Shown one piece after another: positions 1 through 38,010 of a stretch of 38,010 nucleotides of DNA. Numbering within the stretch: position 1 is the first letter of the stretch; every line of letters begins with the position of its first letter. The translations under genes and the position numbers were made by a program. This DNA is from Arcicella sp. (GTDB lineage Bacteria > Bacteroidota > Bacteroidia > Cytophagales > Spirosomataceae), in contig JANXML010000177.1 in NCBI GenBank assembly GCA_025354645.1, forward strand, positions 1 through 38,010, read 5' to 3'. The notes under the pieces are model-generated. The model was not told the origin of the DNA. It saw nothing but the letters and a program-made list of their open reading frames with translations, and did not search any database.

Positions 1-123
1 AAAGAACAAATTGACCCAATAGATTATCTCAGTAAAGATTCTCTTTTCTATGCAGTTAATCGCTGCTTGGCTCAGTTAGGAAAATCTTGGGAAATTAATT
101 TCTCCGATTTTAACATAAACTAA
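1..123 (+). CDS. 3' end of an unidentified gene (partial)
   Basis: Frame 1 is open from the window edge for 40 codons and ends at a TAA at 121-123. The peptide ends in a mixed polar/aromatic tail (...KSWEINFSDFNIN). I do not recognise the family from this fragment. It lies 19 bp before the DinB-like gene in the same direction, so the two may be co-transcribed. Confidence 0.5.
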   Translation, partial: KEQIDPIDYLSKDSLFYAVNRCLAQLGKSWEINFSDFNIN

Positions 124-142
124 TTATTAACTGGTACTTACC

Positions 143-562
143 TTGAAATATAAGGAATTAACCCAACATCTTTCGGAAGAGGATTTAGAGAAAACCTACC
201 GTGAAGGTTCGTGGACGATTCGCCAAGTGGTGCATCATGTGGCGGATACGCATTTGTTTCACTTTATCAGACTTAAACACGCCTTAACGGAAGAAAATGC
301 TGTGGGTGTGATTGGGAATGTAAACGCTTGGGCAGTTCTGCCCGATACTCAAAAAGCTCCCATAGCGGACTCTTTGCAAATGATTGAAAGTACGCATAAA
401 CGTTATGCGTATGTGTTTGCGAATATTCCTGCAAGTGATTATGGCAGAACGTATTTTCATCCATTTCGTCAAATAAATGTAACCGTTCCGCAGGCATTGG
501 ACATGGTAATTTGGCATTTAAAGCATCATTTGGGGCATATTGAGATTGCGTTGAGGACGTAA
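143..562 (+). CDS. DinB/YfiT-like putative metal-dependent hydrolase, N-terminally short
   Basis: The protein has 139 residues and matches the YfiT branch of the DinB four-helix superfamily: YREGSWTIRQVVHHVADTH near residues 19-37 and WHLKHHLGHIE near the C-terminus carry the histidines that bind the divalent metal in YfiT. Function in this branch is poorly known; it is often called a putative hydrolase or thiol transferase. Known YfiT proteins are about 170 residues and begin with a stretch around YPIG plus a first helix; about 35 such residues are absent here. An in-frame TAA at 128-130 blocks any upstream extension, and the only available start is TTG at 143. It is either a naturally short form or a 5'-truncated remnant. 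The C-terminal half looks intact and free of stops. Confidence 0.7.
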   Translation: MKYKELTQHLSEEDLEKTYREGSWTIRQVVHHVADTHLFHFIRLKHALTEENAVGVIGNVNAWAVLPDTQKAPIADSLQMIESTHKRYAYVFANIPASDYGRTYFHPFRQINVTVPQALDMVIWHLKHHLGHIEIALRT

Positions 563-577
563 ATGATGTTCAAGCGG

Positions 578-679
578 TTGTCATTGCGAGGCACGAAGCA
601 ATCTGTTAGATTGATGAAAATAAGTTTAGAAATCATTTTCCGTAAGCGAACAGATTGCTTCCCTGCGGTCGCAATGACA
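578..679. repeat. ~100-bp palindromic interspersed element, copy 1
   Basis: The left end (TGTCATTGCGAGGC...GAAGCAATCTG) and the right end (CAGATTGCTT...CGCAATGACA) are inverted repeats of about 28 bp, with an 11-bp perfect match at each extremity. The middle (around TAAGTTTAGAAATCATTTT) is shared with the second copy at 2466-2564, so this is a dispersed element and not only a hairpin. It sits 16 bp after the DinB-like gene and could also act as a transcription barrier. Confidence 0.85.
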
Positions 680-733
680 TTCATTTTTAAACGAAATTGA
701 CTTTTAATAATTACGAATAAACACAAAACATAA

Positions 734-2026
<1,293 letters not shown>

Positions 2027-2035
2027 GAAAAGCAT

Positions 2036-2082
2036 AAAACCTTGACAAATTTACAATTGGACTGCAAATTTGTCAAAGTTTT
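2036..2082. terminator. Rho-independent terminator after metY
   Basis: TTGACAAATTT at 2042-2052 pairs perfectly with AAATTTGTCAA at 2066-2076 around a 13-nt loop. The stem extends after one C-A mismatch through AAAAC (2036-2040) and GTTTT (2078-2082). It starts 10 bp after the metY stop and separates metY from the DUF2809 gene. Confidence 0.75.
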
Positions 2083-2102
2083 GAAGAATAGTGAAACATA
2101 AA

Positions 2103-2465
2103 ATGCTAAAAACCAGACTAATCTCCATCACCATAGCCATACTCCTAATCCCCATCGGTTTAGCGAGCAGACAGTATGGTAATGAATGGATTAAACTCTA
2201 TTTAGGCGATGTCTTGTGGGCGGCTATGATTTATTGGGGTTTCAAGTTTTTGTTTGCCCACGAGCCTAAAAGAACGGCTTTTTATGCCCTAACGTTTTGC
2301 TTTTTGATAGAATTCAGCCAATTATATCACGCACCGTGGATTGATGCAATCCGTCATACTCGCTTGGGTGGTTTGGTGCTGGGCTTTGGCTTTCTTTGGA
2401 GTGATTTGGTTTGTTATTTGGTGGGGGTGTTTGGGAGTTATTGGGGAGGCAAAATGGGTGTTTGA
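2103..2465 (+). CDS. DUF2809 family small membrane protein
   Basis: An inner-membrane protein of about 120 residues with four hydrophobic segments. The block IEFSQLYHAPWIDAIRHTRL followed by GGLVLGFGFLWSDLVCY is the hallmark of DUF2809; the molecular role of that family is unknown. I place the start at ATG 2103 (MLKTRLIS). An in-frame GTG at 2091 would add MKHK and cannot be excluded. It lies between metY and metX but is isolated from metY by a terminator and from metX by two repeat copies, so a methionine-related role is not implied. Confidence 0.8.
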   Translation: MLKTRLISITIAILLIPIGLASRQYGNEWIKLYLGDVLWAAMIYWGFKFLFAHEPKRTAFYALTFCFLIEFSQLYHAPWIDAIRHTRLGGLVLGFGFLWSDLVCYLVGVFGSYWGGKMGV

Positions 2466-2564
2466 TGTCATTGCGAGGCACGAAGCAATCTGCATGGTTG
2501 ATGCGAGTAAGTTTGAATATCATTTCTCGTAATCCTACAGATTGCTTTGTACCTCGCAATGACA
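2466..2564. repeat. ~100-bp palindromic interspersed element, copy 2
   Basis: It begins immediately after the DUF2809 stop codon. The left end TGTCATTGCGAGGCACGAAG and the right end CAGATTGCTT...CGCAATGACA repeat the outer arms of copy 1, and the interior (GTAAGTTTGAATATCATTT) is a diverged version of the copy 1 interior. The right arm here (TACCTCGCAATGACA) complements the left arm better than it does in copy 1. Confidence 0.85.
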
Positions 2565-2570
2565 ACCATT

Positions 2571-2639
2571 TGAATATCATTTGTCATAAGCTGACAGATT
2601 AGTTTAACGAAACTCCAATTCCCTTTGGTTGCAATGACA
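2571..2639. repeat. Degenerate half copy of the palindromic element
   Basis: TGAATATCATTTGTCATAAGCTGACAGATT followed at 2631 by GCAATGACA repeats the interior and right half of the adjacent copy (TGAATATCATTTCTCGTAAT...CAGATTGCTT...GCAATGACA) with diverged central bases. It looks like a tandem partial duplication that has decayed. Confidence 0.6.
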
Positions 2640-2683
2640 GTTAAGAGAACATTTTTTATTATTTCCTTTGATTATTTCCAACA

Positions 2684-3766
2684 TTGAAAACAACTACTTT
2701 TAAATACAATAAACCCTTCAATTTAGAAGCAGGTGGCATTTTACCCGAAATTGAACTGAGTTATCAAGCATTAGGCGAACTCAATTCCGACCGCTCAAAT
2801 GTCGTGTGGGTGTGTCATGCCTTCACGGGTTCGCAGGATGCGGAGGATTGGTGGCAGGGCTTAATTGGTCGTGGAAAATTGTTCGACCCCGATAAACATT
2901 TTATTGTTTGCGCAAACGTTTTAGGTTCGCATTATGGTAGTACGGGACCTCTTTCAATTAATCCCGAAACTTCCAACCCATATTATCACGACTTTCCTTT
3001 AATCACGATTCGAGATATTGTTAATTCTTTTGATGTTTTGCGTGAATATTTAAAAATTGACAAGATTTTTACTTGTATTGGTGGATCATTGGGTGGGCAA
3101 CAATGCGTTGAATGGGCAATTTCTCAACCCGAACTCATTGAAAATTTGATACTTATCGCCACTAATGCCCAACATTCTCCTTGGGGAATTGCCTTTAATG
3201 AATCCCAAAGAATGTCAATTGAAGTTGATCCAACTTGGATAGAAAGTAATGCACAAGCGGGACTCAAAGGCATGATGGCGGCAAGGGCAACGGCATTGAT
3301 TTCGTATCGAAATTATGAAACGTATGGCGTTACGCAAGCCCGTCGAGATGAACCTTTGGGAAAGTCGCACAGGGCTGTAACGTATCAGCGTTATCAGGGT
3401 GAAAAACTCGCACAACGCTTCAATGCTTTTTCGTATTATGTACTCTCACAAGTGATGGATTCGCAGGATGTGGGACGTGGGCGAGGCGGTGCAATTAAGG
3501 CTTTATCTCAAATAAAATCCAGAACTCTGGTGATGGGAATCAAGTCAGATGCTTTGTTTCCGATAAATGAGCAAGCATTTTTGGCAAAACACATTCCAGA
3601 TTCTACGTTTCAATCCTTAGATTCTTTGTATGGACACGATGGTTTTTTGATTGAAAGTCAATTGATAACGAAAGCGATAAAACTTTGGCAAAAATTCATC
3701 CGTTTTGATGTAAATCCGATGTATGATTTCTTTAAGAAATTGGAGCGGAAGGGAGAGTTGGTATGA
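2684..3766 (+). CDS. metX: Homoserine O-acetyltransferase
   Basis: It acetylates homoserine with acetyl-CoA, the first committed step of methionine synthesis, and feeds MetY. The 360-residue alpha/beta-hydrolase fold shows HAFTGSQDAEDWW near residues 45-57, GSHYGSTGP near 81-89, nucleophile Ser135 in GGSLGGQQ, the acid in GIKSDALFP and the base histidine in YGHDGFLIE. The length suits the family. The start is TTG at 2684: no in-frame ATG lies near, and the encoded N-terminus (KTTTFKYNKPFNLEAGGILP) aligns with family N-termini. The stop overlaps ATGA, but the overlapping ATG does not open a believable gene. A hairpin follows 20 bp later. Confidence 0.93.
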   Translation: MKTTTFKYNKPFNLEAGGILPEIELSYQALGELNSDRSNVVWVCHAFTGSQDAEDWWQGLIGRGKLFDPDKHFIVCANVLGSHYGSTGPLSINPETSNPYYHDFPLITIRDIVNSFDVLREYLKIDKIFTCIGGSLGGQQCVEWAISQPELIENLILIATNAQHSPWGIAFNESQRMSIEVDPTWIESNAQAGLKGMMAARATALISYRNYETYGVTQARRDEPLGKSHRAVTYQRYQGEKLAQRFNAFSYYVLSQVMDSQDVGRGRGGAIKALSQIKSRTLVMGIKSDALFPINEQAFLAKHIPDSTFQSLDSLYGHDGFLIESQLITKAIKLWQKFIRFDVNPMYDFFKKLERKGELV

Positions 3767-3786
3767 ATATTTCAGTTCATTTTAAG

Positions 3787-3818
3787 GAAGCCATTGCTCA
3801 AAGTGAAGGCTTCTTTTT
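3787..3818 (+). terminator. Rho-independent terminator after metX
   Basis: GAAGCC at 3787-3792 pairs with GGCTTC at 3808-3813 and is followed directly by TTTTT (3814-3818). It lies 20 bp past the metX stop and abuts the end of the convergent PAP2 gene. Confidence 0.6.
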
Positions 3819-4465
3819 TACCACTTCCGAAGATTTCGCTCATACCATTCTCTCGGAGTTTTTAAGTAAACGCCTGATAACCAATAATATACCAACAAAC
3901 TACTCGACGTTCCAAGCATTGAGCCCGCCAACACATCAACTGGAAAATGTTGGAATAAATAACATCGAGAATAACCTGTCAACCATGCCAAAATAATAAA
4001 TAAATTTCCCCAATTTTTGTTTTTAACAAAAAGAGCAAATAGCGTAAAAAGGGCAAAGGCAGTGGTTGTATGTCCCGAAGGAAAGCTTTGATGAATATTA
4101 ATAATCACGCCATCTACATAATGCCATTTTAAGTTCAAATCTTTGAAAAATGCCATTGGGCGGAGGGTGTCAAAATATAGTTTTAAGGAACTTGACAGTA
4201 AACCACTAAATGCCAAAGATGCTGCCAAAATCAATGATTTGCCGTAACCGATAAATAAAAAAAGAATAATCATGGCTAAGAAAAACCAACCTTCACCCAG
4301 CTGCGTAGCATCATAGAAAAACCAATCGCCAAACCAATTTGTGTGTTGATTTACGTATATCATTTGCTCTAACTTTGTGGTTGTCAGCACGATTGCTAAT
4401 CCGAAAAGCCAAATCATAGCGTAAAGAATAAAAAAAGGGAGATTATTTTTGATTAATTGTTTCAT
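3818..4465 (-). CDS. PAP2 family membrane phosphatase
   Basis: An integral membrane acid phosphatase of the type-2 phosphatidic acid phosphatase family, 215 residues with about six hydrophobic segments. All three signature blocks are present: KLYFDTLRP (KxxxxxxRP), FPSGHTTTAFAL (PSGH) and SRCYLFQHFPVDV (SRxxxxxHxxxD). Such enzymes dephosphorylate undecaprenyl pyrophosphate, phosphatidate or lipid-A-type phosphates; the sequence alone does not choose among them. The start is ATG at 4465. It is convergent with metX, and the terminator hairpin of metX lies at the border. The gene stands alone. Confidence 0.9.
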   Translation of the reverse strand: MKQLIKNNLPFFILYAMIWLFGLAIVLTTTKLEQMIYVNQHTNWFGDWFFYDATQLGEGWFFLAMIILFLFIGYGKSLILAASLAFSGLLSSSLKLYFDTLRPMAFFKDLNLKWHYVDGVIINIHQSFPSGHTTTAFALFTLFALFVKNKNWGNLFIILAWLTGYSRCYLFQHFPVDVLAGSMLGTSSSLLVYYWLSGVYLKTPREWYERNLRKW

Positions 4466-4571
4466 TTTGCAAAGTTCGGAACGGAATAGGTTTATTCAAA
4501 ATGTGTTTAAAATTTGCTTTTTAAAACGTTGAAAATGAATACTTTTTGTTTAGAAAATCATCATTGATAAA

Positions 4572-5331
4572 TTGAAGAAATTTCTCCCATTATTATTTAT
4601 CTATTCCGCCACTTTCGCCCAAATAATTCAACCCGAAAGTAATGTTGCTGAGATAGAATTGAGTTTGAATAAAATCAACCTCATCCACCGCTTTTGCCCT
4701 TGATAAATGGCGAAGGTTTTACCATTGCGGTGAAAGAAAATAAGATAGATTCTTTGGGTATTGACTTTCGAGGGCGGTTTATTCGCAGTAATTTAACATC
4801 ATCTCTATTCTCAAATCATGCCGCTGATATGGCAACAATTTTAGCGGGTGAAGATAATATTTTGCCTTCCACGCAAAGGCATTGCGTGGAAGGCAAAAAT
4901 ATGTCAATCTATTTACTACTCTCCTGCTCGAATTGGATTATTTCTATTGAAAAAATCAAATTTATCTCGAAAACCATTCCTATGGTACTGATATTCAGAA
5001 TGTTTACTCTCATATCGCTCTTGCTTATGATGCTTCAATCAATCGTTTGAATGATGTTCTGCACGTTTTTTCATCAGGAAATTCTGGGAATATAACGTCC
5101 ACCGACGGTAATTTTAAGGGAATCGCCAATTACTCAAATCTTACGGGAAGTTTCAAACAAGCAAAGAATATTATTACGATTTGAGCAATGGATTCTGTCG
5201 GAAAAATTGAAACCCGAAGTTCCCGTGGACTTACTTACGATGGACGACTCAAACCCAAAGTGGTGGCTTTCGGGCAGAACCGAAGTTCGGGTGCGGCGGT
5301 GTTGATTTCGGGTGTGACTACTTTTTTGTAA
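4572..5331 (+). pseudogene. Decayed S8 (subtilisin-like) secreted peptidase gene
   Basis: Peptidase remnants run in one direction through changing frames. From TTG 4572 comes a signal peptide (LKKFLPLLFIYSATFAQ), then a stop. From about 4694, in another frame, comes INGEGFTIAVKENKIDSLGIDF followed by the histidine block NHAADMATILAGEDN. A short stretch near 4908 is in a third frame. From 4981 comes DVLHVFSSGNSGN, then an in-frame TGA at 5182 where family members have a glycine (ITVGAMDS), then SSRGLTYDGRLKPKVVAFG and RSSGAAVLISGV, which holds the serine region, ending at TAA 5329-5331. At least three frameshifts and one nonsense codon are needed to explain it. The 3' part (rest of the catalytic domain and any secretion tail) is missing. 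A 17-bp-arm palindrome sits inside at 4860-4898. Confidence 0.85.
4860..4898. repeat. Perfect palindrome inside the peptidase remnant
   Basis: TTTTGCCTTCCACGCAA (4860-4876) and TTGCGTGGAAGGCAAAA (4882-4898) are perfect 17-bp inverted arms around the loop AGGCA. The encoded residues (LPSTQRHCVEGK) do not look like S8 peptidase sequence at this point, so this appears to be an inserted repeat unit and may be one cause of the gene's decay. Confidence 0.8.
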
Positions 5332-5345
5332 CAACAAACAGGCAA

Positions 5346-6737
5346 CTATTTTCCAGCCACAAATTCCTTCATATCATTCATCAATTTCTTCGCCAAAGCA
5401 TCGGCTTTATTGATTGAATCTGCCTCTGAATATATCCTGATAATAGGTTCAGTATTTGATTTTCGGAGATGCACCCACTCTTTATCAAACTCAATTTTCA
5501 CGCCGTCGATGGCATTAATTGGATTTTTAGCGTATTTCTTTTTCATGGCTTCCAACACTCCATCTACGTCAATTTCGGGGGTTAATTCAATCTTGTTTTT
5601 TGAAATATAATATTCTGGATAACTTTTTCTGAGAGCGGATATTTTCTTGCCAAAATTGGCTAAGTGCGTAAGAAACAGGGCAATACCCACCAAAGCGTCA
5701 CGTCCGTAGTGCAATTCTGGGTAAATAATTCCGCCGTTTCCTTCACCACCAATCACGGCTTTTGAAGACTTCATTAACGAAACCACATTGACTTCGCCAA
5801 CGGCAGAAGCATAATATTTTCCACCCGCTTTTTCCGTCACATCACGCAAGGCACGAGTTGAAGACAGGTTAGAAACTGAATTGCCTTTTTGATTTTGTAA
5901 AACATAATCTGCCACCGCCACAAGCGTATATTCTTCACCAAAAGGAGAACCATCATCGCACATAAAACAGAGTCTGTCCACGTCTGGATCTACTACGATT
6001 CCCAAGTCAAATTTTTCCTTCTGAATTGCTTTGGTAATGTCAGTAAGATTTTCGGGTAATGGTTCTGGATTGTGAGCAAAGTGTCCCGTCGGTTCGCAGT
6101 GTAATTTGGTGATTTGTGTAACGCCCAAAGCCTCCAATATCATCGGAACGGCAATGCCTCCCGTTGAGTTTACAGCATCCACGATTACTTTGAAATTACG
6201 ATTTTTGATGGCTTCAACGTCCACCAAAGGCAATTTCAAAATCATGTCGATGTGTTTCTGGAGCCAAGTGTCGTCGGTGGTGTATGAACCCAATTTTTTC
6301 ACATCAACAAAGTCAAAGTCCTCATTTTCAGCGATTTCGAGCATATCTTCGCCATCCTGTCCAGAAATAAACTCACCTTTTTCGTTCAATAATTTAAGTG
6401 CATTCCATTGAATTGGATTATGGCTTGCCGTTAAAATAATACCACCAGCGGCATTTTCAACGGGAACGGCAACTTCAACGGTTGGAGTGGTTGAAAGCCC
6501 TAAATCGATAACGTTCAGACCTAAACTTTGCAACGTTCCAGCCACTAATTTGGAGACCATATCACCCGATAAACGAGCGTCTCTACCCAAAATAATTAAT
6601 TGATTGGATGGCTTTTTGCGTTTGAGCCAAGTGCCATAAGCGGCGGTAAATTTCACTACATCAAGAGGGGTAAGTCCTTCGCCAACTTTTCCTCCAATTG
6701 TGCCTCTGATGCCAGAAATAGATTTAATTAGTGTCAA
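5346..6737 (-). CDS. glmM: Phosphoglucosamine mutase
   Basis: It converts glucosamine-6-phosphate to glucosamine-1-phosphate for UDP-GlcNAc and hence peptidoglycan and lipopolysaccharide. The 463 residues have the alpha-D-phosphohexomutase plan: the phosphoserine loop TASHNP with Ser105, the metal loop DPDVDR near residue 250 (usual form DPDGDR), the sugar-binding loop GGEGNGG near 330 and the phosphate-binding RKSNTEPIIRIY near 430. The GlmM length and these motifs favour GlmM over phosphomannomutase, but the family is hard to split by eye. The start is TTG at 6737; MTLIKSISGIRGTIGG matches family N-termini and no ATG is available upstream. A possible promoter lies in the 3' end of tsaD (6892-6924), upstream on the same strand. 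Confidence 0.9.
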   Translation of the reverse strand: MTLIKSISGIRGTIGGKVGEGLTPLDVVKFTAAYGTWLKRKKPSNQLIILGRDARLSGDMVSKLVAGTLQSLGLNVIDLGLSTTPTVEVAVPVENAAGGIILTASHNPIQWNALKLLNEKGEFISGQDGEDMLEIAENEDFDFVDVKKLGSYTTDDTWLQKHIDMILKLPLVDVEAIKNRNFKVIVDAVNSTGGIAVPMILEALGVTQITKLHCEPTGHFAHNPEPLPENLTDITKAIQKEKFDLGIVVDPDVDRLCFMCDDGSPFGEEYTLVAVADYVLQNQKGNSVSNLSSTRALRDVTEKAGGKYYASAVGEVNVVSLMKSSKAVIGGEGNGGIIYPELHYGRDALVGIALFLTHLANFGKKISALRKSYPEYYISKNKIELTPEIDVDGVLEAMKKKYAKNPINAIDGVKIEFDKEWVHLRKSNTEPIIRIYSEADSINKADALAKKLMNDMKEFVAGK

Positions 6738-6891
6738 TGTATGATATGTTAAATTTGTGTTAAATATCCAGTTTATAAATTTTAAAGTGGTATATCAACA
6801 ACGTAAAAACAAGGAAATATATTCGTAAACTGATAAAGTTATAGAAAAAACGTCAAACTTGAAGATTAGATTCAATGAAATTGAGGTTTTT

Positions 6892-6924
6892 CAAACATAA
6901 TTTCACCATTCCATTCTTGGCAAA
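6892..6924 (-). promoter_or_regulatory. Possible glmM promoter (Bacteroidota type)
   Basis: On the minus strand TTTG (complement of 6921-6924) is followed after 21 nt by TATGTTTG (complement of 6892-6899), fitting the TTTG/TAnnTTTG pattern. It overlaps the end of tsaD and would leave a leader of nearly 150 nt before the glmM TTG start. The spacing is at the long end, so this is tentative. Confidence 0.35.
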
Positions 6925-7901
6925 GGACTAACTTCTTGCGAACAAAATTCTCCTATTTCAGCTTTAAAGTGTGCAGCCATCGCAATCATTCCTGCATTGT
7001 CTGTACAATATTCAAAAGCGGGAATATAAACATTCCAATTTTCGGTTTCGCCCAATTTTTGAATTTCTGTTCGTAAACCTGAATTGGCTGAAACTCCACC
7101 TGCAATCGCAATTTCTTTGATTTTATATTCTCTGGATGCTTTTCTGAGTTTTTGTAGAAGAATTTTTATCAAAATATTTTGCATGGATGCACAAATATCC
7201 GTCAAGTTTTCTTCCACAAAATTTATATTTTTCTTCGTTTCTTTTTGTAAGAAATATAAAAAAGCCGTCTTAATTCCTGAAAACGAATAATTTAATCCTT
7301 GCATCTCCACCATTGGGAATTCAAAGCGGTTTGGATTGCCTTCTTTGGCGTATTTATCAATCAAAGGTCCGCCAGGATAAGGTAACCCTAAAAGTTTTGC
7401 GGCTTTATCAAACGCCTCTCCCACGGCATCGTCTTGCGTTTCACCGATGATTTCCATGTTCAAAGGTGAGCGTACCATCACGATTTGCGTATGTCCACCG
7501 CTTACGGTCAGGCACAGGAAAGGAAAATTTGGGTTCGGTTCATCAATAAAATGTGCCAATACGTGGGCTTGTATGTGGTTTACATCAATCAGAGGAATGT
7601 CTAAACCCATGGCGAGGGCTTTGGCGAAGGATGCACCCACCAAAAGTGACCCTAAAAGTCCAGGTCCACGAGTGAAAGCAATGGCGTTTAGGTCGTTTTT
7701 GGTTATATTTGCTTTTTGGAGGGCTTCTGCCACCACAGGAACGATGTATTGTTGATGAGCCCGACTCGCCAACTCGGGAACGACTCCTCCCCATTTTGTG
7801 TGAATAGCCTGAGAAGCAACAATGTTGGAACAGAGTTTGCCGTTGATAATAACAGCCGCCGAACTGTCATCGCAAGAAGATTCAATCGCTAAAATTGTCA
7901 T
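6903..7901 (-). CDS. tsaD: tRNA N6-adenosine threonylcarbamoyltransferase TsaD
   Basis: The catalytic subunit that transfers threonylcarbamoyl from TC-AMP to A37 of ANN-decoding tRNAs, acting with TsaB/TsaE in the cytoplasm. The 332 residues are an ASKHA fold with the N-terminal ILAIESSCDDSSAAV, metal-binding HIQAH (His109 and His113), SGGHTQIV, and GGVSANSGLR near residue 268; DNAGMIA near the C-terminus supplies the last metal aspartate. Start at ATG 7901. It is divergent from tamB, with the GxxExxY cassette filling the space between them. A TATCTTTG box ends 4 nt before the ATG, implying an almost leaderless transcript. Confidence 0.96.
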   Translation of the reverse strand: MTILAIESSCDDSSAAVIINGKLCSNIVASQAIHTKWGGVVPELASRAHQQYIVPVVAEALQKANITKNDLNAIAFTRGPGLLGSLLVGASFAKALAMGLDIPLIDVNHIQAHVLAHFIDEPNPNFPFLCLTVSGGHTQIVMVRSPLNMEIIGETQDDAVGEAFDKAAKLLGLPYPGGPLIDKYAKEGNPNRFEFPMVEMQGLNYSFSGIKTAFLYFLQKETKKNINFVEENLTDICASMQNILIKILLQKLRKASREYKIKEIAIAGGVSANSGLRTEIQKLGETENWNVYIPAFEYCTDNAGMIAMAAHFKAEIGEFCSQEVSPLPRMEW

Positions 7902-7905
7902 GGTG

Positions 7906-7913
7906 CAAAGATA
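7906..7913 (-). promoter_or_regulatory. -7 box of tsaD, without a matching -33
   Basis: The minus strand reads TATCTTTG directly before the tsaD ATG, matching TAnnTTTG. At the expected 19-21 nt upstream there is no TTTG or TTG; that position falls inside the left inverted repeat of the GxxExxY cassette. The original -33 may have been displaced by the insertion. Confidence 0.5.
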
Positions 7914-7919
7914 ATTGAT

Positions 7920-7958
7920 GGAACGCAGATCACGCAGATGCTTCGCAACGCAGATTTA
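7920..7958 (+). repeat. Left terminal inverted repeat of the GxxExxY cassette
   Basis: A 39-nt copy that contains two direct ACGCAGAT units plus GCTTCGCAACGCAGATTT. 38 of its 39 bases match the reverse complement of 8595-8633; the one difference is C at 7931. Confidence 0.85.
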
Positions 7959-8019
7959 CGCAGATTTCTAAGAATAGATTTTAAATGTTTAGCTAACTAC
8001 TATAATTAAAAAATTACAA

Positions 8020-8433
8020 ATGGAAGATTCTGATTTTAAGCATAAGGAAATAACTGATGTTGTCATTAAATTATTCTACAAAGTTTATAACGAATTAGGT
8101 TTTGGATTTTTAGAAAAAGTATATCAAAATGCTCTATTCATGGAATTGACCGCTAATGGGTTTGAAGTTGAACCCCAAAAGCAAATTAAAGTTTATTATA
8201 ATGGGCGGCAAGTTGGAGAATATTATGCTGATATAATTGTAAATGATTTGGTAATTCTTGAACTGAAAGCGACTGAAAGATTATTACAGGAAAATGAGTT
8301 TCAATTGATAAATTATTTAAAAGCAACAAATATTGAAGTAGGTTTATTATTGAACTTTGGAGTGAAACCAGAAGTGAAAAGAAAAGCATTTTCAAACGAT
8401 AGAAAAAAATCTTTGGTGAAACCTGTAAAATAG
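8020..8433 (+). CDS. GxxExxY protein (PDDEXK_3 superfamily)
   Basis: The 137-residue protein has the family signature G29-F-L-E32-K-V-Y35 and a PD-(D/E)XK-like core: Asp71 in YYADIIV and Glu81-Leu-Lys83 in ILELKATER. The family is assigned to the PD-(D/E)XK nuclease superfamily; its biological role is unknown and no substrate is established. It starts at ATG 8020 and ends at TAG 8431-8433, where the stop codon runs into a repeat copy. It is the only gene in the inverted-repeat-bounded cassette, which suggests the repeat and gene travel together. Local composition is more AT-rich than the flanking tsaD. Confidence 0.85.
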   Translation: MEDSDFKHKEITDVVIKLFYKVYNELGFGFLEKVYQNALFMELTANGFEVEPQKQIKVYYNGRQVGEYYADIIVNDLVILELKATERLLQENEFQLINYLKATNIEVGLLLNFGVKPEVKRKAFSNDRKKSLVKPVK

Positions 8434-8460
8434 AACGCAGATGCTTCGCAACGCAGATTT
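8433..8460 (+). repeat. Internal direct copy of the cassette repeat
   Basis: GAACGCAGATGCTTCGCAAC followed by GCAGATTT, in the same orientation as the left terminal repeat but lacking the inner CACGCAGAT unit. It overlaps the last base of the GxxExxY stop codon. Confidence 0.85.
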
Positions 8461-8594
8461 TAGAGGATTTTTTTATTAGCAATGAGAGTTTTGTGTTACA
8501 TAGGTTAATGATCTTACTATTAAAATTTATTAAATGAAATGTTGATTAATCTTAATAAAAATTCATAATATTTAAAAGTAAGAAAAAATCCTTT

Positions 8595-8633
8595 TAAATC
8601 TGCGTTGCGAAGCATCTGCGTCATCTGCGTTCC
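8595..8633 (-). repeat. Right terminal inverted repeat of the GxxExxY cassette
   Basis: The reverse complement of the left repeat with one mismatch. It ends 7 bp before the tamB ATG, so the repeat forms nearly the whole tamB leader. A TTG inside it (8605) could be mistaken for a tamB start. Confidence 0.85.
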
Positions 8634-8640
8634 AACATTC

Positions 8641-11600
8641 ATGTTACTAAAAATATCTAAAATACTGATCAAAACCATTCTCTATGTTGTCATAGCGATG
8701 CTTTTGCTTGCGGTTTTGGTGGTATTTTTTGGGCGTAATTCTTACGTTCAAACTCGATTGGCTCAATATTATGCTCCCAAAATTTCTGCGAAGTTGGGCT
8801 ACCCTATTGAAATTGATAAAGTTACGCTTCGATTTATGGACGAAGCAACCCTTGAAGGAGTACGTGTAAGGGATTATCAAGGGCATCAAATGCTCAATAT
8901 TGAGAAAATTGACGTTGATTTGGATGCTGGAAGATTATTGAATTTGACGGTTCCATTGTTGGGATTTGAAGGTGATTCCACCAAAACTCGATTGGATTAT
9001 GTACGCCTTTACCATCCCATTGTTAGAATTGTTACCGACAAAAAAGGGGATGTAAATATTGATGAATTTATCCGTAGAATTAATAAATTATTAGCCTCGC
9101 CAACGCCCAAACCCAAAAATTCAAAACCAACGCCTTTCATCATTACCGAAGCCGATATTGTAGAAGGGATTTTGGTTATGGACGATGAAGCAGAAAAGCC
9201 CATGAACGACCCAAAATCGTTCGATCATTATCATTTCAAGCTCGATGACCTCAACGCTCATCTCAACGATTTTACGTTGATTCGTGATACCGTTTCCTTC
9301 AAAACCACGCTTCGAGCGTATGATAAAGCCTCTGATTTTAGGATTAAAACGTTGAAAACCAACTTCTTGATTTCTGATACACAAATGCGTTTTGATGATT
9401 TGCTTTTGCGGGTAAATAATACCGTAATCCGTAATAAAATCAGAATGTCGTTCAATTCTCAAAAGGATTTTAAGTACTGGAATTCAAAAGTACGGATGCA
9501 AGCGGACTTTGATTCGTCGGTGGTTTTCACGAATGATATTGCTCGAATTGTGAACGATATGTATCAATATCAGGATACGTATTACTTAAACGGAAAATTT
9601 GATGGTACGGTAAACGACTTTAAACTCCAAAATTTTGACTTATATTTTGGTAAAAAATCGAAATTAAAAGGTGATTTTTCTTTTAAAGGACTGCCTAAAA
9701 TTCCGAAGACTTTGATGGATTTAAAAATGCGTAAATCCTACGTTCAAGTGTCTGATTTGGAAAAATATATCGGAAAAGACGTAGCTAAAACCTTAGAAAA
9801 ATTTGGTCATGTGATGTTCGATGGAACGTTTAAAGGCACAACTTCTAACTTCAAAACAACGGGTTTAATGGAATCAGAATTAGGGAAAGTTGACGTGGAT
9901 TTAGCGATGATTTTAAAGCCAAATTCTGCCAATTCTTCTTACGATGGTTCTCTGAAATTAGATAAATTCAAGTTAAGTAAACTCTTAGAAGATGCCGAAT
10001 CTTTTGGCGATTTGACGCTCTCGGGCAAAGTAAAAGGGCAAGGCTTGTCCATCAAAAATGCCGTTTTAGACTTCGACGGCACGATTAATCAGTTTACATA
10101 CAACAAATACAATTATAAAAGTATCCGCATTGATGGCAAACTTTCTAAGGAACTTTTTGATGGAAGGGTGGCGGTGAAAGATACCAATTTAACCTTTGAT
10201 TTGTTTGGGAAAGTGGATTTGCGGGAAGGGAAAAACCAGGTGGATTTATTGGGTAAATTGGTAAAAGCAAATCTTAAAAATCTAAATTTTACCAAAGAAG
10301 ACATTAGAATTTCCACCATTCTGGATGTGCAATCGAGAGGAAGTAAATTAGATGATTTGGTAGGAAGAGCTAATTTTCTAAATTTCTATTTGACGCTTGA
10401 TAAAAAGAATTTAGTGCTTGATTCTCTGCAAATTATCTCGCAATTGAACGAAGGTAATCGTCGCTTGGCGGTACTTTCTGACTTGGTAAATCTGAATTTT
10501 ACGGGACAATTTAATCCCTCACAAGCCATCAAAGATTTGAAAGTTTTGGTGGAAGAATACAAGATTTATTTCACGGGCGACGAAGCTACTCGTCAGGCGT
10601 ATTATGCCACAAAACCTGCCATTATTCCACAGGTTTATAAAATTGATTATCAGTTTTATCTAAAAAATATTGACCCAATTTTGGCTTTTGTTTATCCCGA
10701 AGGACACATCTCAAAAAAGACTTTAATTGAAGGTAATTTTGGGATTGGCAACACGTCAACTTTCTCATTAAATTCCAAAATTGATACGCTTTTGTTGAAT
10801 GAGAAATACCGTTTTTTCAAATCTGAAATTGACTTAAATACGTCCAAATTTTATAACAATCCAGAGGTCTTAGCATCCTTAATTATGAATTCTGGTAATC
10901 AAAAAATTAACGTGTTAAGTCCTACTGAAAATTTAGAAATTGAAGCATCCTGGGAAAAGGATAGAATTGCTTTCACGAGTGGTTTGAAGCAAATTGGAAC
11001 TACAAATAAAGCTAATTTGAATGGTACATTACGCTTTATCGAAGATGGTTTAGAATTACAATTTAAGAAGTCAAAATTTCATTTGTTGGAACAAAACTGG
11101 AACATAAATCCTGATAATTTATTAACGATTATTGGCAATGAATTAAAATCTAAAAATCTGATTATCAATAATTTAGAACAATTTATTTCTTTAAATGGGC
11201 TGATTTCACAAGACTCATTACAACCTTTGAAATTTACGGCGAAAAACTTTAAGTTAGAAACGCTGGCTCCACTTATTTCTTTGAATTTAAAAGGAGTTGT
11301 TAATGGTGAAGTTGATTTGAAAAATATCTACAAGAACGTAAATGCGGAGAGTAATTTACGCATTGAAGGACTGGAAATTGATAATTTTTTAATTGGAAAT
11401 ATTACTGGAAATGGCGTTTTTGATAATGAAAAACAACGGTTGAATTTAGATTATTCTTTGGAAAGATTAAATAGCAAAGTCTTGGAAGTGAGAGGTGTTT
11501 ATGACCCAAAAAATACCGAAAATTCATTGGATTTATTAGCAACATTGAGCCAAACTGATTTGCAGATTTTAGAGCCTTTTGTGAAAGGAATTTTCTCAAA

Positions 11601-13191
11601 AATGGGCGGAACGGCAAATGGAAATTTGAATATTTCAGGCAAACCCTCTCATCCTATTTTTCAAGGGGAGATTGACATCAAAAGAGGAACTTTATTCTTC
11701 GATTATCTCAAATCTGTCCTGAATTTTGAAGATAAAATTACCTTTGAACCCGATGAAATCAGAGCAAAATCTTTGCGTTTAACGGATGATGAAGGCAACA
11801 AAGGAACCTTAAAAGGGAGTGTGTTTTATGACGGTTACAAATCGTTCAATGTTCAATTAGCGGCTGACATGAATCGTTTTAAAATATTAAACACTACCCG
11901 AAGAGATAATGATTTATACTATGGAACAGGATACGCCACAGGAAGTTTGAAATTAGGGGGAAGTTTTGATAATTTAACGATTTATACAGACTTAAAAACC
12001 GATAGAGGAACTCGTTTATACATCCCACTTGATAAAGCACAAGATGCTGGAAGTCAAGAAGATATAGAATTTATGAGTGCCATTATCAAGAGAGATTCTG
12101 CCAGTAAAAAGCAAATCGTTTCCAACGTAAATACGAGTGGAATTAAGATGGATTTGAATTTTGAGTTAACCCCAGAAGCCTACGGAGAAGTACAATTCGA
12201 TAAACAATCGGGTGATATTATGCGAGCCAATGGTTCTGGAAAACTCAATTTTAAGGTCGATACAAGGGGCGGTTTTGACATGACGGGCGATTATAATATT
12301 GAGCGTGGAGATTATACTTTTACCTTTAAAAATATTGTCAATAAAAAATTTAACATTACAAAGGGAAGTAAAATTTCATGGACAGGTGACCCTTATGAAG
12401 CGGTTGTGGATATTAAGGCAGTTTATAGTCAAAATTTGAGTTATTTGGGTTCAATTGTTATTGTTGATTCAAGTCGGAGAACTCAGCCTGAATATATACG
12501 TCGTTATCCAGTTGATGTGACTATAAATTTGAGGGATAGACTCATGCAACCTACGATTACATTTGATATGAAAATGAGAGATTACCCGCAACTTCCTGAC
12601 TTCAATTCGGGTGTTACTTCTTTTGAAAATCGTATTAAAACGGACGAACAAGAATTGAATCGTCAAGTTAGTAGTGTGCTTTTATTAAATTCTTTGTCGC
12701 CACAAGGAGCAGGAGCTTTTGCCAATTATAATGTCCTAAGCACGATTACGGAGCTGTTTTCAAATCAAATTAGTAACGTCTTCTCACAAATTGATCCTAA
12801 TTTAAACATAGATTTATCAACAACGGGAACGGCTTTAAACCAGGATTTAATTAATAATCTTCAAGTAAGACTATCTTATAATTTCAATGATCGTTTTAGG
12901 CTTACACGAAGCGGCGGATTTACTACTGCCACCAATCAAACCAATGCCCAATCACTCATTGGCGACTGGGCATTGGAATGGTTCGTCACTCGTGATGGAA
13001 GCCTTCGTTTCAAAACCTATAATAGAAATTTACAAACTTCAATAGGGAATGGTTCTTTAAACAGTAGTCAGACCTATACAGCTGGTGGTGCGAGTTTGCT
13101 TTACACTAAGAGTTTTAATTATTTATTTACGCCCGAACAAAAAGTTACACCACCTGTTTTGCCTGTAAGTAAGGATTTGACGGAGAAGTAG
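8641..13191 (+). CDS. tamB: Translocation/assembly module TamB-like protein
   Basis: A long inner-membrane-anchored periplasmic protein of about 1516 residues. TamB-family proteins span the envelope as a beta-taco groove and take part in outer-membrane protein assembly or phospholipid transport. The N-terminus is a single membrane anchor (LYVVIAMLLLAVLVVFFG), followed by long stretches of alternating beta-strand sequence with AsmA/TamB-like repeats, and a C-terminal TamB domain from about residue 1000 (SGKPSHPIFQGEIDIKRGTL) to a beta-rich end. I start it at ATG 8641 (MLLKISKILIKT). An in-frame TTG at 8605 would add 12 residues encoded by the cassette's repeat and is not credible. It is divergent from tsaD and convergent with the Rpn-type gene 3 bp away. 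Confidence 0.88.
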   Translation: MLLKISKILIKTILYVVIAMLLLAVLVVFFGRNSYVQTRLAQYYAPKISAKLGYPIEIDKVTLRFMDEATLEGVRVRDYQGHQMLNIEKIDVDLDAGRLLNLTVPLLGFEGDSTKTRLDYVRLYHPIVRIVTDKKGDVNIDEFIRRINKLLASPTPKPKNSKPTPFIITEADIVEGILVMDDEAEKPMNDPKSFDHYHFKLDDLNAHLNDFTLIRDTVSFKTTLRAYDKASDFRIKTLKTNFLISDTQMRFDDLLLRVNNTVIRNKIRMSFNSQKDFKYWNSKVRMQADFDSSVVFTNDIARIVNDMYQYQDTYYLNGKFDGTVNDFKLQNFDLYFGKKSKLKGDFSFKGLPKIPKTLMDLKMRKSYVQVSDLEKYIGKDVAKTLEKFGHVMFDGTFKGTTSNFKTTGLMESELGKVDVDLAMILKPNSANSSYDGSLKLDKFKLSKLLEDAESFGDLTLSGKVKGQGLSIKNAVLDFDGTINQFTYNKYNYKSIRIDGKLSKELFDGRVAVKDTNLTFDLFGKVDLREGKNQVDLLGKLVKANLKNLNFTKEDIRISTILDVQSRGSKLDDLVGRANFLNFYLTLDKKNLVLDSLQIISQLNEGNRRLAVLSDLVNLNFTGQFNPSQAIKDLKVLVEEYKIYFTGDEATRQAYYATKPAIIPQVYKIDYQFYLKNIDPILAFVYPEGHISKKTLIEGNFGIGNTSTFSLNSKIDTLLLNEKYRFFKSEIDLNTSKFYNNPEVLASLIMNSGNQKINVLSPTENLEIEASWEKDRIAFTSGLKQIGTTNKANLNGTLRFIEDGLELQFKKSKFHLLEQNWNINPDNLLTIIGNELKSKNLIINNLEQFISLNGLISQDSLQPLKFTAKNFKLETLAPLISLNLKGVVNGEVDLKNIYKNVNAESNLRIEGLEIDNFLIGNITGNGVFDNEKQRLNLDYSLERLNSKVLEVRGVYDPKNTENSLDLLATLSQTDLQILEPFVKGIFSKMGGTANGNLNISGKPSHPIFQGEIDIKRGTLFFDYLKSVLNFEDKITFEPDEIRAKSLRLTDDEGNKGTLKGSVFYDGYKSFNVQLAADMNRFKILNTTRRDNDLYYGTGYATGSLKLGGSFDNLTIYTDLKTDRGTRLYIPLDKAQDAGSQEDIEFMSAIIKRDSASKKQIVSNVNTSGIKMDLNFELTPEAYGEVQFDKQSGDIMRANGSGKLNFKVDTRGGFDMTGDYNIERGDYTFTFKNIVNKKFNITKGSKISWTGDPYEAVVDIKAVYSQNLSYLGSIVIVDSSRRTQPEYIRRYPVDVTINLRDRLMQPTITFDMKMRDYPQLPDFNSGVTSFENRIKTDEQELNRQVSSVLLLNSLSPQGAGAFANYNVLSTITELFSNQISNVFSQIDPNLNIDLSTTGTALNQDLINNLQVRLSYNFNDRFRLTRSGGFTTATNQTNAQSLIGDWALEWFVTRDGSLRFKTYNRNLQTSIGNGSLNSSQTYTAGGASLLYTKSFNYLFTPEQKVTPPVLPVSKDLTEK

Positions 13192-13194
13192 AGT

Positions 13195-14211
13195 TTATTT
13201 GTTCTGAAATGCTTGAAGCAATTTTTTAAGTTCTTCAATTTCTATATCCATTTGTTCAATTGTTGCGTCTTTCTGTTCGATTGCAGCATCTTTCTGTTCG
13301 ATTGCAACATCTTTCTGTTCGATTGCAGCATCTTTCTGTTCGATTGCAGCATCTTTCTGTTCGATTATGGCTTCTTTCTGTTCGATTGCAGCATCTTTCT
13401 GTTCGATTGTAGCATCTTTCTGTTCGATTATGGCTTCTTTTTGTTCAATTATGGCTTCTTTCTGTTCAATTACTTTTTCTTTTTCTCTTAAAGCTCTATC
13501 CATTGAATCATCAAAGGTTTCTTCAATTTTTATTTGTTCTCTGACTGCGTTACTTTCTGCGGCTAACGATAACCTTTTCACGATTTCCTTAATATCTTCA
13601 TCCACATTTTCACTATCAAATTTTAATAGCCACTTTTGATCATTATCAAAAATCCATTTCTGGTTAAATATTGATAATATTTTTTCTAATTTAGTAACTG
13701 TTTCGGTGTGCAAATTTGGAATCTGAACTACAAAGCAATCATGACTAAGATTTTCAATAAATTCATCTTTTTCGTCAATGATTTCACCCGTTGTTAAGTC
13801 CTGATATTGTCTTCCAATTTTCAAGACAGGGCGTTTAATGGTTAAATTAAAACCTAAAAAATAAATTGGAACAATCGGTAAAATTGTTCTAAATCCGTCT
13901 ATCTCGTCTGTATTACTGTAATTCGTTCCAATATAATTCCTGAACCTCATAACATCGAAAGAATTCTTGCTTTTTTGGAGTTCAATCAATACTTTCTTTT
14001 CATTCCCATCGGCAGTCCTTATAATTGCTTTAAAATCCAATCTAAAAACAGTCAACATATATTTATCTGAGAAGGTGGTTTGTTCTTGTGGTTTAATGGC
14101 TAAATCAATAATTTCTTCTCCAATAATGGCAGAAATTACTCGTTTTGCCACAGAAATGTCTTCCATCAAAAACTTAAAAACAGTATCGTATATTGGATTT
14201 GCAATTATCAT
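13195..14211 (-). CDS. Rpn-type PD-(D/E)XK nuclease/putative transposase with heptad-repeat tail
   Basis: The 338-residue protein belongs to the Rpn/PDDEXK_2 family (recombination-promoting nucleases, often labelled putative transposases). NPIYDTVFKFLMED at the N-terminus and the catalytic pattern Asp59 (FRLDFKA) with Glu77-x-Gln79 (LIELQKS) are visible. Family members cut DNA and raise RecA-independent recombination; nobody can say so for this one from sequence. Residues from about 248 form eleven back-to-back copies of a 7-residue unit (IEQKDAA and variants), a near-ideal heptad coiled coil, encoded by a 21-bp minisatellite. The tail probably drives oligomerisation and its length should vary between strains. 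Start ATG 14211. Confidence 0.85.
   Translation of the reverse strand: MIIANPIYDTVFKFLMEDISVAKRVISAIIGEEIIDLAIKPQEQTTFSDKYMLTVFRLDFKAIIRTADGNEKKVLIELQKSKNSFDVMRFRNYIGTNYSNTDEIDGFRTILPIVPIYFLGFNLTIKRPVLKIGRQYQDLTTGEIIDEKDEFIENLSHDCFVVQIPNLHTETVTKLEKILSIFNQKWIFDNDQKWLLKFDSENVDEDIKEIVKRLSLAAESNAVREQIKIEETFDDSMDRALREKEKVIEQKEAIIEQKEAIIEQKDATIEQKDAAIEQKEAIIEQKDAAIEQKDAAIEQKDVAIEQKDAAIEQKDATIEQMDIEIEELKKLLQAFQNK
13240..13470 (-). repeat. 21-bp minisatellite, 11 units, coding
   Basis: Eleven consecutive 21-bp units (231 bp) read on the minus strand as IEQKxxx. Central units are nearly identical; the units at both ends are more diverged, as expected for an array growing by slippage in its middle. 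Copy changes preserve the frame. Confidence 0.95.
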
Positions 14212-14262
14212 TTTATTTCTTGTTTAATACAAAAATACTGCATTTCAGAGACTCTTCAACAA

Positions 14263-15948
14263 TTACCGCAAATCTTTTCTAAATATCAAATTCAATATTC
14301 CTGCAAATATGATTACCAAAACACAGCCAATTAAATTTAACCATAAAAAAGCCGTTAAATCAATCCACCACGTATAAATCACCACTATTTCTGCCAATAT
14401 AGCTGCATAAAATACTGCATTACTTTTGATGGATTTGAAATAAAAAGCGACTAAGAAAACGCCCAAAATTGTTCCGTAAAACCATGATCCTAAGATGTTT
14501 ACGGCTTCAATCAAACTGCCAATATTTGCCGTAAATTGAGCCACGATTATACAGAAAATTCCCCAACACAAAGTCGAGATTTTTGAGGCATTCAAATAAT
14601 GTTTTTCGGTATCAACTGGATGAATAATTCGTTGGTAAATATCCACAATCGTCGAGGAAGTCAAAGAACTGAAAGCCGAAGCCATCGAACCCATTGAAGC
14701 CAAGAGAATTACAGCAATCAACAACCCTACCAAACCCTGCGGTAAATATCTGGTTACGAACGACAAAAAAATATAATTCGTATCGTTCACATCAGCATTT
14801 TTATCGGTTTTTTTGATTAAATCTTTTACTTCCTTTCGTAAATCATTCGCTTGTTTATCAGCCGTTTGAACTTTGTTTTTTTGGATATTTATTACAACTT
14901 CATTTCCCGATTTCAAGGCAACTGAAAGTTCTTCAACGGCTTGTTTTTTCTGAATAAAAACGATAGTATTTTTCTTTGTAATTTCTTGATATTCAGCTGT
15001 TTGCTCTACTTTTACTAACTCCGTTTTATTAAAAAAAAGCGGTGCTTCGTGGAATTGATAAAACACAAAAACCAATACGCCCACCAACAAAATCAAGAAC
15101 TGCATTGGGATTTTGAAGATGCCATTCATCAACAATCCCAAGCGACTTTCTCCCACGGATTCCCCCGAAAGATAACGTCCCACTTGCGATTGATCAGTGC
15201 CAAAATAAGAGAGTTGTAAAAAGAAGCCACCAATCAATCCCGACCACACATTATACCGATTATTTAGGTCAAATTTCCAATCAATTATATTCATTTTGCC
15301 CATCTTGCCTGCCACTTTCAAGGTATCGACAAAACCCATTTCAGTTGGCAACAGATGCACGACCATATATCCCGCCAAAAACATTCCTATTAACACCACA
15401 AACATTTGTTGTAATTGGGTGTAGGAAATGGTTTTTGAGCCGCCGAACATACAGTAAATCGTTACGACAGTTCCCGTGAGAATATTGGTCCAGTAAAGAT
15501 TCCAACCTAAGATTGTGGAGAGAATAATGGATGGTGCGGCAATGGTTACGCCAGTAGATAATGCCCGAGGAATCAGGAAAAGAAATGAAGTTAACGTTCT
15601 GGTTTTCAGGTCAAAACGTCCTTCCAAGAACTCATACGCCGTATAGATTTTCATTTTATTGAACATCGGAACGAACGTAATTGACAACACAATCATCGCC
15701 AAAGGAAGCCCAAAATAGAACTGAACAAACCGCATTCCGTCGGTGTAGGCTTGCCCAGGAGCGGACAAAAACGTGATGGCACTTGCCTGAGTTGCCATCA
15801 CCGAAAGCGTAACGTGATACCAAGGCATTTGTCGGTCTGCCAATAAATATCCCTCAATGTTTTGGGTTGAAACTCGCCCTTTCCAGAACCCAAAACCCAC
15901 GATTCCTCCCAAAGTAAGTATTAAAACTAACCAGTCAATATTTGTCAT
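14263..15948 (-). CDS. Sodium:solute symporter (SSS family)
   Basis: A 561-residue inner-membrane cotransporter of the SSS/SLC5 family with about 13-14 membrane segments. Typical features are YLLADRQMPWYHVTLSVMAT near residues 34-53, SAITFLSAPGQAY near 56-68 and LSYFGTDQSQVGRYLSG near 246-262. Between hydrophobic segments ending near 300 and resuming near 393 lies a charged, coiled-coil-prone insert of about 90 residues, seen in some Bacteroidota members. The substrate cannot be told; sugars, sialic acid or carboxylates are all possible. ATG 15948 sits 38 nt after a predicted start site from a good minus-strand promoter. It is divergent from the ethanolamine-permease-like gene. Confidence 0.88.
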   Translation of the reverse strand: MTNIDWLVLILTLGGIVGFGFWKGRVSTQNIEGYLLADRQMPWYHVTLSVMATQASAITFLSAPGQAYTDGMRFVQFYFGLPLAMIVLSITFVPMFNKMKIYTAYEFLEGRFDLKTRTLTSFLFLIPRALSTGVTIAAPSIILSTILGWNLYWTNILTGTVVTIYCMFGGSKTISYTQLQQMFVVLIGMFLAGYMVVHLLPTEMGFVDTLKVAGKMGKMNIIDWKFDLNNRYNVWSGLIGGFFLQLSYFGTDQSQVGRYLSGESVGESRLGLLMNGIFKIPMQFLILLVGVLVFVFYQFHEAPLFFNKTELVKVEQTAEYQEITKKNTIVFIQKKQAVEELSVALKSGNEVVINIQKNKVQTADKQANDLRKEVKDLIKKTDKNADVNDTNYIFLSFVTRYLPQGLVGLLIAVILLASMGSMASAFSSLTSSTIVDIYQRIIHPVDTEKHYLNASKISTLCWGIFCIIVAQFTANIGSLIEAVNILGSWFYGTILGVFLVAFYFKSIKSNAVFYAAILAEIVVIYTWWIDLTAFLWLNLIGCVLVIIFAGILNLIFRKDLR

Positions 15949-15992
15949 TTTTGTAAGTGGTAATGGTTAGTTTGTTAAAACGCCCAAAGTAT

Positions 15993-16024
15993 CAAAGCTA
16001 TTGCGGATAATATTAATCTGCAAA
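15993..16024 (-). promoter_or_regulatory. Promoter of the SSS symporter
   Basis: On the minus strand TTTG (complement of 16021-16024) is followed after 20 nt by TAGCTTTG (complement of 15993-16000). This is a full match to the Bacteroidota TTTG/TAnnTTTG pattern, about 45 nt upstream of the ATG. Confidence 0.65.
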
Positions 16025-16027
16025 TTC

Positions 16028-16058
16028 TTGGCAAAAATATCTTGAAGGACTACTTTTG
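16028..16058 (+). promoter_or_regulatory. Promoter of the ethanolamine-permease-like gene
   Basis: TTG at 16028-16030 and TACTTTTG at 16051-16058, separated by 20 nt, fit the Bacteroidota promoter pattern. Its -33 lies 3 nt from the -33 of the divergent symporter promoter, so one regulator bound there could affect both. Confidence 0.6.
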
Positions 16059-16088
16059 TTGAAAGCATTTATAAAACAATAATTAATC

Positions 16089-17378
16089 GTGACCAAACTC
16101 AAAAAAGTAATCAACACCTATCAACTCTGGTCGATTGCCGTGGGCTTAGTGATTTCGGGTGAATATTTTGGTTGGAATTATGGTTGGCAAACTTCGGGAA
16201 CGATTGGTTTTTTGATTTCGACCTTGCTCGTGACCGTCATGTATGTGACTTTTATCTTTTCATATACTGAATTAACGACAGCTATTCCTGATGCGGGAGG
16301 TGCTTTTGAATACGCAAATCGAGCTTTTGGGTCCTTGGGAGGATTCATTGCAGGCTTTGCAACGTTGGTAGATTTCTTGCTTGCACCACCCGCAATTGCC
16401 TATGCCTTAGGGAGTTATATTCATTTCTTAAACAATAATATTCCCGAAATTCCAGTTGCCATAGGTACTTATTTTATTTTCATCACCATCAATATTTTAG
16501 GAATAAAAGAATCCGCTCGTTTTTCGCTAATTGTAACCATTTTATCGGTTTTAGAATTGGTAGTTTTCATGGCTGTTATTTTTCCGTATTTTAAAGCCGA
16601 GAATTTTATAGCTCATAATCCTCCTACTTTAACGATGGACGGAATCTTTGCAGGAATCCCTTTTGCCGTTTGGTTTTTTGTGGCAATTGAGGGCGTAGCA
16701 ATGGTTGCGGAGGAAGTTAAAAATCCAAAAACTACCATACCCAAAGCCTATATTTCAGGAATTATTACGTTGGTAATTTTGGCACTTGGAGTTATGATTT
16801 TGAGTGCTGGCGTAGGTGATTGGCGAACGTTGAGCAATATTGATTATCCTCTGCCAGAAACGCTTTCTATGGCTTTGGGAAGAAACAGTTATTTGGCAAA
16901 ACTCTTCGCCAGCATTGGGCTTTTTGGGCTGATTGCTTCTTTTCATTGCAACACCATTAGTTACTCCCGACAAATTTATGCTCTTGCACGTGCGGGCTAT
17001 CTGCCTGATTTCTTGGCACTTGTAAATGAAAAATTCCAAACACCACATTGGGCTTTGATTATTGGAGGACTTGTTGGCTTCGTGGCAATCTTTACGGGAA
17101 CAACCGCCCAAATTATTATTCTTTCGGTTTTAGGGGCAGTGATAATGTACGGAATCAGTATGTTGAGTTTGATTGTTTTACGTAAAAAAGAACCCAACTT
17201 AGAACGCCCTTTCAAAGCTCCCCTTTATCCATTTTTTCCACTTATTGCCTTTGTTTTATCAATGGTTTGCATGGTGGCAATTGTGTACTATAATCAAGAT
17301 TTAGGAATGATTTTCTTTGGCGGAATGTTGCTTTGTTTGGGGGGATATTACTGGAAATTGAAAGTAAGTAGAAGTTAG
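16089..17378 (+). CDS. APC-family permease, ethanolamine-permease-like
   Basis: A 429-residue inner-membrane transporter of the amino acid/polyamine/organocation superfamily with 12 hydrophobic segments. The N-terminus (YQLWSIAVGLVISGEYFGWN, residues 11-30) and the LLAPPAIAYALGSY block are typical of ethanolamine permeases (Eat), which exchange ethanolamine and related amines. IEGVAMVAEEVKNPKTTIPK near residues 200-219 is the conserved APC cytoplasmic loop. Start is GTG 16089; no ATG lies in a suitable place. No ethanolamine ammonia-lyase gene is visible in the window, so the substrate could be another small amine or amino acid. Confidence 0.85.
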   Translation: MTKLKKVINTYQLWSIAVGLVISGEYFGWNYGWQTSGTIGFLISTLLVTVMYVTFIFSYTELTTAIPDAGGAFEYANRAFGSLGGFIAGFATLVDFLLAPPAIAYALGSYIHFLNNNIPEIPVAIGTYFIFITINILGIKESARFSLIVTILSVLELVVFMAVIFPYFKAENFIAHNPPTLTMDGIFAGIPFAVWFFVAIEGVAMVAEEVKNPKTTIPKAYISGIITLVILALGVMILSAGVGDWRTLSNIDYPLPETLSMALGRNSYLAKLFASIGLFGLIASFHCNTISYSRQIYALARAGYLPDFLALVNEKFQTPHWALIIGGLVGFVAIFTGTTAQIIILSVLGAVIMYGISMLSLIVLRKKEPNLERPFKAPLYPFFPLIAFVLSMVCMVAIVYYNQDLGMIFFGGMLLCLGGYYWKLKVSRS

Positions 17379-17437
17379 ATTTGGCTTTAACTATTCTTTT
17401 ATACCACTTAATAGTCAAATTTGAAAAATAAAACAGA

Positions 17438-17818
17438 ATGCAAGACATCAATAACAGAACAGACATAGAAAACTTGGTCAAAACGTTCTATGAAAACGTA
17501 CACAAAGACCCACTTTTAACAAATATCTTTGAAATGCCAGAAGAAGAGTGGAATAAGCATTTGACTCGTGCCGTAAATTTCTGGGAGAATTGGCTGTTTC
17601 AAACGGGTTCATATACGGGCGGAATGATGTGGACACACGCCGAGGCAAATCAAAAGCACGGACTCACAACCGAACGATTTGAGCATTGGCTTTCGCATTG
17701 GTTCTCGACCGTAGATATGCTTTTTATGGGCGAAAATGCTACATTTGTCAAAAATAAAGCCTTAGAAATTGGGCAAATATTGGACTCTAAATTTAATAAA
17801 ATACCTTCAAAACTATGA
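17438..17818 (+). CDS. Group III truncated haemoglobin
   Basis: A 126-residue 2-on-2 globin of the P (III) group, typical length about 125-135. Visible features are the N-terminal helix DIENLVKTFYENVHKDPLL, FW at the B/C region (NFWENWLF) and the E/F part MMWTHAEANQKHGLTTERFE followed by HWLSHWF. His67 is the likely proximal haem ligand, with His74 as the alternative. Group III globins bind O2 or NO; their cell role is generally linked to NO or redox handling but not proven here. The 3' end overlaps the next gene by 4 bp (ATGA), so the two are translationally coupled. Confidence 0.9.
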   Translation: MQDINNRTDIENLVKTFYENVHKDPLLTNIFEMPEEEWNKHLTRAVNFWENWLFQTGSYTGGMMWTHAEANQKHGLTTERFEHWLSHWFSTVDMLFMGENATFVKNKALEIGQILDSKFNKIPSKL

Positions 17819-18537
17819 AAAAGACAGTTGTTTTACTGCACGGATTCGGAGAAGATTCTTCTATATGGAATGACTATGCCGCAGTTTTAGGAAAGGAATA
17901 TACCGTTATTCTTCCCGAATATTCGAGATTGAGCCATCTGAAAACAATAGAAGATTATGCTGATTTTGTCCATGAACAACTCGTGGACAAAGCAATTGAA
18001 AAATGTACCGTAATCGGGCATTCAATGGGTGGATATATTGCCTTAGCTTTTGCCGAAAAATACTCACAAATGTTGTCAGGATTTGGACTTTTTCATTCCA
18101 CTTCATTCGCTGATTCGGCAGAGAAAAAGGAAGCGAGAAATAAGATTATTGAGACGATAAAAAAGTCTGGATCGGAGGTTTTTATTCGTGCTTCAACGCC
18201 AACTTTATACGCCGAAGATTTCGTGAAAGAGAATGCTTTTATTATTGCAAAACATATTGACAATGCCTCTCAATTTCCCCCAGAGGCATTAATTGCGGGT
18301 ATGCAAGCCATCCGTGACCGTCCAGATAGACGTGCTATTTTGAAAGCTTTGCGAGTTCCCGTAATGTTTATTATTGGGGAAAAAGACAAGAGCATTTCAC
18401 CTGCCGATTCCAAGTCTCAAATCATGATGCCGAAGTTCTTTTCGTCGTCAATTTTGGATAATGTTGCTCACATGGGGATGGTGGAGGAAGCTGAACATTG
18501 TTTGGCATTTTTGGAGCGGTTTTTATTGAAATGTTAA
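17815..18537 (+). CDS. Alpha/beta hydrolase
   Basis: A 240-residue cytoplasmic alpha/beta-hydrolase fold protein. LLHGFGEDSSIW near residues 7-18 forms the oxyanion turn, GHSMGGYIAL near 68-77 holds the nucleophile serine, GEKDKSISP the likely acid and NVAHMGM the base histidine. The substrate is unknown; the sequence resembles generic esterases and BioH/MenH-like hydrolases without specific marks. The gene overlaps the globin gene by 4 bp, which ties the two together in one transcript, although no functional link between globin and hydrolase is known to me. Confidence 0.9.
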   Translation: MKKTVVLLHGFGEDSSIWNDYAAVLGKEYTVILPEYSRLSHLKTIEDYADFVHEQLVDKAIEKCTVIGHSMGGYIALAFAEKYSQMLSGFGLFHSTSFADSAEKKEARNKIIETIKKSGSEVFIRASTPTLYAEDFVKENAFIIAKHIDNASQFPPEALIAGMQAIRDRPDRRAILKALRVPVMFIIGEKDKSISPADSKSQIMMPKFFSSSILDNVAHMGMVEEAEHCLAFLERFLLKC

Positions 18538-18557
18538 TACTCCACATTACTAAATTT

Positions 18558-19184
18558 ATGTACATAGAAAAAAATAAAACCGCCCTTCAACAACTATTCA
18601 AAGGAGAAAATATTTACTTGTTGAAGGACGAATTCATTGAAAAAATGCCGTTGTCTGTGTCTCCACAGACGACCGCACAAAAAACGCCATTATCTGTGTC
18701 TCCACAGACGACCGCACAAAAAACGCCATTATCTGTGTCTCCACAGACGACCGCACAAAAAACGCCATTATCTGAGTCTCCACAGCCGACCACCGCACAG
18801 AAAGTAGTCGAATATTATCAACCAAAACAGAAAGTAATCGTTTTGGTAAATGAACTTAATGCAACCGATATTGAATTATTAGGAAAAATTTTGGGAACGG
18901 TGAAATTAGATTTACAGTCGGTGGATATTATAGAATTAGATAAAAATCTATCAGTAAATTTAAGTCAAATATTTACGCAAAAATCTGTAAATCAATTCAT
19001 TACGTTTGGAATAGATCTATCAAAAGTAGATATTGATATGAAATTAACGCCTTACCAAATTACAGAAAAACAGGGCGTTAAGTTTATTTTTTCAGATTCG
19101 TTAACGGATATTCAAAATGATATTCCAAAGAAAAAAGCACTTTGGGGAAGTTTGAAAGAGATGTTTGGGGAATTTGTTAAGTGA
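18558..19184 (+). CDS. DNA polymerase III psi (HolD)-like protein with repeat linker
   Basis: A 208-residue protein in three parts. Residues 1-29 are a short conserved head (LQQLFKGENIYLLKDEF). Residues 30-82 are a low-complexity linker of 13-residue units (TPLSVSPQTTAQK) from a DNA tandem repeat. Residues 90-208 look like the psi fold: VIVLVNELNATDIELLGKIL parallels the VMVANDLP region of E. coli HolD, FGIDLSK its RLGTD, and SLTDIQNDIPKKKALWGSLK its ALTDLRANPTARAALWQQI. Psi links the clamp loader to single-stranded-DNA-binding protein in E. coli; the assignment here rests on my eye alignment only. I start at ATG 18558; ATG 18498 would overlap the hydrolase by 40 bp and add a mismatched head. 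Confidence 0.6.
   Translation: MYIEKNKTALQQLFKGENIYLLKDEFIEKMPLSVSPQTTAQKTPLSVSPQTTAQKTPLSVSPQTTAQKTPLSESPQPTTAQKVVEYYQPKQKVIVLVNELNATDIELLGKILGTVKLDLQSVDIIELDKNLSVNLSQIFTQKSVNQFITFGIDLSKVDIDMKLTPYQITEKQGVKFIFSDSLTDIQNDIPKKKALWGSLKEMFGEFVK
18645..18803 (+). repeat. 39-bp tandem repeat in the psi-like gene
   Basis: Three 39-bp units (18645-18683, 18684-18722, 18723-18761) and a fourth of 42 bp (18762-18803) encode PLSVSPQTTAQK-type peptides. Each unit contains the hairpin TCTGTG-TCTC-CACAGA (one base altered in the fourth unit) followed by CGACCGCACA. A related hairpin lies in dnaG at 37133-37150. Confidence 0.95.
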
Positions 19185-19207
19185 TAAGTATCTGAAACAT
19201 TCAGCCT

Positions 19208-19246
19208 GAACTTATCAGTTTAAAATGCTCTTTGATAAGTTCTTTT
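19208..19246 (+). terminator. Rho-independent terminator after the psi-like gene
   Basis: GAACTTATCA (19208-19217) and TGATAAGTTC (19233-19242) are perfect 10-bp inverted arms, followed by TTTT. It lies 24 bp after the stop codon. Confidence 0.7.
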
Positions 19247-19255
19247 ACGTTAAAA

Positions 19256-19346
19256 TTAGAACAGGATTAGTAAGATTTACAAGATACGATAGGATTGGAA
19301 AAATGAAATCCTGTAATTCCTGTTAATTTTATTAATCCTGTTCTAA
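19256..19346. repeat. Imperfect palindromic element (AGAACAGGATT ends)
   Basis: TTAGAACAGGATTA at the left and AATCCTGTTCTAA at the right are inverted; the similarity continues inward (GATTTACAAGAT against ATCCTGTAATTCC on the other strand), so most of the 91 bp folds on itself. A 14-bp fragment of the end, TTAGAACAGGATTT, recurs at 19399-19412. It lies between the psi-like and FAH-family genes, which converge. Confidence 0.7.
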
Positions 19347-19398
19347 AATATTCAGATTAGATTTAATACAGTGTTTAATAAGTTTTCTTTCGCAAAAA

Positions 19399-19412
19399 TT
19401 AGAACAGGATTT
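19399..19412 (+). repeat. Isolated end fragment of the AGAACAGGATT element
   Basis: TTAGAACAGGATTT repeats the left end of the 19256-19346 element in direct orientation, with no matching right end before the FAH-family gene. Confidence 0.55.
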
Positions 19413-19431
19413 GACTTAATAACCCATCAAC

Positions 19432-20256
19432 TTATTCTACCTCATTGCTTAACGTCCCAATTCCTTCGATGGTAATATTCACAACATCTCCACTCAATAA
19501 AGTAAAGTCATTATCAGGCACAATACCCGTTCCCGTCATTAAAAATGCCCCGTTTGGGAAGGACATTTCTCTGAATAAATAATGTGCTAAATCCGCTAAT
19601 TTTCTTTTAATTCGGTTAATGGCAATACTTCCCGAAAACATTGAATTTCCACCACGTAAAATCTCAATTGAAATCTGAGTATCTAAGCTAATTTCATCTT
19701 TTGGAACATAAATGCAAGGACCAATTGCCGCTGCTTTGTCGTAGCTTTTTGCTTGGGGTAAATACAAGGGATTTTCCCCTTCAATATCTCTTGACGACAT
19801 ATCATTTCCAATCGTATAACCCACAATTTTACCGCTTGAAGTTATAAAAAGCGTTAATTCTGGCTCTGGAACGTTCCATTTTGAATCTTTACGGATACGT
19901 ACTTTCTCGCCCGTACCTACACAACGAGCGGCAGTAGATTTGAAGAATAATTCGGGACGTTCTGCCTCATATACTTTCGCATAAAAATCCGCCCCACCCG
20001 AATCTTGCGACTCTTCCATTCGTGCCTCACGACTCCGCATGTAAGTTACGCCCGAAGCCCAAATTTCTTGGTTTTCAATGGGAGCGAGAATGCCTTCACC
20101 ATTCCACGAAATTTCTTTAAGTGACTGAATATCAGTGGTTAATACGTCAAAAAGATTATCTTGATTTATATAAGCGTCCCAATTTGTGTCGTTTGAAAGA
20201 TAGAATTTTTCGGATGCTTCAATGATAATGCCTTGATTTGTTTTATATAATTTCAT
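19432..20256 (-). CDS. FAH-family enzyme resembling 2-keto-3-deoxy-arabinonate dehydratase
   Basis: The 274-residue protein belongs to the fumarylacetoacetate hydrolase superfamily. SGVTYMRSREARMEES, VYEAERPELFFKST, KWNVPEPELTLFI (with the Glu-x-Glu metal ligands) and GNDMSSRDIEGENPLYLPQ are the pattern I associate with the 2-dehydro-3-deoxy-D-arabinonate dehydratase (KdaD) subgroup, which converts KDA to 2-oxoglutarate semialdehyde in pentose oxidation. Other FAH activities such as acylpyruvate hydrolysis remain possible. No other pentose-oxidation gene adjoins it. Start ATG 20256. It is divergent from the SsuD-like gene. Confidence 0.8.
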   Translation of the reverse strand: MKLYKTNQGIIIEASEKFYLSNDTNWDAYINQDNLFDVLTTDIQSLKEISWNGEGILAPIENQEIWASGVTYMRSREARMEESQDSGGADFYAKVYEAERPELFFKSTAARCVGTGEKVRIRKDSKWNVPEPELTLFITSSGKIVGYTIGNDMSSRDIEGENPLYLPQAKSYDKAAAIGPCIYVPKDEISLDTQISIEILRGGNSMFSGSIAINRIKRKLADLAHYLFREMSFPNGAFLMTGTGIVPDNDFTLLSGDVVNITIEGIGTLSNEVE

Positions 20257-20384
20257 AGAGATTTTAATAATTTTGAAATGATGCTATAAAAATAACCTAA
20301 TTTTATAGACTATGAGTTTCAAGACGAAATTTTATTAAAAATACTCGTAAAATTTGCCTTCATATTTTATGATTTCACAATATA

Positions 20385-21554
20385 ATGAATAATACTACCT
20401 TTAAAACAGTACCCATAAGAACCGAAAAAAGAGCTTGTGAAGTTGCTTGGTTTGATGATTTATGCGGTGGAGATACGCAATTTTTAGGCACTATTGACCC
20501 AAGTCGCAGAAGCAGTTTTGCTCATTGTTCCGATATTATCAAAACCGCTGACAATCAAGGGTTTCAGAATATATTGTTGCCTACTTCATACGTTATCGGG
20601 CAGGAAGTTTTGCCTTTTGCATCGGCAATGGCAACACAGGTTAAGAATATTAATATGCTTGCCGCCATTCGCACGGGCGAAATTCATCCGCCCATGTTGG
20701 CTCGTCATTTGGCAACGCTCGACCATATTTTGGAAGGAAGATTAACCATAAATATCATCAATTCGGATTTACCAGGACTCAAAGAAGACCATGAAATGCG
20801 CTACAGACGTTGTGAGGAGGTTATTGAGATACTGAAACAGGCTTGGACTCAAGACGAAATTGATTTTCAAGGAGAAATTTATCAGTTCAAAATGAAAGCC
20901 GATCCCGTGAAACCTTATCAACAAAATGGAGGACCGTTGTTGTATTTTGGAGGAATCTCGCCTGGGTCAAAAGAAGTTTGTGCCAAATATTGTGATGTAT
21001 TTTTGATGTGGCCCGAACCCGAAGAAAGTATTTATGCCACCATGCAAGATATGTCAGAAAGGGCTTCAAAACACGGCAGAACGATAGATTTTGGCTTGCG
21101 GGTTCATGTAATTGTGCGTGAAACTGAGGAGGAAGCAATGGCATACACCAAAACAATGATGTCGAGATTTGATGCAGAATTGGCTGAAAAACTCAAACAT
21201 CGAACCCAAGATTCAACATCGGCGGGAGTGTTGCGACAAGATGAATTTAGAAAAACTGCCAATGAAGACGATTTTGTGGAACCGATGCTTTGGACGGGAA
21301 TTGGTCGGGCGAGGTCGGGTTGTGGAGCTGCCATTGTGGGTACGCCCGAACAAATTATTGAAAAATTGAACCGTTATATGGACATGGGCATCCGCTCGTT
21401 CGTGCTTTCGGGTTATCCTTTAATTGAAGAATGTGAGTTGTTTGGGCAATTAGTTTTACCAAAACTCAACACCATAAAATTATCCGTAGAACAAAACAGA
21501 ACGCCCAAAGAAACCCCAAAAACGCCTTTGACTTTTGGGGATTTGCGGGTTTGA
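20385..21554 (+). CDS. LLM-class flavin monooxygenase, alkanesulfonate-monooxygenase (SsuD)-like
   Basis: The 389-residue protein has the bacterial luciferase-like TIM barrel. It parallels SsuD along its length: WFDDLCGGDTQFLGTIDPSR at the start, FQNILLPTSY near 64, MLAAIRTGEIHPPMLARHLA near 90-109, LLYFGGISPGSKEV near 185, FGLRVHVIVRETEEEAM near 225 and SFVLSGYPLIEECELFG near the C-terminus. SsuD uses FMNH2 from a partner reductase to release sulfite from alkanesulfonates. Neither an SsuE-like reductase nor an ABC importer gene is present in the window, so the substrate is uncertain. A 26-bp inverted repeat begins 3 nt after the stop. Confidence 0.85.
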   Translation: MNNTTFKTVPIRTEKRACEVAWFDDLCGGDTQFLGTIDPSRRSSFAHCSDIIKTADNQGFQNILLPTSYVIGQEVLPFASAMATQVKNINMLAAIRTGEIHPPMLARHLATLDHILEGRLTINIINSDLPGLKEDHEMRYRRCEEVIEILKQAWTQDEIDFQGEIYQFKMKADPVKPYQQNGGPLLYFGGISPGSKEVCAKYCDVFLMWPEPEESIYATMQDMSERASKHGRTIDFGLRVHVIVRETEEEAMAYTKTMMSRFDAELAEKLKHRTQDSTSAGVLRQDEFRKTANEDDFVEPMLWTGIGRARSGCGAAIVGTPEQIIEKLNRYMDMGIRSFVLSGYPLIEECELFGQLVLPKLNTIKLSVEQNRTPKETPKTPLTFGDLRV

Positions 21555-21556
21555 AA

Positions 21557-21615
21557 GTAGGACAGGTTTCCAACCTGTCTTTGGATTAAAAAGACAGGTT
21601 GGAAACCTGTCCTAC
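21557..21615. repeat. Perfect 26-bp inverted repeat of double-palindrome units
   Basis: The left arm at 21557-21582 and the right arm at 21590-21615 are exact reverse complements around GGATTAA. Each arm is itself a small palindrome: GACAGGTT-TCC-AACCTGTC. Both arms therefore form hairpins singly or one long stem together, as in paired REP units. The element begins 3 nt after the SsuD-like stop and ends 5 nt before the phosphatase ATG, so it may end the first transcript and forms the leader of the next gene. Confidence 0.9.
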
Positions 21616-21619
21616 AAAA

Positions 21620-21946
21620 ATGCAGAAACTTCTTTTCGTATGTAGCAAAAATAAATGGCGAAGTCTAACGGCTGAAAAAATCTTTGCGAATAACGAAGAT
21701 TATTCAGTAAAATCAGCTGGTACAGAAAATGGTGCGAGAGTGAAAATAACGGCTGGTTTGATTGGTTGGGCTGATATTATTTTTGTTATGGAGAAAAAAC
21801 ACCGTTCCAGAATTCAAGATAAATTCAATGATTCAGTGCTTGATAAACCTCTTCACGTTTTGAATATTCCAGATGATTATCAATTTATGGATGAGGAATT
21901 GATTGAAATTTTAAAGGAGAAAGTTGGAGAGATTATTGATTTGTAA
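21620..21946 (+). CDS. Small low-molecular-weight protein tyrosine phosphatase-like protein
   Basis: The 108-residue protein has the P-loop Cys-Ser-Lys-Asn-Lys-Trp-Arg-Ser (C-x5-R) right after the first beta strand (KLLFVCSKNKWRSLTAE) and WADIIFVMEKKHRSRI, as in low-molecular-weight tyrosine phosphatases, with NIPDDYQFMD carrying the probable general-acid aspartate. It is shorter than classical members (about 150) and belongs to the compact subgroup common in bacteria, whose substrates are unknown. ATG 21620 is chosen over an in-frame TTG at 21599, which lies inside the inverted repeat. The TPR gene follows after 11 bp, suggesting co-transcription. Confidence 0.85.
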   Translation: MQKLLFVCSKNKWRSLTAEKIFANNEDYSVKSAGTENGARVKITAGLIGWADIIFVMEKKHRSRIQDKFNDSVLDKPLHVLNIPDDYQFMDEELIEILKEKVGEIIDL

Positions 21947-21957
21947 AATTTAAAATA

Positions 21958-23439
21958 ATGCAAAAAACCGTTCTAATATTCTTCATAATCCTAATTTCCC
22001 TAAGCCCCAAAGCCGCAGATTTTGACATGAATCCGACGATGCAAAGAGCTTATTCAGAGATAATTAAGACTAATTTGAATGTGGGTAGAACAATTTTGGA
22101 GGATGATAAAACAAATAATGGCGTAAAAGTTTACTTGAAAAGTTATGCAGATTTGATTCAACTATTAATTAATGAGGAAAAAGATTTTTACAGTCAATTC
22201 ATTGATAATCAGACCAGTAGAATTTTTTATCTTGAAAAGTTAGATAGAAAATCGCCTTATAATCGTTTTCTGCAAGCGGAAATACATATACATACTGCCT
22301 TCGTGAAATTGAAGTTTGGTTATGAGATTAAAGGTTCTTGGGAAATCATTAAAGCCTATAAATTATTAGAAGCCAATGCCAAAGAATTTCCTGATTTTCT
22401 GCCGAATCAAAAATCCTTGGGATTACTGCATATTCTGATTGGCTCAACACCCGAAAATTATCAGTGGGTCGCAACATTATTAGGGCTAAAAGGCAATATA
22501 AAACAAGGGCTTTCTGAACTTCAAAACGTTATCCAAAAAGACCAAATGTATAGTGATGAAGCTCAATTGACGGACTATCTTATTCATGCTTTTATTTTGA
22601 AATTTACGCCCAAAAAACTCGCTGATTTTCAAGCATTTATTCAACAACATTCAGACAATCAACTCTTTACTTTTTGCGGTGTTACAACGCTTATGAAAGA
22701 AGGGAAAAGTGAAGTAGCTTTAACGATTATGGAGAATAGGAAATTGGATAAAAATCAGCTACCTTTTCCATTTTTAGAATACCTTAAAGCGGAAATTTAT
22801 TTGCAAAAAGGACAGTATCAAACGGCATCAAAATTATTCCAAAGTTTTCTAACAAAATACAAAGGGTTTAATTTTTTAAAAGACACTTATTACAAACTTT
22901 TTCTTTGTTATTGGCTTAATAATGAGGAAGTTAAAGGAATTGAGTATTTAGAAAAAATTAAATCAGTTGGTGCAAATATTGTTGAATCTGATAAAGTCGC
23001 AAGTAAGTTTTCAGAAAATTACTTGAATAAAAAAACGCTCAAATCAAACGCTCAAAAAGTACTAATGAAAGCTCGATTAGCTTTTGACGGAGGGTTTTAC
23101 GACAAGGCTTTGGAGTTCTTAATATCATATTCAGAAAACAGTTTCGACCAAATGTCAGACCGTGCTGAATTCAATTATCGGAAGGGCAGAGTCTTTCAAA
23201 AATTAAATAATTCTCCAAATGCAATTATTTACTTTGACCGTGCAATAGTTTTGTCGGAGAATCAAAATTGGTCGTTTGGGGCAAGTTCTGCCTTGCAATT
23301 AGGGTATATTTATCAATTAAAAAATGAAAAAGCAAAGGCAAAAAGCTATTTTGAAAAAGCTATTTCCTATAAAAAACATGATTATAAAAATTCAATCGAC
23401 AATAAAGCAAAGGCAGCTTTAAATGAAATGGGTTTTTAG
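21958..23439 (+). CDS. Secreted TPR-like protein of unknown function
   Basis: A 493-residue protein that begins with a signal peptide (TVLIFFIILISLSPKAADF), so it is likely periplasmic or envelope-bound. The rest is helical with tetratricopeptide-like pairs, clearest at residues 240-330 and 395-490 (YRKGRVFQKLNNSPNAIIYF and LQLGYIYQLKNEKAKAKSYF). There is no catalytic motif. TPR proteins serve as scaffolds; the partner cannot be read from the sequence. It follows the phosphatase gene at 11 bp and precedes a small outer-membrane-type protein by 48 bp. Confidence 0.7.
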   Translation: MQKTVLIFFIILISLSPKAADFDMNPTMQRAYSEIIKTNLNVGRTILEDDKTNNGVKVYLKSYADLIQLLINEEKDFYSQFIDNQTSRIFYLEKLDRKSPYNRFLQAEIHIHTAFVKLKFGYEIKGSWEIIKAYKLLEANAKEFPDFLPNQKSLGLLHILIGSTPENYQWVATLLGLKGNIKQGLSELQNVIQKDQMYSDEAQLTDYLIHAFILKFTPKKLADFQAFIQQHSDNQLFTFCGVTTLMKEGKSEVALTIMENRKLDKNQLPFPFLEYLKAEIYLQKGQYQTASKLFQSFLTKYKGFNFLKDTYYKLFLCYWLNNEEVKGIEYLEKIKSVGANIVESDKVASKFSENYLNKKTLKSNAQKVLMKARLAFDGGFYDKALEFLISYSENSFDQMSDRAEFNYRKGRVFQKLNNSPNAIIYFDRAIVLSENQNWSFGASSALQLGYIYQLKNEKAKAKSYFEKAISYKKHDYKNSIDNKAKAALNEMGF

Positions 23440-23487
23440 AAATTATTACTTACTTTCGTTATTATAAACACATATCCATTAAATAAT

Positions 23488-23946
23488 ATGAAGTATTTTA
23501 AATCTATTCTTCTTATTTTATTTGTTCTTTCATTATCACAAAAGTCTAAGGCTCAGGCGATTAGTTATTATCCTTTTGGTAATGCACAACAACTTTCAAT
23601 TGCTACGAATCCAACAAAAGTAGTTTGGATGGATTTTCGATTTCAAATGAATTCTTTTATTTCTTCCTTAAATACCGAACCCGCTTTAATGGTAAATTTA
23701 GGTTATACTCGTAATGCAAATTTCTACGTGGGTGGTGGTGCAAATCTTGGAATTGTTGGAGCAATTGTAGATAATCGCAAATTGGTTAATGGCTATTTTG
23801 GCAGTTTTGGCGTTCGGGCTTATCCATTTGAAAAAGCCCCAAAAGTAAGCATCAATTTTGAGTTAAGTCCTTATGTACAGTATGACGGGGCAGCTGGGCA
23901 ATTTCGGGCGTGGTTAGGTGCAGGTTATCATTTTGGAGGAAAATAA
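23488..23946 (+). CDS. Small outer-membrane beta-barrel-like protein
   Basis: A 152-residue protein with a signal peptide (SILLILFVLSLSQKSKAQA) and alternating hydrophobic and polar strands rich in Gly, Tyr and Phe (LMVNLGYTRNANFYVGGGAN; FELSPYVQYDGAAGQF; WLGAGYHFGG). That pattern fits a small porin-like or outer-membrane barrel protein. No family is recognised with certainty. It sits 31 bp before the second SSS symporter gene in the same direction, so the two may share a transcript, possibly as outer- and inner-membrane parts of one uptake route; this is inference. Confidence 0.6.
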   Translation: MKYFKSILLILFVLSLSQKSKAQAISYYPFGNAQQLSIATNPTKVVWMDFRFQMNSFISSLNTEPALMVNLGYTRNANFYVGGGANLGIVGAIVDNRKLVNGYFGSFGVRAYPFEKAPKVSINFELSPYVQYDGAAGQFRAWLGAGYHFGGK

Positions 23947-23977
23947 GTCATTGAATATCAATTCATTATAAAAAATT

Positions 23978-25768
23978 ATGCTTCAATCACTATCCACAAT
24001 CGACCTCATTGTTGTTGTCCTTCTCATCCTTTTTTTGGTCGTTGCCAGTATGTATTCGAGTTTCAAAAAAAAGAATTCTGAGGACTATTTTATGGCGGGA
24101 CGTTCGCTGAAATGGTACTCGGTGGCGGGTTCAATTTTTGGGACAAATATTCACGCTCAACAAATTATTGGCATGATGGGCGTGGGCTATTCCATCGGTT
24201 TCGCTCAAAGTCACTACGAAATTTGGGCAATTCCTGCCATTTTGGTTTTGGCTTATATTTTCATCCCAATTTATCGAAAAAAACAGTTTTTCACCCTCTC
24301 CCAATTCCTCGAAAGTCGCTATAATTCACAGGCACGTTTGGCATACATGATTTTGATGATTGTCTTCATCATGATTCAACTAATTGGTGGATTTTATATT
24401 GGTAGCAGAACGTTGGGATTACTTTTTCAAGGCACAAGTTTTGAACTTACTTATTTGCAAGGAATAATCCTAATTGCCTCAGTAACAGCACTTTTCACAG
24501 TTTTTGGGGGCATGGAATCGGTCGTGATTGCGGATAATATTCTTACCGTTGTCATGATTCTTTCGCTCGTATTGATGGGGACACTTACGTATAGGCAACC
24601 CGAAATTAATGGGCTTTCGGGGCTTTTAAAAATAGACCATGAACAAGCCAATAAGATGCACTTGTATTTACCGACAAATCACTCTACGTTGCCTTGGTTA
24701 GGCATTTTCACAGGTTTAACCATTCTAAATTTATTTTATTGGACCACCAATCAATACCAAGTTCAACGGGTTTTAGCCGCTCAAACTGACCGTGATGCAC
24801 GTCTTGGCATTGTTGCGGCAGGTTTCTTGAAATTATTGATACCTTTCTTCTCAATTGCCATCGGAACAGCCGCTTTTTATATTTTCAAAAACCGTTTTGG
24901 CGTTGATGCCGTAAAACCTGATGATACCTTTCTGACCTTGATGAAAACCGTTGTTCCAGTCGGTTATGGCTTCGTAGGATTGATTTTGGCGGGACTAATT
25001 TGTGCCATTTTCTCCGCCATTTATTCCATGATGAATTCTGTTTCTACGATGATGGCTTTTGATGTTTTTAGAAAATATATTAACCCACAAGCCACTGATA
25101 AACAGACGGTTAGGTTTGGTCAGGGTTTTGTGATTTTAATGTGCATTTTGGCAACATTTCTCGCAAATACAACCTATGACCCATCTTCTTCAGACAATTT
25201 TTTTATTACCTTAGCCAAACAAACTTCCTACATAAAACCAGGTTTAGTAATTGTTTTTTTCTGGGGAATTTTATGGAAAAAAACCAATCCAACTGCCGCA
25301 GTAATCGTTTTAATTGGCTCGCCAATCATTGGTTTAGGGTGTGATTTTTTATACGAAAACGTGTTGGTAAATTACATTTGGGTAAAAGAAACCTTTGGAG
25401 AAAAATTTAATTTCCTTTACCGAGTTTTCTTAATTTTTATGATTGGTTCAATCTTTATTGTTATATTGAGTAAACTATTAAATACTAAAAAATATGAAGC
25501 AAGAGAGCAAGATTTGACCGTGTCGGTGAATGGAATATTTGGAGCTTTGGCAAGATTTATTGTACTACAAATGCCCATTTTTTTATTGGTAATTTTCTCA
25601 GTAATCACGCCACAATTTGGAGCATATCCAGCTTCATTGCTCACATTAGGGCTTTTTATGTGGTATTACAAAAAAGAAAATCATGATTTATCTTTCTATC
25701 AATCAGATATTTTTTATGCAGGAATCTTGACGGGAACAATGGTTTGGATTATGTATTATTTTGCTTAA
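23978..25768 (+). CDS. Sodium:solute (sugar-type) symporter, SSS family
   Basis: A 596-residue inner-membrane cotransporter with about 14 membrane segments. EDYFMAGRSLKWYSVAGSIF near residues 35-54, the TNIHAQQIIGMMGVGY block, YWTTNQYQVQRVLAAQT near 249-265 and GLILAGLICAIFSAIYSMMN near 335-354 match SGLT-type Na+/sugar symporters of Bacteroidota. The LeuT-fold Na+ site cannot be proven by eye. It is longer than the first SSS protein in the window and not closely similar to it. A strong terminator follows 32 bp after the stop. Confidence 0.88.
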   Translation: MLQSLSTIDLIVVVLLILFLVVASMYSSFKKKNSEDYFMAGRSLKWYSVAGSIFGTNIHAQQIIGMMGVGYSIGFAQSHYEIWAIPAILVLAYIFIPIYRKKQFFTLSQFLESRYNSQARLAYMILMIVFIMIQLIGGFYIGSRTLGLLFQGTSFELTYLQGIILIASVTALFTVFGGMESVVIADNILTVVMILSLVLMGTLTYRQPEINGLSGLLKIDHEQANKMHLYLPTNHSTLPWLGIFTGLTILNLFYWTTNQYQVQRVLAAQTDRDARLGIVAAGFLKLLIPFFSIAIGTAAFYIFKNRFGVDAVKPDDTFLTLMKTVVPVGYGFVGLILAGLICAIFSAIYSMMNSVSTMMAFDVFRKYINPQATDKQTVRFGQGFVILMCILATFLANTTYDPSSSDNFFITLAKQTSYIKPGLVIVFFWGILWKKTNPTAAVIVLIGSPIIGLGCDFLYENVLVNYIWVKETFGEKFNFLYRVFLIFMIGSIFIVILSKLLNTKKYEAREQDLTVSVNGIFGALARFIVLQMPIFLLVIFSVITPQFGAYPASLLTLGLFMWYYKKENHDLSFYQSDIFYAGILTGTMVWIMYYFA

Positions 25769-25800
25769 AATGTAATTCCACATTTCTGCATCGAATCTAA

Positions 25801-25841
25801 AAAAAGAGGTTATGAAACTAAAAATTTCATAACCTCTTTTT
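25801..25841. terminator. Strong terminator after the second SSS symporter
   Basis: AAAAAGAGGTTATGAAA (25801-25817) and TTTCATAACCTCTTTTT (25825-25841) are perfect 17-bp arms with a 7-nt loop. The A-run and T-run at the base make it function in either direction. Confidence 0.9.
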
Positions 25842-25979
25842 CAATTAACTCGCAGACATTGTTCCACGGTTCATATCATTTTGAGCTAAAATACTTTTAG
25901 AAGAAATGCCGAAAGCTAATAAATCAGCCTCTACTATACTGTTAATTTCTCATCATTATTATTGTGTAGATTTGAATTT

Positions 25980-26024
25980 GGTATTAGATAATCAAAAATA
26001 TAAAATATTTAATTATCTAATACC
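25980..26024 (-). terminator. Inverted repeat, probable terminator of the low-complexity gene
   Basis: GGTATTAGATAAT (25980-25992) and ATTATCTAATACC (26012-26024) are perfect 13-bp arms around an AT-only loop of 19 nt. It lies 13 bp beyond the stop of the minus-strand gene. There is no T-run, so the terminator role is tentative. Confidence 0.45.
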
Positions 26025-26037
26025 ACTCATCTAATCA

Positions 26038-26439
26038 CTATACCAATTTACCAATAGTCTTTGCCGCTGATGTTAAAGCCTTACCAAGTTTTTTAACTCC
26101 TTTGGCATCATTGCCCTCTGCACCTTCCGCAGAGGCAGTAGTTTGTTCACCCAAAGATGTCATCAATTCCACAATTTTCTTTCCGTCTTTTTCAGAAAGA
26201 GCAGTTTTCAAATCCTCCAATCCAGATGCAATTCCTTTCAAATCTTTATTGCCATCCAATGCTTTAATCCAATTATTAATGGCTGTTGTGACACCCGACG
26301 GAGATTTCTTTTCAAGGTGTTGCTCAATGCTTTCGATTGTTGAATCAATGTTTGATGTTGAATCATTTTTTGACTTAGAATCAGATTCACTTGATTTTGA
26401 TTTTGAGTCCGAAGTACTCTTTGCTGCTGTAGTTGCCAT
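26038..26439 (-). CDS. Low-complexity Ser/Lys/Asp-rich protein, unknown function
   Basis: I set the start at ATG 26439 (MATTAAKSTSDSKSK), giving 133 residues. The upstream ATG at 26484 falls inside a -7 promoter box, so it is very unlikely to be translated. Residues 5-35 are almost only Ser, Lys, Asp, Glu and Thr; the remainder is helical and amphipathic (VTTAINNWIKALDGNKDLKG; VKKLGKALTSAAKTIGKLV). There is no signal peptide and no known motif. It could be a small cytoplasmic or DNA-associated structural protein; I do not recognise a family. Confidence 0.6.
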   Translation of the reverse strand: MATTAAKSTSDSKSKSSESDSKSKNDSTSNIDSTIESIEQHLEKKSPSGVTTAINNWIKALDGNKDLKGIASGLEDLKTALSEKDGKKIVELMTSLGEQTTASAEGAEGNDAKGVKKLGKALTSAAKTIGKLV

Positions 26440-26795
26440 GCTTAATATATTGTTTAGAATGATGGATGAATTTCCATGTAACAAAGTTATAATACATTAA
26501 AATGTGAACTATTACATCATTTTTCCTATAAGTTATATAATTCTCATTTTTGAAAAAATTGTTTTAATTGCTTTATATAATATTTAAACGCCAATAATGT
26601 TAAAAAATACTCGATATATAATTACCTATCTATACCACTAAAAAATATGTATTATCTTTGTAAAAAAATCTGTAATTTCAAAAACAATTATTTCGATAAA
26701 GCGTTTAAGCACTTTTTATATAAAAAAATGTTTACTAACTATCACTAATTAATTCAGCTAACTTTATACTTTATAAATACAGAAATATTACACAA
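26440..26795. other. Divergent intergenic region before the cysteine desulfurase gene
   Basis: A very AT-rich 356-bp gap with no open frame of note. It holds the minus-strand -7 box at 26482-26489 and, on the plus strand, TATCTTTG at 26653-26660, a possible -7 for the cysteine desulfurase with a leader of about 130 nt but no clear -33. Nothing else is recognised. Confidence 0.5.
26482..26489 (-). promoter_or_regulatory. -7 promoter box of the low-complexity gene
   Basis: The minus strand reads TAACTTTG, matching TAnnTTTG. Transcription would begin near 26475, 36 nt before ATG 26439, which decides the start of that gene. No convincing -33 TTTG is seen. Confidence 0.55.
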
Positions 26796-27938
26796 ATGAA
26801 CAGAATATATTTAGACAATGCTGCCACTACGCCCATCGATAAAGCCGTTATTGAAGCTATGTTACCGATGATGGAAATGAATTTTGGGAACCCTTCGTCT
26901 ATTCACGGTCATGGACGTGAGGTGCGTAGTTCAGTGGAGCGTGCCAGAAAAAATATTGCAGGACTTTTGAATGCTTCGCCCGCTGAAATCACTTTCACTT
27001 CGGGCGGAACAGAGGCAGACAATATGGCAATTGTCCGTTCGATTGAAGCCTTTGGCATTACTCACGCCATTACCTCTCCAATCGAACATCACGCTGTTTT
27101 ACATACATTAGAGTATTTAGCAAAAAAAGGCAAAATCAATTTGAGTTTAGTTGAATTAGACTCAAAAGGACACGTTGATTTGAATCATTTAGAAGAATTA
27201 TTACGGGATAATCCTAAAACATTAGTTTCGTTGATGCACGGAAATAATGAAGTAGGAAATTTATTAGATATGACAATCGTAGGACAAATGTGCGAGGACT
27301 ACGGTGCTATTTTTCATTCTGATACAGTGCAAACGATGGGGCATTATCAACATGATTTGCAACAATTAAAAATTGATTTTTTGGTTGGGGCGGCTCATAA
27401 ATTTCACGGACCAAAAGGTGTAGGGTTTCTCTATATTAATTCAAAAAACAAAATCCAACCGCTCATACATGGAGGTTCGCAGGAACGAAATATGCGAGGC
27501 GGAACCGAGAATGTTTACGGAATTGTTGGTATGGCAAAGGCATTAGAAATTGCTTACTCGGGTATGGATGAGCATCGTCAGCATATCGAAAAAATGAAGG
27601 AAAGAATGATTAAGAAATTAAGGCAAAACATTGAAGATGTCCAATTTAACGGAGATTCAGATAATTTAGAAAAAAGCCTCTATACTGTTCTTAACGTGGG
27701 GTTTCCGCCGTCTGATGAAGGTGATATGTTTATTTTTAATTTAGACATAAATAAGATTTCCGTCTCGGGTGGAAGTGCCTGTACGAGTGGTTCAGATATT
27801 GGTTCACACGTTTTGACAGCTCTTAATGTTTCATCTGAAAGACCGTCAGTCCGTTTCTCTTTTTCAAAATATAATACGGAACAAGAAGTAGATTTTGTAG
27901 TGGAAAAATTGGTAGAATTAGTGAAAGTTGCCATTTAG
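26796..27938 (+). CDS. Cysteine desulfurase (NifS/IscS family)
   Basis: This PLP enzyme takes sulfur from cysteine, giving alanine and a protein persulfide for Fe-S clusters or tRNA thiolation. The 380 residues show the standard order: YLDNAATTPID at the start, FTSGGTEADNMAI near 67-79, HGNNEVGNL, Schiff-base Lys202 in AAHKFHGPKG, and the mobile-loop cysteine in SGGSACTSGSD near residue 325. The short loop around SACTSGS resembles group I (NifS/IscS). No iscU or other Fe-S gene adjoins, so it may serve Fe-S assembly or tRNA modification. ATG 26796 gives the usual N-terminus. Confidence 0.93.
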   Translation: MNRIYLDNAATTPIDKAVIEAMLPMMEMNFGNPSSIHGHGREVRSSVERARKNIAGLLNASPAEITFTSGGTEADNMAIVRSIEAFGITHAITSPIEHHAVLHTLEYLAKKGKINLSLVELDSKGHVDLNHLEELLRDNPKTLVSLMHGNNEVGNLLDMTIVGQMCEDYGAIFHSDTVQTMGHYQHDLQQLKIDFLVGAAHKFHGPKGVGFLYINSKNKIQPLIHGGSQERNMRGGTENVYGIVGMAKALEIAYSGMDEHRQHIEKMKERMIKKLRQNIEDVQFNGDSDNLEKSLYTVLNVGFPPSDEGDMFIFNLDINKISVSGGSACTSGSDIGSHVLTALNVSSERPSVRFSFSKYNTEQEVDFVVEKLVELVKVAI

Positions 27939-27942
27939 AAAT

Positions 27943-28068
27943 CTATCCAAAATACTCCCCAAACAAATAAAACAGTAAAATCATTAATACTAAATTACCC
28001 ACCACGAGCCAGTATAATTGTTGCCAAGATTTGATGAATGGCGGCAGAGATTTGTCTTTTTCTTTCAT
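27943..28068 (-). CDS. 41-residue single-span membrane protein
   Basis: ATG at 28066-28068 (minus) opens 41 codons ending at TAG 27943-27945. The peptide has a charged head (MKEKDKSLPPFIKSW), one long hydrophobic span (LYWLVVGNLVLMILLFYLF) and a short acidic/aromatic tail, a textbook small inner-membrane protein. It is preceded by a full promoter match (TTTG, 19 nt, TAAATTTG; 28112-28142), giving a leader of about 37 nt. It ends 4 bp from the stop of the cysteine desulfurase gene, convergent. The function is unknown; proteins of this build often accompany transporters or respiratory complexes. Confidence 0.75.
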   Translation of the reverse strand: MKEKDKSLPPFIKSWQQLYWLVVGNLVLMILLFYLFGEYFG

Positions 28069-28111
28069 AATATTTAGTTTACCATTTCGTTCAAATTATA
28101 AAAATATATTC

Positions 28112-28142
28112 CAAATTTAGGCTTTTAAAAACATGGAACAAA
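28112..28142 (-). promoter_or_regulatory. Promoter of the 41-residue membrane protein
   Basis: On the minus strand TTTG (complement of 28139-28142) is followed after exactly 19 nt by TAAATTTG (complement of 28112-28119). It overlaps the first codons of the divergent gene that starts at 28133. Confidence 0.65.
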
Positions 28143-28627
28143 CACCTTCTTCGCCATACAGACCTGTGAGTCGCCCACGACCCAGATTAAAGATACCACT
28201 TATTGGCAATATGTTGGGCGGAGGAAACAGTCCAAAACGTTCAAAAGATGAACCTCATCCCTTTACTAAAAACATTACGCCTATTCTTGTTGCCATTGCA
28301 ATAATTGCTTTTGGGATTGATTATTTCATGAAAAGTAATGCCCCAAAAACTTCTTTCAGAGGAGAAAATGAATTAAAAGAAGCCTCTTTTAGTGGCAAGA
28401 TTTTGAGAAAATGGTATAATGTTATTCCACCAAAAAATAATGTAGAATATGTGGTTGAAATAATCAATGACAAAAAGGAAAAAAGAATAATTAGTTTCTT
28501 AAACGAAAAATCAAATATTGGTGATTTTGTCTTGCCTTATAATACCATTTATAAGAAAGAAAATTCGCTTGATATTACCATAAAAAGGTATTTTAAGGCA
28601 GATACTGTGTTAACGTTAAAATATTAA
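28133..28627 (+). CDS. Membrane-anchored protein of unknown function
   Basis: A 164-residue protein with a basic, proline-rich cytoplasmic head (residues 1-45, PYRPVSRPRPRLK), one membrane segment (ITPILVAIAIIAFGIDYFM, about 49-67) and a C-terminal domain of about 95 residues with alternating strands (VEYVVEIINDKKEKRIISFL; ITIKRYFKADTVLTLKY). The family is not recognised. The C-terminal domain most likely faces the periplasm. The gene stands alone on the plus strand, and its first codons overlap the promoter of the minus-strand small membrane protein. Confidence 0.65.
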   Translation: MEQTPSSPYRPVSRPRPRLKIPLIGNMLGGGNSPKRSKDEPHPFTKNITPILVAIAIIAFGIDYFMKSNAPKTSFRGENELKEASFSGKILRKWYNVIPPKNNVEYVVEIINDKKEKRIISFLNEKSNIGDFVLPYNTIYKKENSLDITIKRYFKADTVLTLKY

Positions 28628-28931
28628 TTGTTGTTAATAAAACTATACTTTATCTCGAATTTTAGTTTTTAAAGTAACTATTTGAACAAAACATTGAAAA
28701 AAGTATTAGATTTTGTAAAAAAGTAATAAATTTGGTTAGTCATTTCAAAAGCCTACCGCCATTCGCTTATTGATTCATTTTGAGCGTGCTTTGTTTACTG
28801 TCCTGTTTCTTTATTGGCGGCGGCATAAATTCCTTAGTTTAAATCTGAAATATCATGGATAATTAGCTTGTCTTGGCATAAGATTTGTGGTTATTTCGTT
28901 TAACTATTCCCTTATTATTTCCTTACAACTC
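28628..28931. other. Gene-free stretch before the TonB-C gene
   Basis: 304 bp with no credible open frame. The first half is AT-rich. The part 28740-28830 is less AT-rich and has a loose inverted pair, CCGCCA (28756-28761) and TGGCGG (28815-28820), 53 nt apart. This could be a leader structure or a decayed repeat; I cannot assign it. Confidence 0.3.
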
Positions 28932-29804
28932 ATGAAAAAAATATTATTTTTGAGCATTTTTTTATGCTTTTTCGATTTAATCTCCTTTGCACAATATATA
29001 GTAAAACCAACAGTCGGTTCTTCCAAAACTGATACCACAGTTGCTGTTTCTCCAAAAAAATCTTCTGAAACTCAAACAACTCCAATTGTGGGAGCTACAA
29101 AACCTTTGTTGCCTGAAAAATCAGTAACAGAAAAAATAATTGCTGATGAAGAAGAAGATTTTGACGAAAAAGAATTAGACGAACTTGAAGCCAGCATCGC
29201 AAAAGCCAAAGCAACATTAGGGATAAAAAATGTTTCAACAACCTCTTCCAAAAGTATGCCGTCAAGAACAAAAGAAGTTGCTAATAAAATAGAGGAACAC
29301 AAATTAGTGGCAGCTCCAACAACAACTTACGAGACACCCACTTTACAAATAAATGGAAGACAGTCGAGTGCATCAAAAACAGATTTTAGACAAATTATTT
29401 TAACAGAAGAAGAGAAAAAATTCTATAGTGATGGAGGAATAAAAGTTAATGAAAATGATGAAATAGATCGAGATTCTATTTACGTAAGCCCAACTATTGC
29501 CCCAACTTTTGCGGGTGGAATTGAAGCAATGAAAACATTTTTTAATCAAAATTTAAAGATTCCTGAAGTTGTGAAAGGGCAAGAAATAAAAGGAAGAGTT
29601 TTTGTTAGATTTGTGGTAAGAAAGGATGGGAAAGTAGATAAAGTTCATTTAGTGAAAGGACCAAATGACGATTGCAATTCAGAGGCAATCAGGGTAATCA
29701 AAATGATGCCACCATGGATTCCTGCCTCAGACAGAGGCGATGCCGTGAGTGCTTATCACGTTTTACCGATTTCATTTGCAACGGCTCCTCCTGTAAAAAA
29801 ATAG
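28932..29804 (+). CDS. Periplasmic protein with TonB C-terminal domain
   Basis: A 290-residue exported protein. The signal peptide (ILFLSIFLCFFDLISFAQ) is followed by a Thr/Lys/Glu-rich linker with an acidic helix near residues 70-100 (DEEEDFDEKELDELEASIAK) and a C-terminal TonB_C domain from about 195 (TFAGGIEAMKTFF; VKGQEIKGRVFVRFVVRKDG). TonB couples inner-membrane energy to outer-membrane receptors, but this protein has a cleavable signal and no lasting anchor, so it is more likely one of the TonB-C-domain envelope proteins common in Bacteroidota. Start at ATG 28932; the upstream GTG 28887 would put 15 residues before the signal. Confidence 0.82.
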   Translation: MKKILFLSIFLCFFDLISFAQYIVKPTVGSSKTDTTVAVSPKKSSETQTTPIVGATKPLLPEKSVTEKIIADEEEDFDEKELDELEASIAKAKATLGIKNVSTTSSKSMPSRTKEVANKIEEHKLVAAPTTTYETPTLQINGRQSSASKTDFRQIILTEEEKKFYSDGGIKVNENDEIDRDSIYVSPTIAPTFAGGIEAMKTFFNQNLKIPEVVKGQEIKGRVFVRFVVRKDGKVDKVHLVKGPNDDCNSEAIRVIKMMPPWIPASDRGDAVSAYHVLPISFATAPPVKK

Positions 29805-29827
29805 AAATGTATTATAAAAAATAACAG

Positions 29828-29863
29828 AAAAGTCTTTCAATTCAACTTGGAAGACTTTTTTAT
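29828..29863 (+). terminator. Terminator after the TonB-C gene
   Basis: AAAAGTCTTTC (29828-29838) pairs with GGAAGACTTTT (29849-29859) apart from one wobble position, and the T-run continues beyond. It lies 24 bp after the stop codon. Confidence 0.8.
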
Positions 29864-30059
29864 TTGACCAATTTTGCCAAATATCATTTAATAAAACCCT
29901 CTGAACAACAACTGATTACTTTTTTATGTTATTTACTTAAATTGCTGAAGCTGAATTACCACCAAGGTATGTTGGCAAAAAAATTTTGTGAATCATTTTT
30001 TAGATAATCAGTACCTTAGTGGATAAAACAATTAATCAACATTACAACCTAAATCAAGA

Positions 30060-32027
30060 ATGAAAAAAATAATCTTCGCAACAACCACCCTGCTTTTTGC
30101 ATTCGGTGCTGATGCACAACAAGTACCCCAAAAATCGAATTATAGTCAATATGATTTGTTCAATCCGCTGTTCAATTATACGCTCTCAACGCCAACCAGA
30201 AGTGGCTCAGGAACACCAGGAGCCAATTATTGGCAAAATTCTGCCGATTATAAAATCAATGTTTCCTTAGACGATGTCAAAAATACGGTTGAAGGAGATG
30301 TTGAAATTACTTATAAAAATGCTTCTCCCGATAAATTGAATTTCCTTTGGTTACAATTAGACCAAAACCAATTCAACACTAAATCTCGTGGAGGATTGAC
30401 AACCCCAATTTCGGGTGGACGTTTCGGGAATGTGGGTTTTGACGGTGGATATCAAGTGAAATCTGTCATGATTGATGGTAAACCTGCTGATTTTTATGTA
30501 ACCGATACTCGTATGCAAATAAAGTTGGCTTCACCTTTGGTTGAACGTACTGGAGCCGCAAAAATCAAAGTTACTTTTTCGTTCAATATCCCAAAGTATG
30601 GTTCCGACCGCATGGGTACGCAAGAAGCCAAAAACGGGACAATCTATGAATTGGCACAGTGGTATCCTCGTATGTGTGTGTATGATGACATCGAGGGTTG
30701 GAATGTGCTTCCATATTTAGGTGCAGGTGAGTTTTATTTGGAATATGGCAACTTTGAATATGCCGTAACTGTGCCTTCATCGCACATTGTGGTGGGTTCG
30801 GGAGAATTAACGAATCCAAATGAATGTTGGACTTCTGAGCAACAAAAGCGTTTGGCTGAAGCGGCAAATAGTGATAAAACGGTTATAGTACTTGACAAAG
30901 ATGAGGTTGGAAAAGAGAATTCGAGACCTAAGAAAGACGGTAAAATTACTTGGAAATTTCGTTGTAATATGGCTCGTGATGTTGCTTTTGCCACCTCAAA
31001 GGCATTTATTATTGATGCCGCCAGAATCAACTTACCGAGTGGAAAAAAATCATTGGCGATGTCGGCGTATCCTTCGGAATCTGATGGAAATAAATCATGG
31101 TCACGCTCGACAGAATATGTGAAAGGAGCCATTGAATATTACTCAAAATGGTTGTATGAGTATTCTTATCCTGTGGCAACCAATGTGGCGGGTGTTGTGG
31201 GTGGAATGGAATATCCAGGCATTGTTTTTTGTGGGAATACGAGTCAAGGTGAAGGGCTTTGGGGCGTGACTGACCATGAATTTGGTCATAACTGGTTCCC
31301 GATGATTGTTGGTTCAAACGAACGTAAGTTTGCTTGGATGGATGAAGGGTTTAATACTTTTATCAATTTTTATTCAACTGATGATTTCAATAAAGGGGAA
31401 TACAAAGGGGCAAAAATTGACATGCACCAAATGTCAAAGCAATTATTCCGTGAATCTGCCGAACCCATTATGAATATTCCAGATGTAATTCAACCAAACG
31501 GATTAGGTTTTGAAGCCTATTTTAAGCCAGGTTTAGGCTTGAAAATGTTGCGTGAGCAAATCCTTGGGCAAGAGCGTTTTGATTATGCTTTTCGTGAATA
31601 TATCAAACGTTGGGCATTCAAACATCCAACGCCTTATGACTTCTTCAAAACGATGGAAGATGCCGCTGGCGAAGATTTATCATGGTTTTGGAGAGGCTGG
31701 TTTTATGAAACTTGGAAACTTGACCAATCTGTGAAAGATGTTCAATACGTGGAACAAGACCCGAAAAATGGAGCGGTTATTACCATTGAAAATTTAGAAA
31801 AATTGGCAATGCCCGCTATTGTAGAAATGGAAATGGTGGGAGGTTCAAAAGAACGTGTTACCTTGCCAATTGAAATTTGGCAAAGAGGTGGTACTTGGAC
31901 ATTTAAAAGTTCAACCACAATGCCTTTAAAATCAGTTACGATTGACCCAGACCATGTTTTTCCAGACATAAATTCTAAAAATAATTCTTGGAAACCTTTG
32001 AATTATAAGGCTGCGAAAGCGAATTAG
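30060..32027 (+). CDS. M1 family metallopeptidase (secreted)
   Basis: A 655-residue zinc aminopeptidase-type protein with a signal peptide ([18 protein letters not shown]). The N-terminal beta domain ([32 protein letters not shown]) leads to [10 protein letters not shown], the counterpart of the GAMEN exopeptidase motif, then the zinc site HEFGHNWFP near residue 405 with the downstream glutamate in [11 protein letters not shown]-terminal strand-rich part follows. It probably trims peptides in the periplasm or outside the cell. The GGMEYP variant leaves some doubt whether it acts as a true aminopeptidase. A monocistronic gene. Confidence 0.9.
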
Positions 32028-32069
32028 AGGTTTAATTATTTATAGACGATTTTAACGAAAAGTTTAAAT

Positions 32070-32102
32070 AACGTAGGCAGGGTTCAAAACCCTGCTTACG
32101 TT
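32070..32102. repeat. 33-bp palindrome beyond the 3' end of the RAYT gene
   Basis: AACGTAGGCAGGGTT and AACCCTGCTTACGTT are 15-bp arms (14 of 15 pair) around CAA. The same unit, with two arm bases different on each side, occurs inside the RAYT gene at 32592-32624. It lies between the M1 peptidase and the RAYT gene, which converge. Confidence 0.9.
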
Positions 32103-32189
32103 CATCCTCATATAAATTTATAGCTGAATTACCGTTTTTTCACGTTGTCAGGCTTTTTAATCTTGACGACATTTTAATATGACTTCATG

Positions 32190-32876
32190 TTAATCAAATT
32201 CAATAATAAATTTATCTAAATTATCGAAATCAGGATTATCGAAATGAAATTTCTCAAACTGGTCTCTGTTTCCAAACCAATCCCAAACTTCATCACGTCT
32301 TAATTTTGTCATTGCTTTACTCAAATGTGAATGATATGATGAATGTGGATATGCCTTGAAATCTTTTACGAAACCATGTCTTTGAGGATTGTGATGAATA
32401 TAGTAAACAAGTTCTGTAAAATAGGCATCTGTATCTACTAAAATTCTACGGAACGGTTCTTCAAAAAGCCCTCCTGTGCGGTTATTGGCTTTATTGATAG
32501 CTTGGGCATATCCATTAAATAAAAATGAAAGTTGTTTGCTGATTATATATGATGCAGAAGGAATCTTAGCATTTATATCAATGATTGGTTCAACGTAGGC
32601 AAGGTTCAAAACCTTGCCTACGTTATTGGTACTACTCTTTTTCTTTACATAAAAATCAATAATCTCCTTTTCACTTTTTGTTCTAATAGCGATATGAAAA
32701 TGGTTTTTCAATAAACAATAGGCAAAAGTATCCGCAATTGGCTCCACGTATTTTGCATATTTTTCCAAAAAATATCGATAATTTCGTTCTTCTTTAAATA
32801 TATTTTCTCCATTAATTCCACGATTATAAATATGGTAAATGCGGTCTGGTTCTAACAATTCAATATTTTTCTTCAT
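32190..32876 (-). CDS. REP-associated tyrosine transposase (RAYT, IS200-like Y1 family)
   Basis: A 228-residue single-domain HUH transposase. IYHIYNRGINGENIF at residues 13-27 and the HUH motif KNHFHIAIR near 57-65 are followed by the catalytic-tyrosine helix ELVYYIHHNPQRHGF. GGLFEEPFRRI and YPHSSYHSHL are typical of the RAYT branch, which copies or cuts REP hairpins and does not carry terminal inverted repeats of its own. Between KKKSSTN and EPIID an 11-residue stretch (NVGKVLNLAYV) is encoded exactly by a perfect 33-bp palindrome. The frame is open, so the protein may be functional. Start ATG 32876. Confidence 0.88.
   Translation of the reverse strand: MKKNIELLEPDRIYHIYNRGINGENIFKEERNYRYFLEKYAKYVEPIADTFAYCLLKNHFHIAIRTKSEKEIIDFYVKKKSSTNNVGKVLNLAYVEPIIDINAKIPSASYIISKQLSFLFNGYAQAINKANNRTGGLFEEPFRRILVDTDAYFTELVYYIHHNPQRHGFVKDFKAYPHSSYHSHLSKAMTKLRRDEVWDWFGNRDQFEKFHFDNPDFDNLDKFIIEFD
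32592..32624. repeat. Perfect 33-bp palindrome inside the RAYT coding region
   Basis: AACGTAGGCAAGGTT and AACCTTGCCTACGTT pair perfectly around CAA. It spans exactly eleven RAYT codons in frame. ATTGGT occurs just outside both ends (32584-32589 and 32625-32630), but a 6-bp duplication plus this insert would not keep the frame, so it may be chance. Confidence 0.95.
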
Positions 32877-32952
32877 TTTGTGGCTAATTTTGATTTTGTA
32901 ATTTAAAATACATAACTACAAAACTTTACCCATATTTCAACCTTACCAATTA

Positions 32953-33585
32953 ATGCAAAATCTAAACCTCCTCTCCATCGCAAAACGACTCCAATCCATT
33001 GCCCAAGCGGGTATTTTTTATAGTGAAGACAAGCCTTTTGACCTTGAACGTTATGAAGAAGTTTCTCAATTAAGCGTTCAAATTTTGAATAATTTAACGG
33101 ATGAACCCATCGAAAAAATCGGCAATTTATTTACCCAAGAAAGAAACGGTTATCAAACGCCAAAAGTAGATATTAGGGCAGTAATTTTTAATGAATTAGG
33201 ACAGATTTTGATGGTAAAAGAGAAAGTAGATGGTTATTGGTCATTGCCAGGTGGTTGGGCAGATGTAGGATATACTCCTGCGGAAGTTGCCATAAAAGAA
33301 GTTCGAGAAGAAACGGGTTTGGCAGTGAAGACGGTAAGGCTTTTAGCGGTAATGGATAAAAGAAATCATTCACACCCACCCGAGGGTTGGTATGTCTATA
33401 AAATTTTTATTTTGTGTGAGAAAATTAGTGGAAATATTTTAACAGATACAACAGAAACCTCTGATATTCAATATTTTAGTTTAGAAAACCTCCCTCCTCT
33501 TTCAGAACCCAGAAATATTTATTCACAGATAAAAATGATGTTTGAGTTTCGGGATGATGATAAAAAGGAAGTGTATTTTGATTAG
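32953..33585 (+). CDS. NUDIX hydrolase with N-terminal helical domain
   Basis: A 210-residue protein. Residues 5-65 form the helical N-terminal extension found in a NUDIX subgroup (LLSIAKRLQSIAQAG; FDLERYEEVSQLSVQIL). The NUDIX box covers residues 101-123 (GGWADVGYTPAEVAIKEV, then REETGL); the first glutamate position is Tyr and the arginine is Lys, as in other proteins of this subgroup, while the metal-binding Glu-Val-Arg-Glu-Glu core is intact. Substrates of this subgroup (nucleoside diphosphate derivatives such as ADP-ribose) are not settled. It is divergent from the RAYT gene. Confidence 0.88.
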   Translation: MQNLNLLSIAKRLQSIAQAGIFYSEDKPFDLERYEEVSQLSVQILNNLTDEPIEKIGNLFTQERNGYQTPKVDIRAVIFNELGQILMVKEKVDGYWSLPGGWADVGYTPAEVAIKEVREETGLAVKTVRLLAVMDKRNHSHPPEGWYVYKIFILCEKISGNILTDTTETSDIQYFSLENLPPLSEPRNIYSQIKMMFEFRDDDKKEVYFD

Positions 33586-33680
33586 GGATTAGTTATTCGT
33601 TATCAGTTATTAGTAAAAAAAATTATCATAAGTTTTTATAAATTTCTTTGCACCCAGTAACTAAATAAACAATAACTAAT

Positions 33681-33795
33681 TACACTGTTAATTAAATTTT
33701 TCCAGTTTTTATAAAAAATTATTTGCTGGCAAACTTCTCGAAAGTTTTTTCTACTTTCGAGAAGTTGATTCGGACTAAAATTAGTTAACAGTGTA
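33681..33795. repeat. Nested inverted-repeat element with inner hairpin
   Basis: The outer arms TACACTGTTAATTAAATTTT (33681-33700) and AAAATTAGTTAACAGTGTA (33777-33795) are imperfect inverted repeats. The inner hairpin ACTTCTCGAAAGT (33733-33745) and ACTTTCGAGAAGT (33753-33765) has perfect 13-bp arms around TTTTTCT. It lies between the convergent NUDIX and haloperoxidase genes and could serve as terminator for both, but the nested layout looks like a small dispersed element. Confidence 0.75.
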
Positions 33796-33810
33796 TTATT
33801 CCCTAATTAC

Positions 33811-35226
33811 TTATTTCTTAAACTTCAAAGCCAATACATTTTTCGCAATTTTCCTGCCTTCTGCCAAACCCGTTTCGTTGTCTTGACGAGTATGAATTCC
33901 TCCGTATAAACGTGAAATAGCGGCTTCTCTTGAAAAATCAGCAAAACTTTTATAACTTCTTGTTTTTAAAACAATTCCAGTAGTATTATCTTTTCGTCCT
34001 TCATGGGAATTATCCGTAAAAGCAAAATTTTCTCCAAAGAAGTTGGTCAAAACATCAGAGACCGCACTTGATTGCGTTGAATGTCCCGATGGAAAACCTG
34101 GAAATGGAGGTGTAACAAAAAGTGGCTTCCAGTTTGCATCGATTGTTCTACGAATCATGGTGTATGGACGCTCATTATTGAACTTAAATTTGCACTTCCA
34201 ACAATTGATAAAAGCATCATTTAAAGTGATTCCTGCACGAGCAAATGCCTCCGCCGCTTTTCCCAAACCTGCTTTTGATTGTTTAATCGCAATATTGGTA
34301 ATGTTGTAGGAATGCCCCGCAGGAGTAAAGGTTTCCGTTGGATTATCTGCCCAAAACGCAGCAATTTCTTTCTGGTCTGGTGTTAAAGATTTATTAATAG
34401 AATATGTTTCAAAATACTGCCCAAAATAGGGTGAAGTCAAGGATGAAGAATAATTAATGGGATTTGGCAAAGGCATTTCTTGATTCGCTGGCACAAAAGT
34501 ACGATTCGACCCCCAAGTAGGTTGCATTGGTATTTTTTGACCATTTTCAGTTACTTGCCATGCACCATCAAAAACGGGTAATACGTAAGTGGTGGGAAAA
34601 TTTCTTTTATAGCCTTCATGTCCTCCGTCGGTTTTCGACCATTCAAAAATGGCATCAGCAATGCTTTGCCCGTATTTTTCAGAACGATCAATGATGTCCT
34701 GTGCAACGCCCGTTTTATTGGCATTTTTCAAAACAACTTCCACTGAATCAATGATTTGCTTATTCGTAACTGCTTGTGGTCGAGATACTTCCGCATACAA
34801 AGCTCGCATAATATTAGCCTCAGCGGCATTGGCACTGATTGCCCAATTATACTCTTTCCCTGTTTCTGTTTTCGGTAAAATCGTTAAAGCTGCTAATTGA
34901 CCTGCCAAAGATTGATTGTTAGTAAGTCCGCCTAAAACAGACTCATACATTGTTAATCCACCGAGAGCATACGCACGAGCGGCAACTGGAGGCGTATAGC
35001 CCGAAGTAGTTTTTGTGAGTTTCAATTGCATTTCAGCCCAGGTGCTGGCAATTTCGGCAGAAAACTTATTGGCTGGCGAAGTATCTTCTTTGGGAACTTC
35101 TGGCGTTACGTCAGTTTCTTTAACTTTACATGAATCCAAAAACAAGGCAAAACAGGCAATTGCGAGTAATGAAGAATGTTTTTTAAAGATTCTATTGAAT
35201 AAATTGATTAGTCGTTGTGTTCTCAT
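33811..35226 (-). CDS. Vanadium-dependent haloperoxidase/PAP2-fold lipoprotein
   Basis: A protein of about 471 residues with a hydrophobic N-terminal signal ending in a lipobox-like LFLDSC, so a lipoprotein. The C-terminal part has the vanadate/phosphate pocket of the PAP2/vanadium haloperoxidase fold: NERPYTMIRR, FPSGHSTQSSAVSDVL and SRLYGGIHTRQD (His-x3-Asp). Family proteins are either haloperoxidases or acid phosphatases; the sequence does not decide. I choose ATG 35226 (MRTQRLINLF), which puts the signal close to the start; ATG 35250 would add eight residues. Confidence 0.85.
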   Translation of the reverse strand: MRTQRLINLFNRIFKKHSSLLAIACFALFLDSCKVKETDVTPEVPKEDTSPANKFSAEIASTWAEMQLKLTKTTSGYTPPVAARAYALGGLTMYESVLGGLTNNQSLAGQLAALTILPKTETGKEYNWAISANAAEANIMRALYAEVSRPQAVTNKQIIDSVEVVLKNANKTGVAQDIIDRSEKYGQSIADAIFEWSKTDGGHEGYKRNFPTTYVLPVFDGAWQVTENGQKIPMQPTWGSNRTFVPANQEMPLPNPINYSSSLTSPYFGQYFETYSINKSLTPDQKEIAAFWADNPTETFTPAGHSYNITNIAIKQSKAGLGKAAEAFARAGITLNDAFINCWKCKFKFNNERPYTMIRRTIDANWKPLFVTPPFPGFPSGHSTQSSAVSDVLTNFFGENFAFTDNSHEGRKDNTTGIVLKTRSYKSFADFSREAAISRLYGGIHTRQDNETGLAEGRKIAKNVLALKFKK

Positions 35227-35380
35227 AAGTAAGAAATTTTGGTTGAACATATCTATTTAGGCGATATTTGATTAGTCGTTCTGAGAATTTACAACAAAAT
35301 TCTTGCCATAATTTTCTGAACGATTCTATACACGTAAAGGCGGAATTTTGACTCTCAAATTACTGATTTTTAAGTACATA

Positions 35381-35413
35381 AAAAAAACTCTCCACTGCAA
35401 GAGCAAAGAGTTT
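35381..35413 (-). terminator. Minus-strand terminator-like hairpin without an upstream gene
   Basis: AAACTCT (35385-35391) and AGAGTTT (35407-35413) form a 7-bp stem with a 15-nt loop. Read on the minus strand the stem ends in a run of seven T (35387-35381). No open frame lies upstream on that strand before dnaG. Confidence 0.5.
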
Positions 35414-35568
35414 CTACTATTTATAAATAATAGCAAGGCAACACAACCAATGGTCAGATATTTTCCTTTCTTTTATGACCAGTCATTTCAAGATTGGTCA
35501 CAATTTTTATGAATAAACTTTGAATTTATTTACTAACCGCATTAATCATTTTTTGAAAAAGTACATGG

Positions 35569-35598
35569 TTGAAAAATCGAACAAAAACTGTAATTTTG
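35569..35598 (+). promoter_or_regulatory. dnaG promoter (Bacteroidota type)
   Basis: TTG at 35569-35571 and TAATTTTG at 35591-35598 are separated by 19 nt. Transcription would begin about 14 nt before ATG 35618, a short leader. Confidence 0.65.
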
Positions 35599-35617
35599 AA
35601 TGAAAGAAAATTAAACC

Positions 35618-37741
35618 ATGCGAATTGACCCAGCAACCATAGAACGAATAAGACAAACTGCCGATGTTGCCGATGTCATCGGAGACTATGTGTCTTTGAA
35701 GAAAAAAGGGGCAAATCTTTGGGCGTGTTGTCCTTTTCATGGCGAAAAATCACCATCCTTTTCTGTGTCACCCGCTAAGGGAATTTATAAGTGTTTTGGT
35801 TGTGGGAAAGCGGGAGATTCCATCCGTTTTATCATGGACATTGAAGGCTTAGGATATGGCGAAGCACTACGGCATTTAGCGAAAAAATACGGCATCGAAA
35901 TTCAAGAAACCGTGATGACTGATGAGCAATTATTAGCTCAGAATGAACGAGAGAGCCTTTTGATTGTCTTGAATTACGCTAAAAATTATTACCAGAACAA
36001 TCTTTTCAAACACGATGAAGGGCAAGCCATTGGTTATCCATACTTTAAAGAAAGAGGATTTTCTGATAAAACGATTAATACTTTTGAATTAGGATACAGC
36101 CTCGAATCTTGGGATGCGTTCACGAAGGAAGCTCTCAAAAATGGGTATAATTTGGAGGTTTTAGAGAAGGCGGGATTGACGATTATTAAAGAAAATGAGC
36201 AGTCGGCAGTCGGCGGTCGGCAATCGGCTGATAATACGAAGTCTTTCGATAGATTCAGGAATCGAGTAACTTTCCCTATCCATAATGTCTCTGGAAAGGT
36301 GATTGCTTTTGGGGCGAGGATTTTGAAGGCTGATAAATCGCAAGCCAAATACTTGAACTCGCCCGAGACGGAAGTTTATCATAAATCCAATGTTCTCTAC
36401 GGGATTTTTCAGGCTAAAAATAGCATCCGAACGAAAGATGTTTGTTATTTAGTGGAAGGATATACCGACGTGATTTCCTTGCATCAAGCGGGCATTGAAA
36501 ACGTGGTGGCTTCTTCGGGAACTTCTCTGACGATTGAGCAAATTCGCTTGATTGGACGATTCACGCAGAATATTACGGTTCTCTACGATGGGGACACTGC
36601 AGGAATAAAAGCCTCTTTGCGTGGAATGGACATGATTTTGGAAGAAGGATTAAACGTTAAATTAGTCGTTTTCCCAGAAGGAGAAGATCCTGACAGTTAC
36701 GTACAAAAGATTGGTTCTGATGATTTTGTGAAGCATATTCAAGAAAATGCTAAGGATTTTATTACTTTCAAAGCTGAACTTTCTTTAAAGGAAGCGGCAG
36801 GAGATCCTTTCAAAAAAGCAGAATTAATCAAGGATATGGTGGGAAGTATTTCCAAAATTCCTGATTCCATAAAACGGTCGATATTCTTTCAGAAGACGGC
36901 AAGTTTAATGCAGATTGATGAACAATTATTGATTTCGGAAAGTAATAAAATCACCATTGAAAGAGGCAGACAGAAGGAAAAAGACCGAGAACGAGATATT
37001 AATCGTCAGCGTTTACAGAATGATTTGCCGAAAGGCGTAACACTCAGTAAGCCCGCTCCGAATATCAATTTAGGCGAAATGCCAAGTTTTTCTGAAGACG
37101 AAGAATTTTCTGGGTTTTTAATGCCTGTTGTAGTCGGTGGGGACACCGACCACGGCTTTGCACAAAATGCTGAACCGCTGATTGATTCACCCGAAGCTCC
37201 GAGGATTATACTTTCGGGTATGAGTTTGCAGGAATTGGAATGTATTAGATTGTTAATTAATCACGGCACAAAAGAAGTAGATCCTGGTGTTGCTCCTGGC
37301 GTAACGGTGACGCATTATATTTTAGCAGAAATTGATGGAATGAACTTTGCAACGCCCATTTATCAAGAAATTTTGACCATATTTAGGGAACAGTTCTTGC
37401 AAGGTAATATCTTGAATGCTCAACATTTTATTGGACATCACTTGGAGAATATTCAACAAGAAGCAATCAATCTTTCATCAGAACGTTATTCCATTTCTGA
37501 CCAATGGGTGAAGCACGAAATAATCGTTCCAACGGAAATAGACAAATTGGCGGATCTGGCTTTTCAGAATATTTTGAGGCTGAAAAAAGCCTACAATGAA
37601 CAACAAATGAAGGATATTATGAAACAAATTTCTCAAACTTCTGATATGAACGAACAAACTCGTCTGTTGGAAATGTTTATGCAAGCCAAGCAAATTGAGA
37701 AAGATATTGCGAAAGAATTGGGGACGGTTGTGGTTCGTTGA
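35618..37741 (+). CDS. dnaG: DNA primase
   Basis: It makes RNA primers at the replication fork. The 707 residues show the CHC2 zinc ribbon (Cys38, His41, Cys59, Cys62), the catalytic core, and the TOPRIM domain with the glutamate in YLVEGYTDVISLHQ near residue 282 and LYDGDTAGI near 326. The C-terminal part beyond about 430 is the DnaB-interacting region plus a long linker. Two oddities lie in frame: residues about 194-204 (QSAVGGRQSAD) come from four tandem 7-bp units before the conserved FDRFRNRVTFPI, and residues about 505-511 (VVGGDTD) come from a REP-like hairpin in the linker. Both sit in loops that tolerate inserts. sixA follows after 38 bp. Confidence 0.95.
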   Translation: MRIDPATIERIRQTADVADVIGDYVSLKKKGANLWACCPFHGEKSPSFSVSPAKGIYKCFGCGKAGDSIRFIMDIEGLGYGEALRHLAKKYGIEIQETVMTDEQLLAQNERESLLIVLNYAKNYYQNNLFKHDEGQAIGYPYFKERGFSDKTINTFELGYSLESWDAFTKEALKNGYNLEVLEKAGLTIIKENEQSAVGGRQSADNTKSFDRFRNRVTFPIHNVSGKVIAFGARILKADKSQAKYLNSPETEVYHKSNVLYGIFQAKNSIRTKDVCYLVEGYTDVISLHQAGIENVVASSGTSLTIEQIRLIGRFTQNITVLYDGDTAGIKASLRGMDMILEEGLNVKLVVFPEGEDPDSYVQKIGSDDFVKHIQENAKDFITFKAELSLKEAAGDPFKKAELIKDMVGSISKIPDSIKRSIFFQKTASLMQIDEQLLISESNKITIERGRQKEKDRERDINRQRLQNDLPKGVTLSKPAPNINLGEMPSFSEDEEFSGFLMPVVVGGDTDHGFAQNAEPLIDSPEAPRIILSGMSLQELECIRLLINHGTKEVDPGVAPGVTVTHYILAEIDGMNFATPIYQEILTIFREQFLQGNILNAQHFIGHHLENIQQEAINLSSERYSISDQWVKHEIIVPTEIDKLADLAFQNILRLKKAYNEQQMKDIMKQISQTSDMNEQTRLLEMFMQAKQIEKDIAKELGTVVVR
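36201..36228 (+). repeat. Four 7-bp tandem units inside dnaG
   Basis: AGTCGGC, AGTCGGC, GGTCGGC, AATCGGC in a row. The unit is not a multiple of three, so any gain or loss of one unit would break the dnaG frame. Confidence 0.9.
37133..37150 (+). repeat. REP-like hairpin inside the dnaG linker
   Basis: GTCGGTG (37133-37139) and CACCGAC (37144-37150) pair perfectly around GGGA; with flanking bases the arms reach 10 bp with one mismatch (37130-37153). Over 30 bp it resembles the reverse complement of the 39-bp unit in the psi-like gene (GTCTGTGGAGACACAGA), with the same stem and loop positions. Confidence 0.75.
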
Positions 37742-37779
37742 TTTTAAGAGATTTTTTAATACTTTACCATTAAATAACA

Positions 37780-38010
37780 ATGACAAAAACCTTATATTTA
37801 GTCCGCCACGCACAGGCTTCTGACTCCGTTAGTCCCGATTTAATCCGTCCGCTCGTTGCGAATGGAATGATTGATGCCGCTCGAATGGGCAGACATCTTG
37901 CCTCAAAAATGCAAGGAATTGACCTAATTTTAACCTCAAATGCTGAACGTACACAAATGACGGCACAAGTCTTTTGTGAACAATTAGGTGTTGATAATCA
38001 GATAGTTAAG
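37780..38010 (+). CDS. sixA: Phosphohistidine phosphatase SixA-like (3' end outside the window)
   Basis: The open frame from ATG 37780 runs 77 codons to the window edge. LYLVRHAQAS carries the RHA/RHG phosphatase signature with the catalytic histidine at residue 10, and ILTSNAERTQMTAQVF matches the SixA pattern (SPxxRaxqTA). SixA-type histidine phosphatases remove phosphate from histidine phosphotransfer proteins in E. coli; the target here is unknown. It lies 38 bp after dnaG with no terminator between, so probably the same transcript. Confidence 0.85.
   Translation, partial: MTKTLYLVRHAQASDSVSPDLIRPLVANGMIDAARMGRHLASKMQGIDLILTSNAERTQMTAQVFCEQLGVDNQIVK

Follow-up and report, generated by a model that had tools for sequence, protein, structure and literature searches.

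In-frame REPs inside tnpAREP genes and in-frame coding palindromes such as those of Rickettsia are already in print; our statements on them refer to excerpts of the papers cited. Quentin et al. (2018; PMC6006769) report REPs inserted in tnpAREP genes of subclass 2.4, with the reading frame intact and generally between the HuH and Y motifs. In-frame intragenic REPs are also the subject of a 2013 study (PMC3733652), which equates two families with RPE-6 and RPE-4 and, in the excerpt, presents its CGTC repeats as having no dedicated transposase. In the R. japonica genome the Rickettsia palindromic elements (RPEs), 100–150 bp in length, occupy the same sites in orthologues (PMC3767692). RAYTs and the REPs that flank them are reported to coevolve (PMC2817692, published in 2010), and TnpAREP is reported to cut and join REP single strands close to the hairpin, at CT or CA (PMC8266576).

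Here we analyse a 38,010-nucleotide stretch of Arcicella sp. DNA (contig JANXML010000177.1; hereafter the window) that encodes a RAYT/TnpAREP-like HuH-Y1 transposase with a palindrome inside its coding sequence. The original prediction was that the RAYT gene may have received its own substrate element. Since insertion of REPs in tnpAREP genes has been published (PMC6006769), the idea is right but not new. What is new, as far as we have searched, is a phase lock of the insertions, two-sided changes in their arms and a contrast between lineages. A literature search, with most subscription papers outside its scope, returned no report of a 33-bp family in Arcicella, nor of a match or covariation between in-gene and flanking hairpins.

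The palindrome and its host gene

The palindrome, AACGTAGGCAAGGTT-CAA-AACCTTGCCTACGTT, occupies positions 32592–32624 and has no assigned strand. Its two arms are complementary at 15 of 15 positions around a 3-nt spacer (15-3-15), 33 bp in all. It makes up codons 85–95, in phase 0, of a minus-strand ORF at 32190–32876 and encodes the peptide NVGKVLNLAYV, exactly as predicted: a perfect 33-bp palindrome equal to eleven in-frame codons of the RAYT. Folded as a single strand it reaches −16.5 kcal/mol (z −9.46 against 200 shuffles), and the search for window palindromes with up to three mismatches gave no match in 100 dinucleotide shuffles.

A sister palindrome (32070–32102, no strand, 14/15 pairs) does lie beyond the 3' end of the gene as stated originally; the distance of 88 bp given for it does not hold, the gap from the stop being 87 bases. 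At 32141–32173, 16 bp beyond the stop, a strandless stretch with about 10/15 pairs as read by eye and 61% identity to the sister is possibly a decayed third copy; in relatives the 3' flanking hairpin lies close to this position. No hairpin was found 5' of the gene in a scan of about 300 bp; the flanks show the 3' copy only, plus the possible relic. Elsewhere in the window, at 21557–21615, an inverted pair of GTAG-type hairpins (GTAGGACAGGTTTCCAACCTGTC ... GACAGGTTGGAAACCTGTCCTAC) forms a REPIN-like dimer that belongs to another repeat family, one with more than 12 matches among the own-genome places listed.

The host protein (228 aa) carries the motifs expected of a RAYT/TnpAREP protein, NHFH as HuH motif and YIHHNP as Tyr motif. 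It matches the NCBIfam model NF047646 (REP_Tyr_transpos) at E 3.4e-12 with 46.5 bits, below the curated cut-off of 80, and has no Pfam match at E 0.001. An AlphaFold2 model, a modest one built on a 12-sequence alignment (mean pLDDT 66.9, pTM 0.63), finds as its best PDB match, and its sole match below 0.001, the structure 4er8 of a RAYT in complex with a REP hairpin (E 6.6e-5). The TM values are low (0.37/0.48); the TnpAREP core fold is recovered, and the next structural matches are IS200/IS605 transposases. Over residues 84–95, the position of the insert, pLDDT falls below 50, in a linker between two helices. By its motifs and predicted fold, the gene is a divergent RAYT.

Named homologues come from Arcicella aurantiaca, Arcicella, Emticicia and unclassified Cytophagales bins, and a second genome of the window's genus, G007, has the same RAYT. 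The window's own genome (G000, a draft of 392 contigs) yields ten RAYT-model matches, including RAYT-like loci such as L379, L384 and L402. At locus L062 (G000:C108:14982-15563) a series of unrelated ACTTCCCGAAAGT hairpins is seen on the 5' side.

The in-gene hairpin in close homologues

The window protein was aligned with 49 rows taken from loci L061–L109; L061 repeats the window gene, and eight genes occur twice. Six other distinct RAYT genes have NVGKVQNLADV-like residues at the same place (L063, L064, L065, L066, L067 and L068), and four of these (L064, L065, L067 and L068) belong to genera other than the window's. In all six the residues are coded by a palindrome with 13–15 of 15 pairs, at the same place and in the same phase; L066 has a copy upstream in addition. 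A peptide conserved without palindromy in the DNA, which the original prediction had named as its own refutation, was found in none of the six. Five of the palindrome-bearing RAYTs are aligned over their full length and are 67–78% identical to that of the window; L068 is 74% identical over its part.

Across the seven aligned in-gene 33-mers, 97.1% of cells are paired, and pairing drops to 30–51% when the partner columns are slid. Covariation stands at 0.260 against 0.089 in shuffled columns, a level reached in 0 of 500 shuffles, with the caveat that related sequences may surpass shuffles without any structure. Four pairs have changed on both sides, as many as in 6/500 shuffles, and there are 7 further pair types, a number equalled in 41/500.

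The distance between the HuH and Tyr motifs is 90 in the hairpin-free related RAYTs L069/L099 and 101 in the window gene. This difference of exactly 11 residues is suggestive only, because the loop varies in length anyway: from 96 to 110 in the seven hairpin-bearing RAYTs, and down to 80 in L072, which has no hairpin. We looked in the loop of L069/L099 for a decayed hairpin of their own type and saw none. In L065 (positions 1759–1815) the in-gene palindrome runs past the 33 bp and reaches 26 pairs, the left flank being the right flank's reverse complement. L064 has a different left flank and nearly the same right flank, and L065 is on these grounds a possible case of palindrome extension by template switching within a coding gene.

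A dispersed 33-bp family

Confinement of the palindrome to one locus, the other outcome that would have spoken against the original prediction, does not hold. In the window's own genome 34 copies were scored, counting fetched loci that also had 12/15 pairs; a pattern search listed 35 matches. Of 198 genomes searched, 32 contain the strict pattern; they represent 11 of 87 genera, and the reversed control gave 0 in every case. Looser patterns carry some background, with 47 places against 12 for the reversed control, and 38 against 16, in the own genome. Our main census comprises 118 scored copies from eleven genomes, of the window's genus and three other genera; nearly all listed places were fetched for the own genome and G005, and part of them for the other genomes.

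At 33 bp, dispersed and with 91/118 copies outside ORFs of at least 120 aa, the family agrees in size, dispersal and mostly extragenic placement with GTAG-type REPs, which are palindromes of 20–40 bp. The GTAG that such REPs have at their 5' foot is found in both window copies within the stem; its place is taken by other letters (GTCG, GCTG, GCAG, GAAG) in most variants of the family. No target-site duplication or strong end motif was found at the copies, only T- and A-rich flanks.

Two copies lie at the RAYT locus of G000, and in G058 and G002 the strict copies, among the matches listed, are all on the RAYT contig. G005 has the most copies of the group (47 scored), and none of 7 loci inspected there, out of 10 RAYT-model matches, held a RAYT flanked by the 33-bp family. 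These copies may come from elsewhere, or the draft may lack the RAYT gene. In the same genome (loci L253–L295) the arm GCTGGTAGG is common to 21/47 copies, and judging by this shared arm these copies look like a recent burst.

In-frame copies in unrelated genes

The original prediction held that a stop-free unit with a length divisible by three could spread inside genes, and proposed that copies in frame in coding regions be counted. That count is 27 intragenic copies among the 118, in ORFs of at least 120 aa, all 27 of them in phase 0; together with sites that are empty in relatives (helicase and MiaA, below), it bears the proposal out. The palindrome reads nearly the same 11 residues in both orientations (N-V-G-K/E-V-Q/L-N-L-A-D/Y-V) and is usually stop-free in phase 0: this phase is open on 111 of the 118 copies in the plus and 106 in the minus orientation, phases 1 and 2 on 50–56 and 75–77. 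Stop codons alone do not account for the bias. At an expected share of 0.457 of open phases for phase 0, 16/16 gives 3.6e-6 and 20/20 gives 1.6e-7, although the cases are not independent: by our own count the 27 copies represent about 17 sites once orthologous and paralogous ones are merged, and two sites near the N-terminus (L251, residue 17; L286, residue 25) may precede the true start.

Pfam matches were obtained for 16/27 palindrome-bearing ORFs and include a GDPD protein, UnbV/ASPIC, a histidine kinase, GH106, a HEAT/DUF7133 protein, a sortilin-like protein, FG-GAP, a hydantoinase, an Eco57I-type methylase, an M61 peptidase, an AAA helicase and MiaA. No Pfam match was found for L066:2264-2821, L113 or the RAYTs scanned. 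In the helicase, G000 and G035 share one insertion site and G005 has a different one, and the remaining aligned sequences are without the insert; G007 has a stretch resembling the insert, and G000 a longer loop at the site used in G005. In MiaA the insertion sites of G000 and G005 differ, and the other aligned relatives have no insert. That the same two genes, MiaA (L214, L215) and the helicase (L184, L186), are hit at different sites in different species suggests favoured loops or genes.

Between G000 and G035 the helicase insert shows a two-sided change, GTAGTC/GACTAC versus GTCGTC/GACGAC, so RAYT genes are not alone in showing such changes. The GH106 copy has decayed to 12/15 pairs in G000, as against 15/15 in G007, in proteins that are 82% identical.

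Outside the main group we counted a further 76 copies, taken from seven genomes, of which 5 lie in ORFs. RAYT genes host two of the five, both in phase 1, and another falls in a 123-residue ORF beside a RAYT. In G074 the number is 0/33. With RAYT copies set aside, the intragenic share is 20/111 in the main group versus 3/74 outside (Fisher p 0.005), and 14/80 in G000 plus G005 versus 1/58 in G074, G055 and G089 (p 0.004). As the two sets were sampled differently, we treat this contrast as a lead.

Hairpins at other RAYT loci

To place the window gene among other RAYTs we scanned 81 RAYT loci for hairpins, after removal of eight gene-repeating loci; L099 and L136 are still one gene counted twice. 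At a threshold of at least 12 pairs, 62/81 loci have at least one flanking hairpin and 39/81 have them on both sides. Seven loci without a recognised HuH or Tyr motif cannot satisfy the in-gene rule, which leaves 74 assessable; a hairpin lies between the two motifs in 15 of these and is missing from the other 59. The scan and a correction by hand gave 16 in-gene hairpins. L067, with 13/15 pairs, exceeds the one-mismatch limit of the scan and was added by hand, and L083, which met the scan rule but resembles no flank (0.25), was dropped. A 10-pair partial hairpin in L169, with a flank likeness of 0.82, was likewise left out.

The in-gene hairpins resemble those that flank the same gene. Among the 13 that can be compared, 11 match their own flanks at 0.89–1.00 identity (11/14 if L083 is included), against a median of 0.43–0.60 for the flanks of other loci; in L063 (0.73) and L085 (0.67) the hairpin does not match the gene's own flanks. 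Mapped on a 73-row tree built without the loop, by a quick method that leaves many weak branches, presence of the hairpin requires at least 7 changes, 3 of them forced by starred branches. The phase differs as well: it is 0 in the Arcicella group and 1 in L070 and L073, where phase 0 would hit TGA. From these sequences, flank-matching hairpins have probably entered the HuH–Tyr region of RAYTs more than once. L071 and the RAYTs of g13 (L165, L166, L170 and L171) have flanking hairpins and no in-gene copy, and the in-gene copy is therefore dispensable. Compared with dispersed copies, the in-gene arms match those of their own genome no better than those of other genomes (the best match of the G035 arms is a copy in G005), so 'cognate' holds for the flanks of the locus only.

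Discussion

We consider it likely that the palindrome is a short REP hairpin of the RAYT type that inserts tolerably in frame, the RAYT's own loop included, and that the gene is a RAYT linked to such elements. That the gene received an element of its own kind is supported by the dispersed family, the flanking hairpins and the 11/13 flank matches; the action of the RAYT itself is something we infer. A RAYT-type HuH transposase would cut and rejoin the hairpin in single-stranded DNA, and new copies would land preferentially near the source gene. Each 33-bp insertion would add 11 codons, and landings in phase 0 within flexible loops would survive; one such survivor would be the copy in the RAYT's disordered linker between the HuH and Tyr motifs. 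The arms stay paired while changing, which would most simply reflect hairpin-templated correction or turnover with neighbouring copies.

Hairpin-templated correction, known as quasipalindrome correction, could also be the whole story after a single old insertion: the element would have been inherited ever since and kept palindromic by that mechanism, with no further action of a RAYT. The shared position and phase in seven genes fit such a history, as does L065, whose extension to 26 pairs with a flank mirrored relative to L064 is what template switching would yield. By itself, however, it leaves unexplained both the 11/13 in-gene arms that match their flanks and the hairpins in other RAYT clades, and we regard it as possible but doubtful. 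Another factor altogether might move the dispersed elements, the RAYT gene being merely one more host gene, as the large G005 family with no family-flanked RAYT at the 7 loci inspected could suggest. This is improbable, given the 2 copies at the G000 RAYT locus, the listed strict copies of G058 and G002 on the RAYT contig and the hairpins that adjoin most RAYTs surveyed (62/81). Finally, a palindrome produced by chance through codon use around a conserved peptide could appeal to the recurrence of the 11 residues in homologues, but the absence of matches in shuffles, the fold z of −9.46, the paired changes and the presence of the same DNA outside ORFs refute it, and we give it practically no credence.

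The in-gene copy could instead be a working part: the RAYT would bind or cut its own coding hairpin, as single-stranded DNA or mRNA, and so limit its own expression or activity. Several observations can be read this way, namely the retention of the hairpin at one position in seven RAYTs, the two-sided arm changes in the seven in-gene hairpins, the hairpins that distant RAYTs carry in this region in varying phases, and the listed strict copies of G058 and G002, all on the RAYT contig. However, 59/74 assessable RAYTs have no such hairpin, and the two-sided change in a non-RAYT helicase (G000, G035) means that no RAYT-specific reason is needed; we think self-regulation unlikely. Retention in the gene is likelier to reflect passive tolerance plus hairpin self-correction than regulation; the in-gene copy may have a regulatory role, its retention being what points that way. 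Unlikely too, and a little less probable than simple self-regulation, is a bolder version in which the hairpin is a built-in self-target: distant RAYT lineages would repeatedly gain their own substrate hairpin in the same permissive loop, its arms would track the flanks, a transposase able to bind or cut its own gene would limit itself and so persist longer, and the same phase-locked hairpin would seed 11-residue insertions in host proteins.

The reading that we prefer, tolerated insertion of a RAYT-type hairpin, has a wider bearing. A 33-bp family that enters genes in a single phase and both surrounds and enters a RAYT offers a concrete enzyme candidate for the origin of palindromes in coding DNA, RPEs among them. 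That distant RAYTs carry a flank-matching hairpin in one loop poses, in turn, a choice between tolerated self-insertion and self-regulation.

Comparison with known systems

The closest likeness is with TnpAY1 subclass 2.4 (PMC6006769), also found in Bacteroidetes, where a hairpin sits in frame inside the transposase gene, in the HuH–Y interval and in a variable peripheral region. The 'double foot' REPs of that subclass end in GT[AG]G / C[TC]AC, which the GTAG...CTAC of the window copy resembles; the window copy differs in having three more paired bases (AAC/GTT) outside GTAG, and most variants of its family have other letters. Against the subclass motifs NH[IFV]H, WQ and YIxNNP, the window protein agrees in NHFH and departs in FE and YIHHNP; YIHNNP is seen in four relatives with hairpins (L080, L081, L150 and L160). 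Two-sided changes, a match to the flanks and a phase lock do not appear in the excerpts of that paper.

As in the REPtrons (PMC2817692, as excerpted; E. coli yafM), RAYTs here are flanked by inverted REPs that keep their palindromy despite change. Unlike in those, an extra copy lies inside the coding sequence, and no 5' flank copy was found at the window locus. The likeness to the CGTC repeats (excerpt of PMC3733652) is one of letters only: the ACGTCG-type palindromes here flank and enter RAYT genes, and the CGTC tag, unpaired at one end of those repeats, is inside the stem in copies of the window family.

With the Rickettsia palindromic elements and the intragenic GTAG/CGTC REPs, as described in the excerpts of PMC3733652 and PMC3767692, the family shares its presence in unrelated protein genes, an unbroken frame and the same or nearby sites in orthologues. 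The RPEs, at 100–150 bp (PMC3767692), are set apart by their description from the single 33-bp units seen here. Unrelated genes carry the 33-bp units in frame, and the site is empty in relatives for the two genes compared, which makes the resemblance one of behaviour: by analogy, the 33-bp family would work like the RPEs, and we do not file it as a member of them.
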